From assembly GCF_000163295.1 (NCBI RefSeq), contig NZ_GG700527.1:1642469-1704361 (forward strand): a stretch of 61,893 bases of DNA. Direction: 5' to 3'. A program made the position numbers and the translations under genes. Under the pieces are notes generated by a model. That model ran no database searches. It had not been told where the DNA came from and saw only the letters and a program-made list of their open reading frames with translations. This document shows positions 1 through 61,893 of the stretch, piece by piece (position 1 is the first letter of the stretch; every line of letters begins with the position of its first letter). Source of the stretch: Anaerococcus vaginalis ATCC 51170 (GTDB lineage Bacteria; Bacillota; Clostridia; Tissierellales; Peptoniphilaceae).

Positions 1-2727
1 CTTTTCTTCTTTTTCTTTTTCTTCTACTAAATTTTTATCGGATTCTTCTCCTGATAATTGGAAGTTTACATATATTGTCTTTGGTGTATTTGGATTTTCT
101 TCTTTGAGCAATGTATATTTTACTTGTCTATTTACTGGCAATTTATCGCCTGTGTACTCATAACGATTACCATTTTTTGATACTGCTCTAAGTTTTACTT
201 TTTCAAATTCAAATGATGTTGGTGCATCGATAACTTGATGGTCGGAAATATTTCTTTTATCTACATAATCCATTTCAACTTTATCGACTTTGTACCACTT
301 ATTTCCATCTGCGCTGTATTCTAATCCGATTATATAATCTTTACTATATTTTCCGATTAAAATTCTAAAATCATCATAGGATAGTGATTTTTGGTGGATT
401 ACTTTTGCTTTTATAATTTTTTTGTTAGCATAATTTTTTAAGTCGCTTCCGTTTTCTATTATTTTTCCATTTTCGTCTGTAATGCTAATTCCATTTTCTT
501 TGAAATCTTTCCATTCTACTTCTTTTTGACTTCCATCTTTTTTGATTAAGTTTACTTTCATTTCTGTAAAATCAACTCCATCGCCTTTGTTTACTTCTAT
601 GTTTTTATTTTTTGGAGCTGTTATTGTGATTTCTTTTACATCTGAATTTGTAATGTAATCATTTGATGATTTTTTTGTCGCCTCTCTCGCTGCTGATGAT
701 ATTCCACTAGCACTAACTGTCGCACCTGTAACGCTATCAAATAATTCTTTTGACTTATATTTTTTGGACATATAAGCTTTAACTGTTCTTGAAATCAGCG
801 TTAAATCTGATTCTGAATTATCATTTCTATATCCGTTAAGATTTTTTGCATATTCTGCACCAAAAAGTTCTAATGCTTTTGCTTTTGGGTTACTACTTTT
901 TCTTATTGTTTCAAAATACTCTCTGTATAATCCCATTTTTGCAAGATTTAGTCTTGCTTCTTTTCCTTTGATAAAGGATAAAACTTTTTCTGCTTTTTGT
1001 CTAAATGGTCCCATATCATCGCCGTATTCTGAATTTTCTCCTACTCTTATTTCAGAAATTTCTCCATTTTCGACTTTTATATATGTTCTAATTTTTCTTG
1101 TATTAATATATCCAATGCCCCATCCTGTATATTCGCCGTCTTTTAATGGTTGATCGTTATAATATTTTTTAAGGGCGTCATCTATTTTTTCTTCGCTTGG
1201 TTTTTCTGGTTTCTTATCTTCTTCTGGTTTTTTATCTGGCTTTTTGTCAGGTTTTGATGGACTATTTTCAACTCCAGCTTTTGATACTGCATTATTTATA
1301 GCATCTATTATTCCTTTGCTTGAGAATGTTGCGCCTGATACTGTATCCACGTTTTTGCCAGGCTTACCAAGCATTTTTGAGATTACTCCTTTTGATTTGC
1401 TAAAATAAGGATCGTCTTCTTTGTGTGAAAGGATTTCTACTTTTGTTATTGAACCTTTTGCTATGGTTACTTTAACTTTTATTGGACCATTAAAGCCTTC
1501 TGCTACTCCTTCGTATACACCATCTTTGTATTGTTTGTAAATCTTATTATCTTTACTTGGTTTTTCTGGTTTTTTATTTGGTTTTTTTGCTTGATTTGTA
1601 TTTGATGGTTTTTTATTTTTATTATCAACATTTTTGCTTCCACCTGCTTTTGATAGAGCATTTCTTACTGCATCAAGTATTCCTCTACTTGAATATGTTG
1701 CACCAGAAACTGTATCAACACTTTTGTCAGCTTTTCCTAAAATTTTTGATATAACTGCTCTTGCTCTACCAAAATATGGATTGTCATCGCTGTGTGAAAG
1801 TATTTCTACATTTGTTATTGAGCCTTTCGATATGGTTACTCTAACTCTTATTGGCCCATTAAATCCTTGACCTGAGCCTGTGTAAACTCCATCTTTAAGG
1901 TCTTTATTTCCAATTGCTACTGTCCCTTTAGCATTTGCTCTTTTATTATTGCTTGATGCTTTATTTACAGCTTGTACTTTTGCATTTTCCTTAGAGCCAG
2001 CTTTGTGAAGGGCATCAGCTACTGCCATTTTTATAGCATTTGATGATACTGTAGCTCCTGTTACTGAATCTACATTTACACTTCCACTACTTAAAATTTT
2101 ATTTATTACAGCATAAGCTCTATTAAAATATTCTGGTGTTTCATTTTGTGAAACAACGTCAATTCCACTTATTTTTCCATTTTTTATGATTACTTTTACG
2201 GTTAAATTTCCACCATATCCATTTGCGCTACCAAAATATTCTCCATCTTTTAAACCTTCTACTGGTTTTTTATCTTCTTTTTTAGATTTTTCTTTTATTT
2301 TTTCTTTCGAACCAGCTTTTTGGAGAGCTTTTAAAACAGCATCTTTTATAGCATTTGATGATATGGTTGCTCCTGTAACAGAATCTACATCTACTTTTCC
2401 TGTTCTTAAAATTTCTTTTATTATCGCTGAAGCCTTTTTAAAATATTCCTCAGTTTCATTATGGGATAAAATCTTGATGTCTGTTAATTTTCCATTTTTT
2501 ACAGTTATTCTAACAGTCAACAAACCACCATAACCTTCAGAACTTGCTTCGTATTGACCATCTTTTAAATCTGTTGCAAGACGAGCGCTATCGCTTACTA
2601 TTTTGTCTTTTTTTTCAGCCGCAAGCTTATTTTTTTCTAAGACAAACATAGACGATTTTATCATAGCCATAGACGCTAATCCTACAATAATAAAGGTCAA
2701 TACTTTCTTTAAAAATGTATTTTTCAT
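1..2727 (-). CDS. Secreted multi-FMN-binding-repeat protein (C-terminus cut by window edge)
   Basis: The minus frame stays open from an ATG at 2727 to the window edge (909 codons, no stop), so the C-terminus is missing. Residues 1-30 form a hydrophobic signal or anchor segment. Five FMN-binding-type repeats follow, each starting with (L/Y)KDG(E/Q/V)Y near residues 51, 155, 276, 397 and 526. Each ends with D-S/T-V-T/S-G-A-T (near 119, 220, 340, 461 and 669), which fits the motif where ApbE-type transferases attach FMN to Thr. K/P-rich linkers separate the repeats. After residue 690 come an Ig-like stretch and a K/E-rich tail. By family knowledge such proteins carry electrons at the cell surface; that role here is inference. 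The RBS is AGAGGAAAG. No apbE is visible. The exact substrate is unknown. Confidence 0.85.
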   Translation of the reverse strand, partial: MKNTFLKKVLTFIIVGLASMAMIKSSMFVLEKNKLAAEKKDKIVSDSARLATDLKDGQYEASSEGYGGLLTVRITVKNGKLTDIKILSHNETEEYFKKASAIIKEILRTGKVDVDSVTGATISSNAIKDAVLKALQKAGSKEKIKEKSKKEDKKPVEGLKDGEYFGSANGYGGNLTVKVIIKNGKISGIDVVSQNETPEYFNRAYAVINKILSSGSVNVDSVTGATVSSNAIKMAVADALHKAGSKENAKVQAVNKASSNNKRANAKGTVAIGNKDLKDGVYTGSGQGFNGPIRVRVTISKGSITNVEILSHSDDNPYFGRARAVISKILGKADKSVDTVSGATYSSRGILDAVRNALSKAGGSKNVDNKNKKPSNTNQAKKPNKKPEKPSKDNKIYKQYKDGVYEGVAEGFNGPIKVKVTIAKGSITKVEILSHKEDDPYFSKSKGVISKMLGKPGKNVDTVSGATFSSKGIIDAINNAVSKAGVENSPSKPDKKPDKKPEEDKKPEKPSEEKIDDALKKYYNDQPLKDGEYTGWGIGYINTRKIRTYIKVENGEISEIRVGENSEYGDDMGPFRQKAEKVLSFIKGKEARLNLAKMGLYREYFETIRKSSNPKAKALELFGAEYAKNLNGYRNDNSESDLTLISRTVKAYMSKKYKSKELFDSVTGATVSASGISSAAREATKKSSNDYITNSDVKEITITAPKNKNIEVNKGDGVDFTEMKVNLIKKDGSQKEVEWKDFKENGISITDENGKIIENGSDLKNYANKKIIKAKVIHQKSLSYDDFRILIGKYSKDYIIGLEYSADGNKWYKVDKVEMDYVDKRNISDHQVIDAPTSFEFEKVKLRAVSKNGNRYEYTGDKLPVNRQVKYTLLKEENPNTPKTIYVNFQLSGEESDKNLVEEKEKEEK

Positions 2728-2748
2728 CTTTCCTCTTTACAAAATATA

Positions 2749-2773
2749 TTTAGGTTATTAAAGGTAACCTAAA
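2749..2773 (-). promoter_or_regulatory. Inverted repeat just upstream of the FMN-repeat gene
   Basis: TTTAGGTTA and TAACCTAAA form perfect 9-bp arms around a 7-base centre, ending 22 bases before the start codon. The half-sites resemble DtxR/IdeR/MntR half-sites (TTAGGTTA), but the spacing is wider than the usual 19-bp operator. In RNA it would be a hairpin next to the RBS. It could therefore be a metal-regulator operator or a translational control stem; the sequence does not decide. Confidence 0.45.
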
Positions 2774-3248
2774 CCTTTTTGATTTTCATTTACATAAAAA
2801 TCTTTAAAAATTATTGAGTTGTGGAGTATAAACTCCAAATTGCAAATAAATTAAATAATCTATTTTGCAAGGATGAATTTTTAGATATTTTTTAAAATTT
2901 TTAAATCAATTTTATTTTCTATCTAAAATATTCGGTTTATAAGTCTTGATATTGGTAAAAATAACTTTGCTTTTCTCATTTTTATAGTATTTTTTAAAAT
3001 AACTAATTTTTATTTGATATTCTTAGTAAAGTTTTTCATAATATTTTTATCTAATCAAATAATTTGCCGAATAAATACAAATCTAAATCCTTATAAATTT
3101 TTATAATTAAAACCTTTATATGATTACTTTATTCGCTTTATAATCTAGCTATATTTTTTCAATATCAATTTTTATTTTTTCACTTTTCCCCCTTTCTAAA
3201 AATTTATAAATTCTTACAAGTTTTTTTATTTAAAAACCCGTTAGTTCT

Positions 3249-3302
3249 AATAGTGATAATCACTATCTGTTCCATTATACAAAATTGTAGAAAAAAACAC
3301 AA
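3249..3302 (-). promoter_or_regulatory. Fur-box promoter for the FMN-repeat protein
   Basis: On the minus strand a -35 TTGTGT (3297-3302) and a -10 TATAAT (3274-3279) are 17 bp apart. Just downstream, 3249-3267 matches the classical 19-bp Fur consensus GATAATGATAATCATTATC at 16 of 19 positions and contains a perfect 8-1-8 inverted repeat (3250-3266). A repressor bound there would block initiation, so iron control of the flavoprotein gene is likely. The start site would lie near 3267, giving a leader of about 540 nt. Confidence 0.7.
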
Positions 3303-3571
3303 TATTTCAATTTATTTTTTTGTTAAATATAAAAATTTTTAAAAAAACTAAAAAACCAACAAAATCCAAGTCTTTAAAATATTTTTACTATAAATTAAAT
3401 AAGGCTAAGTATAATATATTAAATTCATGTAAAAAAATTTCAAAGATTTCAAATCAAACACCACTTCCTTTAAATTAATTGAAACTTTGGATTATTTTTA
3501 AATATCTTCTATTTTTACAAAAAATTTTTATAAGGCAAAAGTCTAATTTTCTTAGATTTTTTGCAAATAAA

Positions 3572-3611
3572 AAACTGCTGTAAAATAGAAATATCTATTC
3601 TACAACAGTTT
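3572..3611 (-). terminator. nrdB terminator
   Basis: AAACTGTTGTAGAATAGA pairs with TCTATTTTACAGCAGTTT on the minus strand and is followed by a T-rich tail. It starts about 12 bases after the nrdB stop. Confidence 0.8.
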
Positions 3612-3623
3612 ATAAAATTTATT

Positions 3624-4682
3624 TTATAAATCATCCTCAATAACTGAAGATTTAGAATAAGCAGAAACTTTTCCTTCAAAGAAATCTGTTTTTACTTGGT
3701 TTGGATCTGAATATTCGCTTACCCATTTCATTGATTGAGGTTCGTCTTCATACCCTTCATAAATTGTTCCAAGTCCAAGTCCTTTTGCTCTTAGATTTCC
3801 CAAATATTTTATATAATCTTCAATCATTTGTGAATTTAATCCTTGGATTTCATCTCCAATTGCATATTTTCCCCAGGCAATTTCTTGTTCTACTCCTTCT
3901 TTTAATAGTGATAAGTAGAATTCTTTTAATTCGTCAGTAAATAAGTCTGGTCTTTCTTCTTTCAAATCATTTATCATTGACCTAAATAGCCACAAGTGGG
4001 TGTTTTCATCCCTATTTATATATCTAATTTCTTGAACAGTTCCTGGCATTTTGCCATTTCTTCCAAGATTGTAGAAAAATGAAAAGCCTGAATAGAAATA
4101 AATTCCTTCTAGTATATAATTTGCAATCAAAACTCTCATCAAATTAAATTCGCTATCATCTTTGATAAATTCATTGTATTGGTCGCCGATAAATTTATTT
4201 CTTTTTAAAAGATGGTCATCTTCCTTCCACAAATACAAAATTCTTGTTCTCTCATCAGGAGAGCAAATTGTATCAAGTATATAGGAATAAGATTGGGAGT
4301 GGATTGCCTCTTGGTAGGTTTGAATAGCAAGGCAAAGATTTATCTCATTTGCTGTTATATAGGTTTGAAGATTTGGTAAATTTGCAGTTTGGATTGAATC
4401 AAGATAGGTCAAAAATGACAAAATCCTATCATAAGCTTTTTTTTCAGCCTTAGATAAATTTCTATAATCTTTTATATCTTGGTTTAAATTAATTTCTTCA
4501 GGAATCCAAAAATTGTTCATAGCTTGGCGATACCAATCACTTGTCCATGTATATTTTACATTGTTAAAATCATTAAGATTGGTTGTATTTCCATTTATTA
4601 TTCTTCTTTTAGAAAGGTCAATATCACCTTCTTCATTAAAAATTCCTCTTTTAGAAACTTCTTCCTTATATTTTTTTTCCAT
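3624..4682 (-). CDS. nrdB: Ribonucleoside-diphosphate reductase, beta subunit
   Basis: A 352-residue class I RNR small subunit, which houses the metal/radical cofactor that starts NDP reduction in the NrdA partner. All six metal ligands expected for the family are visible: D95, E125, H128, E192, E226 and H229. The radical tyrosine candidate is Y132 in EAIHSQSY. The start has a strong AGGAGG 10 bases upstream. It lies downstream of nrdA on the same strand, but 552 bp of hairpin-rich DNA separates the two, which is unusual for this pair. No nrdI or nrdH is adjacent, so I use nrdB rather than nrdF. Confidence 0.93.
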   Translation of the reverse strand: MEKKYKEEVSKRGIFNEEGDIDLSKRRIINGNTTNLNDFNNVKYTWTSDWYRQAMNNFWIPEEINLNQDIKDYRNLSKAEKKAYDRILSFLTYLDSIQTANLPNLQTYITANEINLCLAIQTYQEAIHSQSYSYILDTICSPDERTRILYLWKEDDHLLKRNKFIGDQYNEFIKDDSEFNLMRVLIANYILEGIYFYSGFSFFYNLGRNGKMPGTVQEIRYINRDENTHLWLFRSMINDLKEERPDLFTDELKEFYLSLLKEGVEQEIAWGKYAIGDEIQGLNSQMIEDYIKYLGNLRAKGLGLGTIYEGYEDEPQSMKWVSEYSDPNQVKTDFFEGKVSAYSKSSVIEDDL

Positions 4683-4857
4683 GTTTTTGCCTCCTATCTT
4701 ATGGGAAATAATTATTTATAAACTAATATTTTTAATTTTATACCCCATTTTCGAAATCGAACTTATATTTTTACTTTTAAATAATTATAAAATATTTAAA
4801 AACTATTAAAATTTTTTTCTTTGCTAAATATTTTATTTAAATTAATACAATACTTCG

Positions 4858-5215
4858 TTAAGTTAGGGCGGAGGAAATGGGGGAGTTTCGAATTCTCCCC
4901 CTTTTTTCCACGCTAACTTAATTTTAAAATTTAACAAAATCTTAAATTAAAATTTAATTTTAAAATAAAACTACGAATAAACGCCGCGGTATAATTATTG
5001 AAATTGTACCACTGGAACAATTTCAATAATTATATCCCCTAAAACCCCACTTTCCCCCCTGCAACCGACCGCTGCGCGGGCTAAATTTGTAAGAAGCTTC
5101 GCTTCTTTCGGTATTTGCCTGTGGGAGATAAATCCTAAAGCAAAGAATATGATACGGAAAAATTTAATTTGATTTCAAATTGAAAAAACTCCCCAAATCC
5201 GAAGTGATTAATTTA
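4858..5215. repeat. Hairpin-rich element between nrdA and nrdB
   Basis: This stretch differs from the surrounding AT-rich spacers. It contains a long hairpin with 9-bp outer arms (4858-4866/4913-4921) and an inner GGGGGAG/CTCCCCC stem (4879-4885/4895-4901). A perfect 18-bp inverted repeat follows (4990-5007/5017-5034, 9-base loop). Then come a GC-rich patch (about 5040-5125) with an AGAAGC/GCTTCT stem-loop, and a 7-bp palindrome at 5166-5181. No ORF is supported. A non-autonomous mobile repeat or a structured regulatory RNA fits; similar copies elsewhere in the genome would decide. Confidence 0.5.
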
Positions 5216-5234
5216 TATTAGTTTTTTAATAAAT

Positions 5235-7769
5235 TTATGACGCACATGAATCACAATCTTCTACTTCAAGTGATTTTCCTCTTACATAATATAGGGATTT
5301 TACTCCTGCTTCCCATGCTGTTAGGTAGATGTTTAAAATTTGTCTCATTGTGTATTCTGTTGTTATATAAACATTTACTGATTGGGCTTGGTCAATGTGT
5401 CTTTGTCTTACTCCACAAGCTCTCATTGAAATATTTTGGTCAATATTATAGGCATTTTCGTATAGCCAGAAGGTTTTTGTATTTAGTCCTGGAGCAACTC
5501 TTGGTACTATTGCTCCCTTTTTTTCTTCTAGGAAATATTTGTTCATTATTGGGTCAACTCCTGCTGATGTTCCTGAAATTATTGAGGTTGATCCTGTTGG
5601 AGCTACTGCCAATAAATATCCATTTCTAAGTCCATTTTCGTGAACGTCTTTCTTTAAATTTTCCCATCTTTCGCTTTCATATCCTCTTTGTTTGAAATAA
5701 TCTCCATTATCCCAATCACTTCCATCAAAACAAGAATATGATCCCTTTTCTTTTGCAATTTCATTTGATGCTTTGATTGCAAAATAGTTTATATCTTCAT
5801 AGACCTTGTCTACAAAATCAAGATGGGCATCTTCTTCTGACCATTTTATATCATTTTTTACCAACATGTGATGGTAACCGCTTGTTCCAAGTCCTATTGC
5901 CCTGTATTTTTTGTTGGTTACTTTAGCATAAGGAGTTGGATAATAATTTAAATCTATTACATTATCCAAAGCTCTTACTATTGTAGAAACAACTTCTTCT
6001 AATTCTTCTTTGTCATTTACATCAATATTTCCAAGAGTTAGGCTTGCTAGATTACATTCTACAAAATCTCCAGGTTTGGTTGTATTTACAATTACTGTTT
6101 CTCCATCAACAGTTTTAATCTCTTCGCTGACTGTCTCTGATGGGCTCATATTTTGGGCAATTTCTGTACAAAGATTTGAGGAATAGATAATTCCCTTGTG
6201 TTTGTTTGGATTTGCCCTGTTTACTGCATCTCTATTAAAAACAAAAGGTGTTCCTGTTTCTGTCCATGATTTTATCAAAAGCCTAATCAAATCTTTTATG
6301 GCAATTACTCTTTTTGAAATTTCCTTGTCATTTACAAGCTTATAATAAAATTCTTCAAATTCTTCCCCGTAGGTATCTTCGATTGATTTGCCATATTTTA
6401 CAAAAACTTCGTGAGGATCAAACATATACCAATCTCCACCAATATTATCCCTACATTCTTTCCAGAAAAGATCTGGCACACAAACTGCTGGGAAAATATC
6501 GTGGGCCTTCATCCTATCATCGCCATTATTTGTTCTTAGGGATAAAAATTCTGGTATATCCTTATGCCAAATATCCAAATAACAAGCAACTGCACCTTGT
6601 CTTACTCCAAGTTGGTCAACGGCAACTGCAGTGTCATTTGCAAGTTTTATCCATCTTATAACTCCACCTGCCACATTTCTAATTCCTCTAATATCAGAAC
6701 CTTGGGCCCTAACTTTTCCAAAATAAAGTCCCATTCCACCACCGTGTTTTGAAACTTGGGCAAAGTTTGTGATTGAACGGTAGATTCCTTTTAAGGTATC
6801 TGGAACTGTGTCTATAAAACATGAAGAAAGTTGGTTAAAGGGCTTTCTTGCATTGGTCATTGTTGGAGTTGCCATAGTTGCCTTTAATTGTGATAAAATA
6901 TCATATAATTTTTTGGCAAAAGAAACTTGATCTTTTTCGCCAATGGCAAGGTGCATAGAAATTCCCATAAACATTTCTTGGACACTTTCAATATATTCTC
7001 CCTCAAAGGTTTTAATTAAATATCTTTTTGCAACTAAATCAAGGCCTGAATAAGTAAATAATTTATTCCTATCTTCTTTTAAATATGCTCCCAATTCTTC
7101 CAAATCCTTATTGGTATAAGATTCTAAAATATATGATCCATAAAGACCAGCTGAAGTTAGGTATTGAACTTTTGACCTAAAATCAACAATTCCATATTTT
7201 TCTTCGCTAAGGCTAATTTTTAAATTAATCAAATGAATCATAAACCTTGCAGCAATAAATTCCCAATCAGGAGCTTCCTTGCTTGTAAGCTCACTTGCAG
7301 CCTTGATAAGGGCGTTTAGCAAGGCTTCCTTGGTCATATTTTTTTTGGTAAAGGATTCAAATTTTAAATACAAAGACTCGATTGGATATCTTTGATTGTC
7401 ATACTCATCATTAATATCTTTGATTATAGAAAGAGTATATTCATCATCAATAAAAGCTTCAAAATCGGTTAGAACTTTCCTGTCCATATTGTGTTTTGCC
7501 CTATAAAGAATATAGGATTTAACTTCCTTATAGTAATTATTTTCAATAAGTTCAAGCTCAACCAAATCTTGAATTTCTTCAACAGTAACTACATGGTCTT
7601 TTGGGTATCTTTCCTTGATTGTTTTTTCTATATTAAGAGAAATTCTATCCAAATTTTCATCGCTAATAACAGAATCAACAGACCTAAAAGATTTAAAGAT
7701 TGCACGATTAATCTTTTCCCTTTCAAAGTCAACAACTTGACCATCTCTTTTTTTAACTTCCATATCCAC
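5235..7769 (-). CDS. nrdA: Ribonucleoside-diphosphate reductase, alpha subunit
   Basis: An 844-residue class I RNR large subunit that reduces NDPs to dNDPs. Residues 1-90 are an ATP-cone allosteric domain. The catalytic barrel shows the expected cysteines in SSCFIDT, SNLCTEI and ECNLASL, and the C-terminus carries the redox shuttle pair CDSC (839-842) followed by Ala-Ser. The ATP cone points to an NrdA-like (class Ia) protein rather than NrdE. An NrdR box lies about 30 bp upstream of the start codon. It would be co-transcribed with nrdB only if transcription crosses the hairpin-rich 4858-5215 element. Confidence 0.95.
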   Translation of the reverse strand: MDMEVKKRDGQVVDFEREKINRAIFKSFRSVDSVISDENLDRISLNIEKTIKERYPKDHVVTVEEIQDLVELELIENNYYKEVKSYILYRAKHNMDRKVLTDFEAFIDDEYTLSIIKDINDEYDNQRYPIESLYLKFESFTKKNMTKEALLNALIKAASELTSKEAPDWEFIAARFMIHLINLKISLSEEKYGIVDFRSKVQYLTSAGLYGSYILESYTNKDLEELGAYLKEDRNKLFTYSGLDLVAKRYLIKTFEGEYIESVQEMFMGISMHLAIGEKDQVSFAKKLYDILSQLKATMATPTMTNARKPFNQLSSCFIDTVPDTLKGIYRSITNFAQVSKHGGGMGLYFGKVRAQGSDIRGIRNVAGGVIRWIKLANDTAVAVDQLGVRQGAVACYLDIWHKDIPEFLSLRTNNGDDRMKAHDIFPAVCVPDLFWKECRDNIGGDWYMFDPHEVFVKYGKSIEDTYGEEFEEFYYKLVNDKEISKRVIAIKDLIRLLIKSWTETGTPFVFNRDAVNRANPNKHKGIIYSSNLCTEIAQNMSPSETVSEEIKTVDGETVIVNTTKPGDFVECNLASLTLGNIDVNDKEELEEVVSTIVRALDNVIDLNYYPTPYAKVTNKKYRAIGLGTSGYHHMLVKNDIKWSEEDAHLDFVDKVYEDINYFAIKASNEIAKEKGSYSCFDGSDWDNGDYFKQRGYESERWENLKKDVHENGLRNGYLLAVAPTGSTSIISGTSAGVDPIMNKYFLEEKKGAIVPRVAPGLNTKTFWLYENAYNIDQNISMRACGVRQRHIDQAQSVNVYITTEYTMRQILNIYLTAWEAGVKSLYYVRGKSLEVEDCDSCAS

Positions 7770-7798
7770 CCCTAAATATTGTTATTTTTATATTTAAT

Positions 7799-7814
7799 CC
7801 ACTATATATAGTGG
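7799..7814 (-). promoter_or_regulatory. NrdR box upstream of nrdA
   Basis: CCACTATATATAGTGG is a perfect 16-bp palindrome matching the core of the NrdR consensus (acaCWATATaTWGtgt). NrdR represses RNR genes when (d)ATP is plentiful. These boxes usually come in pairs about 31 bp apart; the candidate second site near 7837-7850 is weak. No such box was seen upstream of nrdB. Confidence 0.8.
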
Positions 7815-7897
7815 TAATTCCGAAATTTCTACCTAACAATCATATCACAAGATAGGAATTTTAAAAAGTATAAATCACTTATAATTTTTTAAAAAAC

Positions 7898-7934
7898 AAT
7901 CCCTATAGATTTAATATAAAATCTTATAGGGATT
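7898..7934 (-). terminator. Terminator of the ABC exporter gene
   Basis: AATCCCTATA (7898-7907) pairs with TATAGGGATT (7925-7934). The minus-strand reading is followed by GTTTTTT. It begins 5 bases after the exporter stop codon. Confidence 0.8.
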
Positions 7935-7939
7935 ATTTT

Positions 7940-9544
7940 TTAAAATTGATATATTTTTTTATTTTTTATTTTTAATTTTCTATTAAATGAATTTAACAAA
8001 TTAGGATTTGTTGAATGGCTTACGCAAATAATTATTTTATTTTCTATCTCTTTAATTATTTGAGCTACTAAATTTTCATTATATATATCAAGACCTGATG
8101 TTACTTCATCAATAATAATCATAGACTTATCTGAATAAATAGCTCTAGCAAGATCTATCCTCTTTTTTTCTCCTCCCGAAAGAGTTGTTTTATCTATTTT
8201 GTAATTGAGATTTCTGTTTTTTATTAAATAATTTAGACCTACCATATCTAAAATTTTTAAACACCTATCATAATTTTTGTCCTCATCAAACAAAGTTATA
8301 TTATCTATTATTGATCCAGTAAAAATAATTGTATCTTGAGGGATGAAATATATATTTTCATAATAAGATTTTTTATTCAATTGAGATAGGGCATATCCAT
8401 TTATAAATATTTTCTTATTCTCATTTGCGAACATTCCTAAAATCAAATTGAGAAAACTAGATTTTCCACTTCCACTATCTCCTAATATAAGATATTTATT
8501 ACCAGATTTAATTTCCAAATTTATATTTTTTATTATGCAATTATTCGCAAATTTCAGATCAATATTATCAATTATTAACTTGTCAATTTTTCCTATCTCT
8601 ATAGTTGCTTTATCTATATTAGTTTCTTCTAAATATTCTAAATATTTATCAAAAATTTTTTTAGATGAAATAATTCCACTATATGAATCTGCAATTGACT
8701 GAATAGGACCTGCTATTGTTATCATAAGTGTTGTCATAGCAATTAGCGATGGTAAATCTATCAAATTTTTATATACAAAAAATCCTCCGATTATCCAAGT
8801 TCCTGAATATAATATATTTCCCAAACCATAACTTATGGCAAATGTTTTTGCCAATGATGATTCAAAAATAATAGATTTATCTTTCAAAATATCTGCTAAT
8901 TCGCCTAGTTTATTATTAAAATATGAGCCTAGCTTTGATATTTTTATAAATAAAATATTTTCTGAAAATTCATCAAAATTTTCAAGATAAGCACTCTTAG
9001 AATCAAGTTCTTCTTCTTTTTTATTGGATAAAATTTTTCTAGAAATAAAAGGTGATAAAAATGGTATAAATGAGAATAATAGCATTATAAAAGTTAAAGT
9101 TCCTTGTATATAAATAGCTGATAAAAGAGATATAAAAAACATAAATATATACAATAATGAAGATAAAATGCCATTAAAATAATTATTTATAGCTTCAAGA
9201 TCATTAATCATCTTGTTTTTTAAATCTTTTTTGTAATCCAAATTAAGATATGATATATCTTCCCTATCAATTTTTATAATCAAATCCTCCCTAAGTTTTT
9301 TAATTATATTATTAATAATTTTAGATTTAAATTTTCTAGGAAAATAATCAAACATAGCTTCAATAGTTAAATATGGAATTGCTATAAAACCCAAAAAAAT
9401 AAGCTTTTTAAATTCCTTAGATACAGCAAAAAAAGTTAATTTTTGATACAAAAAAGCAGTACCCGCACTTAAAATTGCCGCAAAAAAACAAATAATAATA
9501 TAAATAATTAAATTTTTTTTATTTTCTAATAAATATTTTCTCAT
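7940..9544 (-). CDS. ABC exporter, fused membrane and ATPase domains
   Basis: A 534-residue half-transporter. Residues 1-300 hold about six hydrophobic membrane segments. The ATPase shows Walker A GDSGSGKSS (near 353), a Q-loop in FIPQD, the signature LSGGEKKRIDLARAI, Walker B MIIIDEVTSGLD and the H-loop VSHS. No N-terminal peptidase domain is present. The start lies 4 bases after the stop of a truncated radical-SAM/SPASM-like frame, the arrangement seen in RiPP (modified peptide) clusters. Export of a modified peptide is therefore plausible, but the substrate cannot be read from the sequence. The protein is very rich in Lys and Ile, as expected from its AT-rich DNA. Confidence 0.85.
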   Translation of the reverse strand: MRKYLLENKKNLIIYIIICFFAAILSAGTAFLYQKLTFFAVSKEFKKLIFLGFIAIPYLTIEAMFDYFPRKFKSKIINNIIKKLREDLIIKIDREDISYLNLDYKKDLKNKMINDLEAINNYFNGILSSLLYIFMFFISLLSAIYIQGTLTFIMLLFSFIPFLSPFISRKILSNKKEEELDSKSAYLENFDEFSENILFIKISKLGSYFNNKLGELADILKDKSIIFESSLAKTFAISYGLGNILYSGTWIIGGFFVYKNLIDLPSLIAMTTLMITIAGPIQSIADSYSGIISSKKIFDKYLEYLEETNIDKATIEIGKIDKLIIDNIDLKFANNCIIKNINLEIKSGNKYLILGDSGSGKSSFLNLILGMFANENKKIFINGYALSQLNKKSYYENIYFIPQDTIIFTGSIIDNITLFDEDKNYDRCLKILDMVGLNYLIKNRNLNYKIDKTTLSGGEKKRIDLARAIYSDKSMIIIDEVTSGLDIYNENLVAQIIKEIENKIIICVSHSTNPNLLNSFNRKLKIKNKKIYQF

Positions 9545-9548
9545 AATA

Positions 9549-9779
9549 TCACATATCTAAAAAGAATTTAGAATTACCCTTTCTAATCTTCTTAACATAT
9601 TCTTTAATATAGTAATTAAAATCATAAGCATTGTTTGTACTACATTTGTAATTATTACAATATATTAATCCTCTACAAAAACCATAATCATTACAGTTTT
9701 TGAATCTAAAATGTTCTTTTGAATTCTTATTAATGTTAAAAATTTCGAAAAAATATGGTTTAAAATAGACTAAGCTATT
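9549..9779 (-). pseudogene. C-terminal remnant of a radical-SAM/SPASM-like maturase
   Basis: An open frame of 76 codons ends with TGA at 9549-9551. It has no ATG, GTG or TTG start before the upstream in-frame stop (9780-9782). Four cysteines lie in FKNCNDYGFCRGLIYC and NNYKC, and CRG-L-IYC resembles the SPASM auxiliary Fe-S motif of peptide-modifying radical SAM enzymes. A basic tail follows. The frame runs back into the terminator hairpin of the RDD gene, so everything upstream, including any CxxxCxxC radical SAM core and precursor peptide, is gone. A start with ATT or a non-SPASM Cys-rich peptide are less likely alternatives. Confidence 0.5.
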
Positions 9780-9790
9780 TTAAACCATAT
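9753..9790 (-). terminator. Terminator of the sppA-RDD operon
   Basis: A perfect 16-bp inverted repeat, ATATGGTTTAAAATAG with CTATTTTAAACCATAT and a 6-base loop. Six T residues follow on the minus strand. It starts 3 bases beyond the RDD gene's stop. Confidence 0.9.
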
Positions 9791-9792
9791 TT

Positions 9793-10287
9793 TTAATTTT
9801 CAAAAAGATAATCTACCACATCATCTTTTATAACAACCGTATCAACCAACATATCTGCCAAAGATTGTTTGTTTGGGCTAAATCCTATAATTAGGTACAA
9901 AATTTTTATAAAATTTTGAATATATCTTGCGAAAACTTCTCTTACCAAACAATCAAAAAAACTAAGTTTTTCATCATTTAAAGAAATAACCCTAATTCCC
10001 ATCGCCATTTTTCCTAAAGTTTGGCCCTTGTTCAAATAAGTTAAGATGAAAAAATATAACAAACAAATTCCTGTTTCAATCAACGGATTTATTTCTATAT
10101 TCATAATTGTTAAATCCGTTTTTATTTGAAAAATTTTCATAATAATATTTGAAAAAGAATAGGCAACTATAGAGTCTATTGTAAAAGCCACAAGTCTTAG
10201 GAAAAAACCAGCATAGGCAAATTGAGGTATGGAGATTGTCTTTTGTACATTCAAAGAGTTGTTTTCAATTGTTTCCATATTTTCCAT
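9793..10287 (-). CDS. RDD-family membrane protein
   Basis: A 164-residue integral membrane protein. FAYAGFFLRLVAFTIDS (residues 23-39) carries the Arg-Asp pair typical of the RDD domain. About three to four hydrophobic segments follow, and GQTLGKMAMGIRVI is the second family signature. The function of RDD proteins is poorly defined. The gene sits 8 bases downstream of sppA in the same operon, so a link to membrane-protein turnover is possible but only inferred from context. Confidence 0.8.
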   Translation of the reverse strand: MENMETIENNSLNVQKTISIPQFAYAGFFLRLVAFTIDSIVAYSFSNIIMKIFQIKTDLTIMNIEINPLIETGICLLYFFILTYLNKGQTLGKMAMGIRVISLNDEKLSFFDCLVREVFARYIQNFIKILYLIIGFSPNKQSLADMLVDTVVIKDDVVDYLFEN

Positions 10288-10295
10288 AATTTCAC

Positions 10296-11297
10296 CTATT
10301 TCCCATAATAATACATTGGTAGTGGAGATTCTTTTTCCATTAATTCTTTCAAAACTGAAAGATCAGATGAAGAATTTTTTTCTACTAAATTTTGTGCTTT
10401 TGAAAATAATTTTTTTAATGAATAATCACTTCCTTCATATTCAAAAACTTCTGGATTATTTAATTTATAATCTTTTTTCATATCTTCAATTGCATCATCA
10501 AGATTTCCAATTTTATCTACAAGACCATTGTTTTTAGCTTGAGCTCCATCATAAACTCTGCCGTCTGCAAGTTTTCTAACTTCATCTTCTTTCATAGATC
10601 TACCTTGAGATACAACTTTTATAAACCTATCAAATGACGAATTTATAAGGTCTTGGAAATATTTTTTTTGCTCATCGGTCATATCTTTTCCAAGAGAGCC
10701 TGCATCTTTCATCTTGCCTGTTGTAATATTTTGTTCTTTAATTCCATATTTTTCAAACAAACCTTGGAAAGATCTTGATGACATAATTACACCAATAGAA
10801 CCAGTTAAGGTTTCATTTGAAGCGTAAATTTTATCAGTTGGTGCAGAAATATAATATCCACCACTTGCAGCCATTGTCTTCATAACTGTAAATACAGGGA
10901 TTTTTTTGTCAGTTTGAATTTCTTTTATTTTGTTTGCAATTTGTTCAGAATTATAAACAGCTCCACCTGGAGAATTTACTTGCATAATTACACCCTTAAC
11001 AGAATCATCCTTGTTTATATCCTCAAGTTGTTCCATAAAAGAATCATAAACTTCTCCATCTCCAATTGCTCCCTCATAGGAAATAAGAGCAATTTTATTT
11101 TTCTTATCCCCATCTTCTACAATATTTTTATTTGCAGTAGCTGAAAAAGGATTAAACTGATTTAAATATTCATTTTTTAATTTATCAGCTTGTTTTTCAG
11201 ATATTTTATCGCTCCTATTTGATACAATAGAAGACGCTACTAACAAAAGTAGAGCAATAGCCACAGCTATCCATCTTTTGCCATTGTTTTTTTTCAT
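10296..11297 (-). CDS. sppA: Signal peptide peptidase SppA (S49)
   Basis: A 333-residue membrane-anchored serine protease that degrades leftover signal peptides. Residues 8-25 form one transmembrane helix. The Ser nucleophile is expected at S145 in MAASGGYYIS, and the general-base Lys at K197 in GKMKDAG, matching the 52-residue spacing of Bacillus subtilis SppA (Ser147/Lys199). The length is that of the short Gram-positive type. A promoter TTGATT-17-TATAGT can be read about 35 bp upstream. It is followed by the RDD gene. Confidence 0.93.
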   Translation of the reverse strand: MKKNNGKRWIAVAIALLLLVASSIVSNRSDKISEKQADKLKNEYLNQFNPFSATANKNIVEDGDKKNKIALISYEGAIGDGEVYDSFMEQLEDINKDDSVKGVIMQVNSPGGAVYNSEQIANKIKEIQTDKKIPVFTVMKTMAASGGYYISAPTDKIYASNETLTGSIGVIMSSRSFQGLFEKYGIKEQNITTGKMKDAGSLGKDMTDEQKKYFQDLINSSFDRFIKVVSQGRSMKEDEVRKLADGRVYDGAQAKNNGLVDKIGNLDDAIEDMKKDYKLNNPEVFEYEGSDYSLKKLFSKAQNLVEKNSSSDLSVLKELMEKESPLPMYYYGK

Positions 11298-11410
11298 ATT
11301 AACTCCTTTAATTTTATATTTTATAATAACACTATATTATTCTAAATTTAAAGAATCAAGGATAAGAAAATAAGTTTTGATTTTTTTTAACAATTGAGTA
11401 CAATGAAAAG

Positions 11411-11523
11411 GCAAGACAATTATCGTTGACACTAAGAGAAATTGTTTTTGTATAGTCTCTTAATTGAGACTATTTACATAAAGGATTTTTACCAAAAATC
11501 AAAAGGTAAAAGTCCATTTTTTT
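11411..11523 (+). ncRNA. Candidate small RNA between sppA and the murP terminator
   Basis: On the plus strand, TTGATT (11377-11382) and TACAAT (11399-11404) form a 16-bp-spaced promoter. A second TTGACA lies at 11426-11431. The predicted transcript has an ATAGTCTC/GAGACTAT hairpin (11452-11473) and ends in GGATTTTTACC/GGTAAAAGTCC (11483-11493/11505-11515) followed by seven Ts. No ORF fits inside. It runs opposite to both neighbouring genes, so the terminator is not explained by either. The family is unknown. Confidence 0.45.
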
Positions 11524-11593
11524 GTATGTTTTTAAAAACTTATTAATTTTTTATTTAAAATAATTTTTATTTCAAAGAAATTTTTGCAAAAAA

Positions 11594-11615
11594 AATCCTG
11601 CCCTAAGGCAAGATT
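11594..11615 (-). terminator. murP terminator
   Basis: AATCTTGCC and GGCAGGATT on the minus strand form a 9-bp stem with a 4-base loop and one G-U pair, followed by a run of T. It lies 14 bases after the murP stop. Confidence 0.85.
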
Positions 11616-11629
11616 ATTTTTTTATTTAA

Positions 11630-13069
11630 TTAAAATTTAAAGTCTATACTATCTACTATGTCTTCCCCGTCTATATATTTTTTATCTATTCCAAATAAAT
11701 ATGTTAGTATAAATCCTCCAACATATCCACCTAGAAGTCCAAATATATATCCTAGGGCTTTTCCATTATAAATTAGTGGAATTAGTGCAAGTCCACTTGG
11801 TCCTACAGCTGTTGCTCCGATTGATCCTATTGCACCAATTATTGCTCCACCTACTCCTCCACCAAGACAAGCTGTTATAAATGCTTTTCCCATTGGTAGA
11901 GTTAAGGCATAAATTAATGGTTCTCCAATTCCTAAAATTCCAACTGGCAATCCACCTTTTGCTATTTCTGTTAATCTTTTATTTTTTCTACATTTTACAA
12001 GTATTGCTATTGCAGCTCCAACTTGTCCTGCTCCTGCCATGGCAAGAATTGGCAATAAATATGTTGCGCCTTGTTGTTCAATCATTGCAATGTGGATTGG
12101 TGTTAAAATTTGATGTAGTCCTAGCATTACCATTGGTAAAAATACTGCACCAAGAATAAATCCAGCAACCGCTCCGCCTAATTCTATTACAGAGTTAATT
12201 ATTCCTATAAGTCCATTTGATATTAATCCTGCTATTGGCATTATTATAAATATTGTCAAAATTCCTGTAACTAATAAGGATATTGTTGGAACAATAATTA
12301 TATCTAGTGAATCTGGAATTATATTGTGAAGGGCATTTTCAATTTTTACAAGTATAAATACTGCAAGAATTACTCCAATTACTCCACCTTGTCCTGGTAG
12401 TAGGGCTGAATCTAAAAACATATTTTTTAATGGCTCTTCTGGATTCATTGCTGAAAGATATACCATTCCTCCAATTACTCCACCCAAGCCTTCGTTTCCT
12501 TTAAAGACTCTTGCTGCATTTATTCCTATAAATATATTCAAATATCCATAAAGTCCGGTTTTTATTATATTTAAAACTTGAAGTACTGCTCCAAAATTTT
12601 CTTGTGAAAGTGAACCTGCTGTTATCATATTTTGCATAACAGAGGCAATACCACCTATTAGTCCTGCTCCTACAAAAGCTGGTATTAATGGAACGAAAAT
12701 TGATGCTATTGTTGCAGAAAATGATTTGAATTTTGATTTATTTTGTTTTTCTTTTACTTTTGCTTTATTTTCTCTAGTTCTTTTTTCTATATCGCTTTTT
12801 ATTTCTTCAGAAAATTTTGCATTTGCCATATTTGACATTTCTTTTGCTATTTTTTCACTTTTGCCAGGGCCAGTTACTATTTGAATTTGTTCGCCTTTTA
12901 AAACTCCCAAAACTCCATCAATTTTTTCAATTTCTTTGAAATTTACCTTGCTTTCATCTACAACTTTTACCCTTACTCTTGTCATACAATTTATAACTTC
13001 TGTTATATTATCTTTTCCACCAAAATTTTCTATAAGGTCTGTGGCGATTTTTTTGTTATCTTGTTTCAT
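11630..13069 (-). CDS. murP: PTS EIIBC component, N-acetylmuramic acid type
   Basis: A 479-residue PTS permease with an N-terminal EIIB domain whose phosphocysteine is C28 in INCMTRVRV. A charged linker (residues 85-112) and an EIIC membrane domain of about ten hydrophobic segments follow. There is no EIIA domain, as in known MurP proteins, so a generic glucose-type EIIA elsewhere must phosphorylate it. Its start overlaps the murQ stop by 4 bases, and murQ, mupG and murR lie upstream, which sets the substrate as MurNAc or MurNAc-GlcNAc rather than glucose or sucrose. Imported sugar would arrive as the 6-phosphate. Confidence 0.85.
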   Translation of the reverse strand: MKQDNKKIATDLIENFGGKDNITEVINCMTRVRVKVVDESKVNFKEIEKIDGVLGVLKGEQIQIVTGPGKSEKIAKEMSNMANAKFSEEIKSDIEKRTRENKAKVKEKQNKSKFKSFSATIASIFVPLIPAFVGAGLIGGIASVMQNMITAGSLSQENFGAVLQVLNIIKTGLYGYLNIFIGINAARVFKGNEGLGGVIGGMVYLSAMNPEEPLKNMFLDSALLPGQGGVIGVILAVFILVKIENALHNIIPDSLDIIIVPTISLLVTGILTIFIIMPIAGLISNGLIGIINSVIELGGAVAGFILGAVFLPMVMLGLHQILTPIHIAMIEQQGATYLLPILAMAGAGQVGAAIAILVKCRKNKRLTEIAKGGLPVGILGIGEPLIYALTLPMGKAFITACLGGGVGGAIIGAIGSIGATAVGPSGLALIPLIYNGKALGYIFGLLGGYVGGFILTYLFGIDKKYIDGEDIVDSIDFKF

Positions 13070-13953
13070 TGTATTCCCTTTCTTAAAAATCCTTCGTTTT
13101 CTTCCAACAATTCAAGCGCTTCTTTTTTGCTAATTGATTTTTTTTCCATTAAAATTGCACATTTTACCCTGCCATCTGCATCATCTAGTAATTTTTCTGC
13201 ATGATTTTTATCGATATTGCAAATATCTTCAATCATTTTCAAAGCCCTATTTTTTAATTTCTCATTTGATACCCTAAGATCAACCATAAGATTATCGTAA
13301 ACTTTTCCAATTCTTACCATTGAAGTTGTTGAAATCATATTCAAAACCATTTTTGTTGCAGTCCCTGCTTTCATTCTAGTAGAACCTGTCAAAACTTCGC
13401 TTCCTGTGTCTATTTCTATTGGATACTCTGCAAATTTTGAAATTTCAGAACCTATGTTGCAAGTTATCGAACCTGTTTTTGCTCCAAGTTTTTTTGCATA
13501 TTTTAATGCCCCAATAACATAAGGTGTTCTTCCACTGCTTGCTATTCCTACAAGCAAATCATCTTTTGTAAATCCATGGTCTATCAAATCTTTTTTTGCC
13601 AAATTTTCATCATCTTCTGCGTTTTCAATTGGATTTCTTAGTGCCTTATCTCCTCCTGCAATAATTCCTTTTATCATATTTTTATCTACGGAAAAAGTTG
13701 GAAATGCTTCAGATGCATCCAAAACTCCAAGTCTTCCGCTAGTTCCTGCGCCAATATAATATAAATGACCGCCCTTTTTAAATACATCTACAATAGCATC
13801 TGTTAATTTTTCAATATCTGGGATTTTTTCGCCAACTTTTTTAGCTATTGTCATATCTTCATTATTAATTATTTTTAAAATTTCTAGAGTTGACTTGGTG
13901 TCCAAACCCTTGCTCTTGTTATTTCTTGATTCTGTTGATGACAAGTCTATCAC
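13066..13953 (-). CDS. murQ: N-acetylmuramic acid 6-phosphate etherase
   Basis: A 295-residue SIS-domain lyase that removes D-lactate from MurNAc-6-phosphate to give GlcNAc-6-phosphate. Family signatures are clear: GAGTSGRLGVLDASE (the Glu is the expected catalytic residue), GIASSGRTPYVIGA and TGSTRMKAGTATK. The frame overlaps the end of mupG by 35 bases and the start of murP by 4, so the three genes are translationally coupled. No nagA or nagB is in the window. Confidence 0.95.
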   Translation of the reverse strand: MIDLSSTESRNNKSKGLDTKSTLEILKIINNEDMTIAKKVGEKIPDIEKLTDAIVDVFKKGGHLYYIGAGTSGRLGVLDASEAFPTFSVDKNMIKGIIAGGDKALRNPIENAEDDENLAKKDLIDHGFTKDDLLVGIASSGRTPYVIGALKYAKKLGAKTGSITCNIGSEISKFAEYPIEIDTGSEVLTGSTRMKAGTATKMVLNMISTTSMVRIGKVYDNLMVDLRVSNEKLKNRALKMIEDICNIDKNHAEKLLDDADGRVKCAILMEKKSISKKEALELLEENEGFLRKGIQ

Positions 13954-14917
13954 TTCCTCCTATCAAATCTAATATTCCAAGATGAGACTTATCTACATGT
14001 CCAATAATATTTCTCATCTTATCTTCTCCTATATCTTTTCTAATTATTTCAAGCTCTCCAGAATATCTTTTGGCATTTTTATTTAAAATTACTAAATCTC
14101 CCTTTTTTATTTTTCTATTATCGATTTTTTCAATCAATTTATAGGACCTTTTATTTCTTATCAAATAATCGCTTATATCCTCTCTAACTTCAATTTTTTT
14201 CAAATCTTTATAATCATCTTCCAAAAAAACATCTAAATTTATTAGCTTATTTTTCTCATAATCTTCTATATATTTTTTATTTTTTTGTGAGATTCCTTCA
14301 GATAACAAGAGATTTTTTATTTTATACTTTCTTCTAAGTTTCAAATAAGAATAATAAGGATTTTCCCACCTATCTTCTTCCAAAGTTGGAAGACTTTCAA
14401 ACATTGGTCCCCTAAAATTATTATCTCCTTGAAAAAAAGCAAAAATATCAATGCCGAATGCTTTTAACATTTGATTTTTTTTAATAAATTCATCACTTCC
14501 AAGTCCTGAATAAGCAAGAGGATAATAATTATGCCAAGCACTAATATTTGAAAAATTCGAATTTTTTTCTTTCAAATCCATTAGATTATTATAATCTATG
14601 GTCGATGCATTTATAGCCAATTTATTTTTTTTAGATAATTTTGCTATAAGTTCATTATTAAATCCAAAATCTAGCCTTATTATTATGTTTAAACCTAAAA
14701 GTTTAGGAAATTTTTTTAAAACTTCTCCATTTAAATCTACACAAACTTTCGTTTTTGAATTTTTTAATATATCTAAAAGCCACAATAATTTATCCATATT
14801 CTCATCTTCCAGAGGATAGTGCATAGATGTAAATAAAAAATCATAATTTTTAAATTCTTCTAGCTTTTTTATAATTTCATCTTTATTTTGATTAAGATAC
14901 AAACTAAAACCTAACAT
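13919..14917 (-). CDS. mupG: 6-phospho-N-acetylmuramidase (DUF871)
   Basis: A 332-residue DUF871 protein. The N-terminal barrel starts LGFSLYLNQNKDEI and has the FTSMHYPLED segment typical of the family; a smaller C-terminal domain follows. Staphylococcus aureus MupG of this family splits MurNAc-6P-GlcNAc into MurNAc-6P and GlcNAc, and its gene also sits with murQ, murP and murR. Here it is the first gene after the MurR-like operator, consistent with import of the whole disaccharide. The start has GGAAG about 5 bases upstream. Assignment rests on family resemblance plus context. Confidence 0.8.
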   Translation of the reverse strand: MLGFSLYLNQNKDEIIKKLEEFKNYDFLFTSMHYPLEDENMDKLLWLLDILKNSKTKVCVDLNGEVLKKFPKLLGLNIIIRLDFGFNNELIAKLSKKNKLAINASTIDYNNLMDLKEKNSNFSNISAWHNYYPLAYSGLGSDEFIKKNQMLKAFGIDIFAFFQGDNNFRGPMFESLPTLEEDRWENPYYSYLKLRRKYKIKNLLLSEGISQKNKKYIEDYEKNKLINLDVFLEDDYKDLKKIEVREDISDYLIRNKRSYKLIEKIDNRKIKKGDLVILNKNAKRYSGELEIIRKDIGEDKMRNIIGHVDKSHLGILDLIGGSDRLVINRIKK

Positions 14918-14958
14918 AAATACTTCCTTTTTCTCCTAGAAAAGCTTTTCACATTTAC

Positions 14959-14993
14959 ATTATAAAACACTTGAAATAAAATTTCAAGTGTTT
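14959..14993 (-). promoter_or_regulatory. mupG-murQ-murP promoter with overlapping operator
   Basis: TTGAAA (14982-14987) and TATAAT (14959-14964) are 17 bp apart on the minus strand. AAACACTTGAAAT and ATTTCAAGTGTTT form a perfect 13-bp inverted repeat around 3 bases (14965-14993), covering the -35 box and the spacer. A dimer bound there would block RNA polymerase, so this is the likely MurR operator. It could also act as a terminator for murR. A second palindrome, GAAAAGCTTTTC (14939-14950), lies in the leader. Confidence 0.75.
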
Positions 14994-15009
14994 CTTTACA
15001 TTTTTAAAA

Positions 15010-15849
15010 TTAAATTTTAAGTTTATCTGTAAATTCTTTGGTAACTTTTAAATTATCTACTACATAATCATAATTTAATCCTATATAAGAAAAATATAAA
15101 ATATCCGTTATGATTAGAGATGAAAATCTCGACGCAATTGCTCCATACCTAATTTCTTTTTCACTTGATGGAATTTTTATAAAAACATCGGAATCTTTTG
15201 CAAGTTTTGAATTTTCATTTTTGCTTATACTTATAAGAGAGGCTCCCTTAATTTTCGCATAATTAAATGATTCCAAGACTTCTTTTGTTTTTGCCCCATA
15301 AGTTATTGCAATTAAAAGATCATTTTTTCCTATATGAGAAATTCTTGAAAGATTTGTATGGGCGTCTTTCTCATAGTACACATCTGCCCCTGCCCTTAAT
15401 AATTTATAATAAAAATCTTCGCATATAAGTCCAGAACCTGCCACTCCTGAAAGATAAATTTTTTTAGCCTTATTTAAAATTTGGCACGCCTTTTCGATTT
15501 TTTCTTCATCTATTAATGCATAAGTTTTTTCTATTGTTTTTTGTATATTTGCCTTAGACTTATTTATTATATCCTTTGTTTTGTCAGATTTTTTTATTTC
15601 ATCTTCTATAAAATCACTTTCTTCTTCAAAGGCTTTTGCAATTGATATTTTCATATCCACAAAGGAATTATAGCCGATTTTTTTTACAAATCTTGTAACA
15701 GCAGCCTGAGATGATTTTGTATTTTTTGCAAGGTCAATACTCGATTGTTTTATTATCAAGTCCTTGTTGTTTAATATATAAGATGCAATATTTTTATCTG
15801 TCTGAGTAAAACTATCTTTTTTATCTTCAATTCTAATTATATATTCCAT
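15010..15849 (-). CDS. murR: RpiR-family regulator of the MurNAc locus
   Basis: A 279-residue RpiR-type regulator. Residues 1-75 hold the HTH domain with the family segment SQAAVTRFVKKIGYNSF, and residues 125-250 form a SIS domain (IYLSGVAGSGLICEDF) that binds a phosphosugar, here probably MurNAc-6-phosphate. It lies upstream of mupG with the palindromic operator between them, and reads in the same direction. The symbol is given from context; the ligand is inferred. Confidence 0.8.
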   Translation of the reverse strand: MEYIIRIEDKKDSFTQTDKNIASYILNNKDLIIKQSSIDLAKNTKSSQAAVTRFVKKIGYNSFVDMKISIAKAFEEESDFIEDEIKKSDKTKDIINKSKANIQKTIEKTYALIDEEKIEKACQILNKAKKIYLSGVAGSGLICEDFYYKLLRAGADVYYEKDAHTNLSRISHIGKNDLLIAITYGAKTKEVLESFNYAKIKGASLISISKNENSKLAKDSDVFIKIPSSEKEIRYGAIASRFSSLIITDILYFSYIGLNYDYVVDNLKVTKEFTDKLKI

Positions 15850-15924
15850 ATAAACCTCAAAACCTCAAAACATTTAATTTGAAGTTAATTTTATTTTCTA
15901 TTTTTAATCTTTTTCCCTTAAAAC

Positions 15925-15949
15925 AAAAAGAGCCAATTAGGCTCTTTTT
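15925..15949 (-). terminator. ftsH terminator
   Basis: AAAAAGAGCC and GGCTCTTTTT form a perfect 10-bp stem with a 5-base loop, directly after the ftsH stop, followed by T-rich sequence on the minus strand. Confidence 0.9.
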
Positions 15950-15950
15950 A

Positions 15951-18038
15951 TTATTCATCTTCTTGATTTGATTGTTCACTTGAGCCTAGGGCTATTGTAT
16001 CATCTAAATCTTTATCTGAAGATTTTTCTTCATTTTCTTTCAAAGTTTCTTCCAATTCCTTTTTCAAATCTTCATTTGAAATTTCGCTAGAATTTTCTTT
16101 TTTGTCATCTGATGTTTTTATATCATCTTCGATTGCTTTTTCTTCTAATGTATTTTCATTTGAAGGTTCTTCTTTAGGATTTTCTCTATTTTCTACAGGT
16201 TTTTTATTTAATATTTCCATAAATTGCTCGCCTGTAATTGTTTCTTCTTTTAAAAGGAAATCTGAAATTTCATGAAGTTTTTCTAAATTATCTTTTAAAA
16301 TTTCTATAGCTCTCATGTGAGCTTGGGCAATAATTTTTCCTACTTTTTGGTCAATCTTATCTCCAGTTCCATTTGAAACTATCATTGATCTTTGACCGCC
16401 AAGGTATCTTCCTTGAATTTGTTCAAGTTGCATAAAGTCAAAGTCATCATCCATACCATAAATTGTTACCATATTTCTTGCTATGGCCGTGGCTTTTTCT
16501 ATATCGTTGCTTGCTCCAGTGGTTTTTGCATTAAATATTAATTCTTCTGCACTTCTTCCACCTGCCAAGGTTACTATTTCATCAAATAGCTCTTGTTTTG
16601 TCATTATAAATTTCTCATCTTTGTCGACAGTCATTGTATAACCCAAAGCTCCACCAGTTCTTGGTACAATTGTAATTTTGGTTACTGGGGTTTTTTGTGT
16701 TTGAATTGCTGCAACAAGAGCATGTCCTACTTCGTGGTAAGCGATAATTTTCTTTTGATCGTCTGAAATAACTGCATTTTTCTTTTGGGCTCCTGCTATA
16801 ACTGTTTCGATTGATTCTTCAAGGTCTGTTTGGGTTAGTTTTTTACGTCCTTCCCTAACAGCTCGAAGAGCACCCTCATTTACAATATTTGCAAGGTCAG
16901 CTCCACTTGTTCCTGCAGTTCTTTTTGCTATTTCTTCATAATCAATTTCATCTTCACGCTTAATTTTTTTTGCATGAACTTTTAATATATCTTCACGACC
17001 TTTTAAATCTGGAAGTTCTACTTGAACCCTTCTATCAAAACGTCCTGGTCTTGTTAGAGCTGGGTCTAGAATTTCTGGTCTGTTGGTTGCAGATAATAAA
17101 ACTACTCCCTCAGTTGCATCAAATCCGTCCATTTCGTTTAGCAATTGGTTAAGTGTTTGCTCACGTTCGTCATTTCCAGAATATCCTGAAACATCACGTT
17201 TTTTACCAATCGCATCTATCTCGTCGATAAATACTATACAAGGTGCTTTTTCTTTTGCTTGTTTGAAAAGATCACGAACCTTGCTAGCACCCATTCCTAC
17301 AAACATTTCTACAAATTCAGAACCTGAAATTGAGAAAAATGGAACATTTGCCTCTCCTGCAACAGCTTTTGCAAGAAGAGTCTTACCTGTTCCTGGAGGG
17401 CCTACAAGAAGTACTCCTTTTGGTAAAACCGCACCGATTTCCTTGTATTTTTGTGGTCCATGCAAGAAATCTACTACTTCATTTAAGCTATCTTTCGCTT
17501 CTTCTTGACCTGCTACATCTGCAAAGGTCTTGCCAGTTTTGTTTTCCATATAAATTTTGGCGTTTGATTTACCAAAATTCATAAAGTCTCCGCCGCCACG
17601 GCCTCCCATAGTCTTTGATAAAGACCTATTTGCCATATAAAATATAAAAAGTAAAAACAACAATGGCAAAATACTTGTAACAAACAATGTAATCCATGGG
17701 CTCATCTTTGTTTCAACTTCCTTGGTAAAGGTCAAGTTTTTGTGTTTTTTGCTAGCCTCAAGAAGTCTTTCAGTAAGGTCAGTATCTGGCCACAAGCCTG
17801 TGATGAATTTTTGCTTATCTCCATCAACTACCGCTGTGAAAGTGTAATTATAATCATCTTTTGTAACTTCTCTAACTTGTCCATTATCAATCATTGATAC
17901 AAATTGAGAATAAGTTATCTCTTTTGGTTTTCCCTCAGCCCTAATTGGTTGCAAAATTTGTTGAATAACCAAAAAGGCCACAATGGCAATAATCCAATAA
18001 TAGACTAGAGGCCTTTTGCCTTTTTTAAATGATGGCAT
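15951..18038 (-). CDS. ftsH: ATP-dependent zinc metalloprotease FtsH
   Basis: A 695-residue membrane AAA protease for quality control of membrane and short-lived proteins. Two N-terminal transmembrane segments (about 11-27 and 113-136) flank an extracytoplasmic domain. Walker A is GPPGTGKT, Walker B is [14 protein letters not shown], the second region of homology holds [21 protein letters not shown], and the zinc site is HEVGH. The last 80 residues are an unusually acidic, low-complexity tail. The start directly follows the marR stop, so the two form an operon. Confidence 0.97.
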
Positions 18039-18509
18039 CTATAAACCACTCCTAACAATGTAATCGTCTAATAAATTATCTAGTGAATCTAATTCATTAA
18101 TTATTGTTTTTAAATTAGAATTTATTCTTTTTTCGTCTTCTTTAGGTCTAATTTTATCAAAATATTTGCTTACCTTTTCAGCAGCATCAAAACCCTTTTG
18201 TGTTAATTTCACATTAACAACTCTTTCATCTTCATCAGATCTATTTCTATCAACAAATCCTTGTTTTTCCAATTTTTTGCAAATATTAGAAATATTTCCG
18301 CCATTTACTCCAATTGATTTACCAAGATTTCCTATAGAAACTGATTCATCAGATGCTGATAGAGTCATAATCATTTTAAGTTGAAGAGTTGTAACGCCCA
18401 TTTCTTGAGCTGTTTCTTGTAAAAGCAAATCTATCTTATGTGATATTTCCCTAATCATTGAGAATATAGAGTTATTAAATTCAAAAAATTCTATGTGTTT
18501 TCTTGTCAT
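18039..18509 (-). CDS. MarR-family regulator
   Basis: A 156-residue winged-helix protein. SIGNLGKSIGVNGGNISNIC is the recognition-helix region and DRNRSDEDERVVNVKLTQKG is the wing. It abuts ftsH without a gap, so it may tune ftsH as well as itself. A 9-bp inverted repeat (18547-18574) in its promoter region is the probable operator. No Cys redox switch is evident apart from a single Cys in the recognition region; the ligand is unknown. Confidence 0.85.
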   Translation of the reverse strand: MTRKHIEFFEFNNSIFSMIREISHKIDLLLQETAQEMGVTTLQLKMIMTLSASDESVSIGNLGKSIGVNGGNISNICKKLEKQGFVDRNRSDEDERVVNVKLTQKGFDAAEKVSKYFDKIRPKEDEKRINSNLKTIINELDSLDNLLDDYIVRSGL

Positions 18510-18546
18510 ATAAACCTCCTTACAATTTATAGACTGTAATCTAGAA

Positions 18547-18574
18547 TAGAATAATCTACTTAAATATTATTCTA
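18547..18574 (-). promoter_or_regulatory. Probable MarR autoregulatory operator
   Basis: TAGAATAAT (18547-18555) and ATTATTCTA (18566-18574) form perfect arms around 10 bases, 38 bp upstream of the marR start codon. A TTGAAA-16-TAGAAT promoter can be read across it on the minus strand, with the operator over the -10. The rest of this 313-bp intergenic stretch is plain AT-rich sequence plus a parS site. Confidence 0.5.
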
Positions 18575-18804
18575 CATATAATACGACAATTTTCAAGTAA
18601 AAAGAAAGAATATTTTTGATAATTAATTTTAATTATGTATTAATTATGTTTTTTACAATTTTTATATTATTATAGCTAAAATTATGATAAATTTTTTTGA
18701 AATTAAAAAAATCTCCAAGCATAAAAAAATAAATTATTAATGAATTTTTTTAAAAATAATTTTAAGCAAAAAAATAATGCCACACTTCATTGCATGACAT
18801 TAAT

Positions 18805-18820
18805 TGTTTCACGTGAAACA
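18805..18820. promoter_or_regulatory. parS site
   Basis: TGTTTCACGTGAAACA is an exact match to the chromosomal parS consensus bound by ParB. It is the outermost of four copies here, about 15.7 kb left of dnaA, just beyond the end of the thioredoxin reductase gene. Confidence 0.95.
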
Positions 18821-18822
18821 TT

Positions 18823-19674
18823 TTATTTATTTTTACTTATATAACTTGCCGCATTTAATCCAGCAATTTGTCCTTGACCTACCGCCTTATTTATTTGATA
18901 AGGTGTGCCAACTATATCTCCACAAGCAAATAGACCTTTTATATTTGTTTTCATATCTAAGTCTACTTTTATATGAGTATTTTCAATTTTCACTGATGGC
19001 ACAAGACTTTTTGGCTTTGAAGAATTTTTTATTACAAAAAATCCATCAGCCTTCAATTCTTCCCCATCTTCTAATATAAGACTTTCGGCCTTCAAAGCTC
19101 CTAGAAATTTTTTTGGCTTTTTGTTTATAACTTTAATTCCATCGTCAAGTTTCACAGAATTTTTATTTGGATTTACATAAATTGTTTGGCTTGCCATTTT
19201 ATTTATAAAATTTGCTTCTTCAATAGCTTCTTCATTATATCCAACCAAGACTACTTTTTTTCCTTTATATAGGCTGGCATCACAAGTTGCACAATAAGAA
19301 ATTCCTTTGGCAAAAAATTCATCTTCTCCTTCAATGCTTTTTCCCATATCAATTCCTGTTGCAATTATGCAAGCTTTTGATGTGAGCATTTTTTCACCCA
19401 AATCTATTGAAAAATACTCTCCCATGGCATAAACTGCCTTTATTTTCCTATCCAATATCTTAACAGGATATTTTTTTATATGGTGTATAAAATTATTGTA
19501 TAAGTCCAAGCCTTTTATATCACTAAATCCCAAATAATTTTTTATTGAGGGACTTTTTTCCAAGGCTTTTGATTTTTTTCCAATAATTAGAACTTTTTTT
19601 CCTCTTATACTAGCATTTAGACCTGCAGAAATTCCTGCAGGCCCAAATCCTATTATTATTAAATCATAATCCAT
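18823..19674 (-). CDS. trxB: Thioredoxin reductase-like flavoprotein, probably ferredoxin-dependent
   Basis: A 283-residue low-molecular-weight thioredoxin-reductase fold. The FAD site is GFGPAG (9-14), and the redox pair is C128/C131 in CATC. The second nucleotide-binding motif, normally GGGxSA, is GYNEEA (145-150), and the HRRxxxRA motif that holds the NADPH 2'-phosphate is absent (PNKN near 169). Loss of both motifs marks the ferredoxin-dependent (FFTR) and related types known from clostridia. The start overlaps the trxA stop, so the pair is one operon. Electron donor is inferred, not shown. Confidence 0.88.
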   Translation of the reverse strand: MDYDLIIIGFGPAGISAGLNASIRGKKVLIIGKKSKALEKSPSIKNYLGFSDIKGLDLYNNFIHHIKKYPVKILDRKIKAVYAMGEYFSIDLGEKMLTSKACIIATGIDMGKSIEGEDEFFAKGISYCATCDASLYKGKKVVLVGYNEEAIEEANFINKMASQTIYVNPNKNSVKLDDGIKVINKKPKKFLGALKAESLILEDGEELKADGFFVIKNSSKPKSLVPSVKIENTHIKVDLDMKTNIKGLFACGDIVGTPYQINKAVGQGQIAGLNAASYISKNK

Positions 19675-19982
19675 TATTTAAGTTTTTCTATTTCTTCAAG
19701 AATTACTTCTTTAGCTTGAAAACCTACTAGCGTATTTTTTAAAACTCCACCTTTAAATAACATCATTGATGGAACTGCATTTACATTATATCTTCCTGCA
19801 AGGTCTGGATTTTCATCTACGTCTACTGAATATATTTCAAAATCAACTTCGCCTTCCATTTCTTCAAGAACTGGTTTTTGCATTTTGCAAGGTCCACACC
19901 AAGTTGCTGAAAAATCTACTAAAACTATTCCTTCGTTTTCTAAAACGTGTGTATCAAATTCACTTGTATTTATTTCTTTCAT
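19674..19982 (-). CDS. trxA: Thioredoxin
   Basis: A 102-residue thioredoxin with the classic ATWCGPCK active site (C29, C32) and the cis-proline in NAVPSMM. I start it at the ATG at 19982, because GGAGG lies 6 bases upstream, rather than at an in-frame ATG 12 bases earlier that overlaps this RBS. Its reductase is encoded directly downstream with overlapping stop and start codons. Confidence 0.95.
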   Translation of the reverse strand: MKEINTSEFDTHVLENEGIVLVDFSATWCGPCKMQKPVLEEMEGEVDFEIYSVDVDENPDLAGRYNVNAVPSMMLFKGGVLKNTLVGFQAKEVILEEIEKLK

Positions 19983-20018
19983 AATATCCTCCATTTTTTC
20001 TCTTTAAATTATACCGTC

Positions 20019-20615
20019 TTAATTTTGCTCAACAAGCCCGCGCACATCTGTGACAGGAAGTGAAAATAAAATCCCTTTTGAGTTTTCATCCAAATTCATT
20101 GCATCATAAATTGCTGATTTTACTTTCTCTGAAATCTCCTTTTTTATAAGCATTATGACAATATCTTTTTCAGGCTCTATAGTCATATTTAAAAACACAG
20201 ATTTTTTTTGAATTCCAGATCCTCTGCCATGAACAACAGTTGCGCCTTTTGCTCCTTCTTTTTGGGATATTTCTATAACTTTATCTGCATTTTCCTTATT
20301 AACTATCACATACAAAGCTTCATATTCCATATCTATTTCTCCTTTGTAATCTACTGGTGTCGTAAACATTATAGATGTGTTTTTCTTATCAAATTTATCT
20401 TTTATTTGGTCTAATAAATCATTTACCAAATCATCATTTACAAGTGCTGAAACTATTTCTTTTTTTTCCTTATCAATTTCTAAAACTTCAAGAATATGTG
20501 CATTGGCAGATCCTTCTGCCAAAAGGCAAGATATTGACTTAGCACCTTTTTCTTTTAATTGGTTCATAATTTTTGACCCTTTTGATCTTGGTGTTATTAT
20601 TCTTAAATATTTCAT
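20019..20615 (-). CDS. Tandem PII-like regulatory protein
   Basis: A 198-residue protein that looks like two PII-like ferredoxin-fold halves (about 1-95 and 96-198). GAKGATVVHGRGSG near 133-146 resembles the T-loop region of PII family members. It begins at the end of the upstream DUF1538 membrane gene, with coupled stop and start. PII proteins often control membrane transporters, so it probably gates its neighbour. The effector nucleotide is unknown and classical PII residues are only partly kept. Confidence 0.65.
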   Translation of the reverse strand: MKYLRIITPRSKGSKIMNQLKEKGAKSISCLLAEGSANAHILEVLEIDKEKKEIVSALVNDDLVNDLLDQIKDKFDKKNTSIMFTTPVDYKGEIDMEYEALYVIVNKENADKVIEISQKEGAKGATVVHGRGSGIQKKSVFLNMTIEPEKDIVIMLIKKEISEKVKSAIYDAMNLDENSKGILFSLPVTDVRGLVEQN

Positions 20616-22009
20616 TATCCTTCTATGGCCTCCTTATAAAAAGATCCCATTATCATAATTGTAATCACTGGCATTAAAGCTACAAAGGCAATCACTCCAA
20701 ATCCGCCATCAATATTTCCTGCAACTCCTTGACAAAAACCTAATATAAAAGTCGCAGTCATTGGCCCTGATGCAACTCCTCCCGAATCAAAAGCAATTCC
20801 TACAAAGAGTTGGGAAACATTTCTTGATAAAATTAGAGCTATTAAAAATCCTGGAACAATTATCATCCATAATTTAAATCCGTCTATTTTTATTCTAAAC
20901 ATAGCAAGCATAACTGCAAAAGCAACTCCAACAGAAAGAGCTTTCATTATTGAAGATTTGTGAATTGAACCTCCTGTAACTTCTTCGACTTGTTCTGCCA
21001 AAACAAAGACAGCAGGCTCTGCCAAAACTACCAAAAGTCCCAAAATAAATCCAATGATAGGTACAAATCTAAAATCAGAGTAATTCTCCCCCATAAGTCT
21101 TGCAAGCTCCATAAATCCACCTTCTACACTTGCCAAAAATATTATCAGCCCTAGGTAAGTGTAAATTAAACCAAGATTTATTGATTTTTTATTTTTAATT
21201 TTAAAAACTAGCTTATCCATTATAAAAAACACCAAAGTTATTGGTAAAATTGCAAAACTTGCCGATTTAAATCCTGAAATCAAAGCTAGTTGATGAGCTT
21301 GATCTTCTAGCAAAATATTTTTTGAATTTATAGACATAGTCATCAAAAGTCCCGCAAGAATTGGTCCTGTTGATGCGATTCCTACAAGGCCAAAGGAATT
21401 TTCTTCTCCCTTTTTTTCTCCCTTTAATTTACTTACTCCAAGACCTAGAGCAATAATAAAGGGAGTTGTCATTGCGCCTGTAGTTGCTCCCGATGCATCA
21501 AAAGCTATAGCGTGACCCAAATCATTTACTATAAACATTAGAATAAAAATCACACTATAAATTATAATCATAAGTGTTGAAAGTTTTATTTCTTTAAAGA
21601 TCCTAAAAAGACCAAGAGAAATCATAAAGCCAACCCCAATCGAAATTATGGCTACTATTAATAAGGAAGAAAGTCCAATAGCACTTCTTACTTGATTTGC
21701 TAAAATTAAAAGATCTGGTTCTGCAATTGAAATTATAAATCCTATAAAAATGCCAAAAATAATAACTTTAATTATTTTTTCAGATTTTGCAATAAAATCT
21801 CCCATATATGTTCCAATTTTTGAAATTGATAGATTAACTCCAGTAAGAAAAATAGAAAGACCAAAAATTATCCCAATACATCCTATTAAAAATTTTATAA
21901 TAATTTTGTTCTCTACTGGTCTAAATAAATTTAAAATTAAAACTAAAACTGCTATGGGAACAACAGCTTTGGAATTTTGTTTTATTTCTTCTCTAAATAT
22001 TATCATCAC
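20615..22009 (-). CDS. DUF1538-type membrane protein with internal duplication
   Basis: A 464-residue polytopic membrane protein with about 12 hydrophobic segments. Two halves repeat the same signature: AFDASGATTGAMTTPFI (about 171-187) and AFDSGGVASGPMTATFI (about 410-426), each preceded by SxAEPxxxxLAxQV-like text (IAEPDLLILANQV and LAEPAVFVLAEQV). The duplicated signature plus hydrophobic hairpins suggest a transporter fold with inverted or tandem repeats. I recognise it as DUF1538; no substrate is established. It is coupled to the PII-like gene just downstream. Confidence 0.75.
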   Translation of the reverse strand: MMIIFREEIKQNSKAVVPIAVLVLILNLFRPVENKIIIKFLIGCIGIIFGLSIFLTGVNLSISKIGTYMGDFIAKSEKIIKVIIFGIFIGFIISIAEPDLLILANQVRSAIGLSSLLIVAIISIGVGFMISLGLFRIFKEIKLSTLMIIIYSVIFILMFIVNDLGHAIAFDASGATTGAMTTPFIIALGLGVSKLKGEKKGEENSFGLVGIASTGPILAGLLMTMSINSKNILLEDQAHQLALISGFKSASFAILPITLVFFIMDKLVFKIKNKKSINLGLIYTYLGLIIFLASVEGGFMELARLMGENYSDFRFVPIIGFILGLLVVLAEPAVFVLAEQVEEVTGGSIHKSSIMKALSVGVAFAVMLAMFRIKIDGFKLWMIIVPGFLIALILSRNVSQLFVGIAFDSGGVASGPMTATFILGFCQGVAGNIDGGFGVIAFVALMPVITIMIMGSFYKEAIEG

Positions 22010-22059
22010 CTCTTTTTGTTTTATTATTTTTATATTTTATATATTAATTTTTTGTATAA

Positions 22060-22091
22060 CAAAAGAGGCAATCTAGCGACTGTCTCTTTTG
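22060..22091 (-). terminator. pta terminator
   Basis: CAAAAGAGACA and TGCCTCTTTTG on the minus strand form an 11-position stem with one non-canonical pair and a 10-base loop. It lies between pta and the DUF1538 gene. Confidence 0.7.
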
Positions 22092-22100
22092 AAGTTTTTA

Positions 22101-23087
22101 TTAATCTCTAACTTGATTTGCTGTTAGTATTGTTAATTTATATACGTCTTCTTCGTTGCATCCTCTTGAAAGGTCATTAACTGGCTTGTTTAATCCTTGA
22201 AGTATTGGTCCTAAAGCTTCGTATCCACCAAGTCTTTGTCCAATTTTATATCCAATATTTGCAGCTTGTAGATCTGGGAAAATAAATACTTTTGCTTTTC
22301 CTGCTACATCTGAATTAGGAATTTTCTTTCTTGCAACTTGTGGTGAAATTGCTGCATCAAATTGCATTTCTCCATCAACTTTAAGATTTGGATCCATTTC
22401 TTTTGCAAGTTTTGTAGCTTCTTCTACTTTTCTTGCAAGTTCGTGTTTTGCAGATCCTTTTGTTGAAAATGATAGCATAGCAACTATTGGTTCAATTCCA
22501 AATTCTTCTGCTGTTTTTGCTGCTTCAACTGCAACTTCTGCAAGTTCGTTTGATTGAAGAGTAATATTTATTGCTGTATCTGCAAATAATAATTTTTCTC
22601 CATTAGGTCCAAGCATAATCATAACACCGGATACCCTATTTACACTTTTTCTAGTTTTGATAAGTTGTAGGGCTGGTCTTACAGTATCTCCAGTTGGATT
22701 TGATGCTCCTGAAACCATTCCGTCAGCTTTTCCAGTTTGAACTAGCATTGTACCAAAGTAATTGTTATCTTTCTTTAGTATATATTCACCATCTTCTCTG
22801 GTGTTTTTGCCTTTTCTAAGTTCAACGTATTTATCTACTAATTCATCAAGTAGTTCGCTTTCTCTAGGGTTTATTATTTGAATATCTCCTAATTTTACCC
22901 CTTCTTCTTCTGCTACTTTTTGAATTTCTTCTTTATCTCCTAAAAGTATTGGTACTATAAGACCATCATTTTGATGTCTAATAGCTGCTCTTAATACTCT
23001 TGAGTCATTGCCTTCTGGAAATACTATTTTGCGATTTTTGCCCCTAATATTTTCAGTAGCAAGTTCCATAACTCCATCGTTTGCCAT
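22101..23087 (-). CDS. pta: Phosphate acetyltransferase
   Basis: A 328-residue short-type Pta that interconverts acetyl-CoA and acetyl phosphate, feeding ATP synthesis via acetate kinase. Family signatures include KIVFPEGNDSRVLRAA, DGMVSGASNPTGDTVRPALQ and FPDLQAANIGYK. The start has AGGAGG 6 bases upstream, and a -10 TATAAT lies about 50 bp upstream on the minus strand. No ackA is adjacent in the window. Confidence 0.95.
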   Translation of the reverse strand: MANDGVMELATENIRGKNRKIVFPEGNDSRVLRAAIRHQNDGLIVPILLGDKEEIQKVAEEEGVKLGDIQIINPRESELLDELVDKYVELRKGKNTREDGEYILKKDNNYFGTMLVQTGKADGMVSGASNPTGDTVRPALQLIKTRKSVNRVSGVMIMLGPNGEKLLFADTAINITLQSNELAEVAVEAAKTAEEFGIEPIVAMLSFSTKGSAKHELARKVEEATKLAKEMDPNLKVDGEMQFDAAISPQVARKKIPNSDVAGKAKVFIFPDLQAANIGYKIGQRLGGYEALGPILQGLNKPVNDLSRGCNEEDVYKLTILTANQVRD

Positions 23088-23152
23088 AATTACCTCCTAA
23101 TCATAAATCGATTTTAGCATTAATATTATACCCCAATAATTTTAATTATCTT

Positions 23153-23623
23153 CTATAATTTTGCTTTTTCTAAAGATTCCTTTTCCTTTTCGGAAAGCTC
23201 TATGTCACACTCTCCATTTGTAATCTCTTTTAAGTAAGTATTTGAGCCATCTTGTGAATATAAATTTGTAAGAATTATTCCATTATGATAAGAATCTAGG
23301 AGAGTTAATGAAAACGAATTTCTTCCTCTTTGACTATCAAAAGCATCATAATGAACAACTGCCATTTTGCTAACAGCTCCCATTGTAGTATTTTTTGTAT
23401 CTGATGATCTTTGGTCAAGAGATTTTATTTCCCTATTTGATTGTTCGATTTGGTCATTTAATTGTAAAATTAATTCTTCAAGATTTACATCAGGATTTTT
23501 ACCCCTAAGTAGATGATCGTATCTTCTTTTTTGTCTTTTTAGTTTGTTATTATTAGCTTTTATCATAGAATATTCAAAAATAACAAGAATAAATAAGATT
23601 ACTATAGCTATTATTTGTCCCAT
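23153..23623 (-). CDS. DUF4446 membrane-anchored protein
   Basis: A 156-residue protein with one N-terminal transmembrane helix (residues 4-20), a coiled-coil-prone stretch (24-75) and the DUF4446 signature HYDAFDSQRGRNSFSLTLLD followed by NGIILTNLYSQDG. The role of DUF4446 is unknown. It lies at the 3' end of the cinA-parA-parB-fchA run and overlaps fchA by 13 bases. A neighbouring position next to parB recurs in clostridial relatives, from general knowledge. Confidence 0.8.
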   Translation of the reverse strand: MGQIIAIVILFILVIFEYSMIKANNNKLKRQKRRYDHLLRGKNPDVNLEELILQLNDQIEQSNREIKSLDQRSSDTKNTTMGAVSKMAVVHYDAFDSQRGRNSFSLTLLDSYHNGIILTNLYSQDGSNTYLKEITNGECDIELSEKEKESLEKAKL

Positions 23624-24216
23624 TTCTTTTCCCTTTCTTCGATGATTTTCATATTATCCTTATATAATTTATCACAGAAATTTATAATAGATTTGTAATT
23701 TGTTTTTTCATGATTTGGATCAGTAATATTTTCCTCATTCAAAATAAGGTTTATAAAAGAAGAATGGATTGATTCTTTTACAAGTCTAAGTCCTATTTCT
23801 CCATCAGAAATCGCATCAATATTTCCATATTTTAAAATAAAATCACAATCTTGCAAAACAATTATCATAAGCTCTATAGTTCTTTTTGGAGCCTTGTTTG
23901 CCTCTATAATATAGTCGTCGTAATTTTTTATTTCCTTATTTTTATAAGCTTTTATTAAAAGATTTACCTTATCAATATCTTCTTGCATAAGTTCTTTTAA
24001 TTCTTCAGAATATTTTTTGAATTTATCTTCAATTTTTTTGGATTTTTTATTTAATTTTTCATCCTTATAATCTTTTTTTGCCATCATCAAAATAAGGTTT
24101 AAGCCTAGGTTTCCAACAAGACTTGTAATAGCTCCTCCGCCTGGATTAGCTGTTTTTTTTCTGGTATTTTCTATAAGATGGTCTACAGAAAAATCTATCA
24201 TTTTATTCTTTTCCAT
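23611..24216 (-). CDS. fchA: Cyclodeaminase/cyclohydrolase-family protein
   Basis: A 201-residue all-helical protein of the FTCD-C/FchA family. NPGGGAITSLVGNLGLNLILMM near residues 19-40 is the family hallmark (PGGG then alternating small and hydrophobic residues). Members convert methenyl-THF to formyl-THF or deaminate formimino-THF. The frame overlaps the parB stop by 14 bases, so it is expressed with the partition genes; why is unclear. The symbol is tentative. Confidence 0.7.
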   Translation of the reverse strand: MEKNKMIDFSVDHLIENTRKKTANPGGGAITSLVGNLGLNLILMMAKKDYKDEKLNKKSKKIEDKFKKYSEELKELMQEDIDKVNLLIKAYKNKEIKNYDDYIIEANKAPKRTIELMIIVLQDCDFILKYGNIDAISDGEIGLRLVKESIHSSFINLILNEENITDPNHEKTNYKSIINFCDKLYKDNMKIIEEREKKWDK

Positions 24217-25042
24217 TTTTTAATCTCCAATATAAATTTTCTATCTCCTCAATAGAAAAACAATCAATAGTAACCCTATAAGTTTCATTATTTTTTTTAA
24301 TTTCTACCTTTGAATTAAGTAGGTCAATAAATTTTTCCTCAAAATCCTCAAATAAAATCCTATCTAAATTATCTTCCTTTTGATTTTTTTTGTTATTTCT
24401 AGAACTAATCTTTTCAACTTTTCTTATATTTGTTTTTTTATTTTTAAAATCATAAAGGCTTTTTTTTCTATCTTCTTCATCCTTTATAGAAAGAAGTGTT
24501 CTTGCTTGTGATGAAGAAATATTCCCCTTTTCAAGCTCTTTTTTTGAATTTTCATCAAGTTTTAAAAGTCTTAGGGTATTTGCAATGTAAGATCTTGATT
24601 TGCCAACAGTTTTTGCTATTTCATCTTGAGTCATACCATAGTTTTTTGAAAGCTCATTATAAGCATTAGCCTCTTCAAGACCAGATAAATCTTCCCTTTG
24701 AACATTTTCTACTATAGAAAGAATATCAATATCTTTTGTATCTACATTTTTTATAATTGCATCAATTTCTTTTAAACCCAAAAGCTTACTTGCCCTAAAC
24801 CTACGTTCTCCAGCAATTATTTCATATCTTATCCCATTTTTTTTAAGGACAATTGGGTTTAATAAGCCATATTTTTCTATAGATTGACTAAGACCTTCCA
24901 ATGATTTATCATCAAAATTTTTCCTAGGTTGATCTTCTCTAGCATAAATTTTTTCCAAAGGAATCCTAACTATGGCCTTATTTTTTTTGTTATTTTCTGG
25001 TATTAGAGATCCAAGTCCTCTACCCAATGTTTTTTTCGTCAT
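24203..25042 (-). CDS. parB: Chromosome partition protein ParB
   Basis: A 279-residue ParB/Spo0J. The N-terminal CTP-binding region shows the conserved GERRFRA box, the central helix-turn-helix is MTQDEIAKTVGKSRSYIANT, and the C-terminus (about 230-279) is the dimer domain. ParB loads at parS, slides as a CTP clamp and recruits SMC. Four exact parS sites lie in this window. The gene starts 2 bases after the parA stop. No noc paralogue is visible here. Confidence 0.95.
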   Translation of the reverse strand: MTKKTLGRGLGSLIPENNKKNKAIVRIPLEKIYAREDQPRKNFDDKSLEGLSQSIEKYGLLNPIVLKKNGIRYEIIAGERRFRASKLLGLKEIDAIIKNVDTKDIDILSIVENVQREDLSGLEEANAYNELSKNYGMTQDEIAKTVGKSRSYIANTLRLLKLDENSKKELEKGNISSSQARTLLSIKDEEDRKKSLYDFKNKKTNIRKVEKISSRNNKKNQKEDNLDRILFEDFEEKFIDLLNSKVEIKKNNETYRVTIDCFSIEEIENLYWRLKNGKE

Positions 25043-25044
25043 AG

Positions 25045-26043
25045 CTAATCCCTCTTTTCATTATTTACTAGTTTATTTTTATTAAAAGAAAATTTATTTT
25101 TCTTTACTATTGTCTCATCAGAATTTTCTTTTTTATCATTCTTAACTATGTTTTTATCTTCCTTAGATTTTTCATCACAGATTTCTTTAGTTTTTTCTGA
25201 ATTTTTTATCTCAGCATTATTTAAATTATCATTTTTTTCTTCAATCTTTGAATTTTTTTCTAAGTTTTCCTTTTTTCCAAAAATATTTTCTACAAGCTCT
25301 TTTGCCAAAGACAAGTAAGCTCTAGCTCCCTTAGATTTTTCATCATAAGATATAACAGATTTTCCAAATGATGGCGCCTCTGCGAGTTTTATATTTCTTG
25401 GAATCATAGTAGAAAATACTTTTTCTTTAAAAAATAATTTTACTTCTTCTACTACTTCATAAGATAAATCCGTATCCTTATCAAACATACAAAGTAAAAC
25501 TCCCTCAATTTCCAAATCTTCTTTTATGGATTCTTTTATTGTTTGATAAGTTTTTAATAGCTCGCTCACTCCCTCAAGAGCATAGTATTCTGTTTGAATA
25601 GGAATAATTATAGAATCACTAGCTACAAGAGCATTTAAAGACAAAAGTCCCAAAGATGGCGGGCAATCTATCAAAATAATGTCAAAATCTTTTTTTATTT
25701 CTTCAATGATTTGGCTAAGCATTTTCAATCTTTCTTCTTGATCAAGACTTACAAGCTCTACTTCAAGACCTGACAAGGAATTTTCGCTAGCTATTAGATA
25801 AGGACCTTCCTCACTTTTTAAAATATAATCCTTGTGATTATCCCCTTCATCATAAAACAATTTGTATATTGATTTTTCAAGTTCATTTTTATCAAAACCA
25901 AGACCTGTTGTCGTATTGGCTTGTGGATCAAAATCAATAACCAATACTTTTTTATTAAGTTTTGACAAGGATACCGCAAGATTTACAACGCTTGTAGTTT
26001 TTCCTACTCCACCTTTTTGATTAAATATCGATATTGTCTTCAT
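25045..26043 (-). CDS. parA: Chromosome partition ATPase ParA/Soj with charged C-terminal tail
   Basis: A 332-residue ParA/Soj. The deviant Walker A is KGGVGKTTSVVNLA, switch residues DFDPQAN follow, and Walker B-like DIILIDCPPSLG is present. Soj proteins are usually about 250-280 residues; the extra 75 or so at the C-terminus (from about residue 255) is a low-complexity run of Lys, Glu, Asn and Asp. It may strengthen DNA or partner contacts, but this is a guess. The start lies inside the 3' end of cinA. Confidence 0.95.
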   Translation of the reverse strand: MKTISIFNQKGGVGKTTSVVNLAVSLSKLNKKVLVIDFDPQANTTTGLGFDKNELEKSIYKLFYDEGDNHKDYILKSEEGPYLIASENSLSGLEVELVSLDQEERLKMLSQIIEEIKKDFDIILIDCPPSLGLLSLNALVASDSIIIPIQTEYYALEGVSELLKTYQTIKESIKEDLEIEGVLLCMFDKDTDLSYEVVEEVKLFFKEKVFSTMIPRNIKLAEAPSFGKSVISYDEKSKGARAYLSLAKELVENIFGKKENLEKNSKIEEKNDNLNNAEIKNSEKTKEICDEKSKEDKNIVKNDKKENSDETIVKKNKFSFNKNKLVNNEKRD

Positions 26044-27235
26044 ACTTACCTCTCATAATAATTATAGCAAGATCTAAGGCTCGATTTTTTGCAAAAAGTC
26101 TTGCCTTATTCCTATCAGCTGAAAATTGAAATTTTTTTATAACTTTTTGGTTCTTATATTTTATAGCAAGAATTACCTCTCCCTTGTGGGCATAGCCAGT
26201 TGATCCTATACAAAGACTTGAATTTGTAATTTTGTATAAGCCTTCCACCATTTCGTTTGCACACTCAACACTTACCGCACTATATTTTTCTAATGTTTCA
26301 CGTGAAACATTTAAAATCTTTTCTTTAATTTTATCCGAATAAGTTATATAGGATTCTTCTATTACCTCACTTGCTCCACTTATATCTATTATTGATGAAG
26401 CAATCAATCCCCCTGTTATAGATTCACAAGTAGAAACTTTTTCGTTTCTTTCTTTTAATAAATTTATTAAAGTTTCTTCTTTTCTCAAACCATCATCGGA
26501 AATAAACAAATTTCCAAAAATATTTTTAACTTCTTTTTCTTTTTCATTTAATAAAAAATCTGCTTCTTTTTCGCTTTTAGCCTTTGCAGTAATTCTTAAA
26601 AATCCACCTTCATTATCAAAATAAGGAGAAATTGTAGGGTTTGTTGATGACAAATCAATTCTATTTGCCATATCCCATTCTCCCAAAAGTCCAATTCTTA
26701 AATTCTTCGATTTAATAATAGCATCTTTTTTCAAATAACTTGAAAGTTTATTTTCAAACATATATTCCATTTCTCTTGGTGGTCCTGGAAGAAGAATTAT
26801 CTTAGTCTTATCTCCCATTATGCAACCTGGAGCTGTTCCTTTGTCGTTATCTAAAATAATTGCACCTTTTGGAAATTTTGCTTGTTTTAAATTTACCTCA
26901 ATAGCTTTTTTATTATTAGAAAAATATCTTTCAATTCTTTCTTTTGATTTTTTATCTATTTCTACTTGGTTTTCTTTACCTATAACTTTTATGGCTACTT
27001 CTTTGCTTATGTCATCTTCAGTTGGTCCAAGCCCTCCTGTTACAAAGATATAATCAACTTTTCCATAAGCATTTTTCATCGCTTGGTACAATCTATCAAA
27101 ATTATCTCCAATAGTTACCATCTTATAGACATCTATTCCATATTCTGTAAGTTTTTGTCCTATAAATTTTGAATTAGTATCTGTAATATTTCCTAATAAT
27201 ATTTCTGTTCCTACAGAAAAAATTTGTGCTTTCAT
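26021..27235 (-). CDS. cinA: CinA-family nicotinamide-nucleotide amidase/competence-damage protein
   Basis: A 404-residue CinA. The N-terminal half (MKAQIFSVGTEILLG onward) is the molybdopterin-binding-like COG1058 domain with FVTGGLGPTEDD; the C-terminal half (about 255-404) is the amidase domain with STCESITGGLIAS and IGSTGYA. I start at 27235, where AGAGG lies 6 bases upstream; the in-frame ATG 39 bases earlier has no RBS. The family recycles NMN or ADP-ribose-type metabolites. The coding region contains a parS site and its end overlaps the parA start by 23 bases. Confidence 0.93.
   Translation of the reverse strand: MKAQIFSVGTEILLGNITDTNSKFIGQKLTEYGIDVYKMVTIGDNFDRLYQAMKNAYGKVDYIFVTGGLGPTEDDISKEVAIKVIGKENQVEIDKKSKERIERYFSNNKKAIEVNLKQAKFPKGAIILDNDKGTAPGCIMGDKTKIILLPGPPREMEYMFENKLSSYLKKDAIIKSKNLRIGLLGEWDMANRIDLSSTNPTISPYFDNEGGFLRITAKAKSEKEADFLLNEKEKEVKNIFGNLFISDDGLRKEETLINLLKERNEKVSTCESITGGLIASSIIDISGASEVIEESYITYSDKIKEKILNVSRETLEKYSAVSVECANEMVEGLYKITNSSLCIGSTGYAHKGEVILAIKYKNQKVIKKFQFSADRNKARLFAKNRALDLAIIIMRGKYEDNIDI
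26294..26309. promoter_or_regulatory. parS site inside cinA
   Basis: An exact TGTTTCACGTGAAACA embedded in the cinA coding frame, where it encodes part of Val-Ser-Arg-Glu-Thr. It keeps the full palindrome despite the coding constraint. Confidence 0.95.
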
Positions 27236-27282
27236 AAATCCTCTTTTCTCTATAATAGTATAACATATTTTCAATAAAAAAA

Positions 27283-27298
27283 TGTTTCACGTGAAACA
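27283..27298. promoter_or_regulatory. parS site between rsmG and cinA
   Basis: TGTTTCACGTGAAACA flanked by A-run and T-run sequence, so the palindrome extends to AAAAAATG...CATTTTTT. In RNA it could double as a terminator for the rsmG operon on the minus strand. Confidence 0.95.
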
Positions 27299-27322
27299 TT
27301 TTTTCTTTTATTTATTTTATTT

Positions 27323-27952
27323 TTATAAAGGATTCTTTTTGGGTTGATTTTTTCCTCTAGGATATTTCTTTTTCGTTGACCTTACTTTTTTTATTAAAAT
27401 ATTTTTTCTTGTATTTCCGTAAAGATCAATTGTATCAATATTAATTAATTCTCCTCCCAAAATTTTCAAAGCACTTTGTGCTTGTTCATATTCTTCTTCT
27501 GCTTTTGGACCTTTCATAGCTATAAATATTCCGCCAACTTTTAAAAATGGAAGAGCATATTCTGAAAGTGTTGATAAATTTGCAACAGCTCTTGAAATAA
27601 CCATATCAAATTCTTCTCTATGATCTTTTGCGTAATCTTCTGCTCTGATATGAATAGCTTTGGCTTTTTCAAGTTTTAATTCTTCTATTACTTCATTCAT
27701 AAAATTTACTTTTTTATTTACTGAATCTATCAAAGTTAAATCAAAATCTGTTTCAATTCTTAGAGGTATTCCTGGAAATCCAGCTCCTGATCCAATATCC
27801 AAAACTTTCATTCCTTTATTTATATATGATTTTATAGTAAGAGAGTCTTCAAAATGTTTTATCCTTATTTCTTTCGGATCATCTATGCTTGTTAGATTAA
27901 ATTTTTTATTTGTTTCTATGAGCATTTGTTCATATATTTTAAACTTATCCAT
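27323..27952 (-). CDS. rsmG: 16S rRNA m7G527 methyltransferase
   Basis: A 209-residue RsmG (GidB). The SAM-binding motif is [15 protein letters not shown], with the downstream [18 protein letters not shown] conserved in the family. The C-terminus carries an extra basic stretch [18 protein letters not shown]. The start overlaps the mnmG stop by 8 bases, in the usual origin-side order mnmE-mnmG-rsmG. Confidence 0.95.
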
Positions 27953-29864
27953 TTAAATCTCCTGCCTTAAGTCTTATAAGAAGTACATTTATATCAGCTG
28001 GCGAAACTCCTGAAATTCTTGAGGCTTGACCTATTGAATCTGGTTTTATTTTATTTAATTTTTCTGCTGATTCTTTTTTCAATCCATTGATTTTACTGTA
28101 ATCAATATCATGGTCTAGTTTTTTGTTTTCAAGTTTTTTAAATTTTCCTATATCTGCCATTTGTTTTTTGATATATCCTTGATATTTGATTTCTGTTTGA
28201 ACTTGAATTTGTTGGAATTTTGGCAATTCTGGTCTATCAGGATCCAAAACTTCCAATTTTTTATAAGTTAATTCTGGTCTTTTTATAAGATCGAACAAAC
28301 TATATCCAGTTTTTATAGGATTTGAACCTATTTTTTCTAGAATTTCATTATTTTCTTCGTTAGGACTAATCATTACATTTTTTAATCTAGAAATTTCTTT
28401 TTCAATATTTTCTCTTTTTACCACCATTTTTTCATAACGTTCATCTGATACAAGTCCTATTTCATGTCCTTTTTCTGTAAGCCTAAAATCAGCATTATCT
28501 TGCCTCATTGTAAGTCTATATTCACACCTTGAAGTCATCATCCTATATGGTTCATTAGTTCCTTTAGTTACTAAATCATCAATCAAAACTCCAATATAAG
28601 CATCAGACCTATCAAGAATTAAGGCATCTTCTCCTCTTAATTTTAAAGCTGCATTTATTCCTGCAATAAGACCTTGCCCTGCAGCTTCTTCATATCCACT
28701 TGAACCATTTATTTGTCCTGCAAAAAATAAATTTTCAATCTCTTTTGACTCTAAACTTCTTTTTAAATTTGTAGAATCAAGGCAGTCATATTCAATTCCA
28801 TAAGCAGGTCTAATGATTTTACAATTTTCTAAGCCTTCTATGGTTTTATAGAATTCTTTTTGAACTTCTTGAGGAAGAGTTGATGAAACGCCTTGAATAT
28901 ACATCTCATCTGTTGAAAGACTTTCAGGTTCAATAAAAACTTGGTGGATGTCCCTATCTGGAAATCTTACCATTTTATCTTCAATTGATGGACAATATCT
29001 TGGACCAATTCCTTTTACAAGGCCTGCATACATTGGTGACCTATCCAAATTTTCCATAATAATTTCTTTAGTTTTTTCTGTTGTATATGTCAAATAACAA
29101 GCTTCTTGTTTTTTATCTGAAAAATCTTTGTCTTCATTTAAAAATGAAAAGGCAACAACATTTTCATCTCCTTTTTGAATTTCAGTTTTTGAAAGATCTA
29201 GACTTTTTTTATCAACTCTTGCTGGAGTTCCAGTTTTAAAACGTCTTAATGAAAAACCTAATTGCTCTAAACTATCGGATAAATGAGTTGCTGCAGATAA
29301 ACCATGTGGACCTGATGTTTTTTGAAAATCTCCCATCAAAATTTTTCCATTTAAATATGTTCCTGTGCAAACCACACAAGCTTTTGTAGGAAAAATTGCC
29401 CCTTGAATTGTTTCAACGCTTTTTACTTTGCCATCTTCAATATTAATTTTATCTACTTCTTGTTCAAACAAATCAAGATTTTCTTGATTTTCAAGAGTTT
29501 TTTTCATCTCTTGATGGTATTTGATTTTATCAGCTTGAACTCTCAAAGAATGAACCGCTGGACCTTTTGATGTATTTAACATTCTTGATTGGATGAAAGT
29601 CTTATCAATATTTATTGCCATTTCTCCACCCAAAGCATCAATTTCTCTAACTATATGTCCCTTTCCAGTTCCTCCAATATTAGGATTACATGGCATATCA
29701 GCCACCGATTCCATACTTGTCGTAAGAACCAAAGTTTTAAATCCAAGCCTAGCAGAGGCAAGACCTGCCTCACAACCAGCATGACCTGCACCTACAACAA
29801 CTACATCATAGGCTTCGTCTATATATTTATGATTTTTATTTTCTAACTTATTATTTTCCAACAC
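27945..29864 (-). CDS. mnmG: tRNA uridine 34 carboxymethylaminomethyl enzyme, FAD subunit
   Basis: A 639-residue MnmG (GidA) that works with MnmE on the wobble uridine of tRNAs. FAD motif [13 protein letters not shown] follows an 18-residue N-terminal extension. [32 protein letters not shown] and [18 protein letters not shown] are family signatures. The start overlaps the end of mnmE by 14 bases. Normal length for the family. Confidence 0.97.
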
Positions 29865-31215
29865 AAAACTCCCTAAATACCTTATCCATTATTTTATCTG
29901 AAACAGTTTCTCCTATTATAAGTCCCAAATCATCATAAGAAGATCTCAAATCAACTTCTACACAATCAATAGGAACATAAGCTTTTATATCATCTAATGA
30001 TGATTCCAGTTTTTTTCTTGAAGAATTTAATAATCTTTCATGTCTTAAATTTGTTATCATCAAAGATTCCTTATTTAATTCTTTTGAATCAAAAATATCA
30101 AAAATTGCCCCTTCTAATTTATCAACTCCATCTCGTGAAACCATAGATGTTTCGATAATTTTAAAAGAATCATCAAAATCAATTTTTGAAATTTTTGAAT
30201 CCAAATCAATTTTGTTTAAGATTATAATAGCATTTTTTCCTTTTAACATATCCAAAATCATCTTATCTTCGTGATCTAGTTTTCTGGACCTATCAAATAT
30301 TGCTATAATAAGATCTGCATCTTCTGCTAATTCTTTTGATCTTTGCACTCCAATTTTTTCAACTTCATCGTGGGTTTCCCTAATTCCTGCCGTATCATTA
30401 ATTTTTAAAGTTAAATTTCCAAGATTTATATACTCAGTTATAGAATCTCTTGTAGTTCCAGGAATATCTGTAACAATTGCCCTGTTTTCATTTAATAAAA
30501 CATTTAAAAGTGAAGATTTTCCTACATTTGGCTTGCCAATTATAGTTGTTTCAATCCCATCTTTTACAAGCTTTCCCTTATTTGCTGTTGCTAGAAGTTT
30601 TGAAATTTCATCATAGGCCTTTTGCATAAAATCTATAATATTATCAACTGGCAAATCCTCTCCATCTTCGGTAAAATTAATAGAATATTCTATTCTTGAT
30701 AAGGCCTCAAGTTCTATATTTCTAATTTCCTCAATTTTTTCTCTTAACAAACCTGATAAATGTTTTAAACCTTGTTTTTGTGATAATTCATTGGTTGAAT
30801 TTATAATATCAAGAACTGCCTCAGCTTGGGATAAATCTATTCTTCCATTAAGAAAAGCTCTTTTTGTAAATTCTCCCCTATCTGCAAGCTCACAGCCCAT
30901 ATCCAATAATAAATTCAAAATATCTCTTACAGAAATCATTGAACCGTGGCAATTTATCTCGCAAATATCTTCTCTTGTGTAGGTGTTTGGTCCTTTCATA
31001 AAATTAACCATAACTTCATCAAAAATACGGCCGTCTTTTTCTATATGACCGTATCTCATCATCCTATTATCTTTTTCTTTATCTAAAGCCCTGTTATTTA
31101 TTGGCTTAAAAATCTTTTTTATAATGTCAAAAGATTTATCGCCACTCATACGAACTATAGATATACCACCACTACCTTGTGGCGTAGAAATTGCTGCTAT
31201 TGTAGATTCACTCAT
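29851..31215 (-). CDS. mnmE: tRNA modification GTPase
   Basis: A 454-residue MnmE. The N-terminal domain binds formyl-THF, and the G domain sits inside a helical domain with P-loop GKPNVGKSS, switch [11 protein letters not shown]3 DTAG and G4 NKID. The conserved C-terminal Cys is present in FREFCVGK. The methenyl/formyl-THF-related fchA lies in the next cluster, though no direct link is shown. A -10 TATAAT on the minus strand at 31278-31283 provides a promoter between parS and the gene. Confidence 0.97.
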
Positions 31216-31308
31216 AATTCATCCTTTCTAAAATGACTGTTTACCTTTGACATAAACAAAATTTTCATTCTTTCCATATTATACATTAATTTTACCAATT
31301 AAAAAAGA

Positions 31309-31324
31309 TGTTTCACGTGAAACA
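31309..31324. promoter_or_regulatory. parS site between jag and mnmE
   Basis: TGTTTCACGTGAAACA, extended to a 20-bp palindrome (31307-31326). It is the parS nearest the origin, about 2.7 kb from the DnaA-box cluster. Confidence 0.95.
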
Positions 31325-31333
31325 TCCTTTATG

Positions 31334-32203
31334 TTAATCTAATTTATAATCAACTACAACATATCTTTTTGGCTCAACTCCTTCTGAGTGAGAATCAAGC
31401 TTATCATATTTTGAAATTTGCTCGTGAGCAAGTCTTCTTTCATAGGAATTCATATATTTTAAGTTCCAACTTTTTCTTGTTTTTAAAACTTTTTTGCACG
31501 CCTTATCAGCAAGCATTACGATTTTTTCATCACGTCTTTTTTTGTAGTTATTTATATCAATATTAAGCTTAACCTTATTTGATCTTGCTTTTATAATTTT
31601 TCTTATTACAGTTTCAATTGCATCAAGGGTTCTTCCATTTTTGCCAATTACAATCCCTGTATCTTTTGGATCAATTTTTGCATCAAGCTTAATGATGTTA
31701 TCTTCTAAATTTCCAATAACTTTTACATCTTCAAAGTGCATTTGGATTAAAATTTCTTCTAACAAATCTTTTGCTTTGTAATAAAGACTTACTTCATCTT
31801 CTTTTTGGTCAGAATCTTCTAATTCTTCTTCAAAATCTTCTTCTATTAAGTCTTCAAAAGATTCATTTATTTCATCCAAATTTTCTTTTTCATCCAATTC
31901 ATCTTCAAAAGAATTTTCTTCTTCTATTTTTTCTGATAAATCTTCCAAATCAAATTCTTTTTCTAGCTCTTTTTTGCTATCTTCTTCAATTTCTTTCATT
32001 AATGAATCAATTCCCTCATTAATATCTTCATCGTAAGAAATTTTAACAACAGCATCTTTTTGTCCAATTAAACCTAAAAATCCTGTAGATTCTTCTTCTA
32101 TAACTTCAATATCAACTTCATTTATTGATTTATTAATTTCTTTTAAAGCTTCATTAATAGCTTCATCTTTAGTTTTTGCTGTTTTTACTATTGATCTTTT
32201 CAT
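31334..32203 (-). CDS. jag: RNA-binding protein Jag (KhpB)
   Basis: A 289-residue protein in three parts. Residues 1-55 are the Jag_N domain (KTAKTKDEAINEALKEI). Residues 65-140 are a very acidic Glu/Asp linker. The C-terminal part holds a KH domain with IGKNGRTLDAIETV and an R3H domain with SYERRLAHEQISKY. KhpB works with KhpA in binding mRNA and is tied to cell-envelope growth in other Firmicutes. It overlaps the end of yidC by 35 bases. Confidence 0.95.
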   Translation of the reverse strand: MKRSIVKTAKTKDEAINEALKEINKSINEVDIEVIEEESTGFLGLIGQKDAVVKISYDEDINEGIDSLMKEIEEDSKKELEKEFDLEDLSEKIEEENSFEDELDEKENLDEINESFEDLIEEDFEEELEDSDQKEDEVSLYYKAKDLLEEILIQMHFEDVKVIGNLEDNIIKLDAKIDPKDTGIVIGKNGRTLDAIETVIRKIIKARSNKVKLNIDINNYKKRRDEKIVMLADKACKKVLKTRKSWNLKYMNSYERRLAHEQISKYDKLDSHSEGVEPKRYVVVDYKLD

Positions 32204-32927
32204 CTTTTTCCTCTTTATCTCTTTTGCTTAGGCCAACTAAATATTGTCCTCCAAGAATTAAAAGTCTTGCAAGTGAGCTTGTTGTCCAATATAAAGGCAA
32301 ACCTGCAGGAAGGTTTCTAAATACAAAATAATAAATTACTGGCATAGCCAAAAGCATATTATTCATAGAACCCATACCAGGAGTATTTTGAGCTTGACCT
32401 TGAGGTGATGTTTTCATTGTGAAAAGTTGAACACCTAATTGGCTTATACTTGTTAAAAGTGGCAAACCATAAAATAAAGGATCTGCCTTAGAAAGGGTTG
32501 GTACCCATAAAAAATTATCTTTAACTTGGTGCATTTCACCTGCAAATATAAATTTATTTGGATTTTGAATAACCCTATATAAAGATAAAAGTATTAATAA
32601 TTGGAAAATCATAACCAAACATGAAGATATTCCTGGTCCTACGCCTTCTTCCTTATATAATTGTTGCATTTTTTGTTGCATAATTTGAGGATCGTAGGCA
32701 TATTTTTTCTTAATTTCTTCAACTTTTGGCTGAATCTCTCCACTTTTTGCCGCTTGTTTTTGTTGATTCATAGTCATTGGTATAGTAATTAATGATACCA
32801 AAACTGTCATTAAAATAATTGAAATAGCATAAAAACTTATATTAGATGGTTCAGTAAAATTATTTACTAAAGAATCATAAATAAATTTCATTAAGCTACC
32901 CAATATTTGTGCTATAAAACTTAACAT
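32169..32927 (-). CDS. yidC: Membrane protein insertase YidC/Oxa1
   Basis: A 252-residue YidC with five hydrophobic segments and the hallmark cytoplasmic hairpin KKYAYDPQIMQQKMQQLYKEEGVGP. There is no lipobox near the N-terminus, unlike Bacillus SpoIIIJ. The groove arginine of SpoIIIJ (five residues before the conserved Pro of the second TM region) aligns by eye with S45 here (VLVSLITIPMT). The C-terminus is a short basic/acidic tail. The gene lies in the normal rnpA-yidD-yidC-jag order. Confidence 0.93.
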   Translation of the reverse strand: MLSFIAQILGSLMKFIYDSLVNNFTEPSNISFYAISIILMTVLVSLITIPMTMNQQKQAAKSGEIQPKVEEIKKKYAYDPQIMQQKMQQLYKEEGVGPGISSCLVMIFQLLILLSLYRVIQNPNKFIFAGEMHQVKDNFLWVPTLSKADPLFYGLPLLTSISQLGVQLFTMKTSPQGQAQNTPGMGSMNNMLLAMPVIYYFVFRNLPAGLPLYWTTSSLARLLILGGQYLVGLSKRDKEEKDEKINSKNSKN

Positions 32928-32968
32928 TATCTCTCCTAATCTCTAGTGTAAATATAAAAAATCAATTG

Positions 32969-33181
32969 CTAGGCCGGATCGTATCCTCCTTTAGAAAAAG
33001 GATTGCACCTTAGAATTCTCCAACAAGCCTTAAAAAAGGCCTTAAAAAAATTGTACTTTTTAAAACAGTCAATAGCATATTGGCTACAAGTAGGATAATA
33101 TTTACATTTTCCAGAGCCTAATAGTGGAGAAATAAACAATTGATAAAATCTAATTAATATTAGAAAAAGTTTATTTAACAT
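32969..33181 (-). CDS. yidD: Membrane protein insertion efficiency factor
   Basis: A 70-residue YidD with the family signature [19 protein letters not shown] and a [12 protein letters not shown] ending. It assists YidC-dependent insertion at the inner membrane face through an amphipathic helix. Its start overlaps the end of rnpA by 11 bases. Confidence 0.95.
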
Positions 33182-33521
33182 ATCTAATTTTCTTGTCCTT
33201 AAAGGCTTTACTAAGTACGTGTCCCAAAGAAGATTTAAGTTTTTGGTAAGTAAAATCTGTGGTATGTTTTTTTGGAATAATAATTATATCTACATTATTA
33301 ATATTCCTATAATTTTCATAAACAATTGCCCTAAGTCTTCTTTTAAGTTTATTTCTTTGATTTGCCTTGCCTATTTTTTTAGAAATAGAAAAGCCAAACC
33401 TTGGCCTATTTACACCGTTATTTTTTATAAAAACGGTAAAATCTCTATTGTAGTAGTGCTTAGATTTTTTATAAACTCTTTCAAAGTCTACATTCTTTCT
33501 TAAACTAAATTGTTTTTCCAT
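33171..33521 (-). CDS. rnpA: Ribonuclease P protein component
   Basis: A 116-residue RnpA, the protein subunit of RNase P. The RNR motif [12 protein letters not shown] and the [12 protein letters not shown] segment are family signatures, and the protein is strongly basic. It follows rpmH and precedes yidD as in most origin regions. The RNA subunit gene is not in this window. Confidence 0.95.
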
Positions 33522-33557
33522 AAGAATAAAACCTAACTTCTAACTTATCTACAATAT

Positions 33558-33577
33558 AAAAAAGCCGCAGCTTTTTT
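33558..33577 (-). terminator. Hairpin between rpmH and rnpA
   Basis: AAAAAAGC and GCTTTTTT with a 4-base loop just after the rpmH stop. It is probably a partial terminator that lets rpmH be made in excess over rnpA. Confidence 0.7.
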
Positions 33578-33578
33578 A

Positions 33579-33713
33579 TTATGCAGATAATTTCTTTCTT
33601 CCCTTTTGTCTTCTGGATTTTAAAACTCTTCTACCAGCGGGAGTTGACATTCTTTTTCTAAAGCCATGGTCTTTTTTTCTTTTTCTTCTATTTGGTTGAT
33701 AAGTTCTCTTCAT
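33579..33713 (-). CDS. rpmH: Ribosomal protein bL34
   Basis: A 44-residue protein, [20 protein letters not shown] at the start and GRKKLSA at the end, identical in plan to bL34 of other Firmicutes. AGGAGG lies 7 bases before the ATG at 33713. It is the gene nearest the DnaA-box cluster on the left side. Confidence 0.97.
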
Positions 33714-33989
33714 ATTATCACCTCCTATTATTTTACGCTGTCTTTTATTATATTTAAATAATGGTAGAAAGTCAAGGTTTTAAATATAAAAATACAAAAA
33801 TTTAAATTAAAAATTAATGCTTAAATTTTATAGGTTTATATTTTTATTTGAAAATAAAAAATAATACTTTAAATTTTTTAAAATTTAAAATTTTTGTGTG
33901 TAAATTTCTATTTTTTCTGAAATTTTAATACTAATATAAGTTTTATAAATTTTATGCAAATATCCATCGAATTTAAATTATTATTTATG

Positions 33990-34490
33990 TGTGGATAAGT
34001 TTTTTTAATTATATTTTATACACATACAATTTTGATTGTTCTTTATTTGAATAATTTTTAAATTTCTTGAAATATTTTTTTAATAAATTCCTATAATCAA
34101 AGATTTACTCATAAAAATATTTACAAATTTTTATATTTTATCAAGATATCCACATTATCCACATAGTTTTAATTTTTCTAAATTTAAATTTTTTTAGCTT
34201 ATCCCAAACTTATCAACATTTTGTGGATAACTTTACAAAATGGCTATATTAGTGTATAATCTCTTGTGTAAAAGATGATGATAAGTCTATTTTTTATTGA
34301 TTTGCTTATTTTTTTTGTGGATAAATTAATTGTATTATTTTATTTTTTTAAAAATAAGCAAAAATTTTCTCTAAAAATAAAGATTTATCCTATCCACATT
34401 AAAGTTATCCACAACTTATCCAAAATTTGGGGATAAGTCGAAAAATATAATTAACTTATTACAATTTACCATTTTGTTAAGTGTGGATAA
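33990..34490. other. Replication origin, upstream DnaA-box cluster (oriC)
   Basis: Consensus 9-mers (TTATNCACA either way) lie at 33990-33998 (-), 34016-34024 (+), 34155-34163 (+), 34222-34230 (-), 34316-34324 (-), 34405-34413 (+) and 34482-34490 (-). One-mismatch copies sit at 34146-34154, 34210-34218, 34390-34398, 34416-34424 and 34428-34436. The surrounding DNA is extremely AT-rich. Genes diverge here, rpmH leftward and dnaA rightward. The whole 33714-34514 spacer holds no gene. Confidence 0.93.
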
Positions 34491-34514
34491 TATTTTATGA
34501 AAGAGAGCTGTAAG

Positions 34515-35891
34515 ATGAATCTAGAATACATAACTAATGAATTAAAAGAAAAAATGAAAATGAATGTTCCAGATCTTCAACAATACGAAACTTGGATTGG
34601 AATTTTAAAGCCACTAAATAAGTATGAAGATACTATTTATTTGGAAATTCCAAAAAATGATACTAAGTTTATTTTTGACCAAATTTGGGTTCCTCAACTC
34701 CAGTCTATTTTAAATGATATAAATAAGAGAGAAAATACGGCATATAAAATTGAAATTGTTGCCAAAGATGGACCTAATTATGATGAAGTTTTAAGTCTTG
34801 GAAAAAATGTTGATGATGATGGGCAACTAAGACTTAATAATGTAAATAAGTATCCTAAACCTCTTCTTGAAAAAAATAATGTTTTTAAAAATTTTGTCCA
34901 AGGAAAATCAAATCAATTAGCTCTTGCTGCAAGCCAATCTGTTGCTGAAAATATGGCTAATTATAAGGTTTCAAGAGTTTACAATCCGCTTTTTATTTAT
35001 GGAGCAAGTGGACTTGGAAAAACTCATCTTATGCAGGCTATAGCTCATGAAATTCTTGAAAAAAGAGATGATTGCTATGTGATGTATCTTTCTAGTGAGA
35101 AATTTACTAATGAAATGATTTCTGCTGTTAGAAATAATACTAATGAAGAATTTAGGAAAAAATATCGTTCTGTTGATATGCTTTTGATTGATGATATTCA
35201 ATTTATTGCCAATAAAACTGGTACTCAAGAAGAATTTTTCCATACTTTTGAAGATTTATATAATCAAGGAAAACAAATTGTAATTTCATCAGATAGGCCT
35301 CCAAAAGAAATTAAGCACTTGGAAGATAGGCTTGTTTCAAGATTTGGTTGGGGAATTATAGTTGATATTTCAAAACCTGATTTTGAAACAAGGGTTGCAA
35401 TTTTACAAAAAAAACAAGATGAGCTTGGAGCTGTTGTTGATTATAAAATTTTGGAATATATTGCAGAAAATATCGAAACAAATATTAGGGATCTTGAAGG
35501 AGCCTTGGCAACTTCAATTGCTTGTGCAAAATCAAATAACAGATCATTTGTAAGCCTTGAAGATGCAAGACTTGGTGTAAGTTCAAGAGTTCATAATGAT
35601 AGAAAAAAAATAAATGCAGAAGATATTCAAAAAAAAGTTGCTGAAAGATACCATGTAAAACTTGCTGATCTTAGAGGTAAATCTAGAAAAAAAGAAATAG
35701 TAATGCCAAGACAAATTGCTATGTATCTTTGCAGGGATCTTTTATCAATTTCTTTGGTAAGTCTTGCCAATGAATTTAATAGAGATCATACAACGGTTAT
35801 GCATGGTCATGATAAAATTAAAGATTTAATGGAAGAAGACCAAGATTTTAGGCAAGAAATAGAAGATATAATTAAAGAAATAAAAGCTTAG
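34515..35891 (+). CDS. dnaA: Chromosomal replication initiator DnaA
   Basis: A 458-residue DnaA. Domain I opens MNLEYITNELKEKM; the AAA+ domain has Walker A GASGLGKTHLMQ, Walker B MLLIDDIQF and the box VII region DRLVSRFGWG; domain IV ends with the DnaA-box-binding signature FNRDHTTVMHGHDKI. I start at 34515, where AGAG lies 7 bases upstream; the ATG at 34497 has no RBS and abuts a DnaA box. DnaA boxes flank it on both sides, so it is probably autoregulated. Confidence 0.97.
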   Translation: MNLEYITNELKEKMKMNVPDLQQYETWIGILKPLNKYEDTIYLEIPKNDTKFIFDQIWVPQLQSILNDINKRENTAYKIEIVAKDGPNYDEVLSLGKNVDDDGQLRLNNVNKYPKPLLEKNNVFKNFVQGKSNQLALAASQSVAENMANYKVSRVYNPLFIYGASGLGKTHLMQAIAHEILEKRDDCYVMYLSSEKFTNEMISAVRNNTNEEFRKKYRSVDMLLIDDIQFIANKTGTQEEFFHTFEDLYNQGKQIVISSDRPPKEIKHLEDRLVSRFGWGIIVDISKPDFETRVAILQKKQDELGAVVDYKILEYIAENIETNIRDLEGALATSIACAKSNNRSFVSLEDARLGVSSRVHNDRKKINAEDIQKKVAERYHVKLADLRGKSRKKEIVMPRQIAMYLCRDLLSISLVSLANEFNRDHTTVMHGHDKIKDLMEEDQDFRQEIEDIIKEIKA

Positions 35892-36066
35892 TTATCCACA
35901 AATTGTGTATAAGTTTGAGGATAAGCTTGTTTATAAGCTTAACTTTCTAAAAAAATTATTTTAGCCTGTGGATTGTGTGGAAAAGTGGATGACTTATAAA
36001 AACTTATCCAAAACTTATTATTTGAGTTTTTAATTTATAAATAAAGCTTTGTAAGACTTATCCACA
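35892..36066. other. Origin, downstream DnaA-box cluster between dnaA and dnaN
   Basis: TTATCCACA occurs at 35892-35900 and 36058-36066, and TGTGTATAA (reverse TTATACACA) at 35904-35912. Several near matches lie between, for example TTATCCAAA near 36004. With the upstream cluster it makes a bipartite origin like that of Bacillus subtilis, with unwinding probably in this AT-rich gap. A dnaN promoter should also lie here. Confidence 0.85.
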
Positions 36067-36123
36067 TATATACACTACCTAATACTAATACTACTAAGTT
36101 TATATAATATGTTAGGAGCAAAT

Positions 36124-37236
36124 ATGAAAATAGAAATTCAACAAAAAGATTTATCAAATAAAATTTCCATAGCTTTGAAAGCTGTTTCGAGAAAAACCAA
36201 TATACAAATACATGAATTAATATACTTTGAAGCAAAAAATGATACTTTAACACTAACATCATCAGATGGAGAAATATCTATTGTAACAAAAGCCAATTGT
36301 AAGGTAGTACAAGAAGGCGAAATGGCAATAAATGCAAATATAATTGCAAATATTGTAAGAAAACTTCCAGATGAGCTAATAAAAATTGAGCTAGAAGATT
36401 CAAAAATAAAAATCAAATGCAATGGTTCAAACTTTAATATCCTAGCTTTTGATTATTATGAAAAGAAAAATTTTTCTATACCAAGCGTTGATTATTTAGA
36501 AATTCAAAATGATAAATTGAAAAGATCAATTTCACAAACAGAATTTGCAACAAGCTTGGACGAGACAAAACTTGCTCTTACAGGAATTTTGTTTGAATTA
36601 AAAGATGGATATTTAAATTTTGTAGCCCTTGATGGTTATAGGGTTGCCCTTAAAAAATTAAAATTATCATATCCATCATCAATGGATAAGGCTAGACTTA
36701 TTATTCCAAGAAAATCTATTTCTGAATGGACAAGGATAATTGATGATGAAAAAATTACAAAAATTTATAAAGACGACAAGGATATAATTTTTGAATCTGG
36801 AGATACTACAATGTATTGCAAGGTAATTGATAAAAATTATATTGATTACACAAATATAATTTCAGATATTTCTACAACAAGCCTTGTTGTTGATAGGCAA
36901 GAACTTATTAATTCTTTGGAAAGAGCTCAATTATTAAACAATACCCAAAGGGCAAATCTTATAAAAATAAATATAGAAGATGATAAGTGCCTAATCGAAT
37001 CAAATTCTGAAATTGGAGATTTGAAAGAAGTTTTACAAATTCAAAAAGAAGGCGATGATGTAAAAATTGCCTTTAATGCAAGATATTTGATAGAAGGAGT
37101 TAAGGCTTGTGATACCCAAACTATAAGAATGCATTTAAAATCATCTCTAAATCCATGCCTTATTTATCCAAACGAATCAAAATATGATGATGAAGAATTT
37201 ACTTATCTTGCCCTTCCAGTTAGACTTGCAGAATAG
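36124..37236 (+). CDS. dnaN: DNA polymerase III sliding clamp (beta)
   Basis: A 370-residue clamp starting MKIEIQQKDL, with three tandem clamp domains by length and the C-terminal LPVRLAE close to the family's MPMR(L) end. I choose the ATG at 36124, because TTAGGAG lies 5 bases upstream, over an in-frame ATG 15 bases earlier. It tethers the replicative polymerase. yaaA follows 8 bases later. Confidence 0.95.
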   Translation: MKIEIQQKDLSNKISIALKAVSRKTNIQIHELIYFEAKNDTLTLTSSDGEISIVTKANCKVVQEGEMAINANIIANIVRKLPDELIKIELEDSKIKIKCNGSNFNILAFDYYEKKNFSIPSVDYLEIQNDKLKRSISQTEFATSLDETKLALTGILFELKDGYLNFVALDGYRVALKKLKLSYPSSMDKARLIIPRKSISEWTRIIDDEKITKIYKDDKDIIFESGDTTMYCKVIDKNYIDYTNIISDISTTSLVVDRQELINSLERAQLLNNTQRANLIKINIEDDKCLIESNSEIGDLKEVLQIQKEGDDVKIAFNARYLIEGVKACDTQTIRMHLKSSLNPCLIYPNESKYDDEEFTYLALPVRLAE

Positions 37237-37244
37237 GAGTTTTT

Positions 37245-37454
37245 ATGGAAAAGATAGAATTTGAATGCGACGAGATTTTAGCAAAAGATCTTTTAAAGGC
37301 AACGGACATAGCCCAAAGTGGAGGAGAAGCCAAACATTTTATAAAAGAATATGGAATTTTGGTAAATGGCGAAGAATTTTTCCAAGCTGGCAAAAAACTT
37401 TATAAGGGCGATGAAATAGAATTTGACAATCAATTTTTAATAAGTCTTGTATAA
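37245..37454 (+). CDS. yaaA: S4-domain RNA-binding protein YaaA
   Basis: A 69-residue S4-like domain protein (LLKATDIAQSGGEAKHFIKE then ILVNGE), as found between dnaN and recF in many Firmicutes. Such S4 proteins bind structured RNA, probably ribosomal. Its stop overlaps the recF start by one base. Confidence 0.9.
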   Translation: MEKIEFECDEILAKDLLKATDIAQSGGEAKHFIKEYGILVNGEEFFQAGKKLYKGDEIEFDNQFLISLV

Positions 37455-38527
37455 TGTGGATTCAAAATTTAAAACTCAATAAATTTAGAAATTATCTTTC
37501 TCAAAATATAGAATTTAATGAAAATATAAATATATTTTTGGGAGATAACGCCCAAGGAAAAACAAATTTACTTGAAAGTATATATTATTTGGCAAATGCA
37601 AAAAGTTTTAAATCCTTTAGGGACAAGGACCTTATAATGTTTAATGAAAAAGAAATGTCCCTTGATGGAATTATTAGAAAAAATCAATCATTTAAAAATG
37701 TTCATATAAGTGTAAATGAAAATAAAAAAGATATATTTGTAAATGAAATAAAATATGACAAAAACAAGGATTTAAAATCTCTTTTTAAGTTAGTTTTATT
37801 TACACCAGAAGATTTAAATATAATAAAAGATGGACCAAATTTTAGAAGAGACTTGATTGATGATATAATAATTAGTGTTAATTTTAGCTACAAGGCAGTT
37901 AAAAAGGATTTTGATAAAATTTTAAGCCAAAGAAATAAATTATTAAAAAATCAAAGGTCAAAATATTTTAAAACTGAGCTTATGGCATTTGACCAGCAAA
38001 TAATTAGGCTAAATTATAAAATTTATAGGTTTAGGGAAAAATATATTTCCCTAATAAATACCTATGCCAATAAAAATCATTTAAATCTTACAGAAAATAA
38101 GGAAAATTTAACCATAATTTATAAGCCAAACATTAGGGCAAAATCAATGGAAGAATATGGGGAAAAATTTTCTAAAAATATTTCTGATGATTTAAAATAT
38201 TTTAGGACTACATCAGGCAGTCAAAGAGATGAAATTGATATAATAATAAATGGCAAAGATACAAAAAAATTTGGATCTCAAGGTCAACAAAGATCTGCTA
38301 TTTTGAATATTAAACTTGCCAATGTAAATTTAATAGAAAATACTAGCCAAGATAAGGCGATAATCTTATTTGACGATGTTTTTTCAGAACTTGATGAAAA
38401 AAGATCAAATTTTTTATTGGAAAATTTAGGAGAATTTCAAACAATAATTACAGCAACAAACACCAAAAGTTTGGATGGGGTTAGTAGTAGTAAAATTAGA
38501 AAAATAAAAGATGGTCGAATTAAATAA
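37454..38527 (+). CDS. recF: DNA replication and repair protein RecF
   Basis: A 357-residue SMC-like ATPase. Walker A is FLGDNAQGKTNLLESI, the signature region is FGSQGQQRSAILNIKLA, and Walker B is AIILFDDVFSELDEKR. It helps load RecA at gaps. It starts at the stop of yaaA and precedes gyrB by 14 bases. Confidence 0.96.
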   Translation: MWIQNLKLNKFRNYLSQNIEFNENINIFLGDNAQGKTNLLESIYYLANAKSFKSFRDKDLIMFNEKEMSLDGIIRKNQSFKNVHISVNENKKDIFVNEIKYDKNKDLKSLFKLVLFTPEDLNIIKDGPNFRRDLIDDIIISVNFSYKAVKKDFDKILSQRNKLLKNQRSKYFKTELMAFDQQIIRLNYKIYRFREKYISLINTYANKNHLNLTENKENLTIIYKPNIRAKSMEEYGEKFSKNISDDLKYFRTTSGSQRDEIDIIINGKDTKKFGSQGQQRSAILNIKLANVNLIENTSQDKAIILFDDVFSELDEKRSNFLLENLGEFQTIITATNTKSLDGVSSSKIRKIKDGRIK

Positions 38528-38541
38528 TAGAAAGGAATCTT

Positions 38542-40446
38542 ATGGAAAATTCAGAATATAATGCATCGAACATTAGGGTCTTAAAAGGACTTGAACCAGT
38601 AAGACTTAGACCTGGAATGTATATAGGTTCAACAAGCGAAAGGGGACTTCATCACTTAGTTTACGAAGTTGTAGACAATTCTGTTGATGAGGCTCTTGCA
38701 GGTCGTTGTGACTACATAAAAATAAGTATTGATGAAAATAATATAGTAACAGTAGAAGATGATGGATCAGGAATACCTATTGAAAAGCATCCACAAACTG
38801 GAAAATCAACCCTAGAAACAGTTCTTACAGTTTTGCACGCTGGTGGAAAATTTGACGATAAGGCTTACAAGGTTTCAGGAGGACTTCACGGAGTTGGAGT
38901 TTCAGTTGTAAATGCTCTAAGCGAATATTTAATTGCAGAAGTAAAAAGAGAAGGTCATATTCATAGAATGACTTTTGAAAGAGGAAAACCAACAAGTGAT
39001 CTTGAAATTGTTGGAGATACAAAAGAAAGTGGAACAAAAATCACTTTTAAAGCAGATCCAGAAATTTTTGATGTAACTGTTTATGATAAAAAAACCTTAG
39101 AAAATAGATTTAGGGAAATGGCCTTTTTAAATAAGGGAGTAAGACTTATTTTTGAAGATAAAAGAGATGAGTCAGAAATTGAATTTAAATATGACGGTGG
39201 AATCAAAGAATTTGTAGAATATTTAAATAGAAATAAAACTCCAATCTTTAAAGAAGTACCATATTTTGAAGGACGTCAAGAATCTACAGAAATAGAAATT
39301 TCTTTTCAATATACAGATGGATATAGCGAAAATATCCTAACATTTGCAAATAATATTTACACCCTAGAAGGTGGAACTCATCTTTCAGGATTTAGGTCAG
39401 CTTTGACAAGAAGTGTAAATGATTATGCTAGAAAATATAATCTTTTAAAAGAAAATGAAGATAATCTTCAAGGAGATGATGCAAGAGAAGGAATTACTGC
39501 AATTATTTCAGTAAAAATTTCAAATCCTCAATTTGAAGGACAAACAAAGGGAAAACTTGGAAATAGCGAAGTAAGAGGAGCAGTTGATGCATTTTTCTCA
39601 GAGCACATGGGAAATTTCTTAGAAGAAAATCCAAAAATTGCCAAAACTATAATCCAAAAAGCCCTAGCATCTAGAAGGGCAAGAGAGGCTGCAAGAAAAG
39701 CAAGAGATTTAACAAGAAAAAGATCAATTCTTGATTCAACAACTCTTCCAGGAAAACTTGCCGATTGCCAATCTCAAGATATAGGAGAAAATGAAATCTT
39801 TATAGTAGAGGGTAATTCAGCTGGTGGATCTGCAAAAGGCGGTCGTGACAATAGAATTCAAGCAATTCTTCCTCTAAGAGGAAAAATAATGAATGTAGAA
39901 AAGGCAAATCTTGATAGGATTTTAAATTATGAAGAAATAAAATCAATGATTACAGCTTTTGGTACAGGAATTGGTTCGGAATTTGATATAAGTAAACTCC
40001 GCTATGGAAAAATTATAATTATGACAGATGCCGATGTAGATGGGGCTCACATTAGAACCTTACTTTTGACATTTTTCTATAGATACATGAAACCACTTGT
40101 AGATGGAGGGCATATTTATATTGCCCAACCACCACTTTATAAAATTTCAAGTGGAAAAAAAGAAAGATATTGCTATACAGATAAAGAGTTAGATGAAATT
40201 GTAAAAGAATGGAAAGTAGATAATTACAAAATTTCTAGATACAAGGGTCTTGGAGAGATGAACGCAGAGCAATTGTGGGAAACAACAATGGATCCAGAAA
40301 ACAGAGTCTTACTTCAAGTTTATGAAAAAGAAGATTCACAAATGTCAACAGACGCAACATTTTCAATGCTAATGGGTGAAAAGGTAGAACCTAGAAGAGA
40401 ATTTATAGAAGAAAACGCCCAATATGTTGAAAACTTAGATGTCTAG
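38542..40446 (+). CDS. gyrB: DNA gyrase subunit B
   Basis: A 634-residue GyrB. The GHKL ATPase domain shows VVDNSVDEALAG, DDGSGIP and GGLHGVGVSVVNALS, and the TOPRIM domain shows EGNSAGGSAKGGRD and DADVDGAHIRTLLL. The C-terminus ends normally. It pairs with GyrA encoded 8 bases downstream to introduce negative supercoils. Confidence 0.97.
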   Translation: MENSEYNASNIRVLKGLEPVRLRPGMYIGSTSERGLHHLVYEVVDNSVDEALAGRCDYIKISIDENNIVTVEDDGSGIPIEKHPQTGKSTLETVLTVLHAGGKFDDKAYKVSGGLHGVGVSVVNALSEYLIAEVKREGHIHRMTFERGKPTSDLEIVGDTKESGTKITFKADPEIFDVTVYDKKTLENRFREMAFLNKGVRLIFEDKRDESEIEFKYDGGIKEFVEYLNRNKTPIFKEVPYFEGRQESTEIEISFQYTDGYSENILTFANNIYTLEGGTHLSGFRSALTRSVNDYARKYNLLKENEDNLQGDDAREGITAIISVKISNPQFEGQTKGKLGNSEVRGAVDAFFSEHMGNFLEENPKIAKTIIQKALASRRAREAARKARDLTRKRSILDSTTLPGKLADCQSQDIGENEIFIVEGNSAGGSAKGGRDNRIQAILPLRGKIMNVEKANLDRILNYEEIKSMITAFGTGIGSEFDISKLRYGKIIIMTDADVDGAHIRTLLLTFFYRYMKPLVDGGHIYIAQPPLYKISSGKKERYCYTDKELDEIVKEWKVDNYKISRYKGLGEMNAEQLWETTMDPENRVLLQVYEKEDSQMSTDATFSMLMGEKVEPRREFIEENAQYVENLDV

Positions 40447-40454
40447 GAGGATAA

Positions 40455-42896
40455 ATGACAGAAGAAAGCTATAAAAACATCATAGAGGTAGATCTCGAAA
40501 AGCAAATGAGAAGTGCTTACTTGGAATATTCCATGTCAGTAATTGTTTCAAGAGCCCTACCAGATGTACGTGATGGATTAAAACCAGTTCATAGAAGAAT
40601 TTTATACGGAATGGAAGGTCTTGGACTTGATCCAAATAAGCCAACCAGAAAATCAGCCAGAGTTGTCGGAGAGGTTATGGGTAAATTCCACCCTCATGGA
40701 GACTCTGCAATCTACGATGCCCTTGTAAGACTTGCTCAAGATTTTTCAACTAGGTATCCTTTGGCAAGCGGTCAAGGAAACTTTGGTTCAATTGATGGCG
40801 ATGACGCAGCAGCTATGCGTTATACAGAAGTTAAAATGAGCAAAATCGCCAAGGAAATGCTTAGAGATATAAACAAAGATACAGTTGATTTTATGCCAAA
40901 CTTTGATGAAGAAGAAAAAGAACCAACAGTTCTTCCATCAAGATTTCCAAATCTTTTGGTAAATGGATCAAATGGTATAGCAGTAGGAATGGCAACCAAT
41001 ATGGCTCCTCATAATTTGGGAGATTCAATTGATGCTTGTATTGCTTATATGAAAAATCCAGAAATTTCTATAAAAGAATTGGCAGAAATTATAAAAGGAC
41101 CAGATTTTCCAACTGGAGCACAAATTCTTGGAAAATCCGGAATCAAAAAAGCCTACAAAACAGGACGTGGAAAATTAAAACTTCGTGCTGTTGCAAAAAT
41201 TGAACCTTTCAAAAAAAATAGGGAAAGAATAATAGTTACTGAAATTCCTTACCAAGTAAATAAGGCAAATTTAATCAAAAAAATTGCTGAATATGTTAAA
41301 GATAAAAAGCTAGAAGGAATTTCAGATATTAGAGATGAATCCGACAGAAAGGGAATGAGAATTGTAATTGAGGTAAAAAGGGATGCAAATGCAAATATAG
41401 TCCTAAATAATCTTTACAAACAAACTCAACTTGAAACAACTTTCGGAATTATAAATCTTGCCCTAGTAGATGGTGTTCCAAAAATTCTTGATTTAAAAGA
41501 ACTTATAAAATACTACATTGAACATCAAAAAAATGTAGTAAGAAGAAGAACAAGATTCGACCTTGATAAGGCTCAAAAGAGAAAACACATAGTTGAAGGT
41601 TTGATTATTGCCATTGATAATATCGATGAAATTATTAAAATAATCAGATCATCTTATGATAACGACCAAATCAAAAAAATATTTAATGAAAGATTTGGCC
41701 TAACAGATTTACAATCTCAAGCAATTCTTGATATGCAATTAAAAAGACTATCAGGTCTTGAAATTGAAAAATTGCAAGCAGAAGATAAGGAATTAGCTGA
41801 AAAAATCGAATATTTTACATCGATTTTAAATGATGAAGAAAAATTAATTGGTGTTATCGAAGAAGAAATTTTAGAAATAAAAGAAAAATTTGCTGATGAC
41901 AGAAGAACGAAAATTGTTCCAGATGAGGGAGAATTTGATATTGAAGAATTGATTGAAAAAGAAGACGTATTAATTTCTTTAACTCATGATGGTTATATAA
42001 AAAGACTTCCAATAAATACTTATAAGGTACAAAATAGGGGAGGAAAGGGAATTTCCGCTGGAAATACAAAGGAAAATGACTTTATCCAAAAAATTCTTAC
42101 AACAAACACTCACGAATCCTTACTTTGCTTTACAAATCTTGGAAGAGTTTATTCACTAAATTGCTACGAAATTCCAGAAGCAAGCAGGCAATCAAGAGGT
42201 CAAGCTATAATAAATATAATTTCTCTTGCAACAAATGAAAAAATAACTGACATAATGGAATTATCAGAGCTTAGTGACAACAGCCAATTAGTCTTCCAAA
42301 CTGAAAAGGGAAAAATCAAAAAAACTGATGCCCAATTATTTACAAATATTCAAAGAAATGGAATTATAGCAATTTCACTTGAAGATGATGATAGACTTGT
42401 TTCAATTAGGCAAATAGATCATCCTTGTGATATAATTGTAACAACTCAAAAAGGAATGGCAATAAAATTTGCCTCATCAGACATCAGATCTATGGGAAGA
42501 AATGCTCGTGGAGTAAGGGCTATTAGACTTTCTAAAGATGACAATGTTGTGTCAATGAATATAGTTGAGGATGAAGTTTATTTGCTAGTAGTAACTGCAA
42601 ATGGTTTTGGTAAAAAAACATCCTTCAATAATTTTAACAATCAAAATAGGGGAGGAAAAGGTGTAAGATGCCACAAAATCACAGAAAAAACTGGAAATGT
42701 GGTAGCAACTCTTCCTGCTAATTTGGATGACGACATAATGATGGTTTCCTTAAAAGGAGATATGATTAGAATATCAGCAAGAGACATATCAACAACAGGT
42801 AGAAATACCCTAGGAGTAAAATTAAAGAATTTAGAAAATACTGAGGACTTTATTGTTTCTGTAACCAAATATTATGAAGAAAACAGCGAGGACTAG
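40455..42896 (+). CDS. gyrA: DNA gyrase subunit A
   Basis: An 813-residue GyrA. The catalytic tyrosine is Y123 in AAAMRYTEVKM. The quinolone-resistance region reads HPHGDSAIYDALVR with S84 and D88 (E. coli Ser83/Asp87), i.e. the sensitive-type residues. The C-terminal DNA-wrapping domain contains the GyrA box-like QNRGGKG. It is followed 2 bases later by an anti-sigma antagonist gene. Confidence 0.97.
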   Translation: MTEESYKNIIEVDLEKQMRSAYLEYSMSVIVSRALPDVRDGLKPVHRRILYGMEGLGLDPNKPTRKSARVVGEVMGKFHPHGDSAIYDALVRLAQDFSTRYPLASGQGNFGSIDGDDAAAMRYTEVKMSKIAKEMLRDINKDTVDFMPNFDEEEKEPTVLPSRFPNLLVNGSNGIAVGMATNMAPHNLGDSIDACIAYMKNPEISIKELAEIIKGPDFPTGAQILGKSGIKKAYKTGRGKLKLRAVAKIEPFKKNRERIIVTEIPYQVNKANLIKKIAEYVKDKKLEGISDIRDESDRKGMRIVIEVKRDANANIVLNNLYKQTQLETTFGIINLALVDGVPKILDLKELIKYYIEHQKNVVRRRTRFDLDKAQKRKHIVEGLIIAIDNIDEIIKIIRSSYDNDQIKKIFNERFGLTDLQSQAILDMQLKRLSGLEIEKLQAEDKELAEKIEYFTSILNDEEKLIGVIEEEILEIKEKFADDRRTKIVPDEGEFDIEELIEKEDVLISLTHDGYIKRLPINTYKVQNRGGKGISAGNTKENDFIQKILTTNTHESLLCFTNLGRVYSLNCYEIPEASRQSRGQAIINIISLATNEKITDIMELSELSDNSQLVFQTEKGKIKKTDAQLFTNIQRNGIIAISLEDDDRLVSIRQIDHPCDIIVTTQKGMAIKFASSDIRSMGRNARGVRAIRLSKDDNVVSMNIVEDEVYLLVVTANGFGKKTSFNNFNNQNRGGKGVRCHKITEKTGNVVATLPANLDDDIMMVSLKGDMIRISARDISTTGRNTLGVKLKNLENTEDFIVSVTKYYEENSED

Positions 42897-42898
42897 AA

Positions 42899-43207
42899 AT
42901 GTTTAAGGCAAATATTGAAGAAAAAAATGATCACTTATTAGTAAAACTTATTGGGGATTTAGACGTTTATTCAAAAGAAGATTTTTCTAAATTTTGCGAT
43001 GAGTATTTAAAAAATACTGATACAGATTTTATAATCGATCTTGAAAAATTGGATTATATAGATTCAACAGGTCTTGGTATGTTCATAAATATATACAAAG
43101 ATCAAAAAGAAAAAGATAAAAGTGTAAAAATAATTAATCCAAAAGAAAATATCAAAAAATTATTTAAAATAACAGACATAAGTGATTTATTTGAGATGGA
43201 GGAATAA
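42899..43207 (+). CDS. STAS-domain anti-sigma factor antagonist
   Basis: A 102-residue RsbV/SpoIIAA-like protein. The phospho-acceptor region DYIDSTGLGMFI is intact with S56 as the predicted switch serine. In the family, the unphosphorylated form binds the anti-sigma kinase and frees the sigma factor. The next two genes encode an RsbW-like protein and a sigma factor, each within about 3 bases, so this is a compact partner-switch operon reached by read-through from gyrA. Confidence 0.9.
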   Translation: MFKANIEEKNDHLLVKLIGDLDVYSKEDFSKFCDEYLKNTDTDFIIDLEKLDYIDSTGLGMFINIYKDQKEKDKSVKIINPKENIKKLFKITDISDLFEMEE

Positions 43208-43539
43208 TGGATACCATAAGTTTAACAATTCCACCAAAAACCATTTATTTAAAATCAATGAGGCTTTTAGCAGCAAGCCTTGCAAGCGACATTGGCTTTG
43301 ACATAGAAGAAGTTGAAGATATAAGAGTCGTTGTATCAGAAGCAATAAATTATAAAATGAGCGATAGAAATATAAAAATAAATTTCTATACAAAAGAGAA
43401 TTTAATGAAAGTAGAAGTTATAGGAAAAGATAGGGAAATTGAAGAGGAAAATCTAAAAATCAAACAAATTATCCTTGAACAATTAGCAGACAAGGTAGAA
43501 GTTTTTGAAGATAAGATAATACTTACAAAAGAGAAATAA
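43207..43539 (+). CDS. RsbW-like anti-sigma factor lacking ATP-binding motifs
   Basis: A 110-residue protein in the position of RsbW/SpoIIAB. VVVSEAINYKMSD (42-53) matches the helix that carries the GHKL N-box, but the Mg-binding Asn expected at 49 is Tyr and the His expected at 53 is Asp. The DxGxG box that should follow VEVIGKD (69-75) is absent, and the ATP-lid region is missing. Usual length is about 140-160. It therefore probably binds sigma without kinase activity. I base the identity on position, size and the SEA helix. Confidence 0.7.
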   Translation: MDTISLTIPPKTIYLKSMRLLAASLASDIGFDIEEVEDIRVVVSEAINYKMSDRNIKINFYTKENLMKVEVIGKDREIEEENLKIKQIILEQLADKVEVFEDKIILTKEK

Positions 43540-43541
43540 TT

Positions 43542-44312
43542 ATGGCAGATACAAAAGAATCTCTTGAAAGAAAAAAAGAGATCAAAGAAAAATTTGAACA
43601 ATTTTATAAAACAAGGGACAAGGATCTGAGAAATGAGCTTATAGAAGATCACATGTATATAGTCGACATCCTTTCCAACAAATACGTAGGAAAAGGAATC
43701 GAAAAAGATGACCTTTATCAAGTAGCATCTCTTGGTCTAATCTATGCCATTGATAGGTACGATCCATCAAAAGGATACGAATTTTCATCCTTTGCAACTC
43801 CAACAATAATGGGCGAGCTAAAAAGATATTTTAGGGACAAGGGCTGGGTAATAAGAGTTCCAAGAAGAATTCAAAATCTCTACAAAAAAATAAATGTAGC
43901 AAAAAAAATTCTTCCCCAAGAACTCCAAAGAACCCCAACTATAAAAGACATTGCAGCTTACCTTGGAGAAGATGAAGAAACAATTCTTGAAACAATAGAG
44001 GCAAGCAAGGTTTATTCCCCACAAAGTTTGGATATGAAATATCAAGTCCAAAAAGGAGAAAATTCCGTAGATTTATCCGACATGATAGGAGAAGACGACA
44101 AAAATTTTGATTCAGTAGAATTAAAAGATTTGATAGATAAGTCAACCGAAAGACTAAACGACTTAGAAAAACAAATTTTAGAATTAAGATACTACGAAGG
44201 AAGAACCCAAGTAGATATAGCAAATAAACTTTCTATTTCTCAAATGACAGTATCAAGAATAGAGAAAAAAATTCTACAAAAATTCACAATAGAAATGCAA
44301 AAAATGCAATAA
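43542..44312 (+). CDS. Sigma factor of the SigB/SigF/SigG group
   Basis: A 256-residue sigma-70 family protein. Region 2 shows DDLYQVASLGLIYAIDRYDP and FSSFATPTIMGELKRYFRDK, region 3 follows VIRVPRRIQ, and region 4 shows the HTH RTQVDIANKLSISQMTVSRI. It is preceded by its putative antagonist and anti-sigma. No sporulation genes are in the window, so a general stress or envelope role is more likely than sporulation, but the regulon cannot be inferred. Confidence 0.93.
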   Translation: MADTKESLERKKEIKEKFEQFYKTRDKDLRNELIEDHMYIVDILSNKYVGKGIEKDDLYQVASLGLIYAIDRYDPSKGYEFSSFATPTIMGELKRYFRDKGWVIRVPRRIQNLYKKINVAKKILPQELQRTPTIKDIAAYLGEDEETILETIEASKVYSPQSLDMKYQVQKGENSVDLSDMIGEDDKNFDSVELKDLIDKSTERLNDLEKQILELRYYEGRTQVDIANKLSISQMTVSRIEKKILQKFTIEMQKMQ

Positions 44313-44339
44313 TAACTAGCAGTTTATCTGCTAGTTATT
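44311..44339 (+). terminator. Terminator of the gyrA-sigma run
   Basis: AATAACTAGCAG and CTGCTAGTTATT form a perfect 12-bp stem with a 5-base loop followed by a run of T. It starts at the sigma gene's stop. The next 260 bases are plain AT-rich DNA up to the oppA promoter. Confidence 0.93.
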
Positions 44340-44604
44340 TTTTTGAAAATTTTTAAAAATTTAAGAAAATTTCTTAAATATTTTTTGAAAATATAATTTT
44401 TTTAATTTTATAATTTACAATTTAGTCTATTAATATGCAAATGAAGCAAAACTTATCATTTCAATAGTTTACCTTAATAAATTAAAAAAAACCTCTAATT
44501 TTTCTACAAAAAAAACTTAAAATTTTGTATAAATATAAAATTGTAAAATTTCTTAAATATTTTTTTTATTTAATTTTATTGAAATTATCAGTAACAAATG
44601 GAGT

Positions 44605-44633
44605 TTGACAAAAACATAAATATAAACTATAAT
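44605..44633 (+). promoter_or_regulatory. oppA promoter
   Basis: TTGACA (44605-44610), 17 bp, TATAAT (44628-44633): a perfect consensus promoter about 45 bp before the oppA start. This fits the high expression usual for substrate-binding proteins. Confidence 0.85.
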
Positions 44634-44676
44634 GTATTCATATAAATCAAAAATAAAAAGAAAAGAGGAGAGAAGG

Positions 44677-46803
44677 ATGAATGTAAAAAAAGTTTTCTCA
44701 CAAGCTTTTGCGCTTGGCTTAGTTTTAACACTTACTGCTTGTGGCGGTAGCGGAAACAAAGACAATAACGGCTCAAATGCTGGAGACAACAATGCAAGTA
44801 ACGAACAAGCTAAGGATGAAGAATTTAAAAAGCAAACTAATGATGATACACTTGTAGTAGGTGTTGATTCACTTGGTGGAGAATTCATCCAAGGTTTTAA
44901 TAACAGCCAAAACGACGTAAGAGCAAGAGAATTTATGGGAATCCAAGGTTCTGTTGGTTATGATACTTATGTTAAAGATAAGGGTGGAAAATATGTAGTT
45001 AATAAAACAGTTCTTGATGGAGATCCTCAAGAAAAAGAAAATGAAGATGGCTCAAAAACTTTCACTTTCAAAATTAAAAAAGATCTTAAATGGTCTGATG
45101 GTAAACCTGTAACTGCTGATGATTATTTATTCAAAGCACTTTTACACTCACCACAAGACTATTCTCTTATAACAGGATCTACTGAAATCGGTGGAGATTC
45201 ATTAAAGGGTTACAATGACTTTAGAGAAGGTAAAACTAAAGAATTTGAAGGTGTTAAGAAAATTGATGATCAAACATTTGAAATTACAATTGATTCATCA
45301 TTCTTACCATACTATGAAGAAGAATCTCTAAAAGCAATGAACCCAAGACCAATGCATTATATTGCTCCAAACTTAACAATTGATGGATCTAAATTTGCTC
45401 TTAAAGATGGATATAAATTATCTGACGATGATAAAAAAGCTTTCATTGAATCACTTGATAAGCAAATTGAAACAGAAAAATCTGAATATGATGCAGAAGT
45501 AAAAGAAGCTGGCGAAGAAGATCCAGAATACAAAAAAGAACACGAAGAGAAATTAAAAACTCTTGAAGATAAGAAAAAATCTGCTGAAAGCGGAAATGAT
45601 ATAGACCCTACAGAAATGCTTGTTGAACAAGCTATGCTTTTTGATGCAAATGACTACAGAAAAGCACCAAAAGTTACTTGTGGACCTTATAAATTTGTTT
45701 CATTTGAAAATAATATGGTTAAAATGGAACTTAACGACCAATATGCTGGAGATTTTGAAGGACACAAAGCTACAATTCCAAATGTAATCATTCAAGCAAT
45801 AAACCCAGAAATATCTGTAGACCTTGTTAAAAATGGGGACATAGATGTATTCGAAGATGAAATGAATGGTTCAAGAATTTCTCAAATTAGAAAAGCTGCT
45901 GAAGAAAAGAAATTGCAATATGTAGCTTACGACAGAAATGGTTATGGATGTTTATCATTCTTAGATGATAGGGGACCAACTCAATACAAAGAAGTAAGAC
46001 AAGCAGTAGCATTTTTAATGAACAGAGATGATTTCGTACAAAACTTTGCAGGTGGATATGCAGTAGTAACAAACGGAATGTATGGTTCTAGCCAATGGAT
46101 GTATAAAGAAAGAGGAGCTGACGTAGAAGCTAAACTTACAAAATATACATTAAATGTTGATGAAGCTAACAAGAGATTAGATAATTCTCCATACAAATTT
46201 GAAAAAGATGGAAAAACTCCTTGGGATGTTAAAAAAGCAGCAGAAGAATACAAAAATAATGCTGACAAATTTGATTACTATAGATATGATGAAAATGGAA
46301 AGAAATTGCAAATCAACCAATTTGGTGCAAAAGAATCAGAAATAACAACACTTCTTTCAAATCAATTACCAGACAATGCTAAACAAGCAGGACTTGAATA
46401 CAATGTTCAAGCAGGTGACTTTAATACTCTTCTAAACTACAGAGAAAATCCAAAAGAAGGAGATAAAGCAGAATACACAGCATTTAACATGGGACTTGGA
46501 TTTGGATCACCATTTGATCCTTACTACCAATACAATAGTAAAGGAAATGACAACAAAACAAAGACAAATGATCCAAAAGTTGATAAAATCACAGAAGAAT
46601 TAAGACAAGTAAAACCTGGTGATGAAAAAGCTTATCTAGATAAATGGGAAGAATTCCAAGAGTGGTACAATGATTACCTTCCAGAAATTCCACTTTATTC
46701 TAACAATATCCACTCATCAGCATCAACAAGAGTTCAAGGATTTGATGGTTTAACACCAGAATGGGCAGTATCTTGCCAAATCAACCAAATGAGTCTTAAA
46801 TAA
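44677..46803 (+). CDS. oppA: Oligopeptide-binding lipoprotein OppA
   Basis: A 708-residue family-5 solute-binding protein. The signal peptide ends in the lipobox LTAC (Cys near residue 22), so the protein is anchored outside the membrane. WSDGKPVTADDYLFKA is a family signature. Around residues 251-314 there is an extra highly charged, helix-prone block (for example SLDKQIETEKSEYDAEV) that splits lobe I; typical OppA is about 540-600 residues. I start at 44677 after GAGGAGAGAAGG, not at an ATG 45 bases earlier. It has its own terminator and lies 0.7 kb before oppB. Confidence 0.93.
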   Translation: MNVKKVFSQAFALGLVLTLTACGGSGNKDNNGSNAGDNNASNEQAKDEEFKKQTNDDTLVVGVDSLGGEFIQGFNNSQNDVRAREFMGIQGSVGYDTYVKDKGGKYVVNKTVLDGDPQEKENEDGSKTFTFKIKKDLKWSDGKPVTADDYLFKALLHSPQDYSLITGSTEIGGDSLKGYNDFREGKTKEFEGVKKIDDQTFEITIDSSFLPYYEEESLKAMNPRPMHYIAPNLTIDGSKFALKDGYKLSDDDKKAFIESLDKQIETEKSEYDAEVKEAGEEDPEYKKEHEEKLKTLEDKKKSAESGNDIDPTEMLVEQAMLFDANDYRKAPKVTCGPYKFVSFENNMVKMELNDQYAGDFEGHKATIPNVIIQAINPEISVDLVKNGDIDVFEDEMNGSRISQIRKAAEEKKLQYVAYDRNGYGCLSFLDDRGPTQYKEVRQAVAFLMNRDDFVQNFAGGYAVVTNGMYGSSQWMYKERGADVEAKLTKYTLNVDEANKRLDNSPYKFEKDGKTPWDVKKAAEEYKNNADKFDYYRYDENGKKLQINQFGAKESEITTLLSNQLPDNAKQAGLEYNVQAGDFNTLLNYRENPKEGDKAEYTAFNMGLGFGSPFDPYYQYNSKGNDNKTKTNDPKVDKITEELRQVKPGDEKAYLDKWEEFQEWYNDYLPEIPLYSNNIHSSASTRVQGFDGLTPEWAVSCQINQMSLK

Positions 46804-46823
46804 GATTTAATTAAATAAAAGAC

Positions 46824-46853
46824 AAAAAGAAGCCATAAATTTGGCTTCTTTTT
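46824..46853 (+). terminator. oppA terminator
   Basis: AAAAAGAAGCC and GGCTTCTTTTT form a perfect 11-bp stem with an 8-base loop, 20 bases after the oppA stop. It probably sets a higher level of OppA than of the membrane subunits. Confidence 0.93.
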
Positions 46854-47316
46854 AATTGATTTGAGTTGATGAGTATAAAATTTCTTTTTATATGCTTAGC
46901 ATAAAAATTAGAAATGGAAGATGGCTACAAAATTTTTTGGAATTTAGAAATATAAATAGTAAAAATTTTGTAATTAATTTAAATTATTAGTTTGTTTTAT
47001 AAGGAGTTCTTTATTTGCTTTGATTTTTAGTACATTGTATAAATTTAGCTAATAGAAATCTATTTCTAGAAAAGTCACAAAATTTTTTTGCTTTATAATC
47101 AAATTTATTTTTCTTTGTTAATATCATTTTTTATTAATTTATATTTTTTTATTTTTATTAATTCCTAAATTTATCTTTATAAATCAAAATCATTAGAGTA
47201 TTAACGCATTGTATAATAATTTTTCAATTAATATGCATTGAGATAAGTTTTTGCTCATAAATAATGAATTTTTAAAAATAAATGTCAATCTTTATAAGTT
47301 TATGACAAATTTTTCG

Positions 47317-47345
47317 TTGACAAATATGGGTTTTTATATTAATAT
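47317..47345 (+). promoter_or_regulatory. Probable oppBCDF promoter
   Basis: TTGACA (47317-47322) with TAATAT 17 bp downstream (47340-47345); TATAAT also occurs 3 bases further. It would leave a leader of about 165 nt before oppB. The rest of the 46854-47519 spacer is AT-rich with no gene, and no riboswitch-like fold stood out. Confidence 0.6.
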
Positions 47346-47519
47346 AATGGTTATGATATTATAAGTTTACTCTATCTAATTTTTTTATATTTATTTATAA
47401 ATTTCTATAAGTAATATTTTCTTAGTCAAAATCTTTGTTGAAGATTATAAGGATTTTTAATTAATCAATGTGAATAAAATATTAGTTGGTAAGCTTAAAA
47501 ACATAAGGAAGGGATGAAT

Positions 47520-48482
47520 ATGTTAAAATACATAGTAAAAAGAATCATTAATTTGATTCCAGTAGCCATAATTATATCTATTTTGGTTTTTGTACTTTCT
47601 AAATCAATGCCTGGCGATCCTGTTTTAGCTATGATGCCAAAGGATGGAAGAATGACCAAGGCCCAACAAGAACAAATGTATAAAAATCTTGAAAAACGTT
47701 ATGGTTATGATAAATCGTTGCCAGAGCAATATTTTATGTGGATGGGAAGAAGTTTGAAGGGGGATTTTGGTGAATCTACTCAATCTAAAAGGCCTGTAAA
47801 GGAATATCTTTCTGAACCACTTAAAAACACAATTTTATTAAATATAGGATCGACTCTTGTTTCTTTTGTGCTTTCGGTGCTTATTGGAATAAGGTCGGCT
47901 GTTCATAAGGGAGGATTTTTTGATAAGTTCTTCCAGGTGTTTACTCTTGTTGGAATTTCTTTGCCTACATTTTTTATAGGATTATTTTTGATATTCTTAT
48001 TTGCTTTTAGGCTAGGATGGTTCCCTGCTAATGGTATGCCTAGAAATAATACTTTTGGCGAATGGGTTAAGTATTTAATCCTACCTACTTTGACTTTGAC
48101 TTTTGGTTCTATGGCATCTATTTCTAGATATGTAAGAAATTCTATGCTTGATTCTCTTAATGAGGATTATATTAGAACTGCAAGGGCTAAGGGTTTAAAG
48201 GAAAAAACTGTAATTTATTCTCACGCTTTTAGAAATGCCCTAATTCCGGTTGTAACTGCTATGACTTGGGCAATTCTTTCTATGTTTTCAGGTTCTGCTA
48301 TAACTGAAACTATTTTTGCTTACAGGGGAATTGGAAATATTCTTATTAAATCTGTTTTAGCTCAAGATTATAATGTTATTCTTGCTTTAACTATGTTTTA
48401 TGCAATTTTAACTCTTCTTGGAAACTTGATTATGGATATTGCTTATGCTCTTGTAGATCCTAGAGTAAAATTGGAGGCTTAA
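47520..48482 (+). CDS. oppB: Oligopeptide ABC transporter permease OppB
   Basis: A 320-residue permease starting MLKYIVKRIINLIPVAI, with six membrane segments and the EAA-type loop EDYIRTARAKGLKEKTVIYSHAFRNALIPV that contacts the ATPases. The ATG at 47520 has AAGGAAGG at good spacing; the ATG at 47514 is too close. Normal length for the family. oppC starts one base after the stop, with GGAGG inside the oppB end. Confidence 0.95.
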   Translation: MLKYIVKRIINLIPVAIIISILVFVLSKSMPGDPVLAMMPKDGRMTKAQQEQMYKNLEKRYGYDKSLPEQYFMWMGRSLKGDFGESTQSKRPVKEYLSEPLKNTILLNIGSTLVSFVLSVLIGIRSAVHKGGFFDKFFQVFTLVGISLPTFFIGLFLIFLFAFRLGWFPANGMPRNNTFGEWVKYLILPTLTLTFGSMASISRYVRNSMLDSLNEDYIRTARAKGLKEKTVIYSHAFRNALIPVVTAMTWAILSMFSGSAITETIFAYRGIGNILIKSVLAQDYNVILALTMFYAILTLLGNLIMDIAYALVDPRVKLEA

Positions 48483-48483
48483 T

Positions 48484-50385
48484 ATGAAAGATGAATTAAA
48501 TAAATCATTTAAATCTTTTGGTAGATTAGTTCTTTCTTTGTTTACTTTTGGAACTAGGGCAAATAATGAAGAAGCTGATGTAAATCTTGGAGATGTTAAT
48601 CCTAAAAATGAAAATGAGGCTTTGAAGGAAGATGCCATTACTTCTCCTGGAAAAATGGCTGTAAAAAATTATTTTAGAAATCCTTTGGGAGTTATCGGTC
48701 TTCTTTTGATGCTTGGAATTATTCTAGCAGTTTTTGTTGGATCTGCATTAATTCCTTTTAATCCTTACCAATCTGAGGGTAACCTTATAAATGTTTCTGC
48801 AGGTTCTGGATATATGAAATATCCTTCTGAAATGGAAAAAGAAGGTGTAGAAAGAATTTCTGTAGGAAATACTTTTGGTGTAGGTCTTACTAAAAAGAAA
48901 AATTTCTATTATTGGGGCAAAAATAACGAAGATGATGTTATGAAAATGCCTGATGATATAAAGGAAAAACTTGATGGCAAAAAAATAAAAGATGTTGCAG
49001 CTGGGGATAGACATATTCTTGTTGCAACTGAAGATAATGAAGTTTATGGTTGGGGTAATGATTCTTTCCAACAAACAAAACTTCCACCAATGCAAGAAAG
49101 CCAAATCAAACAAGAAGGCATCAAAAAACTTGGCGGTGGAGTTCAATATTCTGTTGTTTTAACAGAAAAAAATAATATATACGTTTGGGGTTCTACAATG
49201 AACTCAAGACTTGATCTTATTCCAAAAGAAGTTCAAGGAAAAGTTGTTGATTTTGATACAAGTGGTTCAAATATTTTGGCTGTATTAAAAGATGGCTCTA
49301 CAAAACTTCTTGGTGTAAGAGGAGCTGAGGTAGATGTTGGAGCGCCAGATGAAATTAAAAATAATAAGGTAAAAATTTCTAAGGTTGCCTTAACTTCAAA
49401 TTCTGCGGCAGCTCTTGATGAAAATGGAAAACTTTATGTTTGGGGACCTTCAAGAGCTAATTTATCTGGAGATAATGTTCCAAAAATTAAGGGCAAAATT
49501 AAAGATATAGTTGCAGGAACAAATCATTTTACTGCCCTTGATGAAGATGGAAAATTGTATTCTTGGGGAAATAATAATTATGGCGAAGCAGATGCTCCTA
49601 GTGGAAAATATGAAAAAGTATTTTCTGGTTATTTCAACAATTATGCTGTAAGCAAGGATTCTAAAATTGATACATGGGGACTTAAAGGATTTAAATTTGG
49701 ATCAGATGACCAAGGTCGTGACATTTTTACAAGATTAATTCACGGTGGAAAAATGACCATAATAATTTCTTTTGTATCAGTTCTTATCCAAGTAGTTCTT
49801 GGTGTAATTATTGGTATGGTTTCAGGTTATGCTGGTGGACGTGTTGACAATGTTTTGATGAGAATTACAGAAATTGTTCAATCATTCCCATTTTATCCAT
49901 TAATTATTACACTTTCAGCCCTACTTCCTGTAAATACTAGTCAAAATACAAGACTTATGATGATCATGGTTTTACTTGGTGTTATTGGATGGACAGGAAT
50001 TGCAAGACTTGTTCGTGGACAAATTCTTGCTGAAAGAGAAAGAGATTATGTAATTGCAGCTAAAGCCCTTGGTGTTACAAATTCGTCAATTCTTGTAAGA
50101 CATATTTTGCCAAATATCCTATCAATAATAATTGTAAATGCAACTCTTGGATTTGCAGGAAACCTACTTACTGAAGCAGGTCTATCATTTTTAGGATTTG
50201 GTGTTCAAGAGCCAATGCCATCTTGGGGTAATATGATGACAAGTGCCCAATCATCAGATGTAATTAATATTTATTGGTGGAGATGGGTAATTCCAGCTCT
50301 TGCAGTATTTTTGGCAGCATTTTCAGTAAACTTGATTGGAGATGCTCTAAGAGATGCAATAGACCCAAGATCAAATGAGAGATAG
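48484..50385 (+). CDS. oppC: OppC permease with an inserted RCC1-like beta-propeller
   Basis: A 633-residue OppC, about twice the usual 300. TM1 is at about 68-90. The canonical permease resumes at FGSDDQGRDIFTRLIHGGKM (from 405) and holds five more TM segments and the EAA loop ERERDYVIAAKALGVTNSSI. Between them, residues 121-402 form seven repeats of about 45 residues, each with a (V/A)xxGxxxxxAL strand pattern and most ending in Y-x-W-G (WG at 144, 190, 235, 320, 361 and 398; LG at 276). Seven repeats are enough to close an RCC1-type propeller. The loop after TM1 is extracytoplasmic in this family, so the propeller should face outside. Confidence 0.93.
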   Translation: MKDELNKSFKSFGRLVLSLFTFGTRANNEEADVNLGDVNPKNENEALKEDAITSPGKMAVKNYFRNPLGVIGLLLMLGIILAVFVGSALIPFNPYQSEGNLINVSAGSGYMKYPSEMEKEGVERISVGNTFGVGLTKKKNFYYWGKNNEDDVMKMPDDIKEKLDGKKIKDVAAGDRHILVATEDNEVYGWGNDSFQQTKLPPMQESQIKQEGIKKLGGGVQYSVVLTEKNNIYVWGSTMNSRLDLIPKEVQGKVVDFDTSGSNILAVLKDGSTKLLGVRGAEVDVGAPDEIKNNKVKISKVALTSNSAAALDENGKLYVWGPSRANLSGDNVPKIKGKIKDIVAGTNHFTALDEDGKLYSWGNNNYGEADAPSGKYEKVFSGYFNNYAVSKDSKIDTWGLKGFKFGSDDQGRDIFTRLIHGGKMTIIISFVSVLIQVVLGVIIGMVSGYAGGRVDNVLMRITEIVQSFPFYPLIITLSALLPVNTSQNTRLMMIMVLLGVIGWTGIARLVRGQILAERERDYVIAAKALGVTNSSILVRHILPNILSIIIVNATLGFAGNLLTEAGLSFLGFGVQEPMPSWGNMMTSAQSSDVINIYWWRWVIPALAVFLAAFSVNLIGDALRDAIDPRSNER

Positions 50386-50393
50386 GTGTAAAA

Positions 50394-51398
50394 ATGAAAA
50401 ATTTACTTGAAATAAAAAAACTTCATACCTACTTTGAAACAAGACGTGGTCTTATAAAAGCGGTAAACGGAGTATCATGCACAATTGAAGAAGGAAAAAC
50501 TTTGGGTTTGGTTGGAGAAAGTGGTTCTGGAAAAAGTCAAACTGCTATGAGTATTTTGCAACTTTTTGAGCCAAACCAAAAAATCTACAGCGGAGAAATT
50601 ATTTTTGATGGTAAAAAGATTTCTGATTTTAATAGAAATCAAATGGAAAAGGTAAGGGGAAATGATATTTCTATGATTTTCCAAGAACCTATGAGTTCCC
50701 TTAATCCAGTTTTTACAGTAGAAAAACAAATTTCAGAAGTTTTAATTCTTCACAAAAAAATGAATAAAAAAGAGGCTTCAAAAAGAGTGGAGGAATTACT
50801 TGCTCAAGTAAAAATTCCAAATCCTCACGTTGTTGCAAAACAATATCCATTTGAGCTTTCTGGTGGTATGAACCAAAGGGTTATGATTGCTATGGCGCTT
50901 GCTTGTGAGCCAAAATTATTAATTGCAGATGAGCCAACAACAGCCCTTGACGTTACAATCCAAGCTCAAATTCTAAAATTGATGAACGAATTAAAGGAAA
51001 AACAAAATACTTCAATTTTATTTATAACTCACGATTTGGGAGTAATAAATCAAATGGCAGATGAGGTTGCTGTAATGTATTGTGGACAAATAGTAGAACA
51101 ATCTCCAGTTGATTATATTTTTAAACACGATATAACAGATTACAACCACCCTTACACAATTGCTCTTTTAAATTCTATTCCAGCAATTACAAGTGATAGA
51201 AATGAAAGACTCGATATTATACCTGGTTCTGTTCCACATCCACTTAACCTTCCTGATGGATGTAAATTTGCAGATAGGTGTAAGTATGCTACAGAAAAAT
51301 GTAGGAAAGAAATGCCAGAGCTTGTATCAGTAAATGAAAATCAAAAAATAAGATGCCACTTTCCAAATAGAAAGGAGAGAGAAGATGGAGAAAAATAA
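50394..51398 (+). CDS. oppD: Oligopeptide ABC transporter ATPase OppD
   Basis: A 334-residue ATPase of normal length. Walker [11 protein letters not shown]-loop IFQEP, signature [15 protein letters not shown], Walker [13 protein letters not shown] and H-loop THDLG are all present. The C-terminal oligopeptide-type extension carries the Cys pattern [14 protein letters not shown] then C, fitting the Fe-S-cluster-like motif of the family. The stop overlaps the start of oppF by 14 bases. Confidence 0.96.
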
Positions 51399-53001
51399 TA
51401 AAAAGATCTTATTTAAAATAAGAAATCTCAAAAAATATTTCCCAATCAAGAAAAAATCTATCTTTTCTAGGGGAGCAAACGAATATGTCCATGCAAATGA
51501 AAATATTTCTATAGATATATTTGAAGGCGAAACTTTTGGTTTGGTTGGAGAAAGTGGTTGTGGAAAATCTACTTTTGGTAGGACAATCCTTCAAATTTAT
51601 GAACAAACTGAAGGAACTACTCTTTATTATGGAACAACTCTTGATAGACTTGCCCCAGCTTATATGGGAAAAGATATTAAAGAAATTCCAAAAAAATTCC
51701 CTTCTTATGATAAGGAAGTTGAAAAACTTCATTCAATTTATGACGAGCTAGAAAAAACTGAAGATGAAGAAAAAAAAGCTGAATTAAACGAAGCTGCTAT
51801 GCATCAAAGAAGACTTCTCCAAGAAGATTATGAAAATATGATGAGAATAGCAGGAGGACTTCTTGCAAGCGACAATTTGTCAGAAATTTCTTCTATTCTT
51901 GATGATTATTACAAAAAAATCAAGGAAAGATCAAAAGTTTTACTAGACATTAAAAAAATCGAAGAAAAAGACGAAGTAAGGATTAGAGATAAAAAAGAAT
52001 TAAAAGATGCTATTCTAAACGATCCAAAATACAAGGAACTTTTGAATAAAAAAGAAAAACTTGATAAGGAAGTTTTGGAAAAAGAGCAAAAAATATCTGC
52101 TAAAAAAGAAGAATTAAAATCAAAAGAGCTTTTTGAAAAATTTGAAAGTTTTGTAGATGATGGAATTGATCTTTCAAGACTTACAAACGAAGAAATGAGA
52201 GAACTTAGAAAAGATCTTCAAATAATTTTCCAAGATCCTTATGGTTCTTTGGATACAAAAATGACAGTTGGAAATATTATTGGAGAAGGAGTTTTGGGCC
52301 ACGGACTTTTCAAATCAAGAAGTGAAGCAGGCTATAACGAATATATCCAAGATATAATGAACCAATGTGGACTTGCTCCATATTTTATTCATAGGTATCC
52401 TCACCAATTTTCCGGTGGACAAAGACAAAGAATTGGAATTGCCAGAGCACTTGCCTTAAATCCAAAATTTATAGTTTGCGATGAGGCAGTATCAGCCCTT
52501 GACGTTTCAATCCAATCACAAATTATAAATCTATTGCAAGATTTAAAAACTGACTTAAATTTAACATATTTATTTATAACTCATGATCTTTCAGTTGTAA
52601 AATATATTTCTGATAGGATTGGAGTAATGTATTTGGGAGTTATGGTTGAGCTTTCAGATTCTGATAGAATTTTTGCAAATCCACAACACCCTTACACAAA
52701 AGCACTCTTGCAAGCAATCCCTAGAACTGATGTTGATAAGGGACAAGAGCTTCAAACAATTGAAGGAGATATTCCATCAGCAGTAAGACCACCAAAGGGT
52801 TGTCGTTTCCATACAAGGTGTAAATATTGCATGGATATTTGTAAACAATTTGAGCCAGAGCTTAAAGAAGTAGAAAAAGGCCACTTTGTAGCTTGCCATT
52901 TGATGGATGTATCAGAAGAAACAAAAATGAAAGCCTTCGAAAAAAATGAAGAAGAAAGACTTAAAAAAGAACATGAATTAGCCAAGGAAGCTAATCTATG
53001 A
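51385..53001 (+). CDS. oppF: OppF ATPase with a large coiled-coil-like insertion
   Basis: A 538-residue OppF, over 200 residues longer than usual. Walker A is GESGCGKST (55-63). After TEGTTLYYG (76-83) the normal text is broken by about 175 charged, helix-prone residues (84-258, rich in Lys and Glu) and resumes at DGIDLSRLTNEEMRELRKD with Q-loop IFQDP (Q283). Signature FSGGQRQRIGIARAL, Walker B FIVCDEAVSALD and THDLS follow. The C-terminal Cys motif matches OppD. The catalytic core looks intact, so the insertion is probably an added regulatory or docking domain. Confidence 0.93.
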   Translation: MEKNNKKILFKIRNLKKYFPIKKKSIFSRGANEYVHANENISIDIFEGETFGLVGESGCGKSTFGRTILQIYEQTEGTTLYYGTTLDRLAPAYMGKDIKEIPKKFPSYDKEVEKLHSIYDELEKTEDEEKKAELNEAAMHQRRLLQEDYENMMRIAGGLLASDNLSEISSILDDYYKKIKERSKVLLDIKKIEEKDEVRIRDKKELKDAILNDPKYKELLNKKEKLDKEVLEKEQKISAKKEELKSKELFEKFESFVDDGIDLSRLTNEEMRELRKDLQIIFQDPYGSLDTKMTVGNIIGEGVLGHGLFKSRSEAGYNEYIQDIMNQCGLAPYFIHRYPHQFSGGQRQRIGIARALALNPKFIVCDEAVSALDVSIQSQIINLLQDLKTDLNLTYLFITHDLSVVKYISDRIGVMYLGVMVELSDSDRIFANPQHPYTKALLQAIPRTDVDKGQELQTIEGDIPSAVRPPKGCRFHTRCKYCMDICKQFEPELKEVEKGHFVACHLMDVSEETKMKAFEKNEEERLKKEHELAKEANL

Positions 53002-53186
53002 AAAGACCAGTAGATCCCTTCAAAAATAAAACAAAAGAAGAAATCTATGAAAAAGAAGAGCTTTTAGAAAAAGATAATCTAGAAAAAGACGACAGATTTG
53101 CTATGTTTTTGGCAGCTATGAAAGTTTTTTTACCACCAGTTTTATTAATACTTCTACTCTTTACATCCTTAATATTTTTCTTTTAA
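52998..53186 (+). CDS. Small single-pass membrane protein coupled to oppF
   Basis: A 62-residue protein whose ATG overlaps the oppF stop (ATGA). Residues 1-35 are strongly charged (for example KEELLEKDNLEKDD), and 40-62 form one hydrophobic helix ending in Phe residues. I do not recognise a family. The coupling makes it part of the opp operon and a possible accessory subunit, perhaps contacting the OppF insertion. That role is a guess. Confidence 0.6.
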   Translation: MKRPVDPFKNKTKEEIYEKEELLEKDNLEKDDRFAMFLAAMKVFLPPVLLILLLFTSLIFFF

Positions 53187-53254
53187 GATTACAAAATAAA
53201 TTTAAGGGTAAGAAATTAAAAGAGAAATGACAAAAGAGTATGAAAGGAAGTATT

Positions 53255-53500
53255 ATGAGTAAATTTGATTTATATTTTAAACCAGAATGTCCATATTGTT
53301 TAAAAGTTTTAAACTTTATGCATGAAAATAAAATTGTAGATTTCACATCTTACAACGTAAAAGATGGAAGAAGTGGAGAAGAAAACACAAAAGAGTTAAT
53401 AGAGCTTGGTGGCAAAGATCAAATTCCATTTATGGTTTTTGGCGATAAAAAAATGTACGAATCTGACGATATAATAGAATATCTAAAAGAAAATTATTAA
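53255..53500 (+). CDS. Glutaredoxin-like protein
   Basis: An 81-residue glutaredoxin fold, MSKFDLYFKPECPYCLKVLN, with active site CPYC (C12/C15), cis-Pro in QIPFMVF and the ESDDIIEYL helix near the end. I start at 53255, where GGAAG lies 5 bases upstream, instead of an in-frame ATG 15 bases earlier. The partner could be a thioredoxin or a glutathione-like thiol; it may assist peroxide defence. A terminator follows. Confidence 0.9.
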   Translation: MSKFDLYFKPECPYCLKVLNFMHENKIVDFTSYNVKDGRSGEENTKELIELGGKDQIPFMVFGDKKMYESDDIIEYLKENY

Positions 53501-53505
53501 AATTA

Positions 53506-53529
53506 AGCCAGTGGGAAATCCTACTGGTT
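53506..53529 (+). terminator. Terminator after the glutaredoxin gene
   Basis: AGCCAGTGGG and CCTACTGGTT pair over 10 positions (two G-U) around AAAT, followed by seven T. Confidence 0.85.
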
Positions 53530-53545
53530 TTTTTGTGAGGGAAAA

Positions 53546-53935
53546 ATGAAAAAATTACAATATAAAGACGGAAAAATTTTTGAAAACGAAAGAATGACCT
53601 ATAAACTAGAAGGTAAGTACAATGTATTGCGTCCTAGTGGGAAATTGGTCGCAAGATTTAAAATAAAAAACTTATTTAGCCTAAGAGGAAAAAGGCAAGC
53701 TGTAATAGGAAATTTAAAAATTGAAAAAATGAACGACCAAAAAATAAATGAGGCGAAAATTATAAATAGGCAAATGAAATTAATAGAAAATGGAGAAAAT
53801 TTATCGTTGATAAAAGAAGATGAGTTTTTGGCAAACTTTGACTTTACAAAAAACACCTTAGAAATTTATGAAGATGAAAATTTGTGTGTTGCAATATTTT
53901 TTGCCTTAAAAAAATTGGAAGAAAATAAAAAATAA
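53546..53935 (+). CDS. Unrecognised 129-residue protein
   Basis: I do not recognise a family. The protein is basic and has no signal or membrane segment. Its N-terminal part (KLEGKYNVLRPSGKLVARFK, residues 20-39) alternates like beta strands and resembles, loosely, the strands of LURP-one/tubby-like proteins. The C-terminus is a short helix rich in Lys and Glu. GAGGG lies 6 bases before the ATG. It sits alone between a glutaredoxin terminator and a convergent TM2 gene. Confidence 0.6.
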   Translation: MKKLQYKDGKIFENERMTYKLEGKYNVLRPSGKLVARFKIKNLFSLRGKRQAVIGNLKIEKMNDQKINEAKIINRQMKLIENGENLSLIKEDEFLANFDFTKNTLEIYEDENLCVAIFFALKKLEENKK

Positions 53936-53996
53936 GAATGGAGATTTAGGAATCTACATATATTTTTATAAAGAAAAATACAAAAATCCAAATAAA

Positions 53997-54046
53997 AAAG
54001 GACTTTTGCAAAACTATGAATAAGCATAATTTTGCAAGAGTCCTTT
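53997..54046. terminator. Bidirectional terminator
   Basis: AAAGGACTTTTGCAAAA (53997-54013) and TTTTGCAAGAGTCCTTT (54030-54046) form a 17-position stem with one mismatch. It lies between the convergent 53546 gene and the TM2 gene and overlaps the latter's stop codon. Confidence 0.75.
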
Positions 54047-54536
54047 AAACGTATATATTTCCATATTCATCAGAAGTTTTAGTAAGAGCTATTATAAATT
54101 CCACAAAGGCTATTATTGATGGGATAAAAGTCCATGAGAAAATCAAATAAGCAATTCCTGTTCCGATTTTTCCAGAATAAAATTTGTGAGCTCCGATTCC
54201 TCCCAAAAAAAACGCCAAAAGCACATAAGCAACTTTATTTACAGGTCTTTTATTGTAAGAGTTTATATAATAATTATTAGTCACATTATTTTTTTCTTCA
54301 ACCCTATTTACCCTAAAATCATCATCAAAATCATAATCTTCCTTTAAGCTATGATTTTCAACAAAATTTTTTTCTTTGATTTTACTTACCAAATATCCAT
54401 CATCTGCCTTAAAAACTTTGACCTTATCCCCAATTTGAGGAATAAAAGACACATCAGAAAGTTTTACCCTTACAACAGATCCATCATCAAGACCTACAAC
54501 TATATCATCAATTTCAATTTTTATAATTTCTCCCAT
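54045..54536 (-). CDS. TM2-domain membrane protein
   Basis: A 163-residue protein. Residues 1-60 form a small beta-rich domain (VGLDDGSVVRVKLSDVSF), a charged linker follows, and the C-terminus is a TM2 domain with two helices and the signature LGGIGAHKFYSGKIGTGIAYL. TM2 function is unclear. I start at the ATG at 54536, because AAGGAG lies 6 bases upstream; an in-frame start 60 bases earlier would make an unlikely hydrophobic leader. Confidence 0.85.
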   Translation of the reverse strand: MGEIIKIEIDDIVVGLDDGSVVRVKLSDVSFIPQIGDKVKVFKADDGYLVSKIKEKNFVENHSLKEDYDFDDDFRVNRVEEKNNVTNNYYINSYNKRPVNKVAYVLLAFFLGGIGAHKFYSGKIGTGIAYLIFSWTFIPSIIAFVEFIIALTKTSDEYGNIYV

Positions 54537-54672
54537 AAATTTCTCCTTATTTTTTATAATTATATCATGATTTATATAAAAAAATAAAAAAATCATAAAA
54601 TTTCCCCAAAGTTGCCCTATAGTTGCTAGCTTTTTTTAAAAACATTACTTAGAATAATAATAAGGAGGATTT

Positions 54673-55173
54673 ATGATTGGACAAAAAATTAAAAACAAAA
54701 GAAAAGAATTGAACCTTACCCAAGAATATTTGGCAAAGGAACTAAATATATCAAGACAAGCCGTATCCAAATGGGAAAAAGAAATAAGCGAGCCATCAAT
54801 GGATAATTTAATAAAATTGTCAGAAATTTTTGGAGTAGACATAGGATATTTTAAAAATGAAAAAGAAGAAGAATCAAAAATAAGAAAAATTTTTTGGGAT
54901 TTTTTATATGCAGCTATAGGCCTTGTTTTTTATTTAATATATTATTTTGGTATTGTGGAGGGGGCTTTAGGTAGAGACGCCAAACAAATGCCCTTTTTAA
55001 TACTTACAATTTTTCTAGCTTTTTCGGTAATAGCCTTTCCTCAAGCTATGAAAGATATAGGAGAAAAATTAGAGAAAATAGATTATTTCACATTTTCGAA
55101 ATTAGTCTTGCCGGTGATTTTTGTAATCTCACCCTTTATTGTTTTTTATTATATTTTTAGAAAAGAAAATTGA
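54673..55173 (+). CDS. XRE-family regulator with membrane domain
   Basis: A 166-residue protein. Residues 1-62 are a clear helix-turn-helix (LTQEYLAKELNISRQAVSKW then GVDIGYF). Residues 75-160 hold three hydrophobic segments, so the regulator is membrane-tethered. GGAGG is 6 bases upstream. In its promoter AGTTGC occurs twice, 11 bp apart (54610-54615 and 54621-54626), on one face of the helix: a possible operator. The TM2 gene diverges from it, but the signal it senses is unknown. Confidence 0.85.
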   Translation: MIGQKIKNKRKELNLTQEYLAKELNISRQAVSKWEKEISEPSMDNLIKLSEIFGVDIGYFKNEKEEESKIRKIFWDFLYAAIGLVFYLIYYFGIVEGALGRDAKQMPFLILTIFLAFSVIAFPQAMKDIGEKLEKIDYFTFSKLVLPVIFVISPFIVFYYIFRKEN

Positions 55174-55218
55174 GCACTTTAGGATCTTTATCAAATTTAA
55201 GTAAAAAAAATAATGGGG

Positions 55219-55358
55219 ATCTTGCAAAACTATAAGAATCATTGTTCCATAGCTAGAGGCTTTTCTTAAAAGATTTTTAATAGCACCTTTCTAATTTAGG
55301 CAAAATTTTCATAAAATTTACTCTAACAAATTGGGATGATTAATTCATTTTGCAAGAT
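55219..55358. repeat. 140-bp segment bounded by 11-bp inverted repeats
   Basis: ATCTTGCAAAA (55219-55229) and TTTTGCAAGAT (55348-55358) are perfect inverted arms. The left arm continues CTATAAGAATC, which resembles CTATGAATAAG next to the same TTTTGCAAAA core in the terminator at 53997-54046. No ORF and no target-site duplication was seen. It may be a small repeat family, or the right arm may belong to the ahpF 3' region. Confidence 0.35.
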
Positions 55359-55369
55359 TTCCATATTTT

Positions 55370-56896
55370 TTATTTTCTTATTAAATAGTTAAAAGCTGAT
55401 AGGGCTGCTGTTGCTCCTGAGCCTGCGGCTATTATTATTTGTTTATAAACGGAATTTATTGCATCACCCGCTGCAAATATTCCTTCTATATTTGTTGAAC
55501 CGTCTTTTTCTACTTCGATTTCGCCCCTATCTGTGAGTTTTATCTTTCCTTCTAGCCATTCTGTGTTTGGAATTTGACCGATTTGGATAAAAACTCCGGC
55601 AAGATCTATCGTTTTTTCTTCTTTTGTATTTCTATCTATATATTCAAGACCTGTTAGTTTTTTATCTCCTAGGAGTTTTGTTGTTTGGGCAGATGTTATA
55701 ACTTTTACGTTTTGAAAGGATTCTAATTTTGTTTGTAATATTTTATCTGCCTTTAATTCTGGTAAAAATTCGAGAACTGTAACGGTTTTTGTTATTGATG
55801 CAAGGTCTATTGCTGCTTCTATTCCTGAATTTCCTCCTCCTACAACTGCCACGTCTTTTCCTTTAAATAGGGGACCGTCGCAGTGGGTACAAAAAGCTAC
55901 GCCCTTGTTTTTGAATTTTTCTTCTCCATCTATTCCAAGAAGTCTCCATCTTGTTCCTGTTGCAAAAATTAGACTCTTACTATTTATTTTTGCTCCATCT
56001 TCTAGGATTATATTAAATTCATCATCTTTTTTTTCGAAATCGACAGCTTTTACTCCCTCTATTATGTCTACGCCAAGATTTTCTACTTGGTTTTTGACTG
56101 ATAGCATATATTTAGGTCCTTCTGTTTTTAGGATTCCTGTTATATTTTCTATATCGAGAGTTTCGTTTACTTGTCCACCAAATTCGTCTGCAACTATTGC
56201 AACTTTTAGGCCTTTTCTTGCTCCATAAATTGCAGCTGTAGCACTACTTGGTCCTGCTCCGACTATCAAGATATCGTAATCTTTGAAATTGGATAAATCT
56301 TTTTGGACTTTTTCTGCAACAAGGTCTAAAAGACTTGCCATAGTTTTTTTGCCCCCGTCAAGAAATTCTCCATTTTCAAAAATTGCTGGTACTGCCATAA
56401 CATCTCTTTGTTCACATATATCTTGGTTTATTGAACCTTCAATCATTGTGTGTGAGATATTTTTGTTTAAAACTGCCATAATATTGAATGCTTGTACAAC
56501 TTCTGGGCAGTTGTGGCAGGAAAGTGAAACTATTGTTTCAAAATTTCTTTTTTCCTTTATAGATTTTATTCTTTCTTTTTCTTCGTTGGATATTTTTGGT
56601 TCGATTCCACCAACTTGTAAAAGTGCAAGAACAAATGATTCAAACTCATGTCCTAAAGGAATTCCTGCAAAAACAATTTTTCCGTGTTCAAATTCTCCAT
56701 TTAGGCTAAAAGCAGGGGTGAAATTCAAATTTTCTTCTTTTATTTTTATCTTGTCAGATAAAGACTCAACATCTTCAACAAAAGATTTTAATTTTTTTGA
56801 ATTTTCATCTTCATTTATCGAAAGTCCAATTGTTACATTGGACTTTAGCATTCTAAGATAAGCCTTCAGCTGATCTTTTAATTTACTGTCTAACAT
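55370..56896 (-). CDS. ahpF: Alkyl hydroperoxide reductase subunit F
   Basis: A 508-residue AhpF. The N-terminal double-thioredoxin domain has C127/C130 in SCHNCPE. The C-terminal flavoprotein part has FAD motif VGAGPSS, redox pair CTHC (about 334) and NAD-binding [12 protein letters not shown] without the NADPH HRR motif, as in known NADH-dependent AhpF. It reduces AhpC, encoded directly upstream with the ahpC stop overlapping its start. This gives peroxide defence to an anaerobe. Confidence 0.95.
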
Positions 56897-57465
56897 TAGA
56901 TTTTTCCAACAAGGTCAAGTCCTGGTGTTAGTGTATCATCATTTTCAGAATTCCATTTAGCAGGACATACTTGGTCTGGATGTTTTCTTACATATTGACC
57001 AGCTTTAACTTTGTAGATATTATTTTCTGCTTTTCTTCCTATTCCACCCGCATTTATTTCTAGGGCTTGAATAACATTATCAGGGTCTATAACAAAAGTT
57101 GCTCTGTCAGCTTTTCCATCTTCTGTTAAAATATCTAAAGCTTTTGTAAGTTCTTTGTTTGAATCGCCAATCATTTTGTATTGGATTTTTCCTATAGCTT
57201 CACTTTCGTCGTGCCAAGCCTTGTGAACAAAATGTGTATCAACACTTACAGAATAAACTTCAGCACCCATCTCTTTTAATTGCCCATATTTTTCTTGCAA
57301 ATCTTCAAGCTCTGTAGGGCATACAAAGGTAAAGTCTGCTGGATAAAACATTAAAACTTTCCATTCACCTTCAAGGTCCTTATCACTTATCTTTACAAAT
57401 TCATTTGTTTTTGGATCATAAGCATCCAAATTAAATTCAGGTAATTTTTTTCCTATTAATGACAT
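56896..57465 (-). CDS. ahpC: Alkyl hydroperoxide reductase subunit C (peroxiredoxin)
   Basis: A 189-residue 2-Cys peroxiredoxin. Peroxidatic C49 sits in [12 protein letters not shown] and resolving C167 in [11 protein letters not shown] start at 57465 ([11 protein letters not shown]), where GGAGG lies 6 bases upstream, rather than at the in-frame ATG 12 bases earlier. Its promoter region contains a PerR-like box. Confidence 0.96.
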
Positions 57466-57516
57466 AATATCCTCCATTTTTAAATAAATTACTTTATTTT
57501 AAATAAGAAACAAAGT

Positions 57517-57552
57517 ATATGATAATTATACTCATTATAAAACTAAAATCAA
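57517..57552 (-). promoter_or_regulatory. ahpC promoter with a PerR-like box
   Basis: On the minus strand TTGATT (57547-57552) and TATAAT (57525-57530) are 16 bp apart. GTATAATTATCATAT (57517-57531) over the -10 matches the PerR consensus TTATAATnATTATAA at 11 of 14 defined positions. Repression relieved by peroxide would be logical for ahpCF, but no perR gene is in the window. Confidence 0.55.
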
Positions 57553-57569
57553 TATCATAAATTCAAAAT

Positions 57570-57709
57570 AAAAAATGCCCTTCCAAAATTTAAGGAAAGG
57601 CAATTTTAAAAAGCCACTTATAAGTATTTAAGTGGCTCTTTGATGGGCGAAATCTTTTTTTAAAAGATTTCCATGAGTTAAACAGTAAAAGTTTATTTTC
57701 TAAACTTTC
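57570..57709 (-). ncRNA. Candidate small RNA or orphan terminator pair upstream of ahpC
   Basis: Three hairpins follow each other on the minus strand: GAAATCTTT/AAAGATTTC (57649-57671), AGCCACTTA/TAAGTGGCT with a T run (57612-57637), and TGCCTTTCC/GGAAGGGCA with six Ts (57576-57602). A TTTACC-17-TATAAT promoter (57739-57744 and 57716-57721) would start an RNA of about 140 nt. No ORF lies in it. The hairpins also read on the plus strand, but there they lie upstream of a gene, not after one. Confidence 0.35.
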
Positions 57710-57797
57710 TATTTAATTATATCATTGAATTTACAATTGGTAAAGATAATTAATAATTTGTCCACATAGTTTGGGTATAATTTAATTGAGGTGAATT

Positions 57798-58949
57798 ATG
57801 AATATATTATTAGCTTTGGATTCTATTAAAGATTTTGAAAATTCTATTGAGATTGGAAATTATTTCAAGGAAGAATTGGAAAGTGAAAATGTGAATAATG
57901 AGGTTGCTATTCTTCCATTTTTGGATGGCGGTATGGGGACTGTTGAAATTATGAAGGAAGTTATTGGCGGGGATTTTTCTTATGTTAATGTTCATAATCC
58001 TTTGAGCGAGGCGGTAACTTCTAGATATATTATAAAGGAAAATTTGTGTGTGATGGAGATGGCTCAGGCTTGTGGGCTTAGACTTTTGTATAAGGATAAG
58101 CTTGATGTTATGGAATCTTCTTCAATTGGTCTTGGCGAGATGATTGTTGATGGTTTAAATAACGGCTGTGAGAAATTTTTTATTGGCATTGGGGATACTG
58201 CAACTAATGATATGGGCATGGGTATGCTTTATGCTTTGGGGGTTAGGTTTTTTGATAAAAATCTTAATTCTTTAAATCCTGTTGCTAAAAATATGATTAA
58301 GGTTGATTCTATTGATATGTCTGGTCTTGATAGGAGAATAATGGATGTTGATTTGGAGATTGCTACAAGCCAACCTCTTACTCTTTTTCAAAGAAATTCT
58401 TTTTTGGAAAAAAGACCTATTAGAAAGGGAGCAAGTCCTGATGAAATTTTACAACTTGAAAAAGCCTGTAAGCATTTTTCTAAAAAAGTGAGTGAGGCTT
58501 TGGGTGTAAGTGAAATAGATTTTCCTTACCTTGGTGCTGGTGGAGGAGTTTCTTGGGCTCTTTATATATTTTTTAGGGCAAAAATTTCTAATTCTATGGA
58601 GCTTGTTTTGTCTTTGCTTGATTTTCAAAAATTGGTTAGGGACAAAGACCTTTTAATTATTACGGAAAATGTTGATGAATTTAATGGGGAAAATTCTATT
58701 AATCTTTCTAAATTTGCTAAAAGATATAATGAAGATATAAAAATTATTTTCTTACAAGATGAAGATTATCCAAATATGAGGGATAATCCTTATATAGATG
58801 ATATTTATAAATTTAAAATAAAATCTAATCTTGAAAGGGGAGATTATGAAAGGGAAATTAGGTCTGTTGCTAGGGCTTTTATTTCTGATAATCTTTCACA
58901 GATGGAAAATAAATTTGAGAAAGAGGAGTTATGGCTAAGGGAAAAATGA
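57798..58949 (+). CDS. Divergent glycerate-kinase-like protein
   Basis: A 383-residue protein of the GlxK fold. The start NILLALDSIKDFENS matches the family's APDSFKGSLSA region, and IGIGDTATNDMGMGMLYALG (about 129-148) and YLGAGGGVSWAL match family blocks. The conserved C-terminal ITGEGxxDxQTxxGK block is replaced by IITENVDEFNGENS near residue 287, so key residues for phosphate or substrate handling are lost. It may have changed substrate or lost catalysis. The rhomboid gene overlaps its end by 19 bases. Confidence 0.75.
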   Translation: MNILLALDSIKDFENSIEIGNYFKEELESENVNNEVAILPFLDGGMGTVEIMKEVIGGDFSYVNVHNPLSEAVTSRYIIKENLCVMEMAQACGLRLLYKDKLDVMESSSIGLGEMIVDGLNNGCEKFFIGIGDTATNDMGMGMLYALGVRFFDKNLNSLNPVAKNMIKVDSIDMSGLDRRIMDVDLEIATSQPLTLFQRNSFLEKRPIRKGASPDEILQLEKACKHFSKKVSEALGVSEIDFPYLGAGGGVSWALYIFFRAKISNSMELVLSLLDFQKLVRDKDLLIITENVDEFNGENSINLSKFAKRYNEDIKIIFLQDEDYPNMRDNPYIDDIYKFKIKSNLERGDYEREIRSVARAFISDNLSQMENKFEKEELWLREK

Positions 58950-59596
58950 CAAGAATTTTAATGGGAATAAACATCCTAGTTTTTATATTGATGACTGTTA
59001 CAGGTGGCAGTGAAAATATTGAAAATCTTTTGAGATTTAATGCTATGAGCAAAATCTATGTTTATTATGGCGAATGGTGGAGGCTTTTTTGCCCGATTTT
59101 CATACATATTGGGATAATACATCTTTTGATGAATATGTATTTTTTAAATAATGTTGGAGATGAATTTGAAAGTCTTTATGGTTCTACAAAATTTCTAATA
59201 ATTTATTTACTTTGTGGAATAATGGGTAATTTATTTACTTATGCTTTTGGAGAAGTAACAAGTGTATCAGCAGGGGCATCAACTTCTTTGTACGGCTTAT
59301 TTGGACTTGCCTTAGGAATTATGTTCAATTACAAGGACAACGAATTTTTAAGACAATTTGGCTCAAGCTTTATAGGAATTGTTGCTATAAATATAATATA
59401 TTCATTTATGGTTCCAGGAATTGGAATTACAGGACATATTGGAGGGCTTTTGGGTGGATTTATTCTTGCAGGATTTTTCCCAATAATGAATATGACTTTG
59501 CCAACAAGCATAAGAATTATTTCCCTTCTAGCCTTTGTGCTAATTGCAATAGGCTTTGTATTTATAGGAAATAAATCAATGTTACAAGCTATATAA
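58931..59596 (+). CDS. Rhomboid-family intramembrane serine protease
   Basis: A 221-residue six-TM rhomboid. The loop-1 motif WWRLFCPIFIHIGIIHLLMN is typical, the Ser nucleophile is S117 in GASTSLYG, and the His partner is H169 in TGHIGGLLGGF. It cleaves membrane-anchored substrates; which ones is unknown. It overlaps the kinase-like gene upstream, so the two are translationally coupled. Confidence 0.9.
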   Translation: MAKGKMTRILMGINILVFILMTVTGGSENIENLLRFNAMSKIYVYYGEWWRLFCPIFIHIGIIHLLMNMYFLNNVGDEFESLYGSTKFLIIYLLCGIMGNLFTYAFGEVTSVSAGASTSLYGLFGLALGIMFNYKDNEFLRQFGSSFIGIVAINIIYSFMVPGIGITGHIGGLLGGFILAGFFPIMNMTLPTSIRIISLLAFVLIAIGFVFIGNKSMLQAI

Positions 59597-59627
59597 AAAA
59601 ATTAAAAAAATAATACAAGGAGAAAAA

Positions 59628-61412
59628 ATGGATAGAAAAGATATAGACAAATCCCTAAAATGGGATACAGAAAAAATTTACAAAACAGACGAAGATTTCT
59701 ACAAAGAAGTAGAAGAAGTAAAAAACTTAATAGAAAAAACTAAGGCATACAAAGGAAAGATTTTACAATCAGCCGACAGTCTCTATGATTTTTTGAAAAC
59801 AGACGAAAAATTAGAAAGAAAATTTTCAAAACTTGGGGTGTATGCCTCATTAAAATCTGACGAAGATACAAGAGTTGCAAAATATCAAGAAATGTCAAAA
59901 ATAGCAGATAATTTATTTGCAAATCTTGCCCAAGAACTTTCTTTTATAACACCAGAAATTTTGTCAGAAGATTATAAAAAAGTACAAACATATATAGAAG
60001 AAAAAGAAGAGCTAAAAATTTACGCTCATTATTTTGAAGATTTATTTAGAAATAAAGACCATACCTTGGGCGAAAATGAAGAAAAAATTATAGCTTCATT
60101 TGCAAAATTATCCCAAAATCCACAAAACACTTATATGATTTTTTCAAACGCTGACCTAAAATTTCCAAAAGTAAAAAAAGGCGATGAAGAAATCCAAATT
60201 ACAGACGCAAACTTCACAAACCTAGAACTAGATTCAAATCGTGAGTTTAGAAAAGAAGTTTACGAAAAATATTATACAGTTTACAAGCAATTTGAAAATA
60301 CAGTAGCTTCTCTTCTTGATGGCGAAATAACAGCAAATAACACCATAGCAAAATTAAAAAAATTCGATTCAGCAAGAGCTATGAGCCTTTTTTCAAATAA
60401 CATTGACGAAAAAGTTTACGATAACTTAGTAGAAGTAATCCACGATAATATAGAAATACACAGAGATTACACAAGTCTAAGAAAAGAAGTTTTAGGCCTT
60501 GATGATTTAGGATTTCACGATATATATTTGCCATTAGTAGAAGACTATAACAAAACTTACACCTTTGACGAGGCAAAAGAATTAATCCTAAAAGCCCTAG
60601 CCCCACTTGGAGAAGACTACATCAAAAAAGCAAGAGAAGGATTTGATGATAGGTGGTTTGATGTAATGGAAAACGAAGGAAAAAGATCAGGAGGATATTC
60701 GTCAGGATCCTACGATACAGAACCATACATTTTATTAAACTACAACGACTCCTTAGACTCACTTTTCACAACAGCTCATGAATTGGGACATTCAATGCAT
60801 TCATACTACACAAGAAAAACCCAACCATATATCTATGGAAACTATTCAATATTTTTGGCAGAAATAGCATCAACAACCAACGAACTTCTATTATTAAACT
60901 ATATGATAGACCATGCCAAAGACGAAAAAGAAAAAGCCTATTTACTAAATCACTACGTAAATTCATTCAAATCAACAGTATTTAGACAAACAATGTTTGC
61001 AGAATTTGAGCTAGAGGCAAACAAATTAGTAGAAAATTCAATGCCAGTAACAGCAGAAAAATTAAATCAAATCTACCACGACCTAAACGTAGATTATTTT
61101 GGCAAAGATATAGAAGTAGACAAATATATATCAACAGAATGGGCAAGAATTCCACACTTTTATATGTTCTACTACGTCTTCCAATACGCAACAGGCTTCT
61201 CATCAGCAGTAAGCCTATCAGAAAAAATACTTCACGGAGACGAAAAAGATTTAGAAAAGTATCTTAACTTCTTAAAAGCAGGAAAAAGTAAATATCCAAT
61301 AGAAGTATTAAAAGATGCAGGAGTAGATATGACCAAAAAAGATTCACTCCAAAAAGCAATGGATGCTTGCAAAGAAAAATTAGAAGGATTAAAAAAATCA
61401 TTAGAAAAATAA
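59628..61412 (+). CDS. pepF: Oligoendopeptidase F
   Basis: A 594-residue M3B zinc metallopeptidase. The zinc site is HELGH near residue 385 in FTTAHELGHSMHSYY, with the third ligand expected in the downstream TTNELLLLNYM helix. It has no signal peptide, so it degrades imported oligopeptides in the cytoplasm, which fits the opp importer 7 kb upstream. AAGGAG is 6 bases before the ATG. Confidence 0.96.
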   Translation: MDRKDIDKSLKWDTEKIYKTDEDFYKEVEEVKNLIEKTKAYKGKILQSADSLYDFLKTDEKLERKFSKLGVYASLKSDEDTRVAKYQEMSKIADNLFANLAQELSFITPEILSEDYKKVQTYIEEKEELKIYAHYFEDLFRNKDHTLGENEEKIIASFAKLSQNPQNTYMIFSNADLKFPKVKKGDEEIQITDANFTNLELDSNREFRKEVYEKYYTVYKQFENTVASLLDGEITANNTIAKLKKFDSARAMSLFSNNIDEKVYDNLVEVIHDNIEIHRDYTSLRKEVLGLDDLGFHDIYLPLVEDYNKTYTFDEAKELILKALAPLGEDYIKKAREGFDDRWFDVMENEGKRSGGYSSGSYDTEPYILLNYNDSLDSLFTTAHELGHSMHSYYTRKTQPYIYGNYSIFLAEIASTTNELLLLNYMIDHAKDEKEKAYLLNHYVNSFKSTVFRQTMFAEFELEANKLVENSMPVTAEKLNQIYHDLNVDYFGKDIEVDKYISTEWARIPHFYMFYYVFQYATGFSSAVSLSEKILHGDEKDLEKYLNFLKAGKSKYPIEVLKDAGVDMTKKDSLQKAMDACKEKLEGLKKSLEK

Positions 61413-61416
61413 AATA

Positions 61417-61465
61417 AAAAGAGCCTTATATAAAGAGTAAAAATACTTTGAAATAAGGCTCTTTT
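61417..61465 (+). terminator. pepF terminator
   Basis: AAAAGAGCCTTAT (61417-61429) and ATAAGGCTCTTTT (61453-61465) form a perfect 13-bp stem with a longer loop, directly after the pepF stop. Confidence 0.85.
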
Positions 61466-61494
61466 AAAATGCAAAAAAATAAAAATAAAAAAAT

Positions 61495-61692
61495 TTGACA
61501 AAGATAAAAAATCCTAGTATTATATAAAGGCACTGTTAAAGAGCAAAGTCAAAAAGAAAAATAAAAATTGACAAAGTAATTTAAATAGTGTATTATATAT
61601 TTAATATCACTTCAAACAAACAATCTAAAAAGTAAGATTTTAATAAAAAAATTAAAAAAATACTTGACAAGATAAAATGAACGTGGTATTAT
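61495..61692 (+). promoter_or_regulatory. Three tandem rRNA promoters
   Basis: TTGACA-17 bp-TATTAT occurs three times: 61495-61523, 61568-61596 and 61664-61692. All three share perfect -35 boxes, identical spacing and the same -10, as expected for strong rRNA promoters. The rest of 61413-61814 is AT-rich leader; after P3 a GTCG/GCGAC-type stem follows. No tRNA or ORF was seen in it. Confidence 0.93.
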
Positions 61693-61814
61693 ATAATAGT
61701 CGTTACGAAAGAGCGACATTGAACCTCAAAAAATATATAGAAAACTACAATAAAAGTAAAGTGAATTACTTTGAGTAAACCAAAACGAAAAATGACAAAA
61801 GTCAAGATCAAACA

Positions 61815-61893
61815 ATAATTGAGAGTTTGATCCTGGCTCAGGATAAACGCTGGCGGCGTGCATAACACATGCAAGTCGAACGATGAACCTTAA
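61815..61893 (+). rRNA. rrs: 16S ribosomal RNA (5' end only)
   Basis: GAGTTTGATCCTGGCTCAG begins at 61823, followed by the conserved ACGCTGGCGGCGTG and ACACATGCAAGTCGAACG. By alignment to the E. coli numbering the gene starts at about 61815. The window ends after some 79 bases. Confidence 0.97.

Follow-up and report, generated by a model that had tools for sequence, protein, structure and literature searches.

The opp operon of Anaerococcus vaginalis ATCC 51170, which lies within the 61,893-nucleotide stretch of DNA analysed here (the window; contig NZ_GG700527.1), encodes an OppC permease with a large insert between its first two transmembrane helices (TM1 and TM2). The assignment of this insert to the RCC1/BLIP-II propeller superfamily is supported by its repeats and by a seven-unit, BLIP-II-like predicted fold. 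The fusion is widespread across many families of one phylum, and RCC1-OppC goes nearly always with an insert in the ATPase OppF. We give roughly even chances to the reading that the predicted propeller is a fixed docking or clamping platform for OppA on the OppC of an Opp-type importer. The gene order is oppA-oppB-oppC-oppD-oppF (44632-53001), as in most of the fused loci long enough to judge, and the features are as follows.

44632..46803, + strand: oppA, SBP_bac_5 lipoprotein with lipobox LTACGG
Residues 251-337 of OppA: extra segment
46824..46853, + strand: terminator-like hairpin between oppA and oppB, 12 pairs (shuffles mean 0.0, sd 0.2)
47514..48482, + strand: oppB permease, 322 aa, ordinary size
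48484..50385, + strand: oppC-like permease gene with predicted internal RCC1 propeller, 633 aa, single open frame
48682..48750, + strand: TM1 of OppC, residues 67-89 (AlphaFold2 helix 67-89)
48772..49698, + strand: TM1-TM2 outer-loop insert with entry and exit linkers, residues 97-405, not in aligned ordinary OppCs
48844..49680, + strand: predicted seven-unit RCC1/BLIP-II-type propeller, residues 121-399, with units at 122-145, 168-191, 213-236, 254-276, 298-320, 339-362 and 376-398
49681..49722, + strand: short exit linker and GSDxxGRD motif, residues 400-413, leading into TM2 (from conservation)
50032..50115, + strand: EAA/coupling region of OppC, residues about 517-544 (alignment A1; AlphaFold2 helix 517-528)
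50394..51398, + strand: oppD ATPase, ordinary size
51385..53001, + strand: oppF ATPase with insert, 538 aa
51637..52167, + strand: OppF insert, residues 85-261, between Walker A and Q-loop, predicted helical

The six TMs, the EAA region and the fold of solved OppC/DppC chains were all present in this OppC, and E519, A525, G530, H540 and P543 were invariant in alignment A1. Pfam placed OppC_N at residues 54-97 (29.5 bits, cut-off 23.9) and BPD_transp_1 at residues 440-629 (106.4 bits, cut-off 26.4). In the whole protein RCC1_2 scored 126.3 bits over five stretches (cut-off 22), and on the insert alone (residues 97-402) 134.2 bits over six; the RCC1 model reached 24.0 bits (cut-off 21.7), and the longer WD40_RLD model 133.3 bits, under its cut-off of 150. 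The NCBIfam Opp4C equivalog cut-off was missed (304.8 vs 350 bits), the matching stretch being OppC 403-629 (model 57-278), that is, the portion past the insert. A search of the own genome with PF00415 gave no match, but it gave none in the control genomes either, and this negative carries no weight. The loop between TM1 and the G(S/T)DxxGRD motif runs to 319 residues here versus 22-29 in 37 ordinary OppCs sampled, where ordinary and fused are the class labels used for the permease tree. The hydropathy of TM1 peaks at 68-86, and lysine plus arginine number three in the 15 residues before it and none in the 15 after it; with homology, this charge bias suggests that the propeller lies in an extracytoplasmic loop.

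Seven (W/L)G repeat centres were found, at 144, 190, 235, 276, 320, 361 and 398; six are WG, and the fourth unit, which is degenerate, has LG. An AlphaFold2 model built on 17 alignment rows (pTM 0.53), which does not fix the orientation of the propeller relative to the membrane, formed seven three-strand units within OppC 122-398, and the closest fold to this predicted propeller was BLIP-II, a secreted binder. The sequence-only reading had described an OppC split after TM1 by about 280 residues with seven RCC1-type repeats, followed by an intact EAA loop, and had held such a propeller to be outside the standard Opp model. The insertion in one open frame, the seven repeats and the intact EAA loop were all borne out, and the ordinary OppCs with their short loops agree with the last point; the size is better given as about 290-300 residues. 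That reading had also named a structure prediction showing no propeller as grounds for giving it up, and AlphaFold2 does show one.

Conservation was highest where the propeller meets the permease: the mean was 3.12 over the exit linker and GSDxxGRD versus 2.10 over the propeller, and G399, G402, G406, D408, G411, R412 and D413 were invariant across 28 fused rows. Within the propeller the long between-unit loops were most variable (1.74 vs 2.44 in loops 1-2), and loop conservation singled out no binding face beyond residues that we take to be those typical of RCC1 repeats. The dN/dS ratio was 0.14-0.36 for the propeller and 0.03-0.17 for the core, in five pairs of which several had dS near 1; selection on the propeller is purifying, with weaker constraint than on the permease core. 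The propeller might itself capture a substrate or surface partner, such as peptides, wall fragments, a protease or another protein, and so raise the local supply for OppA. The variability of the long loops, the likeness to BLIP-II, which binds a protein target, and the common use of propellers as binding scaffolds, as described in the excerpted text of PMC3797127, all fit this idea. We nevertheless think it quite improbable, as conservation along the sequence, taken without three-dimensional mapping, brought out no conserved pocket, and no widely shared extra gene was seen near the operon in 43 fused loci. When the 191 neighbouring ORFs of these loci were clustered in search of a shared partner gene, the largest cluster held six loci; one of the five listed clusters is exemplified by a fragment from the N-terminus of OppF.

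Anaerococcus obesiensis is close to this genome (99% on the OppC protein), as are other named Anaerococcus species, and the insert was present in the same open frame, with no inner stops, in 31/31 genus genomes examined. In the family 45 of 130 genomes matched, or 44 after removal of one weak match to another protein (G039), and in the order a full-length fusion was found in 63/249 genomes (alignment A2). Wider draws with alignment A3 (E up to 1e-110) gave matches in 17/391 genomes of the class, seven of them in the order of this genome, and in 14/398 of the phylum, two of them in that order. One class match, G463, covered only model positions 165-607, yet Pfam gave OppC_N, RCC1 repeats and BPD_transp_1 for it; among the distant matches Pfam was run on L179, L180, L181 and L189, and the class of the rest comes from model match, loop length and WG motifs. 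A scan of the named collection for close relatives returned 25 loci (nine full fusions, nine permease-only and seven RCC1-only), and none of the 3271 plasmid records with any match had one place covering 80% of the query, which speaks against spread by plasmids. An assembly or annotation artefact fusing two genes, the other ground on which the sequence-only reading could have failed, is hardly conceivable: the same frame without inner stops recurs in every genus genome examined as well as in phylum members from distant families, and with such recurrence across genus, family and order we discard both misassembly and a joining of genes.

On a tree built from 95 permease cores, insert excluded, the 52 RCC1 rows formed one side of a branch (SH-aLRT 98) with no unfused row inside the group. 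The tree was made by a quick method with no bootstrap and with a midpoint root, its unfused rows were drawn from best matches only, and its rows were thinned by identity from 123 to 95; left out beforehand were L180 and L159 (motif unmatched), L171 and L053 (truncated or wrong start) and L079 (core too divergent for the motif). Most simply, the propeller would have been gained once in the history of OppC. Different inserts occupied the same loop in 6/95 rows, through four changes on the tree, of which at least three are forced by starred branches; on this tree, then, the loop gained a different insert on no fewer than three further occasions. These inserts made loops of about 290 residues in five loci, which thinning reduced to three rows, and of 139, 107 and 49 residues in one row each; Pfam scans of four of these proteins, namely two with the loop of about 290 and those with 139 and 107, found no match in the insert. 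The five loci L109-L113, from other families of the order, combine a different insert of about 290 residues in this OppC loop with a longer OppD (390-407 aa), and genome G187 (L114/L115) has three consecutive Opp sets, two RCC1-OppC operons and one in which OppC has a shorter, different insert. A loop that holds other inserts is evidently tolerant, and the propeller could be a passive domain, tolerated in a permissive position and serving for spacing at most. We regard this as very improbable, since the domain is retained in all of the genus genomes examined, is under purifying selection with an invariant exit linker, and belongs to a 52-row group that contains no unfused row, with the sampling of unfused rows from best matches kept in mind.

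In OppF, AlphaFold2 predicted helices at 106-124, 128-155, 165-199 and 214-245 within the insert, the last two being long; pLDDT in this block was 51-65 at the start and 87 in the middle, and below 50 at both insert ends and at 150-165. Searched alone, the insert gave no Pfam match above cut-off, no NCBIfam match and a best PDB E of 0.028, with no relative worth naming, and a fold search with the whole OppF model, in which the insert was not a separate query, found OppF/DppF and other ABC ATPases. Cysteines 473, 479, 486 and 504 of OppF do not vary across its alignment, which parallels the iron-sulphur domain that the excerpted text of PMC12136057 describes for DppD/DppF.

The distance from Walker A to the signature was 247-289 in 34/34 measurable OppFs beside RCC1-OppC (18 of the 52 RCC1 rows were unmeasured, with OppF incomplete in the stretch, in a split frame or with the motif unmatched), 97-105 in 35/35 OppFs beside ordinary OppC, and 96-100 in 6/6 beside OppCs with other inserts. 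In OppD it was 105-113, and 106 in nearly all relatives of this OppD; the one outlier (71) is a 185-aa frame that is not the OppD of this operon. Among the 249 genomes of the order, 61 had both RCC1-OppC and a long OppF, two had RCC1-OppC only, one had a long OppF only and 185 had neither, so that 61 of the 62 genomes with a long OppF also carried RCC1-OppC. The three genomes out of step were G200 (a 3494-base contig), G068 (OppF in two frames) and G223, where the OppF match stops 17 bases short of the contig end. An exceptionless linkage was ruled out by G013, in which a second RCC1-OppC lies in an oppB-oppC-oppA cluster (L076, 3548-9150) with no OppD or OppF adjacent and only one long OppF genome-wide; this B-C-A set, an exception to the A-B-C-D-F order, must borrow ATPases or be idle. 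The linkage counts are not independent events, because the fused rows form one group, and a Fisher value calculated from them should not be taken as if they were.

This linkage bears on two readings in which both sides of the membrane take part. In the first, sensing of a ligand or partner by the outer propeller is passed on through OppC and, with the OppF insert, switches or sets the ATPase, the two inserts forming a functional pair across the membrane. The presence of the OppF insert in all 34 measurable RCC1 partners and its absence from 41/41 others, the co-occurrence throughout the order and the pairing of DppC with DppF rather than DppD (excerpts of PMC12136057) favour such regulation. 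Even so, we consider it unlikely: with a single group of fused rows the linkage may be one joint event kept by descent, G013 has a propeller-bearing OppC without an OppF of its own (though sharing one is possible), and co-variation of the propeller and the OppF insert was weak given OppA and OppB (partial r 0.148, p 0.02). The second reading, a distinct importer subtype in which OppC propeller and OppF arm are paired and recognition of OppA outside is read by the motor inside, seems to us only slightly less doubtful.

Docking of OppA remains the best-supported function, as we infer from the position of the domain, its OppA-tracking divergence and the analogy with Ami. The sequence-only reading had placed the propeller in an outer loop next to the expected OppA dock, which the predicted fold and the probable outer location support; of the roles it had suggested, docking gained ground in this way, and we obtained no positive evidence for binding of peptides or cell-wall material or for sensing. 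What it had missed is how widespread the fusion is, that the fused rows group together on the permease tree and that an OppF insert accompanies them. In DppABCDF, according to the excerpted text of PMC12136057, the binding protein caps DppB and DppC, whose TM1-TM2 regions are periplasmic and differ from each other. In the Ami models, as excerpted from PMC11192437, the TM1-TM2 loop of AmiD contacts the binding protein at its lobe 2, and two extracellular domains of AmiC may serve to clamp that protein. Divergence was compared by ranks across 29 complete operons. With the permease core, OppD and the OppF core removed, the propeller tracked OppA at 0.565, OppB at 0.415 and the OppF insert at 0.306, and its tracking of OppA was 0.43 when OppB and the OppF insert were also removed. 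OppA and OppB tracked each other at 0.446 too, so the OppA signal is not specific to the propeller. Mean distances were 0.61 for the propeller and 0.60 for OppA, exceeded only by the OppF insert (0.72); because both are fast-evolving the tracking figure may be inflated, and we take it as support, not proof. The 37 ordinary OppCs sampled manage without such a domain. In the docking reading the propeller would stand on the outer face, where a short exit linker ties it to the beginning of TM2. It would hold and align loaded OppA over the OppB/OppC pore, as an OppC-side counterpart to the extracellular domains that published models give to pneumococcal AmiC; the helical insert of OppF, the ATPase expected beneath OppC, may tune ATPase coupling or complex stability.

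The true start of oppA is probably at Met16 (position 44677). OppA was 598-866 aa long in 34 RCC1 loci with an uncut upstream OppA versus 505-635 aa in 26 others; a common OppA insert as a subtype marker was rejected, as the 87-residue segment was filled in just 42% of fused rows. A gap of 710 bases (46804-47513), with the hairpin just past oppA, separates oppA from oppB, a pattern by which expression of oppA may be separate from that of oppBCDF, and higher. Rfam at gathering score found nothing at the operon; its sole match in the window was at the right end (61815-61893), where an SSU rRNA gene starts. Directly upstream of oppA, at 43542-44312, is a gene whose product is a factor of the sigma-70 family with regions 2, 3 and 4. 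The operon probably adjoins the chromosomal origin region, because just upstream, at 34497-42896, there is a cluster of dnaA, dnaN, an SMC_N/RecF-like gene, gyrB and gyrA.

The usual picture of an Opp importer is a machine of five parts and no more. In this version one permease contains an entire predicted propeller, which is retained in many families of one phylum, and one ATPase has an arm; the arm-bearing ATPase, OppF, is the one expected beneath the propeller-bearing permease, and OppD is ordinary. Propeller and OppF arm mark a widespread version of a familiar transporter and offer a natural, testable case of how an importer may treat its two halves differently, in recognising the binding protein on one side and in tuning one of two ATP sites. 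Our search of the open-licence literature turned up no account of a peptide permease, OppC included, with an RCC1 domain, and for the OppF insert the literature among the matches listed held nothing on point. The parts belong to known families; to judge from that literature, what is new is this variant of a known importer, in how the parts are combined, how widely they occur together and the OppF insert that goes with them.

Among propellers, the RCC1-like domains of UVR8, RCC1, HERC2 and RPGR belong to the same superfamily by sequence and fold, but are eukaryotic, longer (about 360-400 residues in matched structures) and have other functions, and BLIP-II (3qi0, 3qhy, 1jtd) is a secreted beta-lactamase inhibitor outside any transporter. 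The Mycoplasma OppD model NF043079 aligns with this OppF at 107-517, spanning most of the insert, but neither it nor the OppF model NF043078 matched the insert alone; the Mycoplasma OppC model NF043080 is 307 positions long. The operon shares with Opp/Dpp importers the Opp subunit set and the four conserved cysteines in the C-terminal region of OppF, and with E. coli OppBCDF (8z21) and DppBCDF/DppABCDF (8z1v-8z1z) and M. tuberculosis OppABCD (8j5q-8j5t) the permease core with six TMs and EAA; the solved OppC/DppC chains, of 273-289 residues, align on either side of the insert and hence are without it. For pneumococcal Ami, we take AmiC to be the counterpart of OppB and AmiD that of OppC. AmiACDEF is likewise a Gram-positive Opp-type importer with large extracellular permease domains modelled as a clamp for the binding protein; in the excerpted text of PMC11192437 AmiC (498 residues, region 31-278) bears the domains, which are not called propellers there, and AmiD has just a coil between TM1 and TM2, the place where the domain sits in this OppC. 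Whereas the Ami clamp is thus on the OppB-type subunit, here OppB is ordinary (322 aa) and the domain is on OppC.
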